From: Rubidibacter lacunae KORDI 51-2
Lineage (GTDB): Bacteria; Cyanobacteriota; Cyanobacteriia; Cyanobacteriales; Rubidibacteraceae
Assembly: GCF_000473895.1 (NCBI RefSeq)
Contig: NZ_ASSJ01000008.1
Coordinates: 1 to 64,000 of the forward strand
DNA length: 64,000 bases
Direction of reading: 5' to 3'
Below the pieces are notes generated by a model that saw only the letters and a program-made list of their open reading frames with translations, was not told the origin of the DNA and did not search any database. Shown piece after piece: positions 1 to 64,000 of this stretch (position 1 is its first letter; every line of letters starts with the position of its first letter). The translations under genes were made by a program, and so were the position numbers.

Positions 1-348
1 CCCTAGATAGAACTCGAGATAGCGCCAGCGGCCTAGTTTCTCCTCGATGTTATTGCCGAAGATCCACAAAAACAGCATGTTGCCGCCAACGTGAGCGAAG
101 CCGCCATGGAGGAACTGGGACGTCACAAGGGTTAGGATTTCCGGGACGGGCTGACCGCTGTCGACCCCCTGCAAACTAGCAGTTAATTCGCGCGGAACGA
201 TTGCGTAGAGGTGGAAGAAGTCCACCAGTGCTTGCTGCGTAGGCAAACTAATTTCGTAGATAAAAACACCCAGATTCGCCAGGATCAGCGCGTAGGTGAC
301 ATACGGAGTGATGCGAACTGGGTTGCGATCGCGGATCGGCAAAAACAC
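1..348 (-). CDS. Rhomboid family intramembrane serine protease (3' end beyond window)
   Basis: This is the N-terminal 116 residues of a membrane protein that continues past the left edge. The reading frame starts at a GTG (346-348, FLPIRDRNPVRITPYV) and shows a first membrane segment (YALILANLGVFIYEI). A periplasm/loop region follows, then a second segment with HGGFAHVGGNMLFLWIFGN and EEKLGRWRYLEFYL, which is typical of bacterial rhomboids just before the GxSG serine helix. Rhomboids cut membrane-protein substrates inside the bilayer. The catalytic Ser and His lie outside the window, so activity cannot be judged. An AAGGA about 13 nt upstream of the GTG is a weak ribosome site. The family call is firm and the start is less so. 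Confidence 0.85.
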   Translation of the reverse strand, partial: MFLPIRDRNPVRITPYVTYALILANLGVFIYEISLPTQQALVDFFHLYAIVPRELTASLQGVDSGQPVPEILTLVTSQFLHGGFAHVGGNMLFLWIFGNNIEEKLGRWRYLEFYLG

Positions 349-485
349 GGTTATCGATGTCCTTCGAATGAGTACTCGGCAGGGCGAATCCAGCGGCAAT
401 CGCGCTGCGGGTGCGACAGCAGCCCTCCCGTACATTCGCTCGGAGTGAATTAACAACGTATCTGACAAACTGCATTTATAAAGAG

Positions 486-527
486 AGCGAGGAGCTTCCC
501 GCACTCGACGGAAAAAAGCTCCTCGCT
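486..527. terminator. Perfect 12-bp inverted repeat downstream of petE
   Basis: The arms AGCGAGGAGCTT (486-497) and AAGCTCCTCGCT (516-527) are exactly complementary and separated by an 18-nt loop. The hairpin lies about 60 nt past the petE stop and upstream of the rhomboid gene on the same (minus) strand, so it probably ends or processes the petE transcript. No clear T-run follows on the minus strand. On the plus strand a TTTTT occurs about 12 nt further on. The terminator role is inferred. Confidence 0.5.
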
Positions 528-584
528 GAACGATGCTGGTTTTTAGCTGCGACGGCATCTTGTCTGCCGCCACCTATAACGAAG

Positions 585-995
585 TTACTCGATGACCAGC
601 TTGCCGACCATGCCGGCACCGCGGTGCGGTTGGCAGTAGAACTGATAGGTTCCAGCAGTCGCATCGGCAGGGATAGAGATCGTGTGGGAATCGCCAGGTG
701 CGAACAGCAGTTTAGATTGGGACAGCTTGTCAGCCAGGGCTGCGTCTGCCGAGCCGGGGCCGTCGAAGACCACGTTGTGGGGAGCGAGGTTGTTCATCTT
801 GAAGACCACCGTGTCGCCCGGCTTCACCGTAACCGTCTCCGGTTGGTACTTGAGCTGACCGCTGTCCGCTCCCATCTTCACAGTGTAGGTTGCGGCAGAA
901 GCGGGAGCGATCGCAACCGTCCAGCTCAGTGCGACGAGCAGGACGACCGACAGTAATGCGCCCAGGGCGCGTGCAAACTTAGCAGGTACTTGCAT
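585..995 (-). CDS. petE: Plastocyanin precursor
   Basis: This is the blue-copper electron carrier of the thylakoid lumen, which shuttles electrons from cytochrome b6f to photosystem I. The 136-residue precursor begins with a basic/hydrophobic signal peptide (about residues 1-34, ending PASAATYTV). A mature domain of about 100 residues follows, the standard size. The copper ligands are visible: His in APHNVVFDG, then Cys, His and Met in [15 protein letters not shown]. Gene length and ends match the family. It is monocistronic by context: the neighbours are a rhomboid gene downstream and a convergent-free spacer upstream. A strong inverted repeat follows the gene and nested palindromes lie 60-90 nt upstream, suggesting its own regulation, as expected where plastocyanin alternates with cytochrome c6 according to copper supply. 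Confidence 0.97.
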
Positions 996-1325
996 GATTC
1001 TTTCCTTACAAATCTCCGAATTGATTCAGCAATGCGGGTGAGAATACCGCTGATATTAAGGTTAATTCCCTTAATATTCTAAGGGAAGGGGGACTCAAAG
1101 CTAAAACCCTCATTAAATTTAAATTTCGCGTGCCCTCCTGGGTTAACTAACGCGGTCAAGCCGGTGCTTTGCCGTCTACGTTATCTGCGATCGCTATATC
1201 CTGACGTGTTTGGGGACCAAGAGCAGACGTGCGGCCTTGGCAAAATTGCTCTGTGGCATAGCACGGTTGCCGAACCAGCTATTACGCTATACGCCAACGC
1301 GATTCGTCGGTAGCTGCATCGGCTA
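996..1325. other. Intergenic region between tolC-like gene and petE
   Basis: This 330-nt spacer holds the petE upstream region, including the nested palindromes at 1053-1087 and an AT-rich stretch at 1095-1130. I see no credible coding frame or RNA gene in the remainder (1130-1325). Confidence 0.5.
1053..1087. promoter_or_regulatory. Two overlapping palindromes upstream of petE
   Basis: ATATTAAGG (1053-1061) pairs with CCTTAATAT (1069-1077) across a 7-nt loop. TTCCCTTA (1066-1073) pairs with TAAGGGAA (1080-1087) across a 6-nt loop. The two share bases 1066-1077, so as RNA they are mutually exclusive. As DNA they form a compact set of repeated CCTTA/TAAGG half-sites 58-92 nt upstream of the petE start codon. 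A repressor or activator site for copper control is a reasonable inference. It does not match the TACA-N-TGTA type site known for BlaI-like regulators. Confidence 0.4.
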
Positions 1326-3092
1326 TTAAGGCAGGTCGAACAAGCGACCGTCTGGCAAATTGCTGACGGCACGTTGCAGGGCAGCCAGCGATCGATTGTA
1401 GTTGATGATGGCGTCGAGCAAATTCCCTCGCGCGTCGGTGAGAGCGGTCTGGGAATTGATTACGTCCGTTTGCGTGCCGACGCCGGCTTGGAAGCGCAAG
1501 CGTGCCAGTCGCAAGCTTTCCTCTGCTTGCTCGACTCCCAGCCGGGCAGTATCGATGTTTTCTTTATTGGCTTCAAGGTTGAAGTACGCCGTCTCAACCT
1601 CAACGCGAATGTCGTTGCGAACATCCTCGAACTGGGTTTGATTCGCCAGGATGCTGACATCCTCTTGACGTGCTTGAGATTGGGCTGCGCCGCCGTCGTA
1701 AATTGTCCAGGACATCTGCGCGCCGACCGTGATACCGTCCCCGCCATTCACCCCGTCGCCGAATTCTTCAAGCACATCGCCCCGGGCAAACGCTGCAAAT
1801 TGAGGGCGAACGGCAGCCAGAGCAATACGACGATCTTGCTCGTCAACATTGATATCCGTAATCTCGCGCTGTAGCTCGGCGCGATTGCGGAAGGCCAGAA
1901 CGATTGTCTCTTCGAGCGGTAATGTCCACTCGCCTGCCTCCTCGGGCGGCCCTTCAACTGTAGTCACTTCAACTTGTTCGCCGACGTTAAGAACATCGGC
2001 GAGCTCTCGGCGAGCCGTTTGTTGTGCTGCGCGAGCGTTGCGCAAATCTTGCTCGGCATTGGAGAGTTCTACCTCTGCTTGTAAGACGCTGAAGCGAGTA
2101 CCGAGACCAGCTTGTTCGAGCAACTGTGCGTCTCGCAAACTTTGTGTTGCGTCTTCAACCGCTGCGGCTTCGATCAAGACATCCGTATCGGCTTCCTGAA
2201 CCTCGTAATAGGAGTTAGTTACATCCAGGCGCAACTGCTCGGCGGCGATTTCCACATCGAGCTGGCTTTGCAAGACAAGTTCCTCAGCACGGCGAATGGT
2301 CGCCGTCCGCGACCCCGACGTAAAGATGTCGTAATCTACTCTTATGTTGGCATCGAGTGAAGACGTGACCTCATCGCTTTCAGGCAAAAACGGTCCTCGC
2401 CGCTGATTGGCTATCTCAGCACCCGCGGAATCAACGCGGCTTATGTTGATTTGAGTCGAAACATCGGGGAACTCGGCTGCCCGAGCCTCCCGCAGAAAAA
2501 GCCTAGCAGCTTCTAGATTTTGGCGGGCAACGCGCAGATCGGTATTGTTCTGACGCGCAATCTCGATCGCCTGATCTAGCGTAATCCTTTGATAAGTCTG
2601 AATCTCGACTTCTTCAGACTCAGTCGGAAAGAGTAAAGGGTTGCCATTTGGTTGCAGCGATTCAGTCGTAGCCGAAACGGGTGCAAAATCCGGCTGCGGC
2701 ACGTTGATAACCTGGCCGGGGTCCTCGAAACCGGAATCTTCACCCGATTGCCCTTGCAACTCGGCAGGTAGTTCGGTCTCAATGCCCTCCATCACTTCAA
2801 CGGGGATTCCATCGGCTGAGTCTATTTCGGGCGAAGGAGGGGCCGGCACTTGGGCGCGATCCCCAAGCTCGTCGATGGTCAAATCAAAAACAGGTGATTC
2901 CGTCGGCAGCGATTCGGCTAGCGGCACGTGTTCGCCGTTGGATGCGGCAGGAGCGATGTTTGTTTCCGTACTCGCCACCTCGTCGCGATTGCCGACTGGA
3001 ACGACCTCCTGTGCATAAACAGGCATGCTGCCGAGGACTGCTGCTACACCAACACCAACACTCACACCAAACCAATTGGGACAAGCAATCAT
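1326..3092 (-). CDS. TolC-like outer membrane efflux protein
   Basis: This is the outer-membrane channel component of type I secretion or RND/ABC efflux. The chosen ATG at 3090-3092 gives 588 residues with a signal peptide (GVSVGVGVAAVLGSMPVYAQ). A low-complexity Pro/Glu-rich region of about 120 residues follows. Two outer-membrane-efflux repeats come next, starting near YQRITLDQAIEIARQNNTDL and near LPLEETIVLAFRNRAEL. Each has long Ala/Gln/Glu-rich helices, and the second includes the typical NRSLAALQRAVSNLP end. A longer frame reaching 3359 is open but would overlap the 3' end of the DUF512 gene, so the shorter start is preferred. The acidic N-terminal spacer is common in cyanobacterial TolC homologues. 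No membrane-fusion or pump partner lies nearby, so the substrate is unknown. Confidence 0.9.
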   Translation of the reverse strand: MIACPNWFGVSVGVGVAAVLGSMPVYAQEVVPVGNRDEVASTETNIAPAASNGEHVPLAESLPTESPVFDLTIDELGDRAQVPAPPSPEIDSADGIPVEVMEGIETELPAELQGQSGEDSGFEDPGQVINVPQPDFAPVSATTESLQPNGNPLLFPTESEEVEIQTYQRITLDQAIEIARQNNTDLRVARQNLEAARLFLREARAAEFPDVSTQINISRVDSAGAEIANQRRGPFLPESDEVTSSLDANIRVDYDIFTSGSRTATIRRAEELVLQSQLDVEIAAEQLRLDVTNSYYEVQEADTDVLIEAAAVEDATQSLRDAQLLEQAGLGTRFSVLQAEVELSNAEQDLRNARAAQQTARRELADVLNVGEQVEVTTVEGPPEEAGEWTLPLEETIVLAFRNRAELQREITDINVDEQDRRIALAAVRPQFAAFARGDVLEEFGDGVNGGDGITVGAQMSWTIYDGGAAQSQARQEDVSILANQTQFEDVRNDIRVEVETAYFNLEANKENIDTARLGVEQAEESLRLARLRFQAGVGTQTDVINSQTALTDARGNLLDAIINYNRSLAALQRAVSNLPDGRLFDLP

Positions 3093-3324
3093 AGACTCTG
3101 CTTCCGTCAAGTCTGGGCAGGGAATGTCCGTTATTCTACCCCCGTACATTCGAAACGATTGTGACATCCCGCGCCCGGAAATGCTAGTCCCGATAGCGAG
3201 CTCGAGAACATTCGGTACGGTCGCACGGGTAAGGTAACTGATTGGGAGTAGCAAATTGCAGCAAATAAGGGCAGCCGAAGCGTCAGACCGGGCGATCGCG
3301 AACCGAAATGCTCCCCACTTGCTG

Positions 3325-4698
3325 CTAACTCCTTGCTGGCGGCCATTCCAGACACGCATCGATCAGTCCGGTAACGCCCACCACTGGGTGAATGGGGATG
3401 CTCAGTTGCTCGCCGAGGTCGTCGACGGTCATATCGTCGAGAAAACGGGGTTCGTCGTACTTGAGCATCAGCGATGGTAGCAGCACGCCGTCACCCAAGT
3501 CGCGATCGCCCAGTGCTGCAAGCAGGTCGCTGCCCGTTAGCAAGCCCGTGACGGTAATGTCCTGTCCCCAATAAGCGCTGTGAGTTGCCACCAAGTCTAC
3601 CGTCAGCCCGTCCACGGCATTGAGCAAGCGTGCTAAGGGTGCGAAGGCAACCTCTACGGCGTTTCCCACAACCCACGTTAGACGGCGCGGCGGAGTCACG
3701 CATGCGGGTAAAGTGTCTGCGGCAATCGCGCGAAACTCCTGCAAGAACTGCCGGATCGATCCGACACCGTTGCCGATTTGCGGATAGTCCTCGTAATGTG
3801 CTGTCGGTGGCAAGTCTCGTCGTGCGACCGTAAACCATTCGTCCGCCAGCCACGCAAATGTAGACCCGAAACGCGAACGGAACTCGGTTTGTAGCGGCTG
3901 GACGAGGTCGATAACATCGGCGGCTACGGACGGCGTCACCGGGACCAATTCGTCTAGGGTGGTGCGGAAGCGCGTCAAGCCCACCGGCACGATCGCAACC
4001 GAGGCAACAGCTGGTACTTCACCGCTACCAAACCGTGCTAAATCTCGTAGCGTGCGTTCCAGATGCTGCCCATCATTAAGCCTCGGACAGACCACCACCT
4101 GCGCGTGGATCTGCAAGCGGCGTTCCTGGAACCACTCCAATTGCTCCAAAATCCTTGCGGCGCGTGGATTATTCAGCAAGCGCGATCGCAGCTCTGGCTC
4201 GGTAGCGTGGACGGAGACATACAGAGGCGACAGGCGCAGCTGCTCGATACGCTGCCACTCGCGCGGCGGCAGGTTGGTTAGCGTCAGGTAGCTCCCGTAC
4301 AGAAAACTCAAGCGATAGTCGTCGTCCTTAAAGTACAAGCTTTCGCGCTTGCCCGGCGGCTGTTGGTCGATGAAACAGAACGGACAGCGGTTATTGCACT
4401 GAATCAACCCGTCGAACAACGCAGTTTCGAACTCTAGACCCAAGTCTTCGTCGTAATCCTTCTCGATCTCGATGCGATGTGCCGTGCCCGCAACGTCGAT
4501 CGCGTCGATCTCCAACATTTCTCCCGCGCACAGGAACTGGTAGTCGATCAGGTCGCGCGGCTGCCGACCGGCGATCGCAACGATCGCGTCGCCGGGTTCG
4601 AATCCGATTTCCGCCGCAATCGAGTTGGGGATGACCCGCGCAATCCGTGCGGGTTGCGATGTTGTCAATTTTGTTGCCGGTTCTGTCGCAGCACTCAT
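3325..4698 (-). CDS. PDZ/radical-SAM protein of the DUF512 family
   Basis: This 457-residue cyanobacterial protein has an N-terminal PDZ-like module (about 18-80, ARVIPNSIAAEIGFEPGDAI). A CxxxCxxC cluster follows (CNNRCPFCFIDQ, about residues 96-107), matching the radical-SAM [4Fe-4S] ligand spacing. The C-terminal half is the DUF512 domain, with a closing VVGVTGLIDACLEWP segment. Family members are annotated as putative FeS-containing oxidoreductases, and no reaction is established. It is transcribed toward the TolC-like gene with 232 nt between coding ends, the same strand order as petE, but no operon link is evident. The start ATG at 4696-4698 leaves a sensible N-terminus. Confidence 0.88.
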   Translation of the reverse strand: MSAATEPATKLTTSQPARIARVIPNSIAAEIGFEPGDAIVAIAGRQPRDLIDYQFLCAGEMLEIDAIDVAGTAHRIEIEKDYDEDLGLEFETALFDGLIQCNNRCPFCFIDQQPPGKRESLYFKDDDYRLSFLYGSYLTLTNLPPREWQRIEQLRLSPLYVSVHATEPELRSRLLNNPRAARILEQLEWFQERRLQIHAQVVVCPRLNDGQHLERTLRDLARFGSGEVPAVASVAIVPVGLTRFRTTLDELVPVTPSVAADVIDLVQPLQTEFRSRFGSTFAWLADEWFTVARRDLPPTAHYEDYPQIGNGVGSIRQFLQEFRAIAADTLPACVTPPRRLTWVVGNAVEVAFAPLARLLNAVDGLTVDLVATHSAYWGQDITVTGLLTGSDLLAALGDRDLGDGVLLPSLMLKYDEPRFLDDMTVDDLGEQLSIPIHPVVGVTGLIDACLEWPPARS

Positions 4699-5308
4699 GG
4701 AAATATTTGCAGCGTGCGAGCGCGTACTAAGTGCGTACTAGAGGAGACTCCCGAACGATATCCCCAGTTGGGTTGGGACGAGCTGCACGCGCTGTAGCAC
4801 CAGTATTTGAGGACTCTTTCCCAGGCTCAACCTAACACAAGTCAAACGGCATAATGTTTGCCCTGGCGACCGGCACTGCGAGGCAGTGAGCCGGTTTGGT
4901 TCTGGGCTTCAAGCCCAGTGTTGCTTACTGACACGTCTGCAATTATTGTCACCGCATCAACAAAAAAATGTTGATTTTCCGCACCTGTTCATGTCATCGC
5001 CCAAAAGAGCTTTGAAAATCGTTCAGGTACCGATAGGCTACAGAATTCAATATCAAACAAGCAGTCTTTGTTGTTTCGGACTGTGAGATTGTCTCTAGAA
5101 GGTCATAGGCGATCGCGTGACTTCGCACGAGTTGGCGCGAGGTAAACATCTGAGGTTTCAACGGAACCAGAAGGCAAGACCCCTGTCAACGCCGGCCAGC
5201 TCTATTTTTAACTCGAGAAAAATTATTTAGTTGGTTCAATTGAGCCCAGTTGACTGGGTACCTTCTTCTATTGGAGGGAGAGTTCGGGGTTGGGCAGACC
5301 GAAGATAC
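4699..5308. other. Divergent intergenic region
   Basis: This region of about 610 nt separates the divergently transcribed DUF512 and WecG-type genes. Apart from the two hairpins at 4870-4918, it is AT-richer between 5190 and 5235 (TTTTTAAC and AAAAATTATTTAG), a plausible promoter zone for the glycosyltransferase. No convincing coding frame is present. Confidence 0.4.
4870..4918. other. Tandem hairpins in intergenic DNA
   Basis: CCGGCACTGC (4870-4879) pairs with GCAGTGAGCCGG (4883-4894) with a two-base bulge and a GAG loop. Eight bases on, CTGGGCTT (4902-4909) pairs perfectly with AAGCCCAG (4911-4918) around a single base. Two compact, GC-rich hairpins in tandem, about 390 nt before the WecG-type gene and 170 nt from the DUF512 start, suggest a small RNA or bidirectional processing element. 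No known RNA family is recognised. Confidence 0.35.
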
Positions 5309-6151
5309 ATGATGAACCAGGTTGATTTGCTAAATGTCCAGGTCGACAATCTTACGCAAACAGAGCTATTGGAGGGGTTACGGGCGGGTGGTTTTGTCGT
5401 CACGCCAAATGTCGATCACCTCAGCAAACTACAACGCGACCCCGAGTTTTACCGGATTTATCGCGACGCGACTTATCGCGTCTGTGACAGCCAAATTTTG
5501 ATGTACGCCTCTCGATGGTTGGGAACGCCGCTGCGAGAGAAAATTTCTGGATCGGATCTGCTTCCAGCATTTTGCCAGCATTACCGCAACGATCCCGGTA
5601 CACGCGTGTTCCTATTAGGCGGTGCCCCAGGTGTTGCGGAGCAGGCACGGGCGCGTCTGAACACTCTTGCCGGTCGCGAGGTGGTTGTCGGGACGCACGC
5701 GCCATCATTCGGCTTCGAGCAAGATGAGTCTGAGTGCCAGAGCGTCCTCAATATCGTGCAGCGCTCCGGAGCGAATGTATTGGTGCTTGCATTGGGAACG
5801 CCCAAGCAAGAGCTCTGGTTCGGGCGCTACCAACAGCAGTTGCCGACGATCTCAAGCGTCCTAGCAGTTGGCGCGGCTGTGGACTTTGCCGCCGGGCAAT
5901 CGATGCGCGCGCCGCGCTGGATGAGTTATACCGGGCTGGAGTGGTTGCATCGCCTATGGCAAGAGCCACGCCGCCTGTGGCGGCGCTACCTCCTCGATGA
6001 CGTGCCGGTATTGTGGTTGCTGACACTTCAGAGGTTCGGTCGTTACCGCGTGCCGCAATGGATGTTGGCACCAGAGGAAGTTGAACTAGCAATTGCTACT
6101 CCTGGTTTAGAAACGCCGCCCCAAGTCAATGCATCCAGCGATCCATCTTGA
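5309..6151 (+). CDS. WecG/TagA/CpsF family glycosyltransferase
   Basis: This GT26-type enzyme transfers an N-acetylmannosaminyl or related residue to a lipid-linked sugar during surface polysaccharide synthesis. The chosen start (ATGATG at 5309) gives 280 residues beginning MMNQVDLLNVQVDNL, the normal N-terminus of the family. The frame is open another 26 codons upstream. Family marks include VTPNVDHLSKLQRDPEFYRI, RVFLLGGAPGVAEQA and the hallmark ALGTPKQELWFGRY, followed by AVGAAVDFAAGQ and RAPRWMSYTGLEWLHRL. A C-terminal tail of about 25 residues is variable. It heads a group of three plus-strand glycosyltransferase genes, although 686 nt separates it from the next. The acceptor cannot be told from sequence. 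Confidence 0.9.
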   Translation: MMNQVDLLNVQVDNLTQTELLEGLRAGGFVVTPNVDHLSKLQRDPEFYRIYRDATYRVCDSQILMYASRWLGTPLREKISGSDLLPAFCQHYRNDPGTRVFLLGGAPGVAEQARARLNTLAGREVVVGTHAPSFGFEQDESECQSVLNIVQRSGANVLVLALGTPKQELWFGRYQQQLPTISSVLAVGAAVDFAAGQSMRAPRWMSYTGLEWLHRLWQEPRRLWRRYLLDDVPVLWLLTLQRFGRYRVPQWMLAPEEVELAIATPGLETPPQVNASSDPS

Positions 6152-6837
6152 AGAGCCTGCCTCGGAGTCGGTTCGTGCCGAGCGCGACTCGATATGTCGA
6201 TCGGTTTCGTCCGCCGACTTTGGAATAGGTGTTGCTTATGCTCCTCACCATGGGAGCGTTTGAGCATGAAGCCGGAATCACGGAGGAGGGGCAGGTAAAT
6301 GGTTTTGGATGGGTCAAAGACTTCGATTAAGTCGCTCCCATGGTTCTGGATTACAAGACAGATGGTCGTTAGCCTAAGACTTACCGCTGCTGGCTCGGAC
6401 AGCGTCGCAGTGGTGACTGAGCGTCGGGCTTACTGAAACCAACTCCTGTGCCAGCTACACGAACGGGCTGAGCGCCACCTGAGCCTATGGTGCCTTAGAA
6501 AAAACTGTGGAGACTAGTTAAGTGCTAGCCTTCTAGCCTGGATTATTCATGAACTCTTATGCTGAGACCCTAAACCTCTTGCCGTGCATGGCTTGCAGAT
6601 TTTTCGCTCAATGACAGTGCGTTTCTATACACGTAGATTGGAGCATAGTCAGAGCAAGGGTTTGAGGCTTTGTCAAATTTTCGTGAATAATCAAGGCTAG
6701 GCGCGTGTAACTGGACCCGGTCATGCCAATTATTCAGAGCATTAGTATTGCTGAAAGCACCTGCTTGTGTGACATCCGAGATACTGATACGGGTTTCTAG
6801 AGTGATTTCGTTCATCGCGGTGTAGAAGCTCGAGTTT
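6152..6837. other. Spacer with decayed ORF and 12-bp inverted repeat
   Basis: No intact gene is visible in these 686 nt. On the minus strand a frame closed upstream by TAA runs through about 6440-6150 and reads like protein (for example SLRLTTICLVIQNHGSD and FDPSKTIYLPLLRDSGFML) but has no credible start and no family I recognise, so it may be a gene remnant. Within it ACCATGGGAGCG (6247-6258) and CGCTCCCATGGT (6333-6344) form a perfect 12-bp inverted repeat enclosing 74 nt. The last 300 nt before the GT2 gene are featureless. Confidence 0.35.
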
Positions 6838-8118
6838 ATGGTTGGCTTTCTCAAACGCAGACGCTGGTTAGCCACGCTGGCATTGCTCTCGTTGGTCGTT
6901 GCCGGTCTTTACGTTATTCCTGAGGGGATGCTGCTTGGCATAGCCCTAGTGCTGGCCGTCCCTTGTACGACCATTGCAGTTGAGTGTTCTGCCGCACTGG
7001 CAGCATCCAGAAGCGGTCATCCGCGCGAGGAAAATGCTCCGGACGAAGACGAAGACAAGTCAGACCTACGCTACACCGTCATCGTTCCGGCTCACAATGA
7101 AGCAACTATCATTGAGAGGACCTTAGCGGAGCTGCCAGTTGGGGCTACTCTGGTCATTGCCGATAATTGCACGGATAGCACTGCCGAGATTGCTCGCAAT
7201 GCGGGTTTTCAGGTACTCGAACGACACAGCACCGACACCAGAGGTAAAGGCTTTGCCATTGAATATGGATTGCGTTATCTGGAGTCCGATCCGCCAGAGG
7301 CGATCGTTATTATTGATGCAGACTGCCGTGTAGCTCCGGGAGCGATCGCGCAAATTGCCCGCCGTGCTCTTGCAACCAAGCGACCCGTTCAATCTTTGTA
7401 CTTACTCGACTCCCCAGCTTCCCCGTCTCCAACAGCTGCGGTGTCAGCGTTCGCTTTTCTAGTTAAAAACCGCATACGCCCTATGGGCTTGGCATTCCTG
7501 GGACTTCCCTGTTTGCTCCAAGGTTCGGGAATGGCCTTTCCCTGGGAATCGTTTGCTAAAGCGCGGCTTGTTGGCAATTGCATAGTTGAAGATATTCAAT
7601 TTGGTATCGATCTGGCGATCGCTGGGACCAGTCCGCTATTTTGCTCCCAGGCCCGCGTCACCGGTCTGCTACCGAGCACCGGTGCAGCTGCTCAATCTCA
7701 GCGAACGCGTTGGGAGCACGGCCACATGCAGACCATCCTGACCCAGTCCCCGCGCCTGCTTCGGGCTGCCATAACCCAGCGGCGGTTGGATTTGCTCGCT
7801 TTAGCCCTGGAAGTCAGCGTGCCGCCGCTGTCGTTGCTGGGGTTGCTGTGGGCAGCAGGCTTAGGATTGGCGATCGCGGGCGGATTTTGGCTGAAATTCT
7901 GGCTCCCCGCAGTCCTGTTAGGGGCCCAAGGCGTGCTGATGGGCGTTGCGGTTTTAAGTACTTGGGCTCAGTTCGGTCGCGATCGCCTCCCTCTACGAAC
8001 TTTATTGAGCCTACCGCTGTATCTGTTCTGGAAGGTGCCTTTGTATCTAAGCTTCGTCTTCACGCCCCAACAGCAATGGATCCGCACCCCGCGCGATCGC
8101 GAAGTGGAAAACCGATAA
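6838..8118 (+). CDS. Membrane glycosyltransferase family 2
   Basis: This 426-residue inner-membrane glycosyltransferase has two N-terminal hydrophobic segments (about 10-30 and 33-52). An acidic loop (EENAPDEDEDKSD) and a GT2 domain (about 78-270) follow, with YTVIVPAHNEA, VIADNCTDST and the metal-binding IDADCRV. The Q(x)2RW-type motif appears as QSQRTRWEHGH, and three to four C-terminal membrane spans occur at about 320-410. That layout resembles processive or lipid-acceptor GT2 enzymes making exopolysaccharide. The start ATG at 6838 follows a spacer without a strong ribosome site. The next glycosyltransferase begins 43 nt downstream, so both are probably cotranscribed. Confidence 0.88.
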   Translation: MVGFLKRRRWLATLALLSLVVAGLYVIPEGMLLGIALVLAVPCTTIAVECSAALAASRSGHPREENAPDEDEDKSDLRYTVIVPAHNEATIIERTLAELPVGATLVIADNCTDSTAEIARNAGFQVLERHSTDTRGKGFAIEYGLRYLESDPPEAIVIIDADCRVAPGAIAQIARRALATKRPVQSLYLLDSPASPSPTAAVSAFAFLVKNRIRPMGLAFLGLPCLLQGSGMAFPWESFAKARLVGNCIVEDIQFGIDLAIAGTSPLFCSQARVTGLLPSTGAAAQSQRTRWEHGHMQTILTQSPRLLRAAITQRRLDLLALALEVSVPPLSLLGLLWAAGLGLAIAGGFWLKFWLPAVLLGAQGVLMGVAVLSTWAQFGRDRLPLRTLLSLPLYLFWKVPLYLSFVFTPQQQWIRTPRDREVENR

Positions 8119-8161
8119 ATACTAGTGCAGAAAGGCTCGGAGCGTTCAGGAGGCAGTCTGC

Positions 8162-9385
8162 GTGGCAATCGTCGGTTATTTGATCAATCAGTACCCCAAA
8201 ATCAGCCACAGTTTTATTCGGCGCGAGATCCTAGCATTGGAAGCCCAGGGTCTAGTGGTGCTTCGATTTGCGATTCGCGCCTCTGCAGACGCACTCGTCG
8301 ATCCGGCCGATCTTGATGAAGCTAGCAAAACTCGATACCTGCTTGCAGAGGCAGGTTTACTAGGTTTATTAGCGGCGTCGGTTCGGGAGTTGCTGGTCCG
8401 ACCGCCACACTGGTTGGCAGCACTATACTTGGCGATCTCGCTCGGCATCAGATCGGAGCGTGGCTTGGTTTACCACCTGGCCTACTTTGCCGAAGCCTGC
8501 GTGTTGCGACGCTGGTTTGCGATAGCAGGAGTTGAGTGCGTCCACGCCCATTTCGGGACTAATTCGGCAACAGTGGCAATGCTCTGCCAGAGCCTGGGCG
8601 GTCCGACGTTTAGTTTCACCGTCCACGGACCGGAGGAGTTCGACAAGGTCGAGGGTATCGCTCTCCGGGAGAAACTAAAACGAGCAGCCTTTGTCGTGTC
8701 AATCAGTCACTTCGGCAAAAGCCAACTGCAGCGTTGGTGCGTGCCCGACTGCTGGTCGCGCATCCACGTCGTGCGCTGCGGCGTCGATCGCGCGTTTTTG
8801 GAAGCTCCAGAGCGTCCGATGCCAACAGCGTTCGAACTGGTCTGTGTCGGTCGGCTGAGCGAACAAAAAGGTCATTTCGCTCTCATTGAGGCTGTCGACA
8901 AAGTCGTCGCTCGAGGGTGGACGCCCCATATAATACTCGTTGGCGATGGAGAGCTGCGCCCGTCTGTCGAGGCAGAGATCGCGCGGCGGGGCCTGCAAGG
9001 TAATTTCGAAATGATTGGCTGGGCTAGCAATGCCGAGGTACGCGATCGGATTCTGGCAGCGCGGGCATTAGTTTTACCTAGCTTCGCTGAAGGGTTGCCG
9101 GTAGTGCTGATGGAAGCACTGGCGCTAGGGCGTCCGGCGATCGCAACCTACATTGCAGGCATACCCGAATTGGTGCAACCTAGCATTAACGGTTGGTTAG
9201 TTCCGGCCGGCGATACCGAAGCTTTAGCAGCAGCCATAGAAGAAGTGCTGGCAGCGACACCAAAGCACCTCACCACAATGGGACTCAACGGTGTGCAGCG
9301 AGTACGCCAGTACCACGATTGCCATTACGAAGCTGTCAAACTCGCCCGCTTATTTGCGACTTGTTGTCCCCAGCGCGAACGCTAG
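8162..9385 (+). CDS. Glycosyltransferase family 4
   Basis: This is a retaining GT-B enzyme of 407 residues, similar to colanic-acid-type transferases. The start is GTG at 8162, well supported by AGGAGG about 8 nt upstream. The N-terminal Rossmann domain holds YLINQYPKISHSFIRREI and VHAHFGTNSATVAML. The C-terminal domain holds VCVGRLSEQKGH, LVGDGEL and the E-x7-E nucleotide-sugar motif in FAEGLPVVLMEALALGRP. It sits directly after the GT2 gene on the same strand and ends convergently with sufR, closing the polysaccharide locus. The substrate sugar is unknown. Confidence 0.92.
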   Translation: MAIVGYLINQYPKISHSFIRREILALEAQGLVVLRFAIRASADALVDPADLDEASKTRYLLAEAGLLGLLAASVRELLVRPPHWLAALYLAISLGIRSERGLVYHLAYFAEACVLRRWFAIAGVECVHAHFGTNSATVAMLCQSLGGPTFSFTVHGPEEFDKVEGIALREKLKRAAFVVSISHFGKSQLQRWCVPDCWSRIHVVRCGVDRAFLEAPERPMPTAFELVCVGRLSEQKGHFALIEAVDKVVARGWTPHIILVGDGELRPSVEAEIARRGLQGNFEMIGWASNAEVRDRILAARALVLPSFAEGLPVVLMEALALGRPAIATYIAGIPELVQPSINGWLVPAGDTEALAAAIEEVLAATPKHLTTMGLNGVQRVRQYHDCHYEAVKLARLFATCCPQRER

Positions 9386-9446
9386 CTGGGCGGCTAACCA
9401 AGTCTTATTCGGGTCGTATCTAATCTTCAGAGTCCGAGGGGGCGAC

Positions 9447-10151
9447 CTAATGCACTTGTTGCGGTCGGATGAGGTAACCGCAGCGATGCTCGCCGTTGTT
9501 GAGCCACTGGGTGCGCTCTACGGTACAGTCGGGCAAAATTGCCCCGAACATTTTCAGTTCGTGACCGCAGACCGTTGGATATGACTCCGCTACGTTGGCG
9601 ATCGCGCAGTTGAACTCCACGAGCAAAAAACCTTGGCCGTCTTCAGCCGCATGCCACTCTGCCATGTAGCCTTCTTCTCGGCGCAGGCGCACTAAATGCT
9701 CGACGCGATCGCGAACGCTGCCCTCACCGATGCGCTGGCGATAGAGCGCGGCCTTGCGTTCCCACTGCCTCTGAAGCACGGCCCGCACGCTATCCTCGCC
9801 AGCGGTTTCGGCCAGCGCGTCCAAGAAATCCACGGCAAACTCCCCGTGACGGTCGGGTAGAAGCGCGCGACCCCGGCGGCCGATCTCATAGACATGCTGG
9901 GGCCGGCCGACGCCAGCCTGCTCGGAGCGATACTGGAGCGAGCCGTCAGTCGTCAGTTCTTTCAGATGGCGGCGAATCGCTTGCGGGCTCACGGACAAAG
10001 CCGCAGCCAGCTCGGCGGCGGTTGCTTGTCCGTGCTTGAGCACGTATTCCAGGATGCTTTGCTTCGTATTCGATTTCGTCGGGAGCGACGCAGCAGGTTC
10101 GGTTGTAGATTCTGCAGCAGTCTGCGCGGAGGTCTGCCCGAGGGTCGTCAT
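9447..10151 (-). CDS. sufR: SufR, Fe-S cluster-sensing repressor of the suf operon
   Basis: This DeoR-type winged-helix repressor controls sufBCDS in cyanobacteria and senses cluster status through bound [4Fe-4S]. The HTH lies near ILEYVLKHGQATAAELAAAL and VSPQAIRRHLKEL. The C-terminal half carries the family cysteines, in NCAIANVAESYPTVCGHEL and NNGEHRCGYLI. I chose the ATG at 10149-10151 (234 residues). A longer frame to 10235 would start inside the operator at 10230-10243, though that is not impossible. It is divergent from sufB with the operators between the two, as in Synechocystis. Autoregulation is therefore likely. Confidence 0.95.
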   Translation of the reverse strand: MTTLGQTSAQTAAESTTEPAASLPTKSNTKQSILEYVLKHGQATAAELAAALSVSPQAIRRHLKELTTDGSLQYRSEQAGVGRPQHVYEIGRRGRALLPDRHGEFAVDFLDALAETAGEDSVRAVLQRQWERKAALYRQRIGEGSVRDRVEHLVRLRREEGYMAEWHAAEDGQGFLLVEFNCAIANVAESYPTVCGHELKMFGAILPDCTVERTQWLNNGEHRCGYLIRPQQVH

Positions 10152-10229
10152 GCTGGCTGCTCCAGTGCGCGAGCGCTTCGTTGGGGCCGACCGAGAATCA
10201 CGGTCTGACCTATGATTGGGGAGGTTTGA

Positions 10230-10243
10230 CAACATCTTTGTTG
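10230..10243. promoter_or_regulatory. SufR operator, perfect CAAC-N6-GTTG
   Basis: CAAC (10230-10233), six bases, then GTTG (10240-10243) match exactly the inverted repeat bound by SufR in Synechocystis. It lies between sufR and sufB, 79 nt above the chosen sufR start. Binding would repress both directions when Fe-S cluster demand is met. Confidence 0.8.
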
Positions 10244-10262
10244 TTAATGTAGCCTAAAATAG

Positions 10263-10288
10263 GTTAAACAACAAACAGATTGTTTAAC
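10263..10288. promoter_or_regulatory. Second, imperfect SufR site inside a 9-bp inverted repeat
   Basis: CAAC-N6-ATTG at 10269-10282 differs from the SufR consensus by one base and sits 39 bp from the perfect site, centre to centre. It is embedded in a longer perfect inverted repeat, GTTAAACAA (10263-10271) and TTGTTTAAC (10280-10288). A strong plus a weak site is the known arrangement in this promoter family, and the cooperative use is inferred. Confidence 0.6.
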
Positions 10289-10427
10289 TTGCTACTACCA
10301 GATCGTGCGGGCTCCAGTTTCTGCCCCCACGCCGGGACCATTGCGCGCCCGGTTAAACTGCTGCCAATGCATCTGGGTCGCCGACTGCAGAAATATCCCG
10401 AGAATCCTAACCGCACGAGCAACGCCG

Positions 10428-11870
10428 ATGACTGCAACTACTGCGAGAACTCTGGTCGATCGCCCCTACAAATACGGCTTCGTGACCGACATTGAATCGG
10501 ACCGACTCCCTCCGGGTCTTGACGAGGAGGTCGTCCGCGCGATTTCGGCTAAGAAAGAGGAGCCGGACTTTCTACTAGAGTTTCGTCTGAAAGCGTTTCG
10601 GAAGTGGCAGAAGATGACGGAGCCCAAGTGGTTCCACGCGACCTACCCGCCCATCGACTACCAAGCAATTAGCTACTACTCCGCACCCAAGACGCAAGGC
10701 AAGACGTTAGCAAGCCTGGACGAAGTCGACCCGGCTCTGCTCGAAACCTTTGAAAAGCTCGGGATACCGCTGTCGGAACAGAAGCGGCTGAGTAACGTTG
10801 CCGTGGATGCTGTTTTCGACAGCGTTTCAATCGCCACAACGTTCAAGGAGAAGCTTGCGAAGGAAGGGGTCGTTTTTTGCTCGATCGCCGAAGCCGTCCG
10901 CGAGCATCCCGAACTCATCGAGCGTTACCTGGGTAGCGTCGTCCCCGCTGGCGACAACTACTTTGCTGCCCTAAATTCCGCCGTATTCAGCGATGGTTCG
11001 TTTGTTTACATTCCTAAAGGCGTTACCAGCCCGATGGAACTATCGACGTACTTCCGCATCAACAGCGGCGATACCGGTCAGTTCGAGCGCACGTTGATCG
11101 TTGCAGATGACGACAGCTACGTCAGCTACCTCGAAGGCTGTACTGCGCCGATGTACGACACCAATCAGCTTCACGCTGCAGTTGTCGAACTGGTCGCGCT
11201 CGATCGTGCTGAAATTAAGTACTCGACCGTTCAGAATTGGTATGCGGGCGATGCCGAGGGCAAAGGCGGGATCTATAACTTCGTGACCAAGCGCGGCAAG
11301 TGCCAAGGCGTACGGTCGAAGATTTCTTGGACGCAGGTCGAAACGGGGTCGGCCATTACGCTCAAATACCCGAGCTGCGTCCTCGTTGGCGACGATTCCG
11401 CCGGCGAATTTTATTCGATCGCCTTGACAAACAACCTACAGCAAGCCGACACCGGTACGAAGATGGTGCACGTCGGTAAGAACACCAAAAGCACCATCAT
11501 TTCCAAGGGAATTTCTGCCGGGCACTCGACCAACAGCTATCGCGGCTTGGTGAAGATGGGACCCAAGGCCGTCGGGGCGCGCAACTACTCACAGTGTGAT
11601 TCGATGCTGATCGGCGATAATGCCGAGGCCAATACGTTCCCTTACATCCAATCCGATACCGATCGCGCCAAAGTAGAGCACGAGGCAACGACGGCGAAAA
11701 TTGGCGAGGACCAGCTTTTCTACTTCGCCCAGCGCGGCATTTCTGAGGAGGCTGCGGTGTCGATGCTCGTGAGCGGATTTTGTCGAGACGTGTTCAATCA
11801 GCTGCCGATGGAATTTGCGGCAGAAGCCGATAAGTTGCTGAGCCTCAAGCTTGAAAATTCGGTCGGCTGA
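10428..11870 (+). CDS. sufB: Fe-S cluster scaffold subunit SufB
   Basis: This is the core scaffold of the SUF machinery, forming SufBC2D and building clusters with sulfur from SufS. The ATG at 10428 gives 480 residues starting [18 protein letters not shown], the family's normal start and length. The frame extends 41 codons upstream but those residues are not SufB-like. Typical segments are [60 protein letters not shown] and the C-terminal [16 protein letters not shown]. It is the first gene of sufBCDS, with 95 nt to sufC, and is controlled by the SufR sites upstream. Confidence 0.98.
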
Positions 11871-11965
11871 GGAGATTTGCAGTCGCGCGGGGTTCGACTG
11901 CCACAGAAGCAGGGTTTGGGATCTGGCGATTGCTGGATCGATGCAGAAAATTAAGGGCGAGAGCG

Positions 11966-12754
11966 ATGATTCGAGACGGAAGTGAGGTCATTCTATCGGT
12001 ACGCGACCTCAGTGCGAGTATCGACGACAAGCAGATCCTCAAGAAGTTGGATCTAACCGTTAAAGCCGGAGAGATCCACGCCATCATGGGGCGTAACGGT
12101 TCGGGTAAGAGCACGTTTTCGAAAGTCCTGGCCGGGCATCCGAGTTACCAGGTAACGGGCGGCGAGATCGAGTTCTGTGGAGCAAGTGCGCTCGATTTAG
12201 AGCCAAACGAGCGTGCCCTGGCAGGCATCTTCTTGGCGTTTCAGTATCCAATTGAAGTTCCGGGTGTCAGCAACCTCGACTTTCTGAGAACTGCTTACAA
12301 TGCCCTGCGCAAGCATCGCGGGCAGGACGAGCTCGATCCGTTTGACTTTGAAGACCTTGTCGAGGAAAAGCTTGAGGTCGTCCGTATGGACCCGAGCTTC
12401 CTAGAGCGCAGTCTCAACGAAGGTTTCTCGGGCGGTGAGAAGAAACGCAACGAAATCCTGCAGATGGCGCTGCTCGAACCCAAGCTTGCCATTCTCGACG
12501 AAACGGATTCGGGACTGGATATCGATGCATTGAAGATCGTTGCCAGTGGCGTCAACCAACTGGCGACGCCGGACAACGCAACCGTCCTGATCACGCACTA
12601 TCAACGTTTGTTGAATTACATCGAACCCGACTACGTACACGTAATGTACGAGGGTCGCATCGTCAAGAGTGGTGGCAAAGAGCTGGCATTGGAACTCGAA
12701 GAACGCGGCTACGACTGGCTGGACGTTCAAGTCTCGGCGGAGGCGATCGCATGA
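11966..12754 (+). CDS. sufC: SUF system ATPase SufC
   Basis: This ABC-type ATPase energises cluster assembly on SufBD in the cytoplasm. The ATG at 11966 ([16 protein letters not shown]) gives 262 residues. The frame could open 12 codons earlier at a TTG, which is less likely. Walker A is GRNGSGKST, the ABC signature is [10 protein letters not shown], Walker B is [12 protein letters not shown], and the switch His lies in [12 protein letters not shown]. It overlaps sufD by four bases (ATGA), implying coupled translation. Confidence 0.97.
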
Positions 12755-14133
12755 GCGTGCGAACATCAAACGCGATCGCTTCCGAGAATCGTTCGGTGAG
12801 CGGAACCGCAATCGAGACGAGTGGCGACTTGACGCCGTTGCTGCAGCAGTGCCGGAGCGAACTAGTTGCTCCCACCGATGAAGTCGATACGTGGTTGCGT
12901 CAGTGGCGCGGCGAAGCCTGCGCACGCTTGACTGCCGCACGGATGCCGACGCGGCAGGACGAAGAGTGGCGGTTCACGGACCTGTCACCGTTGTTCGAGC
13001 TTGACGTCCAACAATCTGCAGAATTGGTTGATGTCGTTGCCAAAGATATCGAGGCGATGACTTTACCGGATACAGCCGGCAGCCGCTTGGTCTTTGTGAA
13101 TGGATTCTTCGCGGCACACCTGTCCGACACGAGTGCGCTGCCGGACGGGGTCTTTGCGGGCAATCTCGCGCAGCTGGGCGCGGAAAAGGCCGCCCGCTTG
13201 CCGGACTATCTCGGCCGGCAGGAAGGTCGTCAAGAGGTTTTCACTGCTCTCAATGAAGCCGGGATTGCTGACCTAGCCGTTGTTTGGGTAGAGCCCAACG
13301 TCGTTGTCGAGCACCCGATTCAGCTATTGTTCTTGGCAGCTCCAGGCGAGCGATCGCTCTTGATTCAGCCGCGATCGCTTGTCGTTGCCGGTCGCAGTTC
13401 GAGCGTGCAGATTGTCGAGCAGTTTGCAACGCTCGCAGACAATGCCAACAGTTCCTATTGGACGAATAGCGTTTCTGAGTTTTGGCTGGACGCCAACGCG
13501 CAGATCGCACACACGCGCTGCCAGTTGGAATCTGCCTCGGCGGCAATTCACATCGGTCGCACGGCCGTCGGACAAGCGCGTGACAGTCGCTACACCTGCA
13601 ACGCGCTCGATGTCGGCGCGCGTCTGTCCCGTCACAATCTCGATGTTTACGTGGAGGGCGAGCAGGCCGACACGCGGCTGAACGGGCTATCTCTGGCGGA
13701 CGACAACCGCCTGACCGATACTCACAGTGCCATTTACCTGCGCGCGCCACACTGCACGAGCAATCAACTGCACAAATGCATCGCCGGCGATCGCGCCCAT
13801 GCCGTTTTCAACGGCAAAGTATTCGTGCCGAAGATCGCGCAACTCACCGATGCCGCTCAGCTCAACCGCAATTTGATGCTGTCGCCGAAGGCGCGGATCG
13901 ATACCAAACCGCAGCTGCAGATCGTGGCGGACAATGTGAAGTGCTCCCATGGCGCGACAGTCGGTCAACTCGAGCCGGACGAAATCTTCTATCTGCGCAG
14001 TCGCGGATTGGACGAAGCCGCTGCGCGAAATTTGTTGGTTGCAGCCTTTGCAGCCGAAGTTATCGACCGCATTCCGATCGCCCGACTGCGCGATCGCTTA
14101 GCTGCTCATGTTGCCAGCGCGTTCCTGACTTGA
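12751..14133 (+). CDS. sufD: SUF scaffold subunit SufD
   Basis: This is the SufB paralogue of the SufBC2D complex, needed for iron entry. It has 460 residues. The N-terminal helical region includes [18 protein letters not shown]. The beta-helix core holds HTRCQLES and [15 protein letters not shown]. The C-terminal [20 protein letters not shown] is followed by [14 protein letters not shown], both diagnostic. The start ATG overlaps the sufC stop. SufS follows after 97 nt. Confidence 0.97.
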
Positions 14134-14230
14134 CAGGCGCATCGCGGCTCCGGGCTGGAGACGCGATCGCCCTAGTCCGTGGGTGTGTGATACGCCAACC
14201 GTTCCCGACTGCTAGTGAAGCTTTGTCGCT

Positions 14231-15496
14231 ATGACTCTCACTCAGAACAAGCCTCTTGCTGCTGAAGTCCGCGCCGATTTCCCGATTCTCAACCAGGAGA
14301 TCCACGGCAACCCGCTGATTTATTTCGACAACGCGGCAACTTCTCAAAAGCCAGTCGCCGTGCTGAATGCTTTACGCGACTATTACGAAAACGACAACGC
14401 CAACGTGCATCGCGGCGCGCACGCATTAAGCGCGCGGGCAACTGAGAAGTACGAGGCCGCTCGCGATAAGGTTGCGGCTTTTGTCAATTCAGCATCGCGC
14501 AACGAGATTGTCTTCACGCGCAACGCGAGCGAAGCCATCAACCTCGTTGCCCATACCTGGGGGGCGAGCAATCTACAAGCCGGTGACGAGATCGTCCTGT
14601 CGGTAATGGAACACCACAGTAACCTCGTGCCCTGGCAGATGCTGGCAAAGCGGACGGGTGCCGTACTCAAGTACGTCGAATTGACGCCTGACGAAACGTT
14701 CGATTTCGATGGGTATCGCGCGCTTGTCTCAGATAAAACCAAGCTCGTCGCGATCGTCCACGTGTCAAATACGCTCGGCTGTATCAATCCGGCTGCGGAG
14801 ATTATCGCGATCGCCCACCGTTATGGCGCGAAGGTTCTGCTCGATGCCTGCCAGAGCGTGCCGCACATGCCCATCGACGTCCGGGCACTCGACTGCGACT
14901 GGTTGGTGGCCAGCGGTCACAAAATGTGCGCGTCGACCGGAATCGGCTTCCTCTACGGCAAGCTCGCGTTACTAGAGTCGATGCCGCCGTTCCTCGGCGG
15001 GGGCGAAATGATCGGCGAGGTCTTTCTCGATCGCTTCACAACGGCCGAACTCCCCCACAAGTTCGAGGCCGGCACGCCGGCGATCGGTGAGGCGATCGCT
15101 TTGGGAGCGGCAGTTGATTATCTGAGCGATCTTGGCATGGATCGCATACATGCTTATGAGGAAGAACTAACCACACATTTGTTCGCCAAGCTGCGGACGC
15201 TGCCCGAAGTGCGGATTTACGGTCCCCAACCAGCCGCAAATGGCTGCGATCGCGCTGCCCTGGCTTCATTTAACGTAACCGGAGCGCATGCCAGCGACCT
15301 CGCAACGTTGCTCGATCGAGACGGGATCGCAATTCGCTCGGGGCACCACTGCACGCAGCCGCTGCACCGGATTCTGGGTGCGTCGGGCTCGGCCCGCGCG
15401 AGCTTGTATTTTTACAACACGCACGCAGAAATCGACACCTTTGCTGCTGCCTTGTGCGAAACGATCGATTTCTTCTCGAGCGCCCTAAATAACTGA
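14231..15496 (+). CDS. sufS: Cysteine desulfurase SufS
   Basis: This PLP enzyme removes sulfur from cysteine as a persulfide and passes it to SufB. It has 421 residues. The N-terminus has [12 protein letters not shown], the PLP lysine is in [11 protein letters not shown], and the catalytic cysteine lies in [13 protein letters not shown] near the C-terminus, with the extended-loop features of group II (SufS/CsdA) enzymes. It is the last gene of the operon. No SufE is encoded in the window. Confidence 0.97.
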
Positions 15497-16153
15497 GCCA
15501 ATCGTCATAAATTGGTTTGGCGAGGCGGTTGGAGAAGATGGAACCCGAGGTCGAGGTGCGCTCAGCAGTTTCCAGGCGCTTGCAAACGTTCGCGCAAAGG
15601 ACGTGGATGCATCAGGTTTGGCGACTGCACTCTGAGCCAACCCTGCCCGAGCGATCGCCATGACGGCTGGAACCCTTGGAAACGCAAAAATTTATTACTT
15701 ACGAGGTTTTGCACGTCCTGAGACTTGCATGCTGGGTAGAAGGGGCAGACTTGCCCAGGACCCGAGTTAGTGTGAAGTCAAACGCTGAATCAAACACCGG
15801 CTCGAAGCTAGGCACACAGCTGCATTGTCATTTTCGGAGTTCGATTACCCTCTCTGCGTAAATTGAGATCGCCTCCAGTTGATGTCCTCACCCCGGATGC
15901 TGCATAGCTGCAGGATTCCCCAACAAAACGACGATCGTTAGTGAATTTTTATCAAGGACCATTATTTATAAAGTGAGGTATCGGTCCGGGGATTGTTAAC
16001 GGCTGTAGAAGTCGGCATCCCCATTGATAGCAGCGAGGATAGATGGACCAGTTATTTTCTATCTGCTCGACTGCTAAGTGCTAAAACGCGATCGCGTAGG
16101 ATTGGAGTGAGTCAATCTTCTTCTCACTACCACGAAATCTTTTCCAATTCTCC
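15497..16153. other. Intergenic region between sufS and msrP
   Basis: No gene is recognised in these 657 nt. Short open frames exist but lack similarity or ribosome sites. An AT-richer stretch with TTTATAAAG near 15960-15975 could belong to an msrP promoter. Confidence 0.35.
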
Positions 16154-17140
16154 ATGGCTTTTCTGCACGTGCCTTCTGGTTGGCAACTCCCCGAGCGAGC
16201 CGTAACCTCTGAAACCGTTTACTTCAACCGCCGCCGTTTCCTCAAGGGAGTTGTCGGCGCGAGCATTGGCGCAACCACCGTTTCCCTTGTCGGTTGCCAA
16301 AAGAACTCCAAAGCCCAATCGGCACTCCAGATGACCCTGGATTTGCCGGAGATCGAACCCCTAAGCACCAACCCCGCCTTTGCTCAAGTAGATCGCCCCG
16401 TAACAGATCGCCTGCTGGCCGGTCAGTATAACAACTTTTATGAATTTGGCGGCAACAAAAGTATTTGGCCCCAGGCACAAAACCTGCCGACCGATCCTTG
16501 GGCGGTAGAAGTGACTGGCTTGGTTCGGAAACCGCGCACGTTCGACCTCGACGACCTGAAACGCGAGTTTCCAGTCGAGGAGCGTATTTACCGTTTCCGC
16601 TGCGTCGAAGCGTGGTCGATGGTGTTGCCTTGGGTCGGCATCCCAATGCGAGCGCTCGTTGCTGCCGTCGAGCCGACTGCCAACGCAAAATACGTTCGCT
16701 TTACATCGTTGTACGACCCTGAAACTATGCCCGGACCGGGATTCCACCTGGGCTCTTTGCCTTGGCCTTACACAGAAGGGCTGACCCTCGACGAGATGAA
16801 TTCAGAAGTAGCGTTCCTCGCGATCGGTATTTACGGTCGAGAGTTGCCCAAACAGCATGGAGCACCAGTACGCGCAGTGCTGCCCTGGAAGTACGGATTC
16901 AAAGGAGGGAAGTCAATCGTCAAGATCGAGTTTCTGGCCGAGCAACCGGCAACCTACTGGAATACGCTCGCTCCCAATGAGTATGGTTTCATCGCCAACG
17001 TCAACCCGACGAAGCCCCATCCGCGCTGGTCGCAAGCAACCGAAAAATTCATCAGTACCGGTCCCGACTTGTCCTGGGATATCGTGGAAACGCTGCCATT
17101 TAATGGCTACGGCGAATACGTCGCACACCTCTACCCATAA
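16154..17140 (+). CDS. msrP: Protein-methionine-sulfoxide reductase catalytic subunit MsrP (YedY)
   Basis: This molybdopterin enzyme reduces oxidised methionine in exported proteins. The 328-residue precursor has a twin-arginine signal (FNRRRFLKGVVGA, about residues 25-37) and a hydrophobic stretch ending near VGCQKNSKAQ. The sulfite-oxidase-fold domain has the molybdenum-ligating cysteine in RFRCVEAWSMVLPWVGIPM. HGAPVRAVLPWKYGFKGGKS and YWNTLAPNEYGFIANVNP are conserved. Export folded via Tat to the periplasm is expected. The haem-binding partner MsrQ is not adjacent, so the electron donor is not shown here. Confidence 0.95.
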   Translation: MAFLHVPSGWQLPERAVTSETVYFNRRRFLKGVVGASIGATTVSLVGCQKNSKAQSALQMTLDLPEIEPLSTNPAFAQVDRPVTDRLLAGQYNNFYEFGGNKSIWPQAQNLPTDPWAVEVTGLVRKPRTFDLDDLKREFPVEERIYRFRCVEAWSMVLPWVGIPMRALVAAVEPTANAKYVRFTSLYDPETMPGPGFHLGSLPWPYTEGLTLDEMNSEVAFLAIGIYGRELPKQHGAPVRAVLPWKYGFKGGKSIVKIEFLAEQPATYWNTLAPNEYGFIANVNPTKPHPRWSQATEKFISTGPDLSWDIVETLPFNGYGEYVAHLYP

Positions 17141-17208
17141 CGCGATCGCGATCGACGCCACCAAGAGCCTCCGCTCGGTTTAGCGCTGCTGGGGCTCCCA
17201 CAGTATGC

Positions 17209-17737
17209 TCATTTGCATAGGGCATTCGAGACTAGCTTTTGCTCGATCGAAGCGTAAGGTTGAATATCTAATGCCTTGTGGACGCCTGGAAAGCTCCAGG
17301 GTAGTTCGCGAGGGCAGTGTGACACAGTCTCATGCCGTGCCACACTCCGAAGTGAAGCGGTGTGAGTTCGACCGCATGCTGGCAGTCTCACGGGATTTGG
17401 GATAGTAGCCGCGAGTGAAGTAGAGCACGGCCCGGCGATTCCAAGCTGCAGCAAAGTCTGGGGTTTCGGCCGCGATCTCGCTCAATAGCGCTTCCGCTGC
17501 TTCCGGATCGCTCGCGTCGAGCGGAAATTGCGCCCGACGGAGCTGCTCGATGCCCCACACGCCTTTCTGTTGGAACCAAATTCGCCACAACTGAGCTGTG
17601 GCGGGCAGGCGGATCGATTCGTCAGAATCTCTGAGGTTTACCATGAGGCGGCCGACCAGACGATCTACTATCTCGGTAGGAGAAGTCTTCACCTTCCTTT
17701 GTGAAAGCCTTGCCTTGGTTCTGCCCGTCCTCGGCAA
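17209..17737 (-). pseudogene. TPR protein gene broken by two frameshifts
   Basis: The first frame (17737 to about 17370) encodes PATAQLWRIWFQQKGVWGIE and AWNRRAVLYFTRGYYPKSRE, a TPR-type protein. After RE the homologous reading jumps one frame: DCQHAVELTPLHFGVWHGM then LCHTALANYPGAFQ continue without stop. It jumps again to HKALDIQPYASIEQKL in the frame that ends at TGA 17209-17211. Both jumps are explained by loss of one base each. Restored, it would be about 176 residues of tandem TPR repeats, a common cyanobacterial protein of unknown partner. The decay could be real or could be assembly error. Confidence 0.75.
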
Positions 17738-17903
17738 CCAACGGTTTGGGAGTTCTTGGCGACGTTCTATGCTGTTAGGCCGTAACTGCCCTCACAACAC
17801 CTGCCCCCACGACAGATCTTGCCCCCACAACTGATGTGGAGGCGAAGTCGGAGCACCAAAAAAGTTTATTGGGTGCCTTGCTCCGCGACAGCGATGATAG
17901 GCG

Positions 17904-18131
17904 TTATGATTCGCTGGAATCGCGATCTTTTTCGACGTCAGGTAACCAATCTGGGCGTTCTTGACCTTCCCAACCGGGCGGACGCTTCGAGTTGTACCAA
18001 GCCAGCGAGCCGATTGTGACAGCGGCAATGAAGCCGACGACATACACGGCTGTAAACCAGACCGGAAAGCTGCCGTCAGCAGCAGCCTCAGCTTGCATGA
18101 GATGCATAAATAATTGCGATACTGATGTCAT
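17904..18131 (-). CDS. Small single-span membrane protein, probably Psb35-like
   Basis: This 75-residue protein has one membrane helix (FTAVYVVGFIAAVTIGSLAW) followed by YNSKRPPGWEGQERPDWLPD and an acidic tail. This layout recalls the cyanobacterial photosystem II assembly factor Psb35 (Ssl2148 in Synechocystis), which stabilises the CP47 module. The identification is from memory of the motif and not certain. It is alone on the minus strand between the TPR pseudogene and ruvB. Confidence 0.55.
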   Translation of the reverse strand: MTSVSQLFMHLMQAEAAADGSFPVWFTAVYVVGFIAAVTIGSLAWYNSKRPPGWEGQERPDWLPDVEKDRDSSES

Positions 18132-18308
18132 TTTGTTCGTTATCCTCTAAGTGGCGACCGCATAGTACCAAAGCCAAGAGTTTCGAGCTTCCATCAAGGG
18201 ATTGAGATTGCCGCGCGTAACATCGAACTCTGTCAGTCGATAGCACCGCGCGCACCCGGTCGTTGGTGAGTCCTGCAGTGAAGACGCGCTCCATCGTCAG
18301 TTGGGCGC

Positions 18309-19400
18309 CTAACGATAGCCGAGGTGACGCATGGCTGCCTCAGTCACCACGCGCCCGCGCGGCGTGCGACTGAGAAACCCGATTTGAAGCAGATAGGGTT
18401 CGTAAACGTCTTCGATGGTTTGAGCATCCTCGCCCGTGGCCGCAGCAATTGCGTCCAAGCCTACTGGTCCGCCGCCGAATTGCTGGATAGCAGTCTGCAG
18501 CACGGCGCGATCCGTCCAGTCCAAGCCCAGGGGATCTATTTCGAAGAGTTCCAGCGCGTCGGCCGCGATCGCGCGATCGACCGTACCCAATTCCTTGACT
18601 TGCGTAAAGTCGCGCACGCGCTTGAGCAAGCGATTGGCTACGCGCGGGGTGCCGCGCGCCCGGCGGGCGATTTCTAAAGCACCATCGTCGGTTACGGGCG
18701 TTTCGAGCAAGGCAGCCGTACGGTGCACGATCTGGCTCAACTCATCCGTATCGTAGTAACGCAAGCGCTGGATCATCCCAAACCGATCGCGCAGGGGGGA
18801 AGTGAGCGCTCCAACGCGAGTTGTTGCCCCAATGAGGGTAAATGGCGCCAGGGGAATGCTGCGCGTTCGGGCGCCTTGACCTTTGCCGATCGTGATGTCA
18901 ATGCGGCGGTCTTCCATTGCCGGATACAACAACTCCTCGGTCATCCGATTGAGGCGGTGGATCTCGTCAATGAATAGGATGTCTCCGGGGTTGAGACTGA
19001 CGAGCAAACCGGTAATGTCGCGCGGGCGCTCGAGCGCGGGTGCTGCTGTAATGCGACAGTTGACGCCCATCTCTGCGGCGAGGATCAGTGACATCGTCGT
19101 CTTGCCGAGTCCGGGCGGACCATACAGTAACAAGTGATCTAGAGCTTCGCTGCGTCCCTTTGCAGCGCGAATGGCAATATCGAGCACATCTTTGAGGTCT
19201 TTTTGACCGATGTAGTCGGACAAGCGGCGCGGACGAATCGATTCCTCCGCACCACTGGTCGTTTCGGCTGGCGTGGCTTCGGGCGCGATCGTCGCATCGC
19301 GGGGCACTCGCGATCGCGACGACATCTCGGGCACGGGGGACGCTGCCGGTGCGGCAGAATGAGGAATGCCGGGAAGGTCTGAGGAGCGTTTGATGGCCAT
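18309..19400 (-). CDS. ruvB: Holliday junction branch-migration helicase RuvB
   Basis: This is the AAA+ motor that, with RuvA, drives Holliday junctions in recombination repair. It has 363 residues. An N-terminal extension of about 55 residues, rich in Pro/Ser/Ala, precedes the conserved [11 protein letters not shown]. Walker A is [11 protein letters not shown] and Walker B is LFIDEIHRL. The sensor/arginine region is [18 protein letters not shown]. The C-terminal winged helix ends [21 protein letters not shown]. Divergent from hisF with about 58 nt between starts. Confidence 0.98.
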
Positions 19401-19458
19401 CGGAATGCCAAACTCGGCGCGATATGCGTACGTAGGAACTACATTTTAAGGCCGTGAC

Positions 19459-20229
19459 ATGTTATCAAAACGAATTGTGCCGTGCTTGGATGTTAAAGCC
19501 GGGCGCGTGGTCAAAGGCGTAAATTTTGTTGAGCTGCGCGATGCAGGCGATCCGGTGGAACTGGCGCGCGCCTACGATGCTGCTGGTGCAGACGAACTCG
19601 TGTTTCTCGATATCACTGCAACCCATGAGGAGCGCGGCACGATTCTCGACGTCGTTTACCGTACGGCAGAACAGGTGTTTATACCACTCACGGTTGGTGG
19701 TGGTGTATCCAGCTTGGACCACATCAAAAACCTCCTGCGCGCCGGTGCCGATAAAGTTAGCATCAACTCCGCTGCCGTCCGCAACCCGGATTTTGTTGGC
19801 GCAGCTGCCGATCGCTTCGGCAACCAATGTATCGTCGTGGCGATCGACGCCCGCCGGCGCGAGGATCCCAACCGACCCGGTTGGGACGTCTACGTGCGCG
19901 GCGGCCGTGAGAACACGGGCATTGACGCGTTGGAATGGGCGCAAGCGGTCGAAGCTCGCGGTGCGGGCGAGTTGTTGGTCACCAGTATGGATGCCGACGG
20001 CACACAGGCCGGGTACGACCTAAAGCTGACGCGCGCGATCGCCGAACGCGTGCAGGTACCGGTCATTGCATCGGGCGGTGCGGGTACGGTCGAGCACATT
20101 CGCGCGGCTCTCGTGGAAGGGCAAGCAGAAGCCGCACTGCTGGCTTCGCTGCTCCATTACGGTCAGCTCACCGTGGCAGAAATCAAAACTTACCTGGGCG
20201 ACCGCTGCGTTCCGATTCGTGCGACCTAG
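19459..20229 (+). CDS. hisF: Imidazole glycerol phosphate synthase cyclase subunit HisF
   Basis: HisF closes the imidazole ring in histidine synthesis using ammonia from HisH, releasing AICAR for purines. It is a 256-residue TIM barrel. The catalytic aspartates are in [14 protein letters not shown] and [13 protein letters not shown]. The phosphate-binding loops are GGGVSS and [11 protein letters not shown]. Length and ends are normal. It is divergent from ruvB. No other his gene except hisS is in the window. Confidence 0.98.
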
Positions 20230-20262
20230 AACCCAGATGCGACAGCCGGCAAGCGCACTTTT

Positions 20263-20298
20263 AACAAGGCAATTAACCCCACTCAAGGCAGCCTTGTT
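20263..20298. terminator. Hairpin downstream of hisF
   Basis: AACAAGGC (20263-20270) and GCCTTGTT (20291-20298) form an 8-bp perfect stem with a 20-nt loop 34 nt past the hisF stop. There is no T-run, so the terminator role is tentative. Confidence 0.4.
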
Positions 20299-20385
20299 GA
20301 ATCTGAAGAAAACCTGCCGTTCTCTTCCAGGCATCAACCTCAGGTGTAATATATTGAAAGAAAGGATGTTATATTTCGTTACAAA

Positions 20386-20568
20386 ATGCTGTCTTTTGTG
20401 CTCGTGCTCGATGTGGCGCTGGTTGCCTGGTCGCTCCACTTAATGGAGTCGGCGTTCGCGGAGCAGGAGTTTTCGCTGGTGCTGGCTGGAACCCTCGTGG
20501 CCCTGTCGGCTGTTGCGATCTTGGTGTCTTACTTGTTGATGGGACATTGCTTGGGGTATTTAGCTTGA
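20386..20568 (+). CDS. Small hypothetical membrane protein
   Basis: This 60-residue frame encodes two hydrophobic helices (FVLVLDVALVAWSLHL and LVLAGTLVALSAVAILVSYLL) joined by an acidic turn. The ATG at 20386 is preceded by AT-rich DNA with AAAGGATG, so a promoter or ribosome site nearby is plausible. The even hydrophobicity and sensible start support a real gene, but no family is certain. It sits between hisF and the DHH gene, which is convergent. Confidence 0.55.
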   Translation: MLSFVLVLDVALVAWSLHLMESAFAEQEFSLVLAGTLVALSAVAILVSYLLMGHCLGYLA

Positions 20569-20647
20569 GAAAACACCGCGCCAATATCGCTGGTTAGGGC
20601 ACGTGCGGAAGGGGCCGGCCCTCTACACAGACATTCAGTACAGACAC

Positions 20648-21934
20648 TCAGTCAGTTTGGATGACGCGATCGTCCGTGCCGATCGCGCGCATGAGCTTCT
20701 GCTTGACCTGGGTATCGAACACATCCCACTTGAGCTGGGCGTACTGCGGGCGATCGTTAAAGCCATAGAGAAAGCCGATCTGCACTTCGAAGCCACCGGC
20801 CATGTAACGACCGCCCCCGAAATAGCGACCTTGCGTATCTCGTCCTAAGGCTTCCTTGATAAACTCGTCCGGATCGAGCGTCATTTTATTCGTCCGTAAA
20901 GAGCCAATCAACACTTCAACTTCGGCATCTTCACTGTGGACGATGCCATACACCACAGCGGTGTGGACGTTTTCCTCAGTAACAAGAAAGTCCGCCACCT
21001 GAGGGATGGCGTCGCGGTCGTCGTAACGCAAGTAACCGACCCCAGCAATGCAAAAGCCATTGTGGATGTAGCGGTTGCGCAGCGATCGCTCGATCGCGTC
21101 CATAACGCGCTTCGAGCGCGCCGATTTCAGCACCGCGTTCAGTAATTGTGCATCGTAGAACCGGCTGAGATACGCTACTGCCAAGTAATCTTCCTCGCGT
21201 GCTTGCAGCAAGGAGTTACTGTCGGAACGGATGCCGTGCATCAATGCGGTTGCACATTTAACGTGTTTGGTATTACCGGTATCGAACTGCAGTAAGCCTG
21301 CTTGTAAGTACTGAGTTAACATCGTCGCCGTTGCCCGCGTTTGGGATCTCAGATCTGCGAACTCGGCAGCGAGATCCCCTTGGTGGCTGTGGTGGTCGAT
21401 GACGGCAACTATCGGTAGGTTTGCTTTCACGACCAGCGGCATGAGCTGACTGGTCGTACCTTGGCTGTCGATCAACACGCAGCCCGCATAGGGGGATAGG
21501 TCGCGTTCGCCAAGGGTATTGGCACCCCAACGCTTGGCTGGCAAACCCGTCAGCTTTACGAGCGCAATGTTCTCTTGGTGCGAGAGAGTACCCGCATAAA
21601 CAATCTCGCACTGAATCTCGTACTGCTGGGCGATGAGCTGAAACGCCCACGCACTTGATAGCGCGTCCGGGTCTGGGAAATCTTGTAGCGGCAGTAACAG
21701 GCGCTCGCCTCGATGGCGGCCGAGTAGCTCGTGTAGGTTGTTGACGAGCCGCGTCAGCGCTGCATTTTCCGGAACGACAAAGGTCAATGCTGCTGCGACT
21801 GCTGTTTCGGACTCCGGGAAGTTCCATGAGGAGCTAACTTCCGGATGCGCGACAGCCATCCCGTTTGCGCGAACCTTCTGGGTCACCGCTCGGTCTTCAG
21901 AATTGACACCGGATTTGTGCGTGTTTGCTGGCAT
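20648..21934 (-). CDS. DHH family phosphoesterase (NrnA/oligoribonuclease type)
   Basis: This is a predicted cytoplasmic nanoRNase/pAp-phosphatase type enzyme. The DHH domain has LLLPLQDFPDPDALSSAW, CVLIDSQGTTSQL and AVIDHHSHQGD, supplying the metal-binding aspartates and histidines. The C-terminal DHHA1 domain ends with the substrate loop GGGRYMAGGFEVQIGF. The chosen ATG at 21932-21934 gives 428 residues. The frame opens at a TTG seven codons earlier. The N-terminal segment of about 60 residues is variable. Known relatives hydrolyse short RNAs or pAp, and which of these applies here is not shown. Confidence 0.88.
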   Translation of the reverse strand: MPANTHKSGVNSEDRAVTQKVRANGMAVAHPEVSSSWNFPESETAVAAALTFVVPENAALTRLVNNLHELLGRHRGERLLLPLQDFPDPDALSSAWAFQLIAQQYEIQCEIVYAGTLSHQENIALVKLTGLPAKRWGANTLGERDLSPYAGCVLIDSQGTTSQLMPLVVKANLPIVAVIDHHSHQGDLAAEFADLRSQTRATATMLTQYLQAGLLQFDTGNTKHVKCATALMHGIRSDSNSLLQAREEDYLAVAYLSRFYDAQLLNAVLKSARSKRVMDAIERSLRNRYIHNGFCIAGVGYLRYDDRDAIPQVADFLVTEENVHTAVVYGIVHSEDAEVEVLIGSLRTNKMTLDPDEFIKEALGRDTQGRYFGGGRYMAGGFEVQIGFLYGFNDRPQYAQLKWDVFDTQVKQKLMRAIGTDDRVIQTD

Positions 21935-22234
21935 CTTGGCGAGTGCAGATGGCAAAGGCCTCGCAGCAGCTTAAAAGAGTGCGAAGAGCCACCGACATAT
22001 TACTTTTGTTTAACCAATCTAGCGCCTGGAGCCGGTTGATTTCTAGATCGGGCGGCGATCGACGCCGGTACCGACTATACTTGGGCGACTCAGAAGCGAG
22101 TGATGGTCGGTCCAGAACCACGAGTTTTGGGCTGACGAACGCCACCGAGCGCGGTCGAGGAAATTCACTGACGGGGTGAAGACGGTCTCCGCGATCGCCC
22201 CAAAATACAGGACACTTGCAGAGTTAATACCAAA

Positions 22235-22505
22235 TCAAAGAATTTTCGCGACAGATAGAGCGTCGAGAATGAAGTCATAGCCCGAGAGCGCAGCCATAAC
22301 CTCTGGGGTGAGTTCCTCGAGCAGCTGCACGAGCTTGCTCTCCAGCTGCTCCAAGTCCTCAAACACTTCCCAGTGCAAGTCTCGCTTCAGGTGCTGCCAC
22401 ACTCGCTCGGCGGGATTGAGTTCAGGACAGTACAGCGGCTGGAATAGCAGCATCACGTTTTCTGAGAACTCCAGATTCTTGGCAGTATGCAGGCGACCGA
22501 TATCC
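22235..22505 (-). pseudogene. IS630-family transposase, C-terminal remnant
   Basis: The last 88 or so residues (GRLHTAKNLEFSENVMLLF, CPELNPAERVWQHLKRDL, through to ALSVAKIL) match the DDE-domain end of IS630 transposases, including the final catalytic Glu in NPAERVW. Everything upstream of about 22505 in this frame is unrelated sequence, so at least two thirds of the gene is gone. It abuts the broken dynamin-like gene on its right, which suggests the IS landed in or next to that gene and was later truncated. Confidence 0.8.
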
Positions 22506-22552
22506 ACGCGATCTCTTTTGCTCGGTCGGGCCCGATTTCGGGAGGTTAAACG

Positions 22553-23477
22553 ACATTCGAGGCGATTACCCGACAAAATTACGCTGCTCGCGACCGTAAA
22601 TCTACGGAAATTGCCAACTCATTTCACGACTTGGTTCTTGGTTTTGGCGATGCCTTTGAGGCCGATTTTCTGAGCTGGCAGCCCGACATCAATTCCTTTG
22701 ACTTCCTATCGTCTGGTAAGCATGCCGAATTCGAAAGTGGGCCGCGAAAAGCGTTCGAACAATACCAGAACGATAAGCATTCAACTGGTCGCTTGGTGCC
22801 GAAAAAGAAATGGACGCCCCTTTCGCTCAATAGACCCGGAGGACCATGAGCTACGGGGCGTCCTACACTCGGGTGACAGACAGAATCACTGAAAAACTTA
22901 CCGGTCAAAAAGTTCCCCCATTGCCCGGTTATTCTCCAGAAGTTGATGCACCTACGTGGGCAAAGTGAGTGGTAGGTATTTTTTTACTTGCGCGCGGAAA
23001 CAATTCAGGTGTGGCAATAGGAAGTACGGGCTTTGACTGGAAAAACATCATCCTCAACTTTATTTCCGTGCTAGAGATTGCTGGCTTGGTCACCGCGATC
23101 GCCGGTTTCGTAATAGGTCCCCGATTGGGCTGGCGCTGTTGGGGATGGGAGGTGGTGGGTTGCAGGTAGACCAAGGGCGTGGAGAACTCTTTAAAGCCGC
23201 CAAGAAAAAAGTTTTGAGCTATCTACCGCAGGTGGCGCAGCAGCAGTATGCTGTAGTCCGAATGCCGCCTGTGAGTGTTTCGACACTTACGAGCGAGTAG
23301 TGTCGGATCTCATAAAGTTCGAATATCCGCGCTCGTAAAGCGGGACTCGAAAATCTCATCACTCAGATAGAATCGCGCGAACTCGATCGCGTCACAGACA
23401 TGGATCGCCTACATCAGCTAGAACGCAACGTAGACGAATGTGTCCACGAGAACGAAGCAGCAAACAGAGTTTCCTAG
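22553..23477 (+). pseudogene. Bacterial dynamin-like GTPase gene, C-terminal wreck
   Basis: Reading across frames gives a continuous dynamin-like C-terminal region: ITRQNYAARDRKSTEIANSF, FLSWQPDINSFDFLSSGKHA, then (frame jump near 22807) EMDAPFAQ, a TAG at 22831, MSYGASYTRVTDRITEKLTG, a TGA at 22966 where Trp is expected, FDWKNIILNFISVLEIAGLV, (jump near 23120) PIGLALLGMGGGGLQVDQG, (jump near 23270) CECFDTYERVVSDLIKFEY, (jump near 23336) KAGLENLITQIESRELDRV to TAG 23475. These proteins remodel membranes using an N-terminal GTPase domain, which is absent here. Four frameshifts and two stops make it non-functional. It is flanked by IS630 and IS66 fragments. Confidence 0.75.
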
Positions 23478-23499
23478 CAGCCGATCGATCGTGCAGATG

Positions 23500-23847
23500 T
23501 CATACGGATGTTGACAGTGGCGCGAGTGGCACGCCACAGCGGTCGAAGTGAACGAACCCCTTGCGAGTTTTGCCAGGATGACCGGGTTGTCCGCCCGGTC
23601 GGCGCGGTGGGGGGTCGGAGGTCGGCTTGGGTTTGACCGGGTTCTCTAAGCGCTTGATGAGGTCGCTGGAAGGGAGCTTCGAGGAGGTCTGGGAGTCAGA
23701 ATCGAGCAGACGTTTGAGGCGTTCGACCGCGGCGACGAGCTGCTCGATAACTTGCTGCTGCTGACGAAGCAAGTCAATCAATGCCGACTTGGGCATCTGC
23801 TCGAGAGCATCGCGGTCTTGAGGGAACTCGGGCAATAGCGGTGTCAT
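23500..23847 (-). pseudogene. IS66-family transposase, N-terminal fragment
   Basis: The 115-residue frame has the IS66 TnpC head: a leucine/glutamine-rich coiled coil (ALIDLLRQQQQVIEQLVAAV), then SSKLPSSDL and the zinc-finger-leading GGQPGHPGKTRKGF, after which homology stops. The catalytic domain is missing, so this is a remnant. It ends 22 nt from the dead dynamin-like gene. Confidence 0.8.
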
Positions 23848-24051
23848 GTCCTCAAGCTACCTTCACAGGTGCACTTGTCAAGCCCCTCACCTGAATCCTT
23901 AACTTTGAAACAAAGGGCGTGGGAGTTTCTCCTGATTTAACCGCTCTAAACTTTCATAACGTCCGACCCCAAGCATGGTGCAGAATGTCACTTAAGTAGC
24001 TAGCGACAAACGATAGTTTAGGATCGCTGCCGAAGCGACAGAGTGGTGTTG

Positions 24052-24504
24052 ATGCGGGTTGTAGTGCAGCGGGTAAGGGCGTCGCAGGTAACAATAGCCA
24101 AAGAAACGACCGGTGCGATCGCGCGGGGGCTGATGTTATTGGTTGGGATTGCACCAACGGATACGGATGCCGAGCTTGCATGGATGGCGCGTAAATGTTT
24201 GTACCTGCGGTTGTTTCCGGGAGAGGATGGCACGGCGTGGGCGCGGTCGGTTGCCGATATCAGCGGTGAGTTGCTGGTGGTCAGCCAGTTCACGCTGTAC
24301 GGGGACTGCCGCAAGGGACGGCGACCATCGTTTATCGGCGCCTCAACACCAACCGTTGCCGAGGCACTGTACGATCGCTTCGCGGAGTTGTTGCGAGCAA
24401 GCGGGCTGCGCGTGGCGACGGGTAAGTTTGGTGCGGACATGCAGGTTCGCATCGACAATGACGGACCCGTAACGCTCTTATTAGAACGCGAGGCCGGCAC
24501 ATGA
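24052..24504 (+). CDS. dtd: D-aminoacyl-tRNA deacylase
   Basis: Dtd removes D-amino acids (and glycine mischarged on tRNA-Ala) from tRNA. The ATG at 24052 gives 150 residues starting [15 protein letters not shown]. The active-site strands are [19 protein letters not shown] and the Gly-cis-Pro-type motif [10 protein letters not shown] near the C-terminus. Upstream in-frame GTG codons are possible but not needed. The stop overlaps the start of the DUF3288 gene by four bases. Confidence 0.96.
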
Positions 24505-24779
24505 AAGATCAAGAACATCCGCGATCGCGCCAAGACCGTGATGTCGTCAATCGCTTATTGCGGGACGGTCCGACGGAGGCAAACTTAATCGACCTGGCGC
24601 GGTTGCGCATCCGATACAATGGATTTCCTGGCGCACGTGCTATCCAACGCGACCTCGATCTGCTGTTACAGCAGTGGCAACTGGACGAAGACAGTCTGTT
24701 TGCCCGCACGCGTGCCCTATACGTCAGCCGCAATCTGCAAGGGCATTCTTCCCTCACCGACGAGCAGGATTGGAGTTGA
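24501..24779 (+). CDS. DUF3288 family protein
   Basis: This 92-residue soluble, helical, charged protein contains [19 protein letters not shown] and [20 protein letters not shown], which fit the small cyanobacterial DUF3288 family. Function is unknown. The ATGA overlap with dtd implies translational coupling, so a role linked to translation quality control is possible but not shown. Confidence 0.85.
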
Positions 24780-25153
24780 GAACTGGGGGATGCAGCAGTC
24801 ATGCTATTCAGATCCCGCAGTTCAGTTTCGCACTCGAACCCGATAGCCCAACTCCAACGGCGCGTTCAACAGTTCCTGTGAATTCAAACTCCCAAGGTCT
24901 CGTTACGTATAGTGCGCTGCAAGCTCCAATCCAGAGTCGCGCTCCGGAGCAAAATTTCCCAAAACATGACTATGTGGTGCGTCTAAGCGTGGTGAGTGCA
25001 GTTGGGATTCCTACACCAAACACCACCGTAGTGTAATCGCCAGAACAACTGCGAAAACTGCAAGCGCGATTGGTGGGGGGCGAGCGAAAAATCACTCCGT
25101 TGCGTCGCCGGTTGGACGCGCGCGACCAGCCAATCTGATGCCCAAGCTACGTT
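24780..25153. other. Intergenic region after DUF3288 gene
   Basis: No confident gene is present in these 374 nt. A plus-strand frame ending near 25036 reads ALEPDSPTPTARSTVPVNS and HDYVVRLSVVSAVGIPTP, protein-like but without a start of its own. It may be the tail of a lost gene. Confidence 0.3.
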
Positions 25154-25831
25154 CTAAGGACGCAAGTATTTGATCGCGTGTTGGATGCGATAGTACGCAG
25201 CGTCATTGCCCTCGGCGCGAAAGATTTCTCCCGCTTGCTGCAAGTCGTTAACCGCACCCGTGTAATCGTGCAGCTTGGCACGAGCAAAACCGCGATTGCC
25301 CAGCGCCTGAGCGAAGTCGGGTTTGCGGTCGATCGCGCGCGTGAAGTCGGCGATCGCGTCTTCGAACTTGCCGAGATTGAGGTACACAAGTCCTCGGTTG
25401 TAGTACACGTCCGAGAGGCTGGGGTCGACCGCGATCGCGCGGTCGTAATCGGAAATCGCACCGATGTAATCTTCGAAGCGTGCCCGCGCTAGCCCGCGAT
25501 TGCCTAGTGCCTTTGCGAAGTTTGGATCGATGGAAATCGCTTCTGTAAACTCGTCAATTGCCTGTTCGTAGTCACCCGCGCGCACGCTATCTTCGCCTGC
25601 TTCGAACAGTGCCTCCGCCTTCTCACGTGCAGGCGAGCCTTCGGGAAGCGATTGTGCCAGTTGGGTTTTGATATTCCCTTTAATATTGTCTTTGGTATTG
25701 GCTTTGAAATTGTTTTTGCCGATAGATAGCTCCTCAGTAGCCGGATCGAGTGAGGTAGAACTACAGCTTGCGAGCGCAAGCGCGGCAACACCAAGGAACA
25801 TCACTAAATAATGTCGGGCGAACATAAGCAT
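25154..25831 (-). CDS. TPR-repeat lipoprotein
   Basis: The ATG at 25829-25831 gives 225 residues with a lipoprotein signal: hydrophobic YLVMFLGVAALALASC, with the lipobox LASC, followed by CSSTSLDP. A linker with repeated KxNxKxN units (FKANTKDNIKGNIKTQ) leads to four TPR units (about 80-215): GDYEQAIDEFTEAISIDPNF, EDYIGAISDYDRAIAVDPSL, GKFEDAIADFTRAIDRKPDF and HDYTGAVNDLQQAGEIF. It is a membrane-anchored scaffold for protein contacts. Partner unknown. It is monocistronic by position. Confidence 0.85.
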   Translation of the reverse strand: MLMFARHYLVMFLGVAALALASCSSTSLDPATEELSIGKNNFKANTKDNIKGNIKTQLAQSLPEGSPAREKAEALFEAGEDSVRAGDYEQAIDEFTEAISIDPNFAKALGNRGLARARFEDYIGAISDYDRAIAVDPSLSDVYYNRGLVYLNLGKFEDAIADFTRAIDRKPDFAQALGNRGFARAKLHDYTGAVNDLQQAGEIFRAEGNDAAYYRIQHAIKYLRP

Positions 25832-26021
25832 TACTAACAGCAACAGTATCTCACAAGCTTATCAATACTCTTTTCCTAGGGTTTCCCGCCCAATCACCCC
25901 AGGAAATGTCATAAAGTCGCTTTCGCACCGTCAATGAAGTTCAATCCTAACCTTATTACACATTCCACGTCCCATCTCGTATTCGAACGATTGGCTTTCA
26001 GAGGATTAGAAGGTCTGAGCG

Positions 26022-27119
26022 TCAATCCAACTTCGAGCGCTGGCGCTTGCGTCTCAGGGAGGATACGGTCAAAACTCCAAGGGTCACTCCTGTCAGCGGA
26101 AGTGCGAACCCTAGCATTGCGGCGCTAAACATGGGCAATTGCTCGTGCTGCGTCGAGTCCAAGATTAAAAATGCTACGTACGCCAAATAGTAGAGGAGGA
26201 AGAGGCCGCCTTCCCAACGGCTGATCTGGTTGCCCGTGACGAAGATCGGCAAGCAGGCAACGGCGACGGCAATCATGATCGGAATGTCGAGGTTGAGGGC
26301 CGGATCCGATATCGCAACACCGTTCGGCGCAACGACGCTGGCAAGACCCAAGACAGCTAGGATGTTGAAGATATTGCTACCAACTACGTTACCCACAGCA
26401 ATATCGCGTTCGCCGCGTAAGCTCGCAACCACCGAAGTCGCCCCTTCCGGTAGGGACGTTCCCAACGCCACAACGGTCAAACCAATAACCAATTCGCTGA
26501 GCCCGAACGAGCGCGCGATCGCCGTGGCACCGGTCACCAACCAGCGAGAGCCGAACAGCAGCAACGCCGCTCCGCCGAAAATCAAGCCCAGATCCTGGAC
26601 CCACTCTCCAGTTGAGGCCGACTCTGGCAACGCAACTTCGGCAGAGTCGGGATCGTTAGGGTCGCTCCTACGGCGACTTTGGTGGAGAAGAAACCAGGTG
26701 TAAACGATTGCGCCCACGACAAACAAAATTCCGTCCGCGCGATCGATCGCGCCATCGAGTCCGAACATCAACATCAATACCGACACGCCGATCATGATCG
26801 GCACGTCCAGGCGTACCAACTGCTGCTGCACGATTAGCGGAGCGAGCGTTGCGGAAATTCCTAAAATCAGCAGGACATTGCAAATGTTACTCCCGACAAT
26901 GTTGCCAACCGAGATCCCGGCCTGGGCTGTAAAATTCGCGCGCAGACTGACCGCCAGCTCAGGAGTACTCGTTCCATAGGCAACCACCGTCAGTCCGATC
27001 GCGAGCGGGGAAATTCCTGCCAAGGCTGCCAGCCTTGCCGCACCGCGCACCAGTAGCTCGGCACCCGCAATGAGCAGTACCAAGCCGATGGCGAACAAGG
27101 CAACGTCTGAAAAGGTCAT
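26022..27119 (-). CDS. Calcium/sodium antiporter, CaCA family (YrbG type)
   Basis: This inner-membrane cation exchanger of 365 residues has about ten membrane spans. Two alpha repeats carry the ion-binding motifs: GLTVVAYGTSTPELAVSL with VGNIVGSNICNVLLILG in the first half, and GLTVVALGTSLPEGATSVV with VGNVVGSNIFNILAVLG in the second. A hydrophilic loop lies between (about residues 145-180). The chosen ATG at 27117-27119 begins MTFSDVALFAIGLVLLIAG. The frame opens 40 codons earlier, but that part is basic and unlike the family. It likely exports Ca2+ against Na+ or H+. Confidence 0.93.
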   Translation of the reverse strand: MTFSDVALFAIGLVLLIAGAELLVRGAARLAALAGISPLAIGLTVVAYGTSTPELAVSLRANFTAQAGISVGNIVGSNICNVLLILGISATLAPLIVQQQLVRLDVPIMIGVSVLMLMFGLDGAIDRADGILFVVGAIVYTWFLLHQSRRRSDPNDPDSAEVALPESASTGEWVQDLGLIFGGAALLLFGSRWLVTGATAIARSFGLSELVIGLTVVALGTSLPEGATSVVASLRGERDIAVGNVVGSNIFNILAVLGLASVVAPNGVAISDPALNLDIPIMIAVAVACLPIFVTGNQISRWEGGLFLLYYLAYVAFLILDSTQHEQLPMFSAAMLGFALPLTGVTLGVLTVSSLRRKRQRSKLD

Positions 27120-27587
27120 GGCTGTTTGTCGAAGTTGTTGCACCAACGTCGATCGCAGGCGGGTCCGGTTGCGGCAGACAAGACTCTCGCCCCTGGTGCC
27201 GTCGCCCAAGCGCTTCATTATACTAGGCAACTGTCGCATACTCGCTTGTCACTGCCGTCCGTAGTAGGCAACCACATACTTGGAATCTCAGCTCAATTTT
27301 CGCAATAAGCGCGGCTCGACCGGGGCTTGTTGAGAGCAAAACTAAGTTCAAGCACTCCAGATCGCTGAAACCCCAACTCGGTCGTGGCACATAAATCAGG
27401 ATGTGTTTGCCCTACCGTCCGTCGCCCCCTTGCGGATACTCGACCAAGAGCAACTGCCCCGACCGCCTCAAGGAATAACTGCAGGGGACGTTTGCCCTAA
27501 ATGTATTGAAACGAGCAGCGCGCGCGAACCGCTCGACACGTGCGACGATATCGTTATCTCGGTTCTCAACAAGTTTCTAGCTAGCTC
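27120..27587. other. Divergent intergenic region of antiporter and rmlA
   Basis: These 468 nt hold repeat copy A (27267-27414). The remainder (27415-27587) is the rmlA upstream region. I see no gene. Confidence 0.45.
27267..27414 (+). repeat. Dispersed intergenic repeat, copy A
   Basis: This stretch aligns along its length with 52117-52268 in the same orientation. Shared blocks include GGAATCTCAGC, TTTTCGCAAT, CTAAGTTCAAGC and CAGATCGC. Over the best 58 bases I count about 45 identities. It lies upstream of rmlA and the antiporter, in non-coding DNA. The family is unknown to me. Confidence 0.65.
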
Positions 27588-28661
27588 ATGAAAGCGCTCA
27601 TTCTGTCTGGCGGCAAAGGAACGCGTCTGCGTCCTCTGACCTACACGGGAGCCAAGCAGCTCGTGCCAGTCGCGAACAAACCGATCCTGTGGTACGGCAT
27701 CGAGGCGCTCGTGGCAGCGGGGATTACCGATATTGGTATTGTCATCAGCCCCGAAAGTGGTGACGAAGTAAGGGCGAAGACCGGAGACGGCAAGCGCTTT
27801 GGCGCACAAATTACTTACATCCGTCAAGATAGCCCGGACGGACTCGCCCATGCCGTCAAGGTGGCGCAGCCGTTTTTGGGCGACTCGCCGTTCGTGATGT
27901 ACCTCGGCGACAACCTGATTCAAGGCGACCTCGCTGCACTGCTGAACGACTTCAAAACCCGTACTCTAGCAGCGACCATTTTGCTATGTCCGGTCCCGAA
28001 TCCGACTGCATTTGGCGTTGCCGAGGTAGGTGCGGACGGGCGCGTGCTGCGGTTGGTGGAAAAGCCGAAGGTGCCGCCCTCGAATCTGGCGTTAGTGGGT
28101 ATCTATTTCTTTTCAGCAGTCATCCACGACGCGATCGCGGACATTTCGCCTTCAGCACGCGGCGAGCTAGAAATTACCGACGCCATTCAGTGGCTGATCG
28201 ACCGCCAAGCCTGCGTGGAAGCCTGTCAGCTACGAGGCTGGTGGCTCGATACGGGCAAGAAAGACGATTTGCTGGAAGCCAATCGCGTCATCCTCGATAC
28301 GCGCCTGCAAACCGCAATTCTCGGCGAGGTGGACGCGCAATCCAAGGCAACCGGTCGAGTTCGGCTCGGGGAGGGCTCGCGGCTCATTAACTGCACGGTT
28401 CGCGGTCCGGCCATCGTGGGCGCGAACTGCCATCTCGAAAATTGTTTCATCGGTCCCTACACCAGCATTGCCGACGACGTTCGGCTGGTGGATGCGGATA
28501 TCGAGCACAGCGTCATTTTGGCGGGTGCGAGTGTTGAAGGCGTCTCCGGCCGCATTGTCGATAGCTTGATCGGCCAGCGCGCGTCTCTGACAACCGCCCC
28601 CCGTCGTCCGAAGGCGATGCGGCTCATGATCGGTGACGACTCGAAGATCGAGTTGATCTAG
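27588..28661 (+). CDS. rmlA: Glucose-1-phosphate thymidylyltransferase, long form
   Basis: This enzyme makes dTDP-glucose (or a related nucleotide sugar) from sugar-1-phosphate and dTTP for rhamnose and other deoxysugars. The 357-residue protein belongs to the long RmlA/StrD-like group. The nucleotidyltransferase domain begins with LILSGGKGTRLRPLTYT and holds YLGDNLIQGDL and GWWLDTGKKDDLLEANR. The C-terminal part (about 240-357) is a left-handed beta-helix (NCTVRGPAIVGANCHLEN). It follows the surface-sugar theme of the region and precedes a GT2-GtrA protein. No rmlBCD is in the window. Confidence 0.92.
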   Translation: MKALILSGGKGTRLRPLTYTGAKQLVPVANKPILWYGIEALVAAGITDIGIVISPESGDEVRAKTGDGKRFGAQITYIRQDSPDGLAHAVKVAQPFLGDSPFVMYLGDNLIQGDLAALLNDFKTRTLAATILLCPVPNPTAFGVAEVGADGRVLRLVEKPKVPPSNLALVGIYFFSAVIHDAIADISPSARGELEITDAIQWLIDRQACVEACQLRGWWLDTGKKDDLLEANRVILDTRLQTAILGEVDAQSKATGRVRLGEGSRLINCTVRGPAIVGANCHLENCFIGPYTSIADDVRLVDADIEHSVILAGASVEGVSGRIVDSLIGQRASLTTAPRRPKAMRLMIGDDSKIELI

Positions 28662-28684
28662 TCGATCTAAGGACTAGGGTTTTT
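28658..28684 (+). terminator. Rho-independent-type terminator of rmlA
   Basis: CTAGTC (28658-28663) pairs with GACTAG (28672-28677) around an 8-nt loop and is followed by GGTTTTT. The stem overlaps the rmlA stop codon. It is short, so strength is uncertain. Confidence 0.5.
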
Positions 28685-28817
28685 CAGCTGCGACAACACG
28701 AAAAATCTTGCTGGCACCCAGCTGACGAGGTTTCGCCGCCAGCACGAACCCACAGTCCGACCGCCACCGAAACTGACGGAGGCAGATTCGGGCCGCTATC
28801 ATCTAGCGCGAATCCAG

Positions 28818-30005
28818 ATGGATCTACTGCCACCACCGACCGGACCACTTGCGATCGCTGCCGAGCCGCTTTTACCCGCTGCCGCTGCCCACTCGCCGTT
28901 GGTGCTATCGGTCGTTCTCCCCACCCACAATGAAGCGGATAATCTCCAAGCAGCCATCGACCAAATCACTCAAGTTCTCGAGGATATTCTGCCGGGAGCA
29001 TACGAATTAATCGTCGTCGACGACGACAGCCCAGACGATACTTGGCAAGTGGCGCAGAAGCTGAGCGATCGCTACCCGCAACTGCGGGTCGTGCGCCGAA
29101 CGGGCGAACGGGGGTTGTCGTCGGCCGTGGTCCGCGGCTGGCAAGTTGCGCGCGGCGACGTGTTGGGCGTCATCGATGCCGACCTGCAACACCCACCGGA
29201 GCTGATGGCGAAGCTATGGGCTGAAATCGCACGAGGCGTAGATCTAGCAGTTGCCAGCCGCCATATTGAAGGCGGTGGTGTTAGCGACTGGAGACTTCCG
29301 CGACGCTTCCTGTCGCGGGGAGCGCAAATATTGGGGTTGATCGTCCTGCCGGGGGTGCTCGGGTGCGTGTCAGATCCGATGAGCGGCTACTTCATGGTCC
29401 GCCGCAAGTGCCTGCTCGATCGCGAACTCAGTCCGATCGGCTACAAAATCCTGATTGAAGTGGTGGCGCGCGGTCGCGTGGCTTGGATCGGCGAGGTCGG
29501 TTACGTTTTCCAAGAACGCCAGGCTGGCGAGAGCAAGGTGTCGCACCGTCACTACATCGACTACATCCAGCATTTGGTGCGCCTGCGCTTCGCGCTCTGG
29601 CCGGTGCAGCGCTTTTTGCGCTTCGGCATCGTCGGCTTCAGTGGCGTCTTCGTCGATATGGGAGCGTTCTACGTGCTGCGCGATCTCCTCGGACTGGGAT
29701 TAACTCGAGGCGCGATCGCCTCTGCCGAACTCGCCATCTTCAACAACTTCGTTTGGAACGATCTTTGGACTTTCGGCGATATTTCAGCACGGCAGCGCGG
29801 TTGGCGATCGCGGCTGAAACGCTTGGTGAAATTCAATCTCGTTTGCCTGGCCGGATTGATCTTGAACGTACTGTTGGTCAATCTGCAATTTAATGTGTTC
29901 GACGTTAACGAGTATTTGGCTAAGCTCGTGGCGATCGCGGCCGTGACGCTCTGGAATTTCTGGATCAACCTCAAGCTCAACTGGCGCGTCACCGAATCAC
30001 CGTAA
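28818..30005 (+). CDS. DPM1-like glycosyltransferase fused to GtrA domain
   Basis: This 395-residue membrane protein has a GT2 domain (about 30-260) like polyprenyl-phosphate mannose/glucose synthase: SVVLPTHNEADNLQ, LIVVDDDSPDDT, GVIDADLQHPPELM and DPMSGYFMVRRK. A GtrA-type four-helix membrane domain follows (about 270-390): FLRFGIVGFSGVFVDMGAF, NNFVWNDLWTF and NFWINLKLNWR. It would make polyprenyl-phosphate-linked sugar and may flip it for surface glycan decoration. A region of about 25 Pro/Ala-rich residues precedes the catalytic domain. Confidence 0.92.
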   Translation: MDLLPPPTGPLAIAAEPLLPAAAAHSPLVLSVVLPTHNEADNLQAAIDQITQVLEDILPGAYELIVVDDDSPDDTWQVAQKLSDRYPQLRVVRRTGERGLSSAVVRGWQVARGDVLGVIDADLQHPPELMAKLWAEIARGVDLAVASRHIEGGGVSDWRLPRRFLSRGAQILGLIVLPGVLGCVSDPMSGYFMVRRKCLLDRELSPIGYKILIEVVARGRVAWIGEVGYVFQERQAGESKVSHRHYIDYIQHLVRLRFALWPVQRFLRFGIVGFSGVFVDMGAFYVLRDLLGLGLTRGAIASAELAIFNNFVWNDLWTFGDISARQRGWRSRLKRLVKFNLVCLAGLILNVLLVNLQFNVFDVNEYLAKLVAIAAVTLWNFWINLKLNWRVTESP

Positions 30006-30232
30006 TGCCGAGTTCAGGGATTCATTTTACAGAGCGTACCTCCGGATCGAAGCTGACGGTTGTGCGAGTCTTACGAGACATGTGGGGAATGGTGAATTCC
30101 CAAGCTTGCCAGAATACCATCCGAATCACTTCGTAAGAAGTTTTGTTGTGGATTAATAGGCAATCGGCTACGGTTAGCAATTACCAGGATTTACTTAGAC
30201 TTGCGGGCAAGAGGCAGATCGTGCTCCGGGAT

Positions 30233-31120
30233 TCAGGCTAACAGCGGTAGCAGCAGCGTGACGCAGTAGTAAACAATCGGTGCAGTGAAGACATAGCTGT
30301 CGGTGCGATCGAGGATGCCGCCGTGACCGGGGATTAGCTGCCCGGAATCCTTCACGCCCGCATCGCGCTTGATCGTGGATTCGGTTAGATCGCCGAGCAA
30401 ACTCGTGATGCCGATCGTCGTGCCCAGCAGTAGACCGCTCAGCCACCACAGCGGCCAGTCCAGCGATCGCGCCCAGAACACCGCCATGGTCATACTCCCG
30501 AGAATCCCAAACACCGCCCCTTCAACCGTCTTCTTCGGACTGACAATTGAGAGCTTGGTGCGGCCGAACAGCTTCCCCATGGCGTAAGCTCCGATATCCG
30601 CCGCCCAAATGCAGCTGAACGCCAGTAACGTTACTGTCAAGCCAGCCGAAAACGTTCCCAAATCCGACCAATCTGCAGGCAGACCGCCGCTCAGTTCGCC
30701 CATCTCGCGCGCCATGTAACCGGCTCCATACCCGCCGTCAAGACCAACGCGCAAACGGACCCAGTAACACGGCAAATAGCCACCGTAGAACAGACCGAGC
30801 AGCGATGTGGAGATATCCGCAATCGTGGCGGGTTTGGGCTGGAACAGCAAGTAAAAACAAATTCCCGTCCCCGCTAGCGGAAACATCGCGTCCGCTAACG
30901 GAGGGAAAATTGTCGTTACCAGCAACATGCCAATTGACAGCGCTAAGGTCGTCTTTGCGGCCGGGTTAATGCCCTTGGCGCGGGCTAACCGAAAAAATTC
31001 GATTTCGCCCAACACCACGATCGCGCAAAACCCGAGGGTGAAGAACCACCCGCCGCCGACGATCATTCCTGTCGCCACCGCGATCGCGATCGCGCCGCTA
31101 ATCAGTCGAGTCCAAGGCAT
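30233..31120 (-). CDS. cdsA: Phosphatidate cytidylyltransferase
   Basis: CdsA makes CDP-diacylglycerol for phosphatidylglycerol synthesis in the membrane. The ATG at 31118-31120 (MPWTRLISGAIAIAVATG) gives 295 residues. A second ATG nine bases upstream is equally open, but GGAG then lies too close to it. Seven or eight membrane spans precede the signature region GDLTESTIKRDAGVKDSG followed by GHGGILDRTDS, with the metal-binding residues intact. It is convergent with the GT2-GtrA gene. Confidence 0.95.
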   Translation of the reverse strand: MPWTRLISGAIAIAVATGMIVGGGWFFTLGFCAIVVLGEIEFFRLARAKGINPAAKTTLALSIGMLLVTTIFPPLADAMFPLAGTGICFYLLFQPKPATIADISTSLLGLFYGGYLPCYWVRLRVGLDGGYGAGYMAREMGELSGGLPADWSDLGTFSAGLTVTLLAFSCIWAADIGAYAMGKLFGRTKLSIVSPKKTVEGAVFGILGSMTMAVFWARSLDWPLWWLSGLLLGTTIGITSLLGDLTESTIKRDAGVKDSGQLIPGHGGILDRTDSYVFTAPIVYYCVTLLLPLLA

Positions 31121-31508
31121 GTAGTCCATTACTCCGACATACGAGCATCGCAATATCGCGGTGCTCGTACCCGGCAGAAAAAAAGGTTAAGAAAAGATTG
31201 TGGTCACGAACAGATCGTAACCTGCAGCAACCCGCAGCAACAACACTCGTCGATTCTGAAGACAGGTTCCGATTTTGAGTCGTGGGTGCTGATTTGCTAC
31301 AACAACCCACTAATGGGCACTCGATTAATTTGCTTAAGACCGAAGGTCGGCAAGGCAGCTGGAGCATTTCAGCTGCCAATACGCTACTGTCTCGGGATGT
31401 ATAGACGTGCACTAATCTAAGGAATTCCCCGAGCGTGTCAGCCTTAGCAACCGCTTGAAACGAGTTCGCTCTCGCTGTCGCAGGCGGGGAATGGAACGGG
31501 CCGGGCAA
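31121..31508. other. Intergenic region between cbiT and cdsA
   Basis: Nothing recognisable as a gene occurs in these 388 nt. The sequence near 31180-31200 is A/G-rich and likely promoter-proximal to cdsA. Confidence 0.35.
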
Positions 31509-32108
31509 CTAGAGTTTTTCGCCGCTGAGGATAAAGATCGGATCGACGGCAGCAAAGGTCTGGTATACGCCGCGTTTCTCCAGGCGGTTAAGTGCCGACT
31601 GCACGACTTCAATGTTGCGGGCCTGCAGTTCGGCGAGGGTTGCCGACAGGGCGTATAAGTTCTCTAGATTGCTGGCGGTGGCCACCACGCGCCCGCGATG
31701 GGGCAAGAACGACCAAGCTGCTTTGAGGATTTCTCGAACCTGACGGCCGCCCTCGATGCAGACGCGGTCGGGGCGATCGTCAATCGACTCCAAGCACTCG
31801 GGAGCGCTACCCTCCAGCACCTTAACGTTGACAACCCCAAAGCGATCGCAGTTGCGGCGGATCAGCGCGGCAACTTCTTCATCGCGCTCGACAGCGACGA
31901 TCTTGCCTTCAGGACAGAGCAATCCCAGCTCGACGGAAATAGTGCCCGTTCCGGCTCCCACGTCCCAAAGTACTGACGACGCCTCCATCCGCAAATATGA
32001 CAACATGAGCAGCCGCACTTCACGCTTGGTAAGTGGGATTCCGGGCAGGCGCTCGAATAAATCGTCGGGAATACCAGGTGTTGAGTAGGGCCAGAGCAAC
32101 GCGGTCAT
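31509..32108 (-). CDS. cbiT: Precorrin-6Y/cobalt-precorrin methyltransferase CbiT
   Basis: This SAM-dependent C15-methylating decarboxylase acts in the corrin (B12) pathway. The ATG at 32106-32108 gives 199 residues starting MTALLWPYSTPGIPDDLFER. The frame extends 23 codons upstream with a hydrophobic stretch not typical of the family. The SAM site is SVLWDVGAGTGTIS, then GKIVAVERDEEVAALI, EGSAPECL and CIEGGRQVREIL. It stands alone here, with no other cob/cbi gene in the window and no cobalamin riboswitch seen upstream. Confidence 0.9.
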   Translation of the reverse strand: MTALLWPYSTPGIPDDLFERLPGIPLTKREVRLLMLSYLRMEASSVLWDVGAGTGTISVELGLLCPEGKIVAVERDEEVAALIRRNCDRFGVVNVKVLEGSAPECLESIDDRPDRVCIEGGRQVREILKAAWSFLPHRGRVVATASNLENLYALSATLAELQARNIEVVQSALNRLEKRGVYQTFAAVDPIFILSGEKL

Positions 32109-32347
32109 AATTATGAGTGCGAGCGCGGGAAATACGAGAGCACGCAGGCTCGAATCGTAACAGGTTTTATTGGGCACGCGCCTCTCTCCGTCAGGGAAGA
32201 TGACCTCACGCTAGAATTACGTCGATCGCGGGGCAGGAACATTCGCCAGCGGTTGGCGCGACTTGGACAGTGTAAGAGCGGTTGAAGCAGACCGCAACCG
32301 GTTGCGCGGAAGGCTGGGCGAATCGGACAGCTGGTTGGGAGGCTATC

Positions 32348-32950
32348 GTGAGCAAGCGGCGAAAAGGGCGGTTTTCGGCCGGAGTTATGGCAGGTATCGT
32401 GGTCGGGCTGCTGGGGGCGGGCGGCTTTGCCGGCTGGTGGGCTTGGCAGACGTTAGTCATGTCCAAGCCGCCTTGGACGCCCGGCTCTATCGAGCAACCG
32501 GACGCAGCTGTCCCTGTTTCAGGGGCATCCAGCGTATATTGGCTGCGACCGACGGACACGAGCTTTGAGTTGGTCGCGCGATCGCTCCCGCTACCGGCAG
32601 TCGATACAGCACCGCAAGAGCAGCTGAAAACAGCATTTAGCGAGCTCTTGGACGGGCCGGGCAGCTCGGATTATGCCTCAACAATTCCTGAAGGAACGAA
32701 GCTTCGCGACTTGAGCGTGCGTGCAGATGGGATCTACATCGACCTCACCGAAGAATTCCAGTTTGGCGGCGGGAGCGCATCGATGCAAGGTCGCTTAGCA
32801 CAGGTTCTCTACACGGCTACGAGCCTCGATCCAAATGCTAAAGTTTACTTGCGCATTGAGGGAGAGCCAGTTGAATATCTTGGGGGTGAAGGTATTGCCG
32901 TCGAACAACCGCTAACGCGTAAGGTATTTGCCAGAAACCACCCACTGTAG
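32348..32950 (+). CDS. GerMN-domain protein, membrane-anchored
   Basis: The start GTG at 32348 follows GGGAGG at good spacing and gives 200 residues (VSKRRKGRFSAG). One N-terminal span (AGIVVGLLGAGGFAGWWAW) anchors a periplasmic GerMN domain (about 60-195): VYWLRPTDTSFELVARSLP, LKTAFSELLDGPGSSDY, IDLTEEFQFGGGSASMQGRL and VLYTATSLDPNAKVYLRI. GerMN domains occur in spore germination proteins and, in non-spore-formers, in cell-envelope proteins possibly binding peptidoglycan. The role here is unknown. Confidence 0.88.
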   Translation: MSKRRKGRFSAGVMAGIVVGLLGAGGFAGWWAWQTLVMSKPPWTPGSIEQPDAAVPVSGASSVYWLRPTDTSFELVARSLPLPAVDTAPQEQLKTAFSELLDGPGSSDYASTIPEGTKLRDLSVRADGIYIDLTEEFQFGGGSASMQGRLAQVLYTATSLDPNAKVYLRIEGEPVEYLGGEGIAVEQPLTRKVFARNHPL

Positions 32951-33053
32951 TGGTTGCAGTCCGCCCCTTATTCCCAGCAGCTTGCACTGCAGGGATTGCC
33001 TTTGCGCCCAGCGCGCGCGAACCGCTAACGACAGCAGCATATCAAAGCGCATT

Positions 33054-33070
33054 CCCCGAGGCGGGGTTTT
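33054..33070 (+). terminator. Terminator after GerMN gene
   Basis: CCCCG (33054-33058), AGG loop, CGGGG (33062-33066), then TTTT: a short GC-rich hairpin with T-run about 100 nt past the GerMN stop. It may also stop readthrough from the IS relic on the other side. Confidence 0.55.
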
Positions 33071-33110
33071 ATGAGAACTTTGTCGTGAGCGTAGCCATAC
33101 GCCGAAAACG

Positions 33111-34215
33111 CTACGGCAGCTGCAACCACACCACTTGTTTCAGCAATAATAATTCCTTAAAGACTTGATACGGATGGCTGGTCGATGAGCCATCCCATCT
33201 TTTCAGCGAGGCGATGAGGTCCCGCCCCGCCTGCTGCAGTTGCTTCTTGACCTTCTCTCGTAGTTCCCCAAGTCTCCGCAGGTCTGGCACTTCAGTCCGC
33301 TCTTTCCCATTCTCAGCACCGTTTGATCGGTTCACCTGGGGACTTTAAACCGGCTGGAACAGCAATATTACGTTCACAAGCTCCTGCAGCGCTCCCGCTC
33401 GGTGCGCTCCCGCTCCATCGACCTGCATCACGTGCAGGTTTCGCTGATACGCCGCTGCAAACTGCTCCAGGTACTTCTCGAAACATCGGCTGGAGATGGC
33501 TGAACTCCCAGAAGCAGCGTTCCTCCGTCATCGGCTCCACCGCTCCGTAAAGCAAAAATGCCTGGAAGCTCCACTGCACCTGCTCCAGGGCTTCACCCCT
33601 CGAGCGGCGAGTACCCGCCCGGTCTCAGTGTGTAATCCAAAGCGGCTCTCGTCCTGGCACCAGTAACGCACCCACTCGTAGTCCACCACCGCTTCGACCC
33701 GGCTCTTCAGTTCCTGGGCAATACGCTCGGGCAGTTTTTAACTCTGCCACGGCATCGGCGTCTTATTTGACGTCGACGGGACGAGACGACTTCAGCTTCG
33801 CTCCCAGGCGGTAGCGCACGGTGTCGTGGACGGTAGAGTAGGGCAGCTTTAGGTCCCAGACGTCTGCGAGCCAGGTCTGAACTTCCACATAACTGGAGAA
33901 GCCGCGCTCGTTCTGGAGCTCTTGCTGCAATTGGGCGAGGGCATCGCCTGAGATCGCTGGCGGGCGACCGGAGCGCGGCTTGGGCTCGGTGAGGGCGCTC
34001 AAGCCGCCGCCACGATAGTCCCTGAGCCAGCGCGAGACGGTGACGCGGGTGCGTCCGAGGAGGCTGGCAACCTGGGTTGCTTGGGAAGCATGCCCGGACT
34101 TGAGCCAGTAGAGAGCCTGCAGCTTTTCCTTGACTCGGGCATTGGAGGTGGAGAGGAGGAGGGAGCGCAGTTCTTCAGCGGACTCAGCGATATCGATGTG
34201 GAGCTTTCCAGGCAT
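33111..34215 (-). pseudogene. IS630-family transposase, multiply frameshifted
   Basis: The first frame (34215-33763) is a 150-residue N-terminal part with a helix-turn-helix (ATQVASLLGRTRVTVSRWLR) and a second HTH. Downstream pieces in shifting frames give VRYWCQDESRFGLHTETGRV (first catalytic Asp), QVQWSFQAFLLYGAVEP, LHVMQVDGAGAHRAGALQEL (second Asp), ILLFQPV-stop-SPQVN where the NPxE motif should be, and LGELREKVKKQLQQAGRDLI at the C-terminus. Several indels and at least one stop rule out activity. It is a different subgroup from the remnant at 22.2 kb. Clear terminal repeats were not found. Confidence 0.85.
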
Positions 34216-34274
34216 GATGAATCATCTCGCGAACCTGACACCTACTACTCGTATCACATTTTCCTGGATTTCGC

Positions 34275-34694
34275 ATGAGCATCTCCAACTACAGATACTT
34301 GCAAAATGGGAATGTATATGAATTCGGCTCGGGAGGAGCGGAGTCAATGATGAAGCAAATTGACCAGCGGCTGAAAATTTCAGGGGCTAAAGATGGGAGG
34401 CAGACAATCCAACCCAAGGGCTGGCAAATTGATGCACCTCCCTCATCAAATAGCTCTGAATTCTCTCGATATAAGGTGAAACTCATCCCTTTTGGCAAGC
34501 CTACAAAAATGTTATTCCCAATCAATGACATTGCTCAATTTGGAAAGAAATTTGGCAAAACAATCATGTCGAACGTCTCAAAAAATGCCGAGCGACAGCG
34601 GGTTTCAAGGCTAGTCAGAAAGAGCCTATCTTTTTTTAGGAATTCGAAAAACATATTGTTGCCAATAGGTACTTCTTACGTGGTTAAAATGTAG
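34275..34694 (+). CDS. Hypothetical protein, AT-rich orphan
   Basis: This 139-residue frame is distinctly AT-richer than its surroundings and uses AAA/AAT/TTT codons freely, suggesting foreign origin. The product is basic, with no membrane span or signal (KISGAKDGRQTIQPKGW, VSRLVRKSLSFFRNSKN). No family is recognised. It lies 60 nt from the start of the dead IS630 transposase and may be the surviving part of a gene interrupted by that element. The ATG at 34275 has no good ribosome site. Confidence 0.4.
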   Translation: MSISNYRYLQNGNVYEFGSGGAESMMKQIDQRLKISGAKDGRQTIQPKGWQIDAPPSSNSSEFSRYKVKLIPFGKPTKMLFPINDIAQFGKKFGKTIMSNVSKNAERQRVSRLVRKSLSFFRNSKNILLPIGTSYVVKM

Positions 34695-35836
34695 GGATTT
34701 AAAGACTTTGAATCGCCACCACTACTTATGAAATAATAGGTCAACTGAAGATGTGAGGGCAGAGCTGCGAGTCTTATTCAAACGAATCCCGAACGCGTCA
34801 AGCGAGTGCTCGGAACGGGCGGCGATCGCGAGGTAGGTTTCGCGATCGCCCAAAGCCTGTCGGAAAAATGCTACTAGACGATCGTGGTGGTGCGATCGTT
34901 TGAGGGAACCCGATATACCAAATCCTCCAGAACACTATCCGAGTCAAATAACAGCAAATCCTGCAGCATCTTCATCTGAAGATTTAGGTATGGAAAATAT
35001 CTAGGGCTTGCTGAAAAAGGCTGGAATTGTTTCATCGAAAAGGTTCCAGCGTTTTTTGCATCAGAGAAGTGCAAGGTTATGGTTGCTAGTACCTCAAAAC
35101 CCTTGCACTTGAGCCGAGATCTAGGGGCGAAAATCTGGGTCTAGATGGCGAAAGCCTGATTTCATGAGCTCTCTGTCCCCTAAATTCACTTTGTGAACTT
35201 TTTCAGCAAGCCCTATTTACGCGGAGCTAATATCAAGCCACCGATCGCTTGGGTGGAAATGGCATTCCGTTCGAACTCAACGTCGGCAACGATCGCTCCA
35301 TCGATCGATCGCCACCTTGACCCAACGCATAGTCTGTTTGGACGTGCCAATCGACAACTCCGGGGTCAATCCGGATAATGACGGCGTCGTCACGATTCTT
35401 ACACCCCGCGCGAGTCGCTGCAATCGGAGACGAATACCAATATCTTTTGGACGATCCGCAGCTTCGGGCAGAATTTCGCCTGTTGGAGCAGTCTGACGAT
35501 ACTGAATTCGTCAAGTTGTCGAGCGGTGCGGGCATCTTCGCAAGCCTGATGCAGGCAATGTCGAGCTACCGTTTCTCAAAATAGGCCATGAACGGCGCGA
35601 AGATTATGCTGGCGCAAGCTTTGCAAGCCCAGGCATGTCGTGAATGCTAAGCGTCCGGTCTGGGTCAGGACCAATATGGGCATGGTCAACGGCACGTGCT
35701 CGCCCGCGGAAGGAACCGGCAAGGCAATTTGGCTGGCAACTGAAGCGCCTAGCCCCACCATTTCGTTCTGGCGCGATCGGGCAGAGTGTTTTGAATGTTT
35801 GCGGCGAGCAATCGCATTGACTTGGCAGAGGCGAGC
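34695..35836. other. Gene-poor region with MITE
   Basis: These 1.1 kb contain the 210-bp MITE at 35004-35213. Frames of 60-70 codons to its right (for example 35378-35584, DEYQYLLDDPQLRAEFRLLE) look protein-like but lack start signals or similarity and are broken by stops, so degraded genes are likely. No RNA gene was seen. Confidence 0.4.
35004..35213. mobile_element. MITE-like element with perfect 15-bp inverted ends and TA flanks
   Basis: GGGCTTGCTGAAAAA (35004-35018) and TTTTTCAGCAAGCCC (35199-35213) are perfect terminal inverted repeats enclosing 180 nt. TA dinucleotides flank both ends (35002-35003 and 35214-35215), the target duplication expected of IS630/Tc1-mariner movers. Inside, AAGTGCAAGG (35067-35076) and CCTTGCACTT (35101-35110) form another perfect 10-bp inverted repeat. 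No transposase is encoded, so it would need help in trans. Confidence 0.8.
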
Positions 35837-36448
35837 ATGATTAGTACAATAGTTCGCTATACTTCATTCGCCAGCGAGAACGCCGTCATGAGCGCAACGA
35901 CTCCAAGCCGCACTAGTGGCCTCAGTCGAACCAATACGCCTGCCGCCGCGATCGAGAAAGCCATCCTCAAAGGTGACTTGCGCGCGCTCACCGAAATCGA
36001 GCGTTTGCAATACAACGTTGCAATTTGTCGCGCTCTCGGTCTCGACCCTGTCACGCGCCCCTTCGACTACATCCTGCAAGACGGGAAAATGAGTCTGTAT
36101 CTCAATGCCAACGGTACGGCGCAGTTGCGCGCCCTGCAAGGTATTAGCACGTGCATCGTCGGGAGACACCAGGATGTCGAAATGTGCTACGTCACATGCG
36201 TTGCCACCGATCGCGCCGGTCGCAGCGAAGAAGCAACCGCCGTCGTGCCCTTGGTTGGGCGGGATGGCAAACCCCTGACCGGTCAAGCCAAGGCTAATGC
36301 CATGATGAAAGCCGAAACCAAGAGCAAGCGCCGCGCCACGCTCGCGCTAGCCGGAATTCCCAACCTCGCTGGTGCCAACTGCCATTCCGAGCGCTGGCAG
36401 TCCACCGCGATCGACCCGCCTCTCGACCTGTTGCCTGACGCCACCTAG
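35837..36448 (+). CDS. Phage-like protein, possibly recombination-associated
   Basis: The ATG at 35837 (AGAGG five bases upstream) gives 203 residues. Another ATG at 35888 is possible. The body (about 45-190) reads LTEIERLQYNVAICRALGLD, PVTRPFDYILQDGKMSLYLN, TAQLRALQGI, RAGRSEEATAVVPLVG and KANAMMKAETKSKRRATLAL. From memory this pattern belongs to a protein family common in phage replication/recombination modules and in some bacterial genomes, usually annotated as hypothetical. No phage genes surround it. A single-strand annealing role is only a guess. Confidence 0.6.
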   Translation: MISTIVRYTSFASENAVMSATTPSRTSGLSRTNTPAAAIEKAILKGDLRALTEIERLQYNVAICRALGLDPVTRPFDYILQDGKMSLYLNANGTAQLRALQGISTCIVGRHQDVEMCYVTCVATDRAGRSEEATAVVPLVGRDGKPLTGQAKANAMMKAETKSKRRATLALAGIPNLAGANCHSERWQSTAIDPPLDLLPDAT

Positions 36449-36660
36449 GCACTGCGATTGGTTCACATCCTGCACGACGTTGCCCCCGCGACCGAGCAAT
36501 CCTCGTGCCGAGAGGTTTGTCCTATATCGTTGGGCGAGTAAGATCGACAGGTCTTCGGGGCACTCGAAAGCCTTATTGCCCTGTTTTGGGATCTCTACAG
36601 CCTCAGCTGGCTGGAGATCGTTATAAGGCTTGAAACCTTTGCTGTGCGATTGTTGCAAAC

Positions 36661-38109
36661 TTAGCGGGTAAAGTCAGAAGTCGAGACAGTCTCGGACGCA
36701 GCTACCTCAGTTTCCCTTGCGAGAGCTGGCGGTGAGGCTGCACTGGCGACTTCGTTCAAAGGTAGGAAGATCGTCAAGACCTCACCGGCGTCTGGATGGT
36801 GGCGAACTGTTAGCTTGCCCCCGATTATCTGGAACAAGTGCTTGGTTGCATCCAAGTTGAGGCTCAACCCGCCCGTCTCCGGACGCAGCAGCAGCACGCG
36901 TCCCAAAAGTTTAGGTGACGGCTGAGCCTCGCCTGTGCGCGCGAGCATGCAGCCTCCTTTGGCGCGGACCTGGAGCTTGAGGCGATCGCCGGCAGTTGTC
37001 ACGCGCACCTGGACCTGCGCGCCAATTGGAATACCCGAGGTGAAGCAGTCCATCAACCCGGTCAGAATGCGATCGAGCAAAGCCGGGTCGCTGACGACTG
37101 CCGGGAGCGTCTCAGGCAACGCTACGCTAAGCGCGACGTTGCGCCGCCGTGCTTGCTGCTGCCAGTGGGGAATGCTCTGCTGTAAGACACGCTCCAAGGC
37201 AACAGGTGCCAAGCGGACCTTCGCCGGCCGCGACCGATCGCGGTGCGACTTGCTGTCTAGCTCCATTACCTGGAAAATCAACTCCATGCGCTCGATCTGC
37301 GCGGTACATTCGCGGTCGATCGCCTGCAGTCGCTTGGCTATGCCTGCGTCGAGTTCCGCTCGCTTGAGTGCGGAGCGCGCCAAGATCCGAATGGTTGCCA
37401 GCGGCGTTCGCACTTCGTGAGTGAATGCTTGGAGCAGTTCCAGCTCGCGCGATGTTGCGGGCATTGTCGGTCGCTCAGGTACCGCATCATCAGAGGGCAG
37501 TGCTTGCAAAATCCGGCGTGCGAACTGCGTCACGAGGCGGTAATCCGGTTGCGGTTGCGGCTGTGCCGCCCAAGCTGCTGACAGTGCGGCCGCTCGTTCC
37601 GGACAAGCAGCCGCGACGCGCGGCTGCAAGTTGGCCCATGCGACCCGTGCAGCTTCCGGTGCAAACGAAAATTGAAACGCGATCGCGCCCGTTGCCGTCA
37701 GTCCCAGAGCGAGGGTCAGACAGAAGCGATCGCAGATAACGAGCCCGAAGCACTCGGCTCCCAGCGGATCGCCCGGTGCTAGTGGTAGCGCGATCGCCCG
37801 GTGCCCGGCTGGAACAGTTGTGGCTCCCGGCAGCTGTCGGCGCTGCATGTCGGCTGGTACGAAAGCCGCCGCGTGCCAGGTCGGTCCGAGCACTTCTGTA
37901 GCTAGTAACGGAGACGGCCCCGACAACACGACTCCCGATGTTGCCGACTCTGCGATCAGCTGCCCGAGAGCAACCACGGCTGCCGTCCATTCGCGGTACG
38001 CGCGGCGAGCTGCTGCCAGCTCGGATGCATCTGCTGGCATACCTGCAACTGCATCGCTATCTGTCTGCGCGATCGCTTCAATGACGGTTGGTAGCCACCC
38101 CGCTTGCAC
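36661..38109 (-). CDS. Sensor histidine kinase with degenerate ATP-binding domain
   Basis: The GTG start at 38107-38109 follows a good GGGGAG site and gives 482 residues. The N-terminal 200 residues have no membrane span and resemble a GAF-like or DICT-type sensor region. The HisKA box is ELLQAFTHEVRTPLATIRIL (His about residue 237). The HATPase region retains the G2-like stretch GGLSLNLDATKHLFQIIGGK and GEVLTIFLPL but lacks a convincing N box (DRILTGLMDCFTSG in place of Asn-containing helix) and the DxGxG G1 motif. It could be a catalytically weak or scaffold-type kinase. No response regulator is adjacent. Confidence 0.85.
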   Translation of the reverse strand: MQAGWLPTVIEAIAQTDSDAVAGMPADASELAAARRAYREWTAAVVALGQLIAESATSGVVLSGPSPLLATEVLGPTWHAAAFVPADMQRRQLPGATTVPAGHRAIALPLAPGDPLGAECFGLVICDRFCLTLALGLTATGAIAFQFSFAPEAARVAWANLQPRVAAACPERAAALSAAWAAQPQPQPDYRLVTQFARRILQALPSDDAVPERPTMPATSRELELLQAFTHEVRTPLATIRILARSALKRAELDAGIAKRLQAIDRECTAQIERMELIFQVMELDSKSHRDRSRPAKVRLAPVALERVLQQSIPHWQQQARRRNVALSVALPETLPAVVSDPALLDRILTGLMDCFTSGIPIGAQVQVRVTTAGDRLKLQVRAKGGCMLARTGEAQPSPKLLGRVLLLRPETGGLSLNLDATKHLFQIIGGKLTVRHHPDAGEVLTIFLPLNEVASAASPPALARETEVAASETVSTSDFTR

Positions 38110-38577
38110 CGTTTTCTCTCCCCTGACCGTTGCAAATTGACGAAATTCTTTGAATTAAATAGATACTAACGACCCATCGGTAGATTCCCAAGGTGCAGAA
38201 CCGAACCCGTGTGGTCGAGATCGCCTCCGACTCCCAGTTGTGACGCCGAGCCTTACGCAACCGCAGACAAGGAACATCCCAGCGCGCTGGTAAAATCACC
38301 CTGGACGTACCATTTGGCAAGCACCAACTCAATTGGCGCAACTGGGGCGAGTATCAGGTGCGTTACCAAACATAGGTAGCGCCTGCCCGAGTGGTAGAAA
38401 CCCCCTTGATGAAGGGAACCCGCACCTGCCCAGCGATTACAGCCTCACGGGGGGGCATATTTAGGAACGTCTAAGTCTCGACAGTCGATCGGTCCTTATT
38501 AAAAGCAAGTAGATGTACTTGAACCAAAACTCATACTTGAACCAAATTTCCCCGTGGTGTGGAATCACCAGATGCAT
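38110..38577. other. Divergent intergenic region of histidine kinase and pyrF
   Basis: I find no supported gene in these 468 nt. A G-rich run (GGGGGG near 38450) and AT-richer DNA at 38490-38545 are the only visible features. The latter may hold the pyrF promoter. Confidence 0.35.
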
Positions 38578-39300
38578 ATGGCAAACCTAAGGCAATTGGC
38601 CGTGCCTGCTGCCGACCGTCTCATCGTGCCCCTTGACGTTCCGACCCTCGACGCGGCGATGGGCTGGGTCGAGCGCTTGCCGGATGTAACGTTTTGGAAG
38701 GTAGGGCTGGAGCTGTTTGTCGGTGCGGGTCCGCGCGTGCTAACTGAGTTGCGACAGCGACAAAAGCAGATTTTCCTCGACCTCAAACTGCACGATATTC
38801 CTAATACGGTGGCAGGGGCCTGTCGCGCAGTCGACGCGGTCGAGCTCATGACCGTGCATGCGGCAGGCGGCATGCAGATGTTGCAGGCAGCAGTGGCAGC
38901 TTTCGGGGATCGCGGCGATCGCCCGCGGCTGCTGGCAGTATCCGTGCTGACGAGTCTGGACGCGCGCGCACTAGCCTTTGAATTGCGGGTGCCGCTGGAG
39001 CTACCAGACTACGCACTGCAGATGGCTTTGCTGGCGAGAGATGCAGGCATTGACGGTGCCGTATGTTCGCCGCGCGAAGTCGCACAGTTGCGCGAGGTTT
39101 GCGGGAAGGATTTTTTACTCGTTTGTCCGGGCGTTCGGCCGCGCGGCAGTAACATCGGCGACCAACGACGCGTAATGACTCCTGCCGAGGCGATTCGCGC
39201 AGGGGCAGACTATCTGGTGATCGGGCGGCCGATCGTGGCTGCGCCCGATCCGGTAGCGGCGTGGCAGCAAGTTTGTGCGGAGGTGGACGCCGCACTATGA
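38578..39300 (+). CDS. pyrF: Orotidine 5'-phosphate decarboxylase
   Basis: PyrF makes UMP from OMP, the last step of pyrimidine synthesis. The ATG at 38578 gives 240 residues (MANLRQLAVPAADRLIVPLD). ATGs 6 and 24 nt upstream are possible. The TIM-barrel catalytic motif is FLDLKLHDIPNTVAGACRAV. The phosphate-binding C-terminal segment is YLVIGRPIVAAPDPVAAW, preceded by CPGVRP. The stop overlaps the next gene's start by four bases, so three genes (pyrF, hypothetical, methyltransferase) form one translationally coupled unit. Confidence 0.97.
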   Translation: MANLRQLAVPAADRLIVPLDVPTLDAAMGWVERLPDVTFWKVGLELFVGAGPRVLTELRQRQKQIFLDLKLHDIPNTVAGACRAVDAVELMTVHAAGGMQMLQAAVAAFGDRGDRPRLLAVSVLTSLDARALAFELRVPLELPDYALQMALLARDAGIDGAVCSPREVAQLREVCGKDFLLVCPGVRPRGSNIGDQRRVMTPAEAIRAGADYLVIGRPIVAAPDPVAAWQQVCAEVDAAL

Positions 39301-39974
39301 GTTGCTCCCCCCACTGGGTGTTCGTTCGGTCTTTGCTGGGGCCGGTAACGCAGTTATTTTGCTGGCGGTCGTTTGGGCTGGTGTGGAGTGGAGCGATCGC
39401 GTTCTGGCTAATTTTAAATGTGCCTGCCCGCAGCCAGGAGACAGTTTCGTCGATCGCGCCGCCGATTGCTTGTCCTCATGCAATCGAACCGCTAATGGTG
39501 CTGCTATTGCGCGACTACCCCAACTATGCCAATCGCGCGATCGCGCGATCGCGCTTGGCGAATGACGAGTTCGACTTCCACGTGGTTGCGGCCGGCCGTC
39601 TGGAATTCGAGCCGCTGCCCTTGAGTGCGGACGGGGGGGAAACTGATATCTTCGGGCGCGATCGTGGTGTGGTGCAGGTGTTCTTTACGACGTTGGAGCG
39701 CAGCTACCAGAATTATGCTGTTGTATCTACTCAGCAGTATCACTGGTTGTTGTTGACACCGAGCGGGGGCGGCTGGCGCTTGGTAATGGCATTCACGCGT
39801 TTGGGGGGAAAGACGGCCGATGGGGCGAGCTTGCCCCAACCGCCATTGAATACTACCGACAGAATTGTCGGGCAGGTGGTGAAAACTTGGTTGCACGACT
39901 GCCGTAACGGCAGGATCCGCGCTGATTTGTCGGAGGCGGCGCGCGCGACCATTCGTCAGGAGGCTCCGTTCTGA
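39297..39974 (+). CDS. Hypothetical exported or membrane-anchored protein
   Basis: The ATG at 39297 overlaps the pyrF stop (ATGA) and gives 225 residues. An N-terminal hydrophobic segment (SFGLVWSGAIAFWLILNVPA, about 26-45) looks like a signal peptide ending ARSQE. The mature part has FFTTLERSYQNYAVVSTQQY, HWLLLTPSGGGWRLVMAFT and a Cys near each end. It resembles secreted cyanobacterial proteins of unknown function. Its stop overlaps the start of the methyltransferase (TGATG). Confidence 0.75.
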   Translation: MSCSPHWVFVRSLLGPVTQLFCWRSFGLVWSGAIAFWLILNVPARSQETVSSIAPPIACPHAIEPLMVLLLRDYPNYANRAIARSRLANDEFDFHVVAAGRLEFEPLPLSADGGETDIFGRDRGVVQVFFTTLERSYQNYAVVSTQQYHWLLLTPSGGGWRLVMAFTRLGGKTADGASLPQPPLNTTDRIVGQVVKTWLHDCRNGRIRADLSEAARATIRQEAPF

Positions 39975-40597
39975 TGCGCGAACTGTATTCGCGCGTGTTG
40001 TTTCCGCGCTTGCTCGATTGGGTCATGTCGGCCGAGGCGATGGCGGTCCGCCGCCGTCAGTTGCTAGCTGCCGTGGAGGGCAACGTTCTGGAGATCGGCT
40101 GCGGGACGGGACTGAACTTTGCGTTCTACCCGCCCAGCGTCCGCACGCTCGTGGCCACCGACCCGAATCCGGGCATGATGGCACGGGCGCGGGAGCGCGC
40201 CGCGGCGGCACCGATCGCAATCGCCTTGGAAACTGCCGATGCCCAGGAGCTCCCTTTTGCGGATGGGACGTATGACTGCGCGGTTAGCACTTGGACTCTG
40301 TGTAGTATTCCATCCGTGGAACGCTCGCTGCAGGAAATTCGCAGAGTGCTCAAACCAAGCGGACGGTTGTTTTTTGTGGAACACGGTCTGTGTCCCGAGC
40401 CGAACCTCAGCGTTTGGCAGCGGCGGCTGACGCCAATTCAGAAGCGCATTGCTGATGGCTGCCACCTCGATCGTGCGATCGACCGCCTCATTGCAGCAGA
40501 GTTTGCCATGGAGCAGTTGGAGAATTCTTACCTCGAGGATACTGCGAAGTTCGCCGGCTACCTCTATCAGGGAGTCGCGATCGCGCCCGCTACCTAG
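39974..40597 (+). CDS. Class I SAM-dependent methyltransferase
   Basis: This 207-residue enzyme has SAM motif I in VLEIGCGTGLNFAFYP, motif II TDPNPGMMARAR and LPFADGTYDCAVSTWTLCSI, and a post-motif LKPSGRLFFVEHG. This layout is close to UbiE-like and phospholipid-type methyltransferases. The C-terminal half is helical. The substrate is unknown. It is coupled with pyrF and the exported protein by overlapping codons. Confidence 0.85.
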   Translation: MRELYSRVLFPRLLDWVMSAEAMAVRRRQLLAAVEGNVLEIGCGTGLNFAFYPPSVRTLVATDPNPGMMARARERAAAAPIAIALETADAQELPFADGTYDCAVSTWTLCSIPSVERSLQEIRRVLKPSGRLFFVEHGLCPEPNLSVWQRRLTPIQKRIADGCHLDRAIDRLIAAEFAMEQLENSYLEDTAKFAGYLYQGVAIAPAT

Positions 40598-41029
40598 TAA
40601 GTGGCTCAGTTCGCTGAGGGCGATCGCCACGAGCAGCAGTTCGAGTGAAAATTCGAGCGAAAATCAACGTAGTTCGCTCTCGCTCTCCATGCCCGACCCC
40701 ATTCTAGACTTCAACACTGGTTGGGAAGAGGCGATCGACTCCTTCCTGTCCAACCTGCTTGCCTTTGCCTTTCTCGAGTGCGATGGGCGATTGACTTGAA
40801 CCCACACCACCAATCCCTCAACAACGAACTCCAGCAACTGGAACGCGACACGTCGACAAACTGTTTCAGTTGTATGTGCTCGGTTGGGCGATCGCCCAGA
40901 TACACCTCCACGGTAACCCTGAAGTGTGATCTCGTGCTGGGTTAGGAGCAGAGCAAAGTAAGTGTTCTGCGTCACCCTCACCCTCACTTTGCAGGATTGC
41001 CACTAGATGATTCTGCTTACCTATCTTCG
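40598..41029. other. Intergenic region between methyltransferase and large hypothetical
   Basis: Several frames of 70-110 codons cross these 432 nt but none has a start signal or recognisable motif. The two flanking genes are convergent, so both transcripts end here. No strong terminator was found. Confidence 0.3.
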
Positions 41030-43138
41030 TCAAAACAAATCCGACATCAGCGGTGGAATTGCAATACAGTCGAGCGTGGTGCGTTGACTTTCCTGCAGGG
41101 AATTGGCGTCGATCGCGATTGTCTCAAAGCGCACGGCGTGGGTGCCGATGGGTACCGTCAGGTAAGTTGTTGCTACCAGGCGATCCCCGTCGGGCGCGAA
41201 ATCGACAAGAGCGCGCGGACCGTCAAGGATCTTCCGCGTGTGGCGGTCTTTCATCCACAGCTTGACGTAGATGCCAGCGGCAGCGGTGGGTAAGGCTACG
41301 CGCAAGGTCAGAGCTCGACCGCAGGGCAGTTCCAAAGAATCGAGCTCGATTGCCGGAAGCGGAACGGGTTCGGCCGGCTCTTGCGGCGGCGTTGTACTCG
41401 TCGCGACGAACTCCGCTGGTAAATGGCGCGCTGGAGATTCTGCCTGGGCGTCGACCCAATTCACTTGCAGGTCGGGCTGCTCTTCCCAAAACGGTCCCGG
41501 AGCGCGATCGCCTGCCGGTACTGCAATGGCCGGTCCGCAATCGTTATCGTGGCTGCCGTTGCCATCCCAGCCGTTCCCGGAGCCGTTACTGCTGATGTGA
41601 GGATTGTTGCCATGAGGATTGTTGACATGGCCGTGCCCGTTGCGGCGATCGTCGGGTCGATCGGAGTTGCCATGAGTAGCATGGCGATCGCCCGGTAGCG
41701 CAGGCAGTTGCGGGGTGTGGGTGACGTAGCGCCCCGCGCCAGGACTCAAGCGCGGAGGCATAACCGACGAGGTAAAGGAAGGCAAGGGTGACGCGATCGC
41801 TTCGGCCAAGCGCGCAGCAAAAGTACTGGGATTTGCAGCGGCATCGGGTGATGCCAGAACGGCATCGACTAACGCCTCAAAATCGACGCTGACCGTGAAG
41901 GCTTGGCGAGCCAGCGTCGCCGCCGATAAAGACTCGGTTGCAGGCGGGCGGCGTTCGGACTGTTCCAGACGCTGCTCTAGAAACACCTCGCCCAACAGCA
42001 AGTGAGTGGTGCAGTCGGGCGGAATGGGTAGCGTCTGTCCGAACTCTGCCGGGAGCAATCGCGAGTGCAGGTCGAGCGCGATCGTGTAAACGGTCTGGGC
42101 GGTCTGCGAATCCCACAAGCGCACGCGAAGGTATAAATCCGGCAACATGGCTTGCAGGCGATCGGCAGCCAGTGGGTCTGTCGCTTCGATGCGACCGCAC
42201 AAAAGCAGTGGTTGTCCGTGCCTACCGGTAAAGGTCTCGGCAGCCAGAACGATCCGCCAGTCCGGACTGCTGGGTGCATACAGCTCCGGTTTGAAGTTCG
42301 GGTCGTCGGGCATGCCGTCCTGGGTCTCGTCAGCAACCAGCGGCTCGATCGCGTCATCGAGCAGAGCGTCAATGGTGGTGTGTAGGTGCGATCGCAGATC
42401 GCTGATATCTTGCGGAGCAAAGTCTTCCAGCACCGACCGATCCGGTTCCGACGGCGGCGCAGAATGAGGATCGGAATCGGGAACGTCCGGCGCGAGCAAT
42501 AGGTCCCCGACTGGGGCAACGCGCTTTGCTTCAGCAAGCTCGGGTACGGTTTCGATGAAGAAGGCCTCGTCAGCGTCGTCGGCAACACACTCGAAAACCT
42601 CAGACGGGTCAGCGGAGCTGCCGGACGGAGCCGCTGCGGTGCGATCCCCGAACTCGCCGGGGGCTTCGCGAGTAAGCATGTGGTCGGCCTCATCGCCAGG
42701 ATCGCCAGCAGAGCGACCAACCAGGTCGGGAAGCGTTGTCGGAACGCTACCGAAGCTGGGTGGAGGCGGGGCAGACCCGCGTTCTGGTTCGACACTCCAA
42801 GCGAGCGATCGCGTCCAACCTTCTCCCAGCAGCTCGGCCAGAACGTCGCCCCGACAGACCAATTCCCATTCACCGGGCAACAAGTCTGTATCCGGCATCA
42901 GCAGAGCCAACCCGTCCGCACTGGAGCGACAGCGTTGGGACTCGAATAGATAACCGGCTCCGCTGCCGCTGGACTCAGCCGCCGAGCAAAACGTCATCCG
43001 CACGTCCACGTCCTGATTCGGTCGCGTGCGAGCGGCGATCGCGTATGTGCCGGAAGACAGGATCCTGTCGAGCGGGAACGGTCGCCAGTTGGGGTCGCCG
43101 GCGCTGCGGATGAGGACTTCCCAAGGTATGGCTGTCAT
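41030..43138 (-). CDS. Large cyanobacterial hypothetical protein
   Basis: This 702-residue protein starts at ATG 43136-43138. Three ordered parts are visible. The N-terminal domain (about 1-120) holds ipWEVLIRSAGDPNWRPFPL. A long acidic Asp/Pro-rich linker follows. The middle domain (about 290-410) holds SPDWRIVLAAETFTGRHGQP and LYLRVRLWDSQTAQTVYTI. A His/Asn/Gly-rich linker comes next (about 495-550). The C-terminal domain (about 590-702) holds LTLRVALPTAAAGIYVKLWM and AVRFETIAIDANS. Repeated beta-rich modules with WxxxDxxT-like phrases suggest related folds. No signal peptide or membrane span is evident. Function unknown. It is transcribed after hisS on the same strand, 119 nt apart. Confidence 0.8.
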   Translation of the reverse strand: MTAIPWEVLIRSAGDPNWRPFPLDRILSSGTYAIAARTRPNQDVDVRMTFCSAAESSGSGAGYLFESQRCRSSADGLALLMPDTDLLPGEWELVCRGDVLAELLGEGWTRSLAWSVEPERGSAPPPPSFGSVPTTLPDLVGRSAGDPGDEADHMLTREAPGEFGDRTAAAPSGSSADPSEVFECVADDADEAFFIETVPELAEAKRVAPVGDLLLAPDVPDSDPHSAPPSEPDRSVLEDFAPQDISDLRSHLHTTIDALLDDAIEPLVADETQDGMPDDPNFKPELYAPSSPDWRIVLAAETFTGRHGQPLLLCGRIEATDPLAADRLQAMLPDLYLRVRLWDSQTAQTVYTIALDLHSRLLPAEFGQTLPIPPDCTTHLLLGEVFLEQRLEQSERRPPATESLSAATLARQAFTVSVDFEALVDAVLASPDAAANPSTFAARLAEAIASPLPSFTSSVMPPRLSPGAGRYVTHTPQLPALPGDRHATHGNSDRPDDRRNGHGHVNNPHGNNPHISSNGSGNGWDGNGSHDNDCGPAIAVPAGDRAPGPFWEEQPDLQVNWVDAQAESPARHLPAEFVATSTTPPQEPAEPVPLPAIELDSLELPCGRALTLRVALPTAAAGIYVKLWMKDRHTRKILDGPRALVDFAPDGDRLVATTYLTVPIGTHAVRFETIAIDANSLQESQRTTLDCIAIPPLMSDLF

Positions 43139-43257
43139 GTCGCATGCGGGGGTGGAGGATGCCGATCCCGTCAGAGATACGGCAGGGGTCGAGTCGGGTA
43201 AGTTGCTGCTGAACGCGCTCGCAACGTACCCAATTAAACCCCAAAGAAAGAAATAGT

Positions 43258-44538
43258 CTATTGGTGGCGCAGACTATTCAGGCGCGCATGCAGTTCCGCA
43301 GTTGTTGCGAGAAGTTGCGCCTGGGGGAGGGTGGTTTGTTCCTGGACGGGCAACCACTTGAGCTTGAGGGTATCGGTGGCAGCTTCTTCCTCTCCGAGCA
43401 CCAAACAACCGATCGCTCCGCTACGATCCGCGCGCTTGAACTGCTTGGCAAAGCCACTGCCGCTAAGGTCGAGTTCCACGGCAAAGCCCGCATGACGGAG
43501 CTTCTGCGCTAGCACTAACGCTTGAGCTTCAGCGCGGTCGCCGCGCGAGACCACGTAGAGATCGGGGGCGATCGCGGGTGGGGGAGTTAGCTCTTGTAAG
43601 AGCAAAACCAAACGCTCGATCCCGATTGCCCACCCAACGGCTGGGGTAACAGGTCCGCCCAGTTGTTCGATCAGTCCGTTGTAGCGACCGCCGCCGCACA
43701 CGGTTGCCTGCGCGCCGAGGTCGTCGGATTGGATTTCGAAAGCGGTGTGGGTGTAATAGTCCAATCCGCGGACCAAGCAGGGGTCGAGCGCGAAGTCGAT
43801 GCCGAGGTCGCTCAATTGCTGTTGCACGGCCGTAAAGTGCGCCTGGGACTCCGAACCAAGCGCGTCGAGAATGCTGGGCGCATCGGCCACGATCGCGCGC
43901 GTGCGCTCGTCCTTGCTGTCGAGAATCCGCAGCGGGTTGCGCTCTAGGCGACCTTGCGAGTCGGCGTCGAGGTCGGCTTTGTAAGGCGTCAGGTACTCGA
44001 TCAAGGCTCTGCGGTAGCGCTGCCGGTCTGCAGCATCGCCGACGGAGTTGAGCTGCAGGCGCAGGCGCTGCAAACCGAGGGCTCGGAGGATATCGGTGGC
44101 GATCGCGATCGTCTCGACATCGGCACGGGGTGCAGCGCAGCCGATGAGCTCGAGTCCGAGTTGGTGGAACTGGCGCTGGCGCCCGGCTTGCGGGCGTTCG
44201 TAGCGAAACATTGCACCGCCGTACCACAGCCGCTGCGTGCCCCGAGCGTGCAATCCGTGCTCGATGAAGGCGCGGGCGATGCCGGCCGTGCCTTCGGGGC
44301 GCAGGGTCACCGATCGATCGCCGCGATCGCGAAAGGTGTACATTTCTTTGCCGACCACGTCAGTGGCTTCGCCGATGCCACGTGCGAACAGTTCGGTTTG
44401 CTCGAACAGTGGCGATCGCACCTCCCGGTATGCCGCTCGATCGAGAACCCCCCGCGCGATTGCTTCCACCCGCTGCCAGTACGCCACTTCTTCGGGCAAA
44501 ATATCCCGCGTGCCTCGCAGAGCCTGAATCGCCCCCAT
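43258..44538 (-). CDS. hisS: Histidyl-tRNA synthetase
   Basis: HisRS charges tRNA-His. The ATG at 44536-44538 gives 426 residues ([15 protein letters not shown]). Class II motif 1 lies near [19 protein letters not shown], motif 2 is [20 protein letters not shown], and the HisA motifs are [15 protein letters not shown] and [15 protein letters not shown]. The anticodon-binding domain (about 325-410) follows and ends in a short tail. Ordinary length. Confidence 0.98.
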
Positions 44539-44721
44539 ACCTGTAAAATCCCGCAATGGAACCTAACCAGCCTAACAAAGGGGCATTTGCCCGCGATCGC
44601 CCGCTCGTCCCTACGGTACTAACATCGGCATGCATCACCACGCGAGCATCTTGCCCGGAGTGCTCCCGCCGCCTAAACTAACCCAGATACTTCTCCGATA
44701 CTTCGTTGTCGTCATCCGATG

Positions 44722-45303
44722 CTACGTTGTCTGCGGATGCGGTGCTGTCGACTTGGTTGCCCCCATCTCGGGGTCGCGCGTCCACTCGCAATAGTCGCGC
44801 ACCAGCTGCGTCAAGATTCGCTGCTTAATTCGCTGCAGCACGCTCTTGAGCAATCCGTTGCCTGTTGTCTCCACTAGTCCGCGCGGCATCAACCACAGCG
44901 GCGGCGGTAGCTCCACATCCACGATCAACTCCGCGCGCCCGCGTAAGACCGTTTTGCTCTCCGCTGTCCCTGGCACTAGTTTGCCGCGCAATTGCAGCGC
45001 AAAGCGATTGTTGATGTAGTCGTTACCGACGATCTTCGATTCCTCCGAGCGTACCCACACCGTTCCATCTGTTCCTGCGGTTACGCTCAGAATTGCCATC
45101 GGCTGAAAGTGATAGAGGTCGAGAAAATCGACCGGACGCAACCGCAACTGGAACCGCTCTCGCCCCAACACCTGTATGAGCTTCGGGTTCGCGATCGCCC
45201 GGACCAGGCGCTGCGGTTGACGCAGGTAGTGACAGATCGGCACCTGCTCGTTGGTGATGGTTAGCTCGACGGATTCGACTGCAGCAAACCGGGTCGTTTT
45301 CAT
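44722..45303 (-). CDS. DUF1997 family protein
   Basis: This 193-residue protein is widespread in cyanobacteria and plastids. The ATG at 45301-45303 gives MKTTRFAAVESVELTI, followed by PICHYLRQPQRLVRAIANP, NDYINNRFALQLRGKL and the diagnostic DVELPPPLWLMPRGLVETTG with NGLLKSVLQRIKQRI. The fold is expected to be soluble and START/polyketide-cyclase-like. Function unproven. Divergent from pheA. Confidence 0.88.
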   Translation of the reverse strand: MKTTRFAAVESVELTITNEQVPICHYLRQPQRLVRAIANPKLIQVLGRERFQLRLRPVDFLDLYHFQPMAILSVTAGTDGTVWVRSEESKIVGNDYINNRFALQLRGKLVPGTAESKTVLRGRAELIVDVELPPPLWLMPRGLVETTGNGLLKSVLQRIKQRILTQLVRDYCEWTRDPEMGATKSTAPHPQTT

Positions 45304-45512
45304 ATAAAGTAAAGTTTCTTTAGGGTCATATTGACTTGTGCCAACTTTTCCCGGTCTCGGGAGCATTACCACCTTGAGGTTGGAAATTCTCGTCATTCCA
45401 AAGCCAAAGGGTGAAGAAATCGACTCTACTATATTTATTAAGCATACGTTGCCGCGGCCTTGCTCTGCAGGACAACGAGCTGTATTTCCTCACCTGTCAA
45501 GGCCCGTGGATT

Positions 45513-46382
45513 ATGGTCGCGATCGCTTACCTCGGACCGCCCGGCACCTATGCCGAAATAGCGGCCCTGACCTACCAAAGCTGGTTGGCTGACGTCCGCC
45601 ACTGCACGGCAATCCTAAAGCCTTATCCGAGCATTGCGCAGTCGCTACAGGCAGTAGCTGACAGTAAGGTCGATTGCGCGGTCGTCCCAGTCGAGAACTC
45701 CACCGAAGGCAGTGTCACCGTCACGCTCGACATGCTCTGGCAGCTCGATAGATTGCAAATTCAGCACGCGATCGTGTTGCCTATTGCCCACGCCCTGCTC
45801 TCGTACAGCACCTCCCTGTCCGACGTCCGCGTCGTCTACTCGCACCCTCAAGCCCTCGCCCAATGCCAGCACTGGCTGGAAATATCTTTACCTCAGGCGC
45901 GCTTAATCCCGACGGCTTCCACCATCGAAGCCGTCAGTCACTTGCGCGATGACTCGAGCTCTAGCGCGATCTCCTCTGTCCGCGCTGCCGAGCTCCACGA
46001 GCTGCCCATTCTCGCCCGAGGTATCAATGACTATCCCGACAATTGCACTCGGTTCTGGGCCGTGTCGCGCGCGCCAAGCCGAACGGGCAGGCTCCTATCG
46101 CTTGCATTCATCACACCCGATCGCCCGGGTTCTTTAGTCGCACCGCTTGCCGTTTTTGCAGAGCGCGGTCTCAACCTCACCCGCATCGAGTCGCGCCCGA
46201 CCAAACGATCCCTGGGCGAATACCTCTTCTTCGTCGATCTCGAAGGTGATATGCAGGATACAAGCGTCCGCGCCGCGCTCAACGCATTGCCGGTCCATAC
46301 GGAAGTGCTCAAAATCTTCGGCAACTACGATTTGCTGCCAACCGGATCGACGCGATATACCTGCTCTATCCAGACCTGCTAG
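45513..46382 (+). CDS. pheA: Prephenate dehydratase
   Basis: PheA makes phenylpyruvate for phenylalanine. The ATG at 45513 gives 289 residues (MVAIAYLGPPGTYAEIAALT). The frame extends upstream without PheA-like residues. The catalytic domain contains CAVVPVENSTEGSVTVTLDM and the TRFWAVSR motif. The C-terminal ACT domain (about 195-280) contains RPGSLVAPLAVFAERGLN and the feedback ESRPTKRSLGEY motif, so allosteric inhibition by phenylalanine is expected. There is no chorismate mutase fusion. Confidence 0.97.
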   Translation: MVAIAYLGPPGTYAEIAALTYQSWLADVRHCTAILKPYPSIAQSLQAVADSKVDCAVVPVENSTEGSVTVTLDMLWQLDRLQIQHAIVLPIAHALLSYSTSLSDVRVVYSHPQALAQCQHWLEISLPQARLIPTASTIEAVSHLRDDSSSSAISSVRAAELHELPILARGINDYPDNCTRFWAVSRAPSRTGRLLSLAFITPDRPGSLVAPLAVFAERGLNLTRIESRPTKRSLGEYLFFVDLEGDMQDTSVRAALNALPVHTEVLKIFGNYDLLPTGSTRYTCSIQTC

Positions 46383-46438
46383 CAGCTCGAACTGGTTGAC
46401 CACCGCCGTCCGTAAAGTGAGAGAGCAAGCGGAAAAGC

Positions 46439-47086
46439 CTAACTAAGAGCATCTTTAAGGGCCGTGCGCGCAGCTAAATGGCTGCGCGTGGTTCCGAGGA
46501 TTTCCGCTTCACGTTGCAAGCGCTCGCCCGTATCTTGCATCTCCAGAAGCGCCTGCTGCTCGGCCGCAACGCCATGCAAGTTACTCGCGACCCAAAATGA
46601 CAGCTCGCAAGGTAGACGCGGCAGGTCGTCGGGCAACTCGATTTTTTGGTCGGTCAATTTTGCTGACAGGCGAACCACATCGTTCAAGAGCTTCGCCACG
46701 TCATCGGCTAGCGGCTGTAACTCGCCTACAGGTGGAGTATCTTCAAGCCACTCGACTAAACCCACCCGGTATGGCTTCTCGCGCACGTATTCTAATACGC
46801 GGAAACGCTGTTTCCCCTTAGTCATGATTCGCATGCGGTCGTCTGGCAAGCGTTGAAAGTTCACGATCTCTGCACAGCAACCCACGGATGCATTCTGTCC
46901 CTTCGCCGGGTCAAACATCAAAACGCCGAAGCGACGATCGCTATCAAGAATCGTATTCGTCATGATCCGATAGCGAAACTCGAATATGTGCAGTGGCAGC
47001 GGTCGCTCCGGGAACAGCACGACATCCGGCAATGGAAACAGCGGCAGCTCGCGAACCGCGATCGAGGAGGGAACCATGTCGCTCAT
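46439..47086 (-). CDS. LON substrate-binding-domain protein
   Basis: This 215-residue stand-alone Lon N-domain protein lacks the ATPase and protease. LPLFPLPDVVLFPERPLPLH and IFEFRYRIMTNTILDSDRRF open the domain, with GVLMFDPAKG and GCCAEIVNF next. The helical C-terminal half includes DDVAKLLNDVVRLSAKLTDQ. The family is common next to the str operon in cyanobacteria. It probably follows rpsJ in the same transcript (82 nt gap). The start could be ATG 47086, GTG 47089 or ATG 47077. Confidence 0.9.
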   Translation of the reverse strand: MSDMVPSSIAVRELPLFPLPDVVLFPERPLPLHIFEFRYRIMTNTILDSDRRFGVLMFDPAKGQNASVGCCAEIVNFQRLPDDRMRIMTKGKQRFRVLEYVREKPYRVGLVEWLEDTPPVGELQPLADDVAKLLNDVVRLSAKLTDQKIELPDDLPRLPCELSFWVASNLHGVAAEQQALLEMQDTGERLQREAEILGTTRSHLAARTALKDALS

Positions 47087-47168
47087 CACAGAGAAAAGAA
47101 CTCCTCCCCTACTTTAACGGATCTACCGATAGTGTTTGCGCTCCAAGCACCCGCAAAAACAGGCTTTT

Positions 47169-47486
47169 CTAAAGCTTCACTTCGATGTCGACCCCAGCTG
47201 GTAAGTCCAGTTTCATGAGTGCGTCGATAGTTTTTGAAGACGGTTGGTAAATGTCGATGATGCGACGGTGGGTGCGCGTCTCGAAATGCTCGCGCGAGTC
47301 CTTGTCCACATGGGGCGATCGCAAGACGCAGTAAATCTTGCGCTTAGTCGGGAGCGGAATCGGGCCGATTGCTGTGGCATTGGTGCGGTTAGCTGTATCG
47401 ACAATTTTCTCGCAAGAGGTATCGAGCAAGCGGCGATCGAACGCCTTCAAACGGATGCGAATCTTTTGCTGTTGAATAGTAGCCAT
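47169..47486 (-). CDS. rpsJ: 30S ribosomal protein S10
   Basis: S10 is part of the 30S head and, in some bacteria, NusE in antitermination. It has 105 residues, the usual length, with [37 protein letters not shown] and [18 protein letters not shown]. The ATG at 47484-47486 is preferred over an upstream in-frame start at 47507. In cyanobacteria rpsJ typically closes the str operon after tuf, as here. Confidence 0.98.
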
Positions 47487-47594
47487 TGTTCGATTTTCGA
47501 GGTTCAAAAAGTGCGAAGCCGGGAGACTTCAAAAACTAGGGAGAAGCGGCAAAATGCTCGCTCCTCCCATATTTTGAGAGTGTAGCCTGGCGAG

Positions 47595-48824
47595 TTACTT
47601 GTCGATCTTGGACACCACACCAGCACCAATCGTGCGTCCGCCTTCGCGAATGGCGAAACGCATACCTTGCTCGATCGCGATCGGCGTAATCAGCTCCACG
47701 GTCATCTTCACGCGATCGCCCGGCATCACCATCTCGATTGGGCTGCCATCGTCTGCCGTGAATGCCGTGATCGTCCCCGTTACATCCGTGGTCCGCACGT
47801 AGAACTGCGGGCGATAGTTCGGGAAAAATGGCGTGTGACGGCCGCCTTCTTCTTTCTTAAGGACGTAGACCTCGGATTCGAAGACAGTGTGCGGCGTGAT
47901 CGAACCGGGCTTGGCCAAAACCATGCCGCGTTCGATCTCGTCTTTCTGCACTCCGCGCAGCAGCACGCCAACGTTATCGCCAGCCATGCCCTCGTCCAAA
48001 GTCTTCTGGAACATTTCGACGCCGGTGACGGTCACTTTGCGCGTGTCCGCCAAGCCTACCATCTCGACTTCTTCGCCGACCTTGACCTTGCCGCGCTCGA
48101 TGCGTCCCGTGGCTACCGTCCCACGACCGGTGATCGAGAAAACGTCCTCAATTGCCATTAGAAACGGCTTGTCAACTGCACGCTCGGGTGTCGGGATGTA
48201 CTCGTCTACCGACTCCATCAAAGCGTAGATCTTATCGACCCATTCGTCAGAACCCTGCTCGATCTTGGGGTTCGAGGTAAGTGCCTCCACGGCCTTCAGT
48301 GCCGAGCCCGTCACGATCGGGATATCGTCGCCTGGGAAGTCGTATTCGCTGAGCAGCTCGCGCACTTCTAGCTCTACGAGTTCCAACAATTCCTCATCGT
48401 CCACTTGGTCCTGCTTATTCAGGAAGACAACCAAGCTCGGAACGCCCACCTGACGCGCCAGCAGGATGTGTTCGCGAGTTTGCGGCATCGGTCCGTCCGC
48501 TGCCGATACGACCAAAATCGCACCATCCATCTGTGCTGCACCCGTGATCATGTTCTTCACGTAGTCGGCGTGACCGGGGCAGTCCACGTGAGCGTAGTGA
48601 CGGTTATCCGTCTCGTACTCAACGTGAGCGGTGTTGATCGTAATTCCGCGAGCTTTCTCTTCGGGAGCGGCATCGATGTCTTCGTACTTCTTGGCCGTGG
48701 CGCGGCCGGTTGCCGAAAGTGTCATCGTCAGCGCCGCCGTCAGCGTTGTCTTCCCGTGGTCGACGTGACCGATGGTCCCGATGTTGACGTGATCTTTGGT
48801 TCTTTCGAATTTAGCGCGTGCCAT
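47595..48824 (-). CDS. tuf: Elongation factor Tu
   Basis: EF-Tu delivers aminoacyl-tRNA to the ribosome. It has 409 residues. The G1 motif is [22 protein letters not shown] carries G3, and [11 protein letters not shown] is the G4 NKx[15 protein letters not shown] is the plastid/cyanobacterial-type insertion region, and domains 2 and 3 are complete, ending [12 protein letters not shown]. It lies 18 nt downstream of fusA in the str operon. Confidence 0.99.
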
Positions 48825-48842
48825 GATCGTTCCTTACTGTGG

Positions 48843-50918
48843 TTATGCGTTCCCTTGATTTTTGGCGATGACCGCTTCAGCGACGTGGCGCGGTACTTCC
48901 TCATAATGGTCGAATTCCATCGAGAAAATACCTCGACCTTGGGTCTTGGAGCGGATGTCGGTTGCGTAACCGAACATCTCGGCCAGCGGCACCTGTGCGG
49001 CGATCTTAGCAAGTCCTCCTTCGGTGTTCATGCTGCCGATCTGACCGCGACGGGAGTTGAGGTCGCCCATCACGTCCCCGAGAAATTCCTCGGGAACTTC
49101 CACTTCGACCTTCATCATCGGTTCGAGTAAAACGGGATCGGCGAGCTTAACAGCCTCGCGGATACCCATCGAACCGGCGATTTTAAAGGCCATCTCAGAC
49201 GAGTCTACCTCGTGGTAAGAACCGTCAACGAGAGTTGCTTTGAGGTCAATGGTGGGGTATCCCGACAGGATACCCGACTCGCAAGTCTCCTTCATCCCAG
49301 CTTCAACTGAAGGAACGTACTCCCGAGGAATCGTACCGCCGACGATTTTGGAGACGAATTCGAACCCGCTGCCGGATTCGCCCGGCTCGACTTCAAGAAC
49401 AACATGGCCGTATTGCCCCTTACCACCACTTTGCCGGATAAACTTGCCTTCGGCACTGGCGCGCTTGCGGATGGTCTCGCGATAGGCCACTTGCGGCTGA
49501 CCGATGTTGGCTTCGACCTTGAACTCGCGCAACATGCGATCCACCAAGATTTCGAGATGTAGCTCGCCCATACCAGCAATCACGGTTTGGTTAGTCTCGG
49601 GGTCGGTTGCAACGCGAAACGTCGGATCTTCATCGGACAGGGACTGCAAAGCTTTGGAGAGCTTCTCCATGTCCTGTTTGGTCTTTGGCTCTACAGCTAC
49701 CGAAATAACGGGTTCGGGCACGTAGATCGACTCAAGTACGATCGGCTGCGCGTCGTCGCACAGCGTATCGCCTGTAGTCGTATCTTTGAGCCCGACGATC
49801 GCTCCCAGCTCGCCCGCTCGTAGCTCATCAACTTCGATACGTTCGTTGGACTTAAGAACGATGAGGCGCGACAGCCGCTCTTTCTTGTCTTTAGTCGCGT
49901 TGTAAACGTAACTTCCCTTCTGCAATACGCCCGAGTAAACGCGAATGAAGGTTAGACGGCCGTATGGATCCGACGCCACTTTGAATGCTAAAGCTGCTAG
50001 CGGTTCGTCATCGTCGGCCGGACGCACCCCTTCCGTCCCGTCACCCAGCAGGCCGTGAATTGGCGGTACCTCAGTTGGAGCTGGTAGATAATCGACAACG
50101 GCATTGAGCAGCAACTGTACGCCGCGATTCTTGAACGCGGAGCCGCAGAGCATCGGAACCAGCGTGCCCTGCAAGGTACCACGCCGCAAAGCACGCCGAA
50201 TCTCGACTTCAGTCAGAGATTCCTCAGCAAGATACTTCTCTAAGAGAGACTCGTCGGTTTCGGCAACGGCTTCGACGAGCTTCGCTCGGAACTCTTCAGC
50301 AAGTTCGACAACCTCAGCGGGGATCTCGGCAACTTCGATCTCGGTGCCGAGATCGTTACTGTAAATGTATGCCTGCATGCCTACAAGATCGACTAGCCCG
50401 CGAAATTCAGACTCGCTACCGATGGGGATCTGCACGGGCACGGCGTTGCATAGCAGGCGATCGCGCGCCTGCTCGTAGACTTTGAAGAAATTAGCACCCG
50501 TCCGGTCCATCTTGTTCACAAAACAGATCCGCGGCACCTGGTAGCGGTCGGCTTGCCGCCAAACCGTTTCGGTTTGCGGCTGCACGCCCCCGACCGAACA
50601 CAACACGGCGATCGCTCCGTCGAGTACACGCATGGAGCGCTCGACCTCGATGGTGAAGTCAACGTGACCGGGCGTATCGATGATATTGATCCGATGGTCG
50701 AGCCAACTCGTACTGATGGCTGCCGCTGTAATCGTGATTCCGCGCTCGCGCTCCTGTGCCATCCAATCCATAACGGCATTGCCATCATGGACCTCGCCAA
50801 TCTTGTGTGCGACGCCAGAGTAATAAAGAATGCGTTCGGTCGTAGTCGTCTTGCCAGCGTCGATGTGTGCGGCAATCCCGATGTTACGAACCCGCTCTAA
50901 CGGAATTGTGCGAGCCAT
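48843..50918 (-). CDS. fusA: Elongation factor G
   Basis: EF-G drives ribosomal translocation. It has 691 residues: GTPase G1 [18 protein letters not shown]3 [16 protein letters not shown]4 [10 protein letters not shown], and domains II-V through KSQ-type [16 protein letters not shown] at the end. Length is standard. There are 155 nt between it and rpsG, longer than its gap to tuf, leaving room for an internal promoter. Confidence 0.99.
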
Positions 50919-51073
50919 AGCTAACTCCTTACCCCAACGACCCAGCTAAACCCAACTCGGCAGCGATGTTTGGCGCAGCTTACAAATCAATGCCTTCCCC
51001 CCGTGCCGTCCGGCTAGCTAAGCTTGCGGCATCAAACTTTCGGCAACAATGTTGCCCGCGAAAGCCGAGTTTC

Positions 51074-51544
51074 CTAGTAGCGATAGTGAGCAAAGGCCTT
51101 GTTAGCTTCAGCCATTTTGTGCGTCTCTTCGCGCTTCCGGATCGCGCTGCCCGTTTCGTTAGCCGCATCGACGATTTCGTTAGCAAAGCGAACGGACATC
51201 GACCGCCCCGCACGCGTCCGTGCGAAACGCGCTAGCCAACGCAGAGCTAATGCCGTTCCTCGGGCAGGGCGAACCTCCATCGGAACTTGATACGTGGCAC
51301 CCCCGACACGTCGGGCCTTCACCTCAACTAGCGGCGTGACATTGCGCACGGCCTGCTCGAAGACATCTAACGGCTCCTGACCGGTGCGCTCGCCGACAAT
51401 TTTGAGCGAGTCATAGACAATTCGTGACGCCAAAGACTTTTTGCCATCCAACATCAAACGGCGAATCGTCATGCTAATTAAGCGGCTGTTATAAACTGGA
51501 TCGGGTGGGATTGGGCGCTTTCGAGCATTACCGCGACGAGACAT
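51074..51544 (-). CDS. rpsG: 30S ribosomal protein S7
   Basis: S7 nucleates assembly of the 30S head and is the known autoregulator of str operons. It has 156 residues: [60 protein letters not shown] and [14 protein letters not shown] at the C-terminus. Normal length. Confidence 0.99.
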
Positions 51545-51650
51545 GATAGATAATTACTGGAAATTGCAGTAGACGAAATGAAAAGTGATGCCTGTTTTTT
51601 CACGTCAGGCAACCGTGTCAGGTGCGAACGACAAATTGAATAAGCCGAGA

Positions 51651-52025
51651 TTATTCTTTTGGGCGCTTTGTCCCGTACTTGGAGCGACCCTGACGCCGGT
51701 CTTTAACGCCTGTGGTATCCAGAGTGCCGCGAATGATGTGGTAGCGCACGCCCGGTAAATCCTTGACACGACCGCCGCGGATAAGAACAACGGAGTGCTC
51801 CTGCAAGTTATGACCGATACCGGGAATATATGCCGTAACTTCAAACCCGGAGGTCAAGCGCACGCGAGCGACTTTGCGGAGAGCGGAGTTCGGCTTCTTT
51901 GGCGTCGTTGTATACACGCGCGTGCAAACCCCCCGCCGCTGCGGGCAGGACTTAAGCGCTGGAGATTTAGTTTTTTTCTTGGCTCTGCCGCGTTCGCTGC
52001 GGATCAATTGCTGGATAGTGGGCAT
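51651..52025 (-). CDS. rpsL: 30S ribosomal protein S12
   Basis: S12 sits at the decoding centre and is the site of streptomycin-resistance changes. It has 124 residues: [40 protein letters not shown] and [20 protein letters not shown]. The key lysines in [11 protein letters not shown] and the [12 protein letters not shown] loop are wild-type. First gene of the str operon, with repeat copy B and a hairpin upstream. Confidence 0.99.
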
Positions 52026-52116
52026 GAACTAAGCCGGGCACGCTTTATATAGTCAACAGCTCACTAATATATCAATTCCATCCAGGTACTGTCAACTCCC
52101 GCCAACGAGCACTGAG

Positions 52117-52268
52117 GGCAAAAGCACACTCGGAATCTCAGCGCGATTTTCGCAATCGGCGAGGTTCGATCTGGATTTATTGAGAATAGAAACCTAAGTT
52201 CAAGCTCGTCAGATCGCCAGCGCCCTGATTTCGAACTTGGCACAGAAATCTGCATGCGTTTACCCCTA
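52117..52268 (+). repeat. Dispersed intergenic repeat, copy B
   Basis: Homologous to 27267-27414 (copy A) in the same orientation, with conserved blocks GGAATCTCAGC, TTTTCGCAAT and CTAAGTTCAAGC. It lies just upstream of rpsL. No coding frame is conserved between the copies, so it looks like a non-coding repeat rather than a duplicated gene. Confidence 0.65.
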
Positions 52269-52300
52269 AACGAGCAATGGATTTTTGACGATAGGAGGTC

Positions 52301-52332
52301 CTTGACTGCCTGTAAAGGGAAAGACAGTCAAG
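52301..52332. other. Hairpin upstream of rpsL
   Basis: CTTGACTG (52301-52308) and CAGTCAAG (52325-52332) pair perfectly around a 16-nt loop. On the minus strand it follows a TTTTTGG and precedes GACCTCC. It could be part of the rpsL leader or end the iscA-type transcript. Confidence 0.4.
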
Positions 52333-52442
52333 CCAAAAACAGTTATTGGCGATTCACAGAAACGTAGATCGCTCCAACAGTGGTGCTCGACTGAAGACGC
52401 GCTTACACCTAGCGTGACGTGGGTTGGTTAAGCAAAATGTTT

Positions 52443-52778
52443 TCAGTCCGAGGCGGTTTTAAAGGAATGCCCGCAACTGCAGTGTTGGATCGCTTGTGGG
52501 TTTTGGAAACGAAAGCTCCCACCCATGAGATCCTCGCCGTAGTCGAGAGCTAGGTTTTCCAGGTAGCTGGTGCTACTGGCATCGATCGCAATAGTGAGGT
52601 TGCCGGAATAGCAGATGCGATCGCCTTCAGCAGCTGTATCGACGAGGTCCATAACGTAGTAAAGCCCCGAGCATCCACCTGTGCGGACGCTCAGATGTAC
52701 CAAGCTATTGGGACGATCGCGCACAGTGCGCTGACGCTCGATCTCGCGCGCTGCAGTGGGACTCAGACGGACGGTCAT
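52443..52778 (-). CDS. A-type Fe-S carrier (IscA/HesB family)
   Basis: This 111-residue protein delivers iron-sulfur clusters to target proteins. The three conserved cysteines are present: TGGCSGLYYVMDL and the C-terminal HCSCGHSF (CxC). MTVRLSPTAAREIERQ is a typical start. It is separate from the suf operon and likely has its own promoter. SufA, IscA or the ErpA subgroup cannot be told apart from this alone. Confidence 0.92.
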   Translation of the reverse strand: MTVRLSPTAAREIERQRTVRDRPNSLVHLSVRTGGCSGLYYVMDLVDTAAEGDRICYSGNLTIAIDASSTSYLENLALDYGEDLMGGSFRFQNPQAIQHCSCGHSFKTASD

Positions 52779-52860
52779 TGTGTCTAACTCGATTACTTTC
52801 TGCCGATGACGTTGCGGTTGAGATTGCCCATTGTTGAGGCTTTATGGCGATCGCCGAGGA

Positions 52861-53277
52861 TTACTTTTTGTGGCGGGCGTAATCGTCTTGGAAACGAACG
52901 ATATCGTCTTCACCAAGGTATTCGCCGTTTTGCACTTCAATCAGAATGAGGTCGATAACACCAGGGTTTTCCAAGCGGTGCGTGGTGCATTGGGGCACAT
53001 ACGTAGATTGATTCGTAGCCAAAACGACCTCGCAATCACCGCAGGTCACCTTAGCCGTTCCCGAGACCACGATCCAGTGTTCGCTGCGGTGGTGGTGCAT
53101 CTGCAAGCTTAGACGGTGACCGGGTTTGACAACGATACGCTTGAGTTTGTAGCCCCTCCCTTCATCGAGTACCGTAAAGGAGCCCCATGGTCGTTGCTCG
53201 GTAGCAAGATAACTACCATTAGTTGCCGAGATCGGGGCAACGGGCTTGACTTCGATTTCAGTTTGAGGTTGAAGCAT
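52861..53277 (-). CDS. Cupin, mannose-6-phosphate isomerase type II-like
   Basis: This 138-residue single-domain cupin starts at ATG 53275-53277. It has EQRPWGSFTVLDEGRGYKLK, then the metal-binding HHHRSEHWIVVSGTAKVTCG and THRLENPGVIDLILIEVQNG, ending YLGEDDIVRFQDDYAR. These match the C-terminal isomerase domain found fused in bifunctional GDP-mannose pyrophosphorylase/phosphomannose isomerases, here free-standing. It probably interconverts fructose-6-P and mannose-6-P for surface sugars. Confidence 0.9.
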   Translation of the reverse strand: MLQPQTEIEVKPVAPISATNGSYLATEQRPWGSFTVLDEGRGYKLKRIVVKPGHRLSLQMHHHRSEHWIVVSGTAKVTCGDCEVVLATNQSTYVPQCTTHRLENPGVIDLILIEVQNGEYLGEDDIVRFQDDYARHKK

Positions 53278-53556
53278 AATCCTTATTGCCCCCCTGCTGT
53301 GAACTAATTTTGGTGCCGCTTGCTCTACAAGACATTGCCCGTAAACGACCGCAATGACCCGGCTCGAAGCTGCAGGCATAGGCGTCAATTTACTGTAGCA
53401 GACGGTTTCGATCGAAACTGTGCGTCTGCTGCCGTGAATACCCTTACCGTCATATGCAGACGCTACCCATGACTATTAAGCCTGCACCACCAGCAATAGT
53501 CGACCCGATTTGGGGGGACGAGCATGCTTGTTCGGTCCCAGCACCGCGCGATTTAC

Positions 53557-54324
53557 TCAAGAGGCACTGGCAGCTAGGAGGTCGTCGCTCATGTCGAAAT
53601 TGGTGACGACGGTTTGGACATCGTCGAGGTCGTCGAGGGCATCGACGAGTTTGATGAGGGATCGCGCTTGGTCGGGATCGGTCACCTCAATGTGATTGTC
53701 AGGAATCCAGCGCACTTCAGCATCGACAACGGGTAGATCCTGTGCCCGAAGGGACTGGCTGAGTGCTTCGAGATTGGTTGTTTCGGTGAAAACCTCTGCG
53801 CCGGGATTATCGCGGTCGTGGTCGAACTCATAGCTATCGGCACCGCCAGTAAGGGAGGCTTCAAGTAGCACGTCCTCGGAGATACCGCCATCGAGGCGCA
53901 CGACGCCTTTCTGAGCAAACATCCAGCTCACGCAACCGGTTTCGCCTAGGTTGCCGCCATTTTTAGAGAAGGCCGATCGTAGATCGGCAGCAGTGCGATT
54001 GCGGTTGTCCGTTAGGGCTTCGATCAGAACGGCAACGCCGCCCGGTCCGTAGCCCTCGTAGCGAACGGTTTCATACTGCGCGCTGCCATCTTCAAAGGTA
54101 CCGGCGCCTTTCGCGATCGCGCGTTCGATGTTGTCGAGTGGAATGCCGGCAGCTTTTGCTTTGTCAATCGCCGTGCGCAGTTGGAAGTTACCTTCGGGGT
54201 CGGGGATGCCCATCCTTGCGGCGACGAGGATCGCTCGCGAAAGCTTGGTGAAGACGGCCCCGCGCTTTGCATCGACCCGCGCTTTCTGACGCTTAATATT
54301 TGCCCATTTGCTATGTCCTGCCAT
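53557..54324 (-). CDS. YebC/PmpR family DNA-binding regulator
   Basis: This is a conserved 255-residue protein that in various bacteria acts as a transcription factor or relieves ribosome stalling. [20 protein letters not shown] is the invariant start. [40 protein letters not shown] and [14 protein letters not shown] follow. Divergent from purF with 368 nt between starts. Confidence 0.97.
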
Positions 54325-54692
54325 TGCCCTTTTAAAGCTGATATTGACTAGAAACCATCTGGGTGGGGTACTTCGACAGTTTTAACATGAGTGCTGCCGG
54401 CAATCTCACAGACCGGACTTTAGGCGGACGTGGGGAGCCGTTACCTCGCTAGGATGAAAGTGAAGGCGTTGCGCCGAGTTCGGCAGGGTACCGACCGGTG
54501 GGAGCAGCTTGGATGCTAGCGAGCTGGTATTATCGCAAGCATGTTAAGGAACCTTTAAGCCTAGTTAATGCTCGGGGGGCGAGGGCTGGCGCAGCCAATC
54601 CCCGGCAAATTCAGCAAATTTGATAACGCGCACTCGCAGGCTTCCGCTTCGAGTTGATGCTTCGGATGCCACCGCCGCTAAGAGTAGAACCG
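54325..54692. other. Divergent region of yebC and purF
   Basis: No gene is supported in these 368 nt, which should contain both promoters. A guanine run at 54572-54578 is visible. No PurR-like palindrome was recognised. Confidence 0.35.
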
Positions 54693-56219
54693 ATGTTTCC
54701 ATCTTTCCCCCCCTCGCCGGCCGACGAACGCACGGACAAGCCCGAAGAAGCTTGTGCGGTGTTCGGCATTTACGCTCCGGGTGAAGACGTAGCAACAATG
54801 ACGTACTTCGGGCTGTATGCGCTGCAGCACCGCGGTCAGGAGTCGGCTGGCATCGCTACCTTTGAGGACGACGGCGCTCACCTTTATAAAGACATGGGGT
54901 TGGTGACGCGCGTGTTCAACGAGGGTATCCTCGCGCGCCTGGCGGGCAATATTGCTATCGGGCACACGCGATACTCGACCACTGGTTCGAGTTTGGTGGA
55001 AAACGCGCAGCCGGCGGTCGTAGAAACGCGTCTCGGACCGCTAGGGCTCGCGCACAATGGCAATTTGGTCAATCCAGAAGAGTTGCGGGCAGCACTCGAA
55101 GAGGACAATTTTAAGTTCTTATCGACAACTGACTCGGAAGCGATTGCCTTGGCGATCGCCCAAGAAGTCAATGGCGGAGCCGACTGGCTGGACGGGGCAG
55201 TGCGGGCTTTTAAGCGCTGTCGAGGGGCATTTAGTTTGGCAATTGCCACGCCGGCCGGACTGATGGGCGCGCGCGATGCGAACGGCATCCGGCCGTTGGC
55301 GATCGGCAAGATCGCAGGCGAGCCGACACGCTACGTGCTGGCATCAGAGACAGCAGGGCTCGACATTATTGGTGCCGAGTTCGTGCGCTCGGTCGAACCC
55401 GGTGAATTGGTCTGGATTACGGATGCAGGACTCTCGTCAGTCAAATGGTCAGAGCAGCCCGATAGCAAGCTGTGCGTATTCGAGATGATTTACTTCTCGC
55501 GTCCGGATAGCATCGTGCACGACGAGACGCTTTACAGTTACCGGCAGCGGCTGGGCGCGCAACTCGCGCGTGAGTCGCCGGTTGAAACGGATTTGGTGAT
55601 TCCGATACCTGACTCCGGAACCCCAGCGGCGATTGGATTTGCCCAAGAGTCAGGAATTCAGTTTGCAGAGGGGCTGATTAAGAATCGCTACGTTGGACGC
55701 ACCTTTATTCAGCCGACTCAGCACATGCGCGAGGTGGGCATTCGCGTCAAACTCAACCCGCTGAAGGACGTCTTGGCAGGCAAACGCGTCGTGATGGTGG
55801 ACGATTCGATCGTGCGGGGCACAACCAGCCGCAAAATCGTTCAGGCGCTCCGAGAAGCTGGAGCTACGGAAGTTCACATGCGCGTGTCGTCGCCGCCGGT
55901 GACCCACCCTTGTTTCTACGGCATCGATACCGACAATCAAGATCAGCTCATTGCGTCGCAAAATTCGGTTGCCGAGATTGAGGCGCAGCTCGGGGTGGAT
56001 TCGCTGGCGTATCTGAGTTGGGAAGGAATGATGGCTATGACAAGGCGCGACCCGAACAGCTTCTGTTCTGCCTGTTTTACAGGTCGGTATCCCGTGGAAA
56101 TTTCCGACCGCCTCAAGCGAACGAAATTAATCTTAGAGCAGCCCGAGGGCATTTCAACCGGCCGCTCGGACGACGATGAACCTGAGCCTGCACCGCAAGG
56201 CGAAACCGTAGGCGTTTGA
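54693..56219 (+). CDS. purF: Amidophosphoribosyltransferase
   Basis: PurF commits PRPP to purine synthesis using glutamine. The ATG at 54693 gives 508 residues, and earlier in-frame starts exist at 54654 and 54657. A short propeptide precedes the catalytic Cys in KPEEACAVFGIY. The glutaminase half holds GHTRYSTTGSS and LAHNGNLVN. The phosphoribosyltransferase half holds VVMVDDSIVRGTTSRKIV. Cysteines in NSFCSACFTGRYP fit the [4Fe-4S]-bearing B. subtilis-type enzyme. Confidence 0.97.
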   Translation: MFPSFPPSPADERTDKPEEACAVFGIYAPGEDVATMTYFGLYALQHRGQESAGIATFEDDGAHLYKDMGLVTRVFNEGILARLAGNIAIGHTRYSTTGSSLVENAQPAVVETRLGPLGLAHNGNLVNPEELRAALEEDNFKFLSTTDSEAIALAIAQEVNGGADWLDGAVRAFKRCRGAFSLAIATPAGLMGARDANGIRPLAIGKIAGEPTRYVLASETAGLDIIGAEFVRSVEPGELVWITDAGLSSVKWSEQPDSKLCVFEMIYFSRPDSIVHDETLYSYRQRLGAQLARESPVETDLVIPIPDSGTPAAIGFAQESGIQFAEGLIKNRYVGRTFIQPTQHMREVGIRVKLNPLKDVLAGKRVVMVDDSIVRGTTSRKIVQALREAGATEVHMRVSSPPVTHPCFYGIDTDNQDQLIASQNSVAEIEAQLGVDSLAYLSWEGMMAMTRRDPNSFCSACFTGRYPVEISDRLKRTKLILEQPEGISTGRSDDDEPEPAPQGETVGV

Positions 56220-56255
56220 GGGGGACGTTCACGACCGCGCCCGCGCAGTTTGGTC

Positions 56256-56909
56256 CTAAGTACCGAAAGTGCGATCGCCGGCATCGCCCAAACCGGGGAC
56301 GATGTATCCGCGCTCGTCGAGTTTTTCGTCAATGGTCGCGCAGTAAATCGTCAGCTCGGGGTACTGAGTGCCCAGCTTTTGGAGCGCGACCGGAGCAGCA
56401 ACAACGGAAATGACCCGCGTATGGGCGAGGTTTGCCCCTCTGCTAGCAAGTTGATCGAGGGCTAGCAACAAAGAGCCACCCGTCGCCAGCATCGGCTCGC
56501 AAATCAGCACGCGCGTGTCGGGCTGCAACTGTGCGGGGAGCTTGTTAACGTAGCAGCTCGGCTGCAGGGTTTCCTCATTGCGTGCCACGCCAATGTGGTA
56601 GGTGGATGCCAGTGGCAGTAAACCTTGGGCACCGTCGAGGAGCGCCAATCCCGCCCGCAGGATCGGGACGACAGCGATCGGGACGGAGTAGTCAATCGCA
56701 GTGACGGGGCAGGGAGCCAGTGGCGTTTGGACTTCCCCCGTAATGGTAGGCAGCCAGTCGCGGCGTATGGCTTCGTAGGTCAGCCAGCGACCGAGTTCGC
56801 CGAGCGCGCTTTTGAACAGTGTAGAGGGCGTACTGGCATCGCGCGCGACGCCGAGCCAGTGTTTGACAAGGGGATGGTCGGGAACGTAAACGCGCAGTTG
56901 AAGACTCAT
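56256..56909 (-). CDS. upp: Uracil phosphoribosyltransferase
   Basis: Upp salvages uracil to UMP with PRPP. The ATG at 56907-56909 gives 217 residues (MSLQLRVYVPDHPLVKHW). VPILRAGLALLDGAQGLLPL and the PRPP-binding ICEPMLATGGSLLLALDQL are intact. GYIVPGLGDAGDRTFGT is the typical C-terminus. Convergent with purF with a 36-nt gap, divergent from the M23 peptidase gene. Confidence 0.96.
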   Translation of the reverse strand: MSLQLRVYVPDHPLVKHWLGVARDASTPSTLFKSALGELGRWLTYEAIRRDWLPTITGEVQTPLAPCPVTAIDYSVPIAVVPILRAGLALLDGAQGLLPLASTYHIGVARNEETLQPSCYVNKLPAQLQPDTRVLICEPMLATGGSLLLALDQLASRGANLAHTRVISVVAAPVALQKLGTQYPELTIYCATIDEKLDERGYIVPGLGDAGDRTFGT

Positions 56910-57235
56910 GGCAGGGCAGGGGACGATGGGCTCAGAACATCTTACCGGCTCGCGGATCCAGCAGGGGGTTGTAACCCTCGTAACCATGATGCTGGTGTTT
57001 TGGCTGTTTGCAGAATCGAACAGCTCGTCAGCGCCCTCCCGAACATCCTCGGCGGCGTGCTAAAGTCACTGGCGTGATTGGAGGCACTCGCCGTGCTTCG
57101 ACCCAGGAGCTGGTATTTCGTACCTGCTTTCGCGAGACTGAATGGCTAAGGGTTTCCCCAGCGCAGGATGTAATCATTTTGTTGCTTCGAACCGCACATC
57201 CCACAATAGAAGGGACGTTTTGGTCCGGCAACTGC
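56910..57235. other. Divergent region of upp and M23 peptidase gene
   Basis: No gene is supported. The M23 frame stays open through most of it but without signal-peptide-like sequence, so I treat it as 5' non-coding DNA. Confidence 0.35.
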
Positions 57236-58159
57236 ATGAGTGTCAATCGACTTGCCAGCGGCTCGCTCTGTTGGCGTACTGGGATGCTAACGCTTGCCTG
57301 GTTGGGACTGCAAAGCGGGACCGCGATCGCGCAATCCGGTCTGCCGACCGCTGCACCAGCCGGACAAACTGGAAGCTGTCGGCCGTCGGTACTGTCGCAG
57401 CTAGAGCGCCATACAGTGAGTGCTGGCGAGACAATCTCGAGCATTGCCGCGCGCTATGGTTTGTATCCTGGGACGATCGCGCGGCTCAATCCCGGCGTGC
57501 CGGATGCGCCTGCATCGGGAATGGAAGTTTTGGTGCCGCCATTTAACGGCATGCGCTTGGAAGTGCCCTCAGGCACTACCTGGAACGATTTGGAAACAGC
57601 TTATGGCGTCCGAGCCGACGTGCTGTTCGAGCTGAATGGTTGCACGCCGCGTCCCGAATCCGTATTCTTGCCAGGCGTGAATTGGTCTCCTACCGGACGA
57701 GTCGGGGACTACAACGGTTTCGACGGCTATCCGCTACCGGAACGTGCCGAAGTTACGCTCGCTTACGGTCCGCACGGGCGCGGCTTCCACAGTGGCCTCG
57801 ATTTGCAAGCTGCGCCGGGCACGCCGGTGCTGGCAGTGGCTGCCGGAACTACGGCCTTCGTCGGACCGAGCGATGCCTATGGCAATCTGGTCATTGTCAA
57901 TCATCCCGACGGCCGACAGACGCGCTACGCACACCTGGGCGAGCTGGGAGTAACGGTCGGGCAACCTGTCGTCGCCGGTCAGCAAGTAGGTACCGTTGGG
58001 ACGAGCGGCGTTCCGGACGCGCGGAAGCCGCACCTGCACTTTGAAATACGCATCCGCACGCCGCAGGGATGGGTCGCCCAGGATCCGGTGCTGCATTTAA
58101 TCGGCGATCGCAGCAACCCCGAGACCAACCGCTATACTGGCGAGGAATTGAGCAAATGA
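57236..58159 (+). CDS. LysM-containing M23 family metallopeptidase
   Basis: This is an exported peptidoglycan-hydrolase-like protein. The ATG at 57236 starts a 307-residue precursor with a signal peptide (SLCWRTGMLTLAWLGLQSGT, ending AIAQS). Two LysM modules follow: RHTVSAGETISSIAARYGL and RLEVPSGTTWNDLETAYGV. The C-terminal M23 domain has the zinc ligands in GFHSGLDL (HxxxD) and RKPHLHFEIRI (HxH), with VGTSGVPDARKPH between. It likely trims cell-wall peptides or activates amidases. Confidence 0.93.
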   Translation: MSVNRLASGSLCWRTGMLTLAWLGLQSGTAIAQSGLPTAAPAGQTGSCRPSVLSQLERHTVSAGETISSIAARYGLYPGTIARLNPGVPDAPASGMEVLVPPFNGMRLEVPSGTTWNDLETAYGVRADVLFELNGCTPRPESVFLPGVNWSPTGRVGDYNGFDGYPLPERAEVTLAYGPHGRGFHSGLDLQAAPGTPVLAVAAGTTAFVGPSDAYGNLVIVNHPDGRQTRYAHLGELGVTVGQPVVAGQQVGTVGTSGVPDARKPHLHFEIRIRTPQGWVAQDPVLHLIGDRSNPETNRYTGEELSK

Positions 58160-58236
58160 GACGGATGCGGTCGCTGGCTAGAAGGCGTCTAATTTCTCGC
58201 GCGCGGTCTGCAACAGCTGTAGCGAGCTAGATAACC

Positions 58237-58861
58237 ATGGACGTAGAGAGGGACCGAAAGCGATGGAGGGCGTGGCAGTGGATCGCCCTCGGGTGCGGGG
58301 GGACTCTCTTTGTGGGGTTGGGGCTGTTGGCAATCGGCGGGTACCTTATTACCCTTAGTGTCAGCAGGTCAAACAACCCCGAGGAGGCGCGTGCCGCCCT
58401 TTTGCCTACGAGATTCCGGGTGGAGATCGCGGTTTCGCCAGCATCAGCATGTTCGGCTTCGCGGTCTCGCAGGTCTCCGACCTCAACGAACCGCCGACGG
58501 CGTTCTTGTCTGTCGTTCAGTTGCCATGAGTCGGCGACGCGTCAGCCCCAGCAGTCGAAACAACCAATTTCGAGCAGAGACTCCTCGACTCGGCGCGCGA
58601 GTCGCTGATGCTGGCGGCAGGGCAACCTTGGATGAAATGCCCGAGCGAATGGAGCTGGTGGAGCTTTGTGGTGCAACCGTGCCCGTGACGAACTTGGCAG
58701 GGCAAGTGCGCGTTGCAGAAACGCCCGAGGCTATGCAGATAGTGGAATATTCGGCATCGGTCAGCTACGAAGGCCAAATCCGCATCGTATATGTCTACAC
58801 GAAAGGTGCCGAAGCTGTTTCGCGCGCAGCAGCAATTTTCGACTCCTTGGAATGTCAGTAA
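58237..58861 (+). pseudogene. Membrane-anchored hypothetical protein gene, disrupted
   Basis: Three frames each hold part of one protein. 58237 to about 58395 encodes a basic start and one span (WIALGCGGTLFVGLGLLAIG). About 58395-58625 in another frame gives RPFAYEIPGGDRGFASISMF, a TGA at 58527-58529, then NFEQRLLDSARESLMLAAG. About 58625-58861 in the third frame gives LDEMPERMELVELCGATVPV and YTKGAEAVSRAAAIFDSLEC. The pieces fit one beta-rich extracytoplasmic protein of about 205 residues. Two indels and one stop break it. Function unknown. Confidence 0.65.
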
Positions 58862-58918
58862 AGGCCCGTACGGCCGGCGCGGGCGATCGCCTTGCCTTCA
58901 CCCGCGCGCATGCCAAAA

Positions 58919-59767
58919 TCAACCGACCTCGCGACGCAGGAAATCAATTAAGTCGCCGGAGATGTCCTCGCTCCAGTGTTCTTGCGGGTAATGTTTGGCA
59001 TCGGGCAGCTTGGTAAGTTCGATATTGTCTGCTGCCGCGATCGCCTCGACCGCTGCCACGTCCAGCCAGGGATCGCGCGCGCCCCAGAAGATCGCTGTCG
59101 GTTTCGTCCAGGATTGCCAGCCGATGTCCAGCTCCGTCATCGCCTTGGCAAACTGCATGTTTTGAACGGCCATCAACAGGGAACGCCCGACTGCCGAACT
59201 CTCCAGAAACGGTGCGCGATAGGTGGCTAAATCGCGATCGTCGATGCGGAAACCGCTGCCACCCTCGAGCGTGCGATCCACCAACAGCGGGTCTTGGGTC
59301 AGCATGTCGCCGACAAACGGGATACCCCACTGTCGCATCGTCCAGGGCAGTCGCGCTGCCATCGATAGCGGTGCGTTCAGAACGACCAACCGCTCAATAC
59401 GCTCGGGATGGCGCTGCGCGTACTGCAGCCCCACCGAACCGAGAAACCCTTGCACCACAATCGATACACGATCGCAGCCCGCGGCATCCAGAAAATCCCC
59501 CAGTGCGGCAACGAATGCATCCGGCGTGTAACGAAAATCGAAGCGGTCCGGCTTGTCAGAGCGTCCCGAACCGAGCCAATCGGGGGCGATCGCGCGAAAC
59601 CCCGCTTCAGCCAGCGTTGGCATTAAATAGCGCCAGCAAAATCCGTGAGACGGCAACCCGTGCAGAAGCACGACAGGAGATTCACGCGGCGTGCGGTCGG
59701 GCGCGCTCTCGCGATAAAACCAGGTGAATTTGCCTGCCGTCACCGTTTGCTCGGCAATTCCAGCCAT
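58919..59767 (-). CDS. Alpha/beta-hydrolase-fold protein lacking the usual nucleophile
   Basis: The ATG at 59765-59767 gives 282 residues. VVLLHGLPSHGFCWRYLMPT is the oxyanion-loop region and PDWLGSGRSDKP is typical of haloalkane-dehalogenase-like hydrolases. At the nucleophile elbow, where VVQDWGG is normal, it has VVQGFLGSVGLQYAQRH, so the Asp/Ser is Gly. The late KHYPQEHWSED has the His. From memory this variant elbow recurs in cyanobacterial relatives, so it is probably not a sequencing slip. Enzymatic activity is doubtful. Confidence 0.85.
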   Translation of the reverse strand: MAGIAEQTVTAGKFTWFYRESAPDRTPRESPVVLLHGLPSHGFCWRYLMPTLAEAGFRAIAPDWLGSGRSDKPDRFDFRYTPDAFVAALGDFLDAAGCDRVSIVVQGFLGSVGLQYAQRHPERIERLVVLNAPLSMAARLPWTMRQWGIPFVGDMLTQDPLLVDRTLEGGSGFRIDDRDLATYRAPFLESSAVGRSLLMAVQNMQFAKAMTELDIGWQSWTKPTAIFWGARDPWLDVAAVEAIAAADNIELTKLPDAKHYPQEHWSEDISGDLIDFLRREVG

Positions 59768-59872
59768 TTCCGCGCTCCAGCTAGCGTACCGAGCAATTAT
59801 ACGGGGAAGCCGAACCCGCTCGGTTGCGATCCGCATTAGCGTTACAACAACTTGCCAAGATCGGGCTCGGTT

Positions 59873-60274
59873 CTAGAATGGTAACCGTGCGCGGCGGTTG
59901 AGGAAGTTCTGCAAGCGATCGCGCCAGGTGGGCGGCGTCCAGGTGCCTCGGTCTTCCCATTCGGCAACAATTTGCCGGCCGAGCAAGGTGAGCCGAAACT
60001 TGTCGGTGATGCCTTGACCGTCTACCTCGCGACGCAACATGCCGACCTGGATCAGCCACATCAGAGCGGCTTCAGCAGCCAGCTCTGTCAGCGCGCGGCG
60101 AGCATAACCGTTGTCAATGCCTCGCTTGTCCGCGATCGCCGGCAACGCCACGCCCTGTTGGCGCATGTCTGCAAAAAGCGCGAGGAAGAATGGCGAGCAG
60201 CGCAATGCCAGATCGGCTCGAGCGATTGTTGCCGCGGGATATTGGATTTCATCTTGAGGCGATGCGGTTGTCAC
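59873..60274 (-). CDS. Npun_F0494-type protein
   Basis: This 133-residue soluble protein starts at GTG 60272-60274. YPAATIARADLALRCSPFFL, EAALMWLIQVGMLRREVDGQ and KFRLTLLGRQIVAEWEDRG match a small cyanobacterial family annotated as Npun_F0494. The C-terminal half looks like a winged helix, so DNA binding is possible. Function unproven. It lies 106 nt upstream of the hydrolase gene on the same strand. Confidence 0.8.
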   Translation of the reverse strand: MTTASPQDEIQYPAATIARADLALRCSPFFLALFADMRQQGVALPAIADKRGIDNGYARRALTELAAEAALMWLIQVGMLRREVDGQGITDKFRLTLLGRQIVAEWEDRGTWTPPTWRDRLQNFLNRRARLPF

Positions 60275-60662
60275 TGTTTGTCCCGAAGAATCTCGACCTG
60301 GCTTGGTTACATTCCTGCCTATTGTAAAGTTCGCGATTATAAAGTTCGCGATCGCCCGACCGCCGGGCTTTCAGAGATGCTTTTCGACCTGAATGGAGGT
60401 GTGTGTATTCGTACTTCGATCGGCGCAGATCGAATTCCAGTGCTCCATCCGGGACCTCAATTATCGCTCGAAAAACTCTGAAACCAAACCCGGGGGAATC
60501 TCATCTGAACCAGAACCCTGAAGGTCCCCCAGCAAGAGCTTGCAGGAATTTAGTTCTGGTAAGTATTTAGCCGTGTTTGATATGAGTATGACGATTGTCC
60601 CTCTTAGCAACTGGTTTGATTGCCAGCCTCGCTCGCAGCAAAACCACTGACTCGAGGGACAA
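60275..60662. other. Intergenic region between Npun_F0494-type and MFS genes
   Basis: These 388 nt include the terminator-like inverted repeat at 60594-60663. I see no gene in the rest. Confidence 0.35.
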
Positions 60663-60663
60663 T
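60594..60663 (-). terminator. Long hairpin right after MFS stop
   Basis: ATTGTCCCTC (60594-60603) and GAGGGACAAT (60654-60663) are perfectly complementary. The second arm touches the MFS stop codon. CTGG/CCAG near 60611-60626 can form an inner stem. A structured 3' end is likely. No T-run was found. Confidence 0.45.
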
Positions 60664-61940
60664 TAGGTTACGGCTTCGGGTACGCGGACGGCGTATGGGT
60701 CGCTATCCTGTCCGGTGGCAAACCGTAACGAATGCACTAAGTCCTTACTAGATCGAGTCAGGAAGACTGCCAGCGCCAGCGCCGCCAGCCCAGCTGCCAA
60801 AAAGAACAAGCCCCGGTAACCAACGGCAAGCGATAGCGAACCCAGCAGCGGACCCCCGAGGGCGATCCCGAAATCGTACCCAAACAAGCACAGCGAGTAG
60901 ATTTTGCCGCGCTCGTGAGCTCGCGAGCGGTCGGCCATCAAGGCAATTGCCATGGGAATCAGCGTGCCCGCCCCGGCTCCCTGCAACACCGCCGCCCCGA
61001 GGATTTGCTGCGGTGATTGCGCTGTTGCCAAGATAAACATCGCCGTGATGTAAGCAACTAAGCTGCAGCTAATGAACAGTCCGCGCCCGTAGCGATCGCT
61101 CGCGCGGCCAACGTAGACGCGCACCGTGAAGCTTGCCAAGGCCGACGTGGTGTAGAACCAGCCTGGATTCAGCGGCACGCTAAGGTCGCGCACGTAGAGC
61201 GGCAAGTACGACGCTAGCGTCCCGAACACCAAGCCCATCAGCAACATCACTGTTGCCGGCGTCCGCAGGCGATCGCCAAGGAGCAATTGCCAAAACTGCT
61301 TATCGTCCGAGCCGATTTGAGCCACTGCATCTTGACGCGCGCGCGATCGCGGCTCGTGTACGAGCGCGGCCGAAAAGAATCCCCAGAACCCTGCTGCTGC
61401 CGAGACCAAAAAGAGGGTCGTGTAACCTGCTTGAACCTGCAGCAAACCACCAACTGCAGGTCCCAGTGCCATGCCGATCGGCACGACCAAACTCATGTAG
61501 CCAATTAACTCGCCTTTCTTCTCCGGCGGCGAAATGTCAACCACTAAAGTACTGTAGCCCGTGGTAAAGGCAGCAATGCTAATCCCGTGAAACGCCCGAA
61601 AGAGAGCGAGTAGAGCGACTGAGTGCACCAGCGCGTAGCAGAGCGGCGCTGTGCCGACAATGGCTGTCCCCAACAGCACGACTGCCTTGCGACTGTGGCG
61701 ATCCGCCGCACGCCCCAGAATCGAGCGAAAAAGTAGTAGCCCGATCGCAAAGCTGCCCATCACCCAGCCGACCAGATAGTCGGAGCCGCTCGCGTCCCGG
61801 ATGTACGGCGGGAGCGTCGGCAGCAACATTGTCAGACTCGACCAGAACATCAAGCCTGACAGAAACAACGCCGCCAGATTGCGTTGCTGAGGGGGCGCGA
61901 GCGTTTGAAAAACCTTCAATTTACCTGAACCTCGGTACAT
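60663..61940 (-). CDS. Major facilitator superfamily transporter
   Basis: This 425-residue inner-membrane transporter has about twelve spans. The ATG at 61938-61940 starts MYRGSGKLKVFQTL. Motif A is GRAADRHSRKAVVLLG between spans 2 and 3, and its repeat is GRASDRYGRGLFI in the second half. GPAVGGLLQVQAG resembles the antiporter motif C of drug exporters. The substrate is unknown, and drug or metabolite efflux fits. The DPM1-like gene upstream on the same strand is 26 nt away, so they may be cotranscribed. Confidence 0.88.
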   Translation of the reverse strand: MYRGSGKLKVFQTLAPPQQRNLAALFLSGLMFWSSLTMLLPTLPPYIRDASGSDYLVGWVMGSFAIGLLLFRSILGRAADRHSRKAVVLLGTAIVGTAPLCYALVHSVALLALFRAFHGISIAAFTTGYSTLVVDISPPEKKGELIGYMSLVVPIGMALGPAVGGLLQVQAGYTTLFLVSAAAGFWGFFSAALVHEPRSRARQDAVAQIGSDDKQFWQLLLGDRLRTPATVMLLMGLVFGTLASYLPLYVRDLSVPLNPGWFYTTSALASFTVRVYVGRASDRYGRGLFISCSLVAYITAMFILATAQSPQQILGAAVLQGAGAGTLIPMAIALMADRSRAHERGKIYSLCLFGYDFGIALGGPLLGSLSLAVGYRGLFFLAAGLAALALAVFLTRSSKDLVHSLRFATGQDSDPYAVRVPEAVT

Positions 61941-61966
61941 AAACAAACGCGATCGCGTCAGTCGAA

Positions 61967-63007
61967 TCAGGTTTTTTCCGCAGGGCGATCGAGTCCCGCT
62001 TCTTCACTATTCTTAATACTGCCGCCAACGACCTCCCTCACGCGGTAGATGGGACGCCCTTGGGACTCGTGATACGTCCGCATCAGCAGCTCGCCCAATA
62101 ACCCGAAGCAAAATAACTGCACGCCAGCTAGCAGCAGCACCACGACTAAAATCAACAGCGGGCGATCGCCGATATTTTGGTTCATCATCAGCTTGAGCGC
62201 GCTGAGGTAAATGCCAAGTAGCACGCCAGCTGAGAACGATAGCAACCCCAGCGAGCCGAAGACGTGCATCGGGCGCGTGAGGAATTTCTTCATAAACCAA
62301 ACGGTCAGCAAGTCCATTAGCACCCGGAAGGTACGCCCCAGCCCGTATTTACTCTGTCCGAAGCGGCGAGCGTGGTGCTGAACGGGGATTTCGGCGATTT
62401 TCGCCCCTTCAATGAAAGCGAGGGCGGGCAGGAAGCGATGGAGTTCGCCGTAGAGGTTCATGTCTGCCAATAGCTCAGAACGATAAGCCTTTAGAGAACA
62501 ACCGTAGTCGTGGAGCTTGACCCCCGTTACTTTGCCGATCAGCCAATTGGCAATGCGCGAGGGAAGCAAGCGCGTGAGCGCTGCGTCTTGGCGTTGCTTG
62601 CGCCAGCCGCTGACGAGGTCGTAGCCTTCGTCGAGTTTGGCCAGTAATTGTGGTATGTCGCTCGGGTCATTTTGCAAGTCGGCGTCGAGGGAAACGATCG
62701 CCGCACCGCAGGCGTGCTCGAAACCAGCGGCCATGGCAGCGGTTTGACCGTAGTTGCGACGCAGCAAAATCGCTCTTAGGTCGGCGCGATCGCGAGCAAG
62801 TGTTTTGAGCAGGTCGGCAGAACCGTCGCTGGAGCCGTCGTCGGCGCAGACGATTTCATAGCAGAGTCCAGTGGCCGCAAACGTGGTGGCAATCGCGTCG
62901 ATCAGGGCTGGGAGGCTTTCAATTTCGTTGTAAATCGGAAGGACCACCGAAACGTCCGGACGCTCGGTGGTGCTGGGGGCAGCGGGCAGCGGGGACATAC
63001 GGACCAT
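61967..63007 (-). CDS. Polyprenyl-phosphate glycosyltransferase (DPM1/ArnC type)
   Basis: This 346-residue GT2 has the domain VSVVLPIYNEIESLPALIDA, CADDGSSDGSADLL, SLDADLQNDPSDIPQLL and LHDYGCSLKAYRSEL. Two C-terminal spans (about 250-310) follow, including PLLILVVVLLLAGVQLFCFG, and it ends GRPIYRVREVV. Such enzymes load a sugar onto undecaprenyl phosphate for lipid or surface modification. Start at ATG 63005-63007 or 62998. Probably cotranscribed with the MFS gene. Confidence 0.92.
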   Translation of the reverse strand: MVRMSPLPAAPSTTERPDVSVVLPIYNEIESLPALIDAIATTFAATGLCYEIVCADDGSSDGSADLLKTLARDRADLRAILLRRNYGQTAAMAAGFEHACGAAIVSLDADLQNDPSDIPQLLAKLDEGYDLVSGWRKQRQDAALTRLLPSRIANWLIGKVTGVKLHDYGCSLKAYRSELLADMNLYGELHRFLPALAFIEGAKIAEIPVQHHARRFGQSKYGLGRTFRVLMDLLTVWFMKKFLTRPMHVFGSLGLLSFSAGVLLGIYLSALKLMMNQNIGDRPLLILVVVLLLAGVQLFCFGLLGELLMRTYHESQGRPIYRVREVVGGSIKNSEEAGLDRPAEKT

Positions 63008-63141
63008 GAGCGGCAGGCAACCTTTGACGACAGGGCGGAAGGAGACGGACTGGCAATGAACGAGTGATAGCGATCGCCTGCGGGGGCGCTAAAGTTGAAA
63101 ATCGAGAGCTTGATTGCCTTTCGACGAGATTCTCGCTAACT

Positions 63142-64000
63142 ATGTCGTTCTACCATTCCGACGCCCTGCTCGACCAATTGGGTGCTGATGTACTCGCGGC
63201 CGTGTGGAAGGAGTTCCCGTCCTTATCCAAAACACACCTAGCCCTGACGTGGCTGGTGTACGACCCACCAGTTGTTGTAAATACGGGCGGCGCGCTCTCA
63301 GCAGAGGAGTTTTGGAAGCACTCGATGCGCGGCTTCTGCTATCGCGGTGTGGAGCCGTTTTATCCTGCTAGCATCGTGAAGTTGTTCTATCTGGTGGCGG
63401 CCCACGAGTGGCTGGAGCAGGAGATGATCCCGCTGTCCGGAGAGCTGGAACGGGCGCTACACGACTCGATCGTATTTTCCTACGACGACGCAGCCGGCCT
63501 GGTGGTGGATGCGCTAACGGGAACAACCAGCGGTTTGGAGTTGCCGCCAGGCCCGCTCGAGACCTGGGCAGCCCAGCGCAACATCGTCAATCGCTATTAC
63601 CAATCGCTGGGATGGGAAGAACTGAAAGACATCAATGTTAATCAAAAAACATGGTGCGACGGCCCTTACGGACGGGAGCGCCAGTTTGCTGGAGACCTCT
63701 TGGAAAATCGCAACCAGCTAACAACCGATGCGGTGGCGCGACTGTTACACGCAATTGCGGGCGGCGTGGCCGTATCGTCTGCGCGATCGCAAGTAATGAT
63801 GCAGTTGCTGCAACGCGATTTGACTCGTCCGGAACAATACGAAAATCACGGTGAAAACCAGATAGCGGGCTTTTTGTCTGAGAGTCTGCCGCCGACAGCA
63901 CGCGTTTGGTCGAAGGGCGGATGGACGCGTCAGGTTCGGCACGATGCTGCCTACATCGAGCTGCCGGACTGTCGCCCGTATCTATTGGTGGTGTTCGCGC
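63142..64000 (+). CDS. Beta-lactamase-like serine hydrolase (3' end beyond window)
   Basis: This is an open frame from ATG 63142 running off the right edge, so 286 residues are visible. The SxxK motif is ASIVKLFYLVAAHEWLEQ (Ser-Ile-Val-Lys) and the late KGGWTRQVRHDAAYIELP is a KTG-like element, a pattern of class A beta-lactamase/PBP-type hydrolases. There is no signal peptide at this start, so it may be cytoplasmic. Cyanobacterial relatives exist, but the substrate is unknown. Divergent from the DPM1-like gene. Confidence 0.85.
   Translation, partial: MSFYHSDALLDQLGADVLAAVWKEFPSLSKTHLALTWLVYDPPVVVNTGGALSAEEFWKHSMRGFCYRGVEPFYPASIVKLFYLVAAHEWLEQEMIPLSGELERALHDSIVFSYDDAAGLVVDALTGTTSGLELPPGPLETWAAQRNIVNRYYQSLGWEELKDINVNQKTWCDGPYGRERQFAGDLLENRNQLTTDAVARLLHAIAGGVAVSSARSQVMMQLLQRDLTRPEQYENHGENQIAGFLSESLPPTARVWSKGGWTRQVRHDAAYIELPDCRPYLLVVFA

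Follow-up and report, generated by a model that had tools for sequence, protein, structure and literature searches.

Introduction

The closest described counterpart of the locus analyzed here is BDLP of Nostoc punctiforme, a membrane-remodeling bacterial dynamin represented by the structure entries 2j68, 2j69 and 2w6d, the latter two of which are assigned to that organism in the accessible part of PMC9950537. According to the available text of PMC6104087, bacterial dynamin genes occur mostly as operon pairs, and the portion of PMC5827413 at hand remarks that no dynamin-like protein conserved across all cyanobacterial species was found. Rubidibacter lacunae KORDI 51-2, a member of the Halothece cluster, is a marine cyanobacterium; according to the accessible sections of its genome report (PMC3910548), it was sequenced by 454 only (GS-FLX Titanium, 30x, Newbler assembly) and contains 283 pseudogenes. 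The assembly amounts to 4,153,658 bases in 99 contigs. Here, we analyzed a window of 64,000 nucleotides (the whole stretch, positions 1 to 64,000 of contig NZ_ASSJ01000008.1) in which a sequence-only reading had recognized a dead dynamin-like gene between two IS fragments. A literature search for dynamin pseudogenes in cyanobacteria, judged by title and abstract opening, returned none.

Results

Identity and extent of the dynamin remnant

At 22509..23477 (+ strand) lies what is left of a BDLP-type bacterial dynamin gene, its C-terminal half in a decayed state, as identified by PF21808, by tblastn with relatives and by a match to 2j68. It corresponds to approximately residues 372-690 of a 693-residue BDLP-type protein (about 320 codons) and is closed by a stop codon at 23475-23477. 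The match to relatives becomes clear at about 22568-22589; from 22522 up to there it is weak, though collinear, and the remnant perhaps begins at 22509. Pfam places PF21808 (Dynamin-like_hel_bact) in the open reading frames at 22631-22849 (1.4e-11) and 22969-23169 (5.3e-10), and a whole-genome scan (E <= 1) returned three pieces over the cut-off (1.5e-27, 4.6e-17 and 1.5e-14), all within the window; the pieces in the remnant span profile positions 97-373 of 373, and the same scan revealed no second PF21808 locus in the assembly. Compared with solved structures (E <= 0.001), the block at 22786-23121 matched one distinct sequence, that of 2j68/2j69/2w6d, at 1.6e-29 over chain residues 459-571. 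Relatives from the same order (Cyanobacteriales), used as tblastn queries, matched the remnant in collinear pieces that change frame, with single pieces reaching 147 bits, against a best piece of 27.7 bits in 200 mononucleotide shuffles of the remnant region. The C-terminal dynamin identity proposed by the sequence-only reading is thus borne out, and all three peptides that it had named are present in the remnant: EMDAPFAQ at 22807-22830, FDWKNIILNFISVLEIAGLV at 23032-23091 and KAGLENLITQIESRELDRV at 23337-23393.

Frame changes, stops and lost residues

Three blocks of the remnant, all on the + strand, are firm. The helical-domain block (22589..22783, residues about 395-459) is identical to the intact relative L041 at 41 of 74 residues, in an alignment that reaches 22810. 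The best-kept block (22786..23121, residues about 461-572), delimited by tblastn with relatives, carries two in-frame stops and is 60% identical to L036 and 58% to L041 (112 residues), and 63% identical to L065 (113 residues); other relatives score lower, L046 being the lowest at 40%. The C-terminal stretch (23118..23465, residues about 572-690) matches at 30-41% identity (tblastn), with a doubtful middle that reads either as two stops (TAG, TAA) or as a short block shifted to a different frame. Two further blocks, at 22522-22593 (24.3-26.9 bits, tblastn) and 23261-23320 (27.3 bits, tblastn), do not exceed the best shuffle (27.7 bits), so both rest on collinearity; the latter, which reads ECFDTYE, rests also on its C, F and Y, which are invariant columns among the relatives. 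When all six blocks are read, the remnant contains 5 frame changes and 2 in-frame stops; when the two weak blocks are omitted, it contains 2 frame changes and 4 stops, as the TAG and TAA of the last piece are then counted. The 4 frameshifts and 2 stops reported previously fall within this range: the stops agree with the six-block reading, and the number of frameshifts differs. With 2-5 frame changes and 2-4 stops, the remnant does not form one open frame of about 690 codons.

Conservation was assessed in an alignment of the remnant with 80 named relatives, which are the best 80 of 197 loci encoding a relative. Open frames of 650-760 codons are present in 79 of them; L066 (WTKN01000165.1, about 910-1881), from Moorena sp. 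SS36440bin_2, has a dynamin open frame of only 402 codons and may be broken or misassembled. The 80 relatives share 81 invariant columns; the remnant can be read at 79 of these and has the invariant residue at 59 (75%). In a leave-one-out control, each of the 80 relatives keeps at least 96% (median 100%). Similarly, of 120 columns with conservation of 95% or more, the remnant retains 86 (72%), and the relatives retain no fewer than 93%. Its best identity to any relative is 53%, compared with 54-99% (median 65%) for pairs of relatives, and its end branch is 1.2 changes per column long in the tree described below, where the median is 0.029. GC3 is 0.52 in the remnant (807 bases, four longest blocks) and 0.63-0.69 in seven neighboring genes. 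The decay claimed for this gene is therefore confirmed by frame breaks, by stops and by the loss of 20 of the 79 readable invariant residues.

The flanking IS fragments

Elements of the IS630 family encode a DDE transposase, carry terminal inverted repeats and use a TA target, and those of the IS66 family combine an IS66 transposase with terminal inverted repeats. Immediately left of the remnant, 22227..22508 (- strand) comprises the outer end and transposase C-terminal part of an IS630-family element (DDE_3 in the open reading frame 22235-22576, 4.4e-8). The fragment retains 282 of about 1160 bp, the full length being taken from the alignment of the copies L005 and L006 (1171 columns), and breaks off within the transposase gene at 22507/22508, the point at which the dynamin sequence starts. 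It is 91-92% identical to copies on contigs C4 and C46 and 83% identical to a copy on C35. Its outer end reads TACCAAATC and adjoins TA, and the opposite end is absent from this fragment; both ends are present in L005, where each begins TACCAAAT, and in L006 the TA was not seen. A further copy, L004 (G000:C46:23919-24192), is seemingly another short end fragment, as its match to L005 extends over 331 columns, compared with 1171 for L005/L006.

To the right of the remnant, 23531..23901 (- strand) comprises the outer end and transposase N-terminal head of an IS66-family element (DUF6444 in the open reading frame 23500-23847, 1.1e-7). This fragment of 371 bp ends 53 bases from the closing stop of the dynamin and is 93% identical over 23531-23901 to a copy on contig C12 (L002), the product of which matches DDE_Tnp_IS66. 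Both flanks are accordingly what they had been taken for, the C-terminal piece of an IS630 transposase on the left and the N-terminal head of an IS66 transposase on the right. Each fragment keeps its outer end and is cut within the transposase gene on the inner side, facing the remnant. Insertion followed by decay, as put forward originally, fits this layout and is incomplete as an account of it: because both elements are cut on the remnant side, insertion alone is insufficient, and deletions starting inside each element would give the arrangement seen.

The missing GTPase half and the other dynamin of the genome

The GTPase domain occupies residues 77-243 in an intact relative, and this N-terminal domain (PF00350) is absent beside the remnant. 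A matching N-terminal half was not found elsewhere in the assembly, either with L041 residues 1-370 as query against the genome, which produced four brief alignments, led by one of 44 residues to the dynamin on contig C55 (2.6e-4), or in a Dynamin_N scan, which gave 29 genome matches at E <= 1 with the C55 protein as the best; the profile also gives matches in 14 of 14 control genomes. Neither an intact copy nor the GTPase half, each of which the sequence-only reading had allowed for elsewhere in the genome, is thus found in the assembly.

Contig C55 (G000:C55:115143 region; L012:1288-3444) encodes an intact dynamin-superfamily protein of 719 aa that is distant from the remnant. It matches 5owv over 54 residues (1.3e-7), and PADLOC gives matches to LeoBC (5e-11) and LeoA (4.4e-9). 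It has no PF21808 match and is not the source of the remnant.

Relatives, gene pairs and placement

Of 291 sampled genomes of the order, 114 contain the PF21808 domain (E <= 1e-10), a count that includes the KORDI 51-2 remnant. Within the family, a search with an intact protein as query found the BDLP dynamin gene in none of the eight other genomes examined, one of which is 85% complete. A weak PF21808 match in a genome of a sister genus (G006; 19.8 bits, below the cut-off) was considered as a second remnant and rejected, there being no significant dynamin match (tblastn E <= 10, best 0.037); the stretch holds an open frame of 249 aa, which we take to be a PspA/IM30-like coiled coil.

A second dynamin, defined as an additional tblastn hit to L041, apart from the main match and within the flank examined, accompanies 71 of the 80 named loci (the best 80 of 197), in agreement with the statement on operon pairs in the available text of PMC6104087. 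Among the 11 loci nearest to the remnant, six show a second dynamin, so the former presence of a pair is not certain. The closest named row by identity (53%, among the best 80 of 197) is Hydrococcus sp. Prado102 (L065), the downstream copy of which matches the best block of the remnant at 62.8% (147 bits), compared with 37.5% (80 bits) for the upstream copy. The remnant probably derives from the downstream gene of such a pair. A contig labeled Candidatus Gracilibacteria (L083, JAAUUT010000006.1) also carries a dynamin pair, and the downstream copy there differs very little from the Hydrococcus sp. Prado102 one (end branches 0.039 and 0); inclusion of the contig in this metagenome-assembled genome is probably a binning error.

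The tree contained 86 rows, namely the remnant, the 80 named relatives and five further loci; the distant L047-L050 were left out, as were other rows, some of which duplicate named records (L041 and L059, for instance, show 100% identity across the query). The remnant groups with Hydrococcus, Prochloraceae, Pleurocapsaceae and Crocosphaera at weak support (79/96), its long branch making it hard to place, and good support is first reached for a set of 20 rows (97/93) that also takes in Moorena and Coleofasciculus kin. Of 72,556 plasmid records, 8 are matched by L041, two of them across 80% or more of its length; these near full-length relatives are on NZ_CP083583.1 (Kovacikia minuta, 54.6% identity to L041) and CP150887.1 (Aphanizomenonaceae TIOX110, 49.0%), and mobility of the BDLP dynamin gene via plasmids is possible. 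With the open reading frame 22969-23169 as the only query, no relative was found among 23 pattern-matching stretches of viral contigs.

The neighboring genes are at 20648-21955, presumably DHH-type, which is one frame without stops, most of it alignable to all 8 of the relatives compared, and at 24043-24504, presumably D-tyrosyl-tRNA deacylase-like, which was likewise located in relatives. Including KORDI 51-2, the left gene was found in nine of nine genomes and the right gene in eight of nine. In the seven relatives with both, the two genes are far apart on one contig in two and on different contigs in five. None of the seven shows an empty or intact ancestral site, the five being less certain owing to contig breaks; with no comparable site the original locus is not shown, and vertical descent with loss is not separable from gain then loss.

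Discussion

We consider the locus an ordinary pseudogene, at a probability of roughly 90%: a BDLP-type dynamin gene that lay between IS630 and IS66 elements, was halved by deletions starting inside them and then decayed. A cyanobacterial BDLP-type dynamin gene would have become flanked by an IS630 element on the left and an IS66 element on the right; deletions from inside each would have taken away the partner gene, the upstream half of the dynamin gene itself and the inner parts of both elements; and the leftover portion would have accumulated frame changes, stops and substitutions. We infer the order of these events, IS-adjacent deletion as their mechanism and the former pair membership from the layout of the locus and from its relatives.

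A variant history, the odds of which overlap those of the pseudogene reading and which we judge unlikely, is that the fragment arrived already broken, by horizontal transfer or IS-mediated rearrangement, and never worked here. The gene's absence from the other family genomes, the flanking genes, for which adjacency was not observed in the relatives examined, the few plasmids that carry relatives and the lower GC of the remnant (51% against 57% for the whole window) all speak for such an arrival. However, decay itself would also be expected to lower GC, and the tree, although weakly (79/96), places the remnant with the cyanobacterial groups named above and with no far group. We regard as quite doubtful a broader reading, in which the BDLP pair has been given up throughout the Halothece-cluster family, the C55 dynamin perhaps standing in for it in Rubidibacter, and the remnant captures that loss under way. 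The sequence-only reading had suggested that the loss could be lineage-specific; as the eight other family genomes examined also lack the gene, the loss may be older and family-wide with a lingering remnant, or the gene may have been gained and then lost in this lineage.

That the frame breaks are mostly 454 errors, the true sequence being a longer open C-terminal fragment, appears very improbable. The data are of the kind in which this could occur (GS-FLX Titanium, 30x, Newbler), and of the five frame changes, two (including a firm one, with CCCC at 23119) have a four-base homopolymer run in the stretch inspected around them, so some frame changes may be read errors; the stretches inspected at the other three have no run of four, and the neighboring gene at 20648-21955 is read in one frame. 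Sequencing errors do not account for the missing GTPase half, the in-frame stops or the loss of a quarter of the invariant residues. Least credible of all is a short C-terminal fragment that is still made and active, for example as a hypothetical membrane-binding or interfering peptide: open reading frames of 72 and 66 codons do remain in the remnant, but such frames are common (84 of at least 60 codons overlap 16000-30000) and conserved residues are being lost.

Taken as a pseudogene, the remnant is one more IS-associated example in a genome for which 283 are already given in the accessible sections of PMC3910548. Its value is modest and evolutionary, as the trace of a BDLP dynamin in a lineage with none of eight other genomes carrying the gene, which fits the remark on dynamin conservation in the portion of PMC5827413 at hand. 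If the loss were family-wide, it would amount to a natural knockout in which the role of the pair in cyanobacteria could be studied.

Compared with BDLP of Nostoc punctiforme (PF21808 and PF00350), the remnant shares the PF21808 helical neck/trunk domain, over the cut-off, but lacks the GTPase domain and, with its frame changes and stops, cannot make the protein. The GTP-binding protein of 5owv/5oxf, which we take to be the Campylobacter jejuni dynamin-like protein, has the dynamin superfamily in common with the remnant, although its match in this genome is the C55 protein. Hydrococcus sp. Prado102 carries a tandem pair with open frames, whereas KORDI 51-2 carries a single remnant with no partner, to which the downstream copy of the Hydrococcus pair is the better match of the two.
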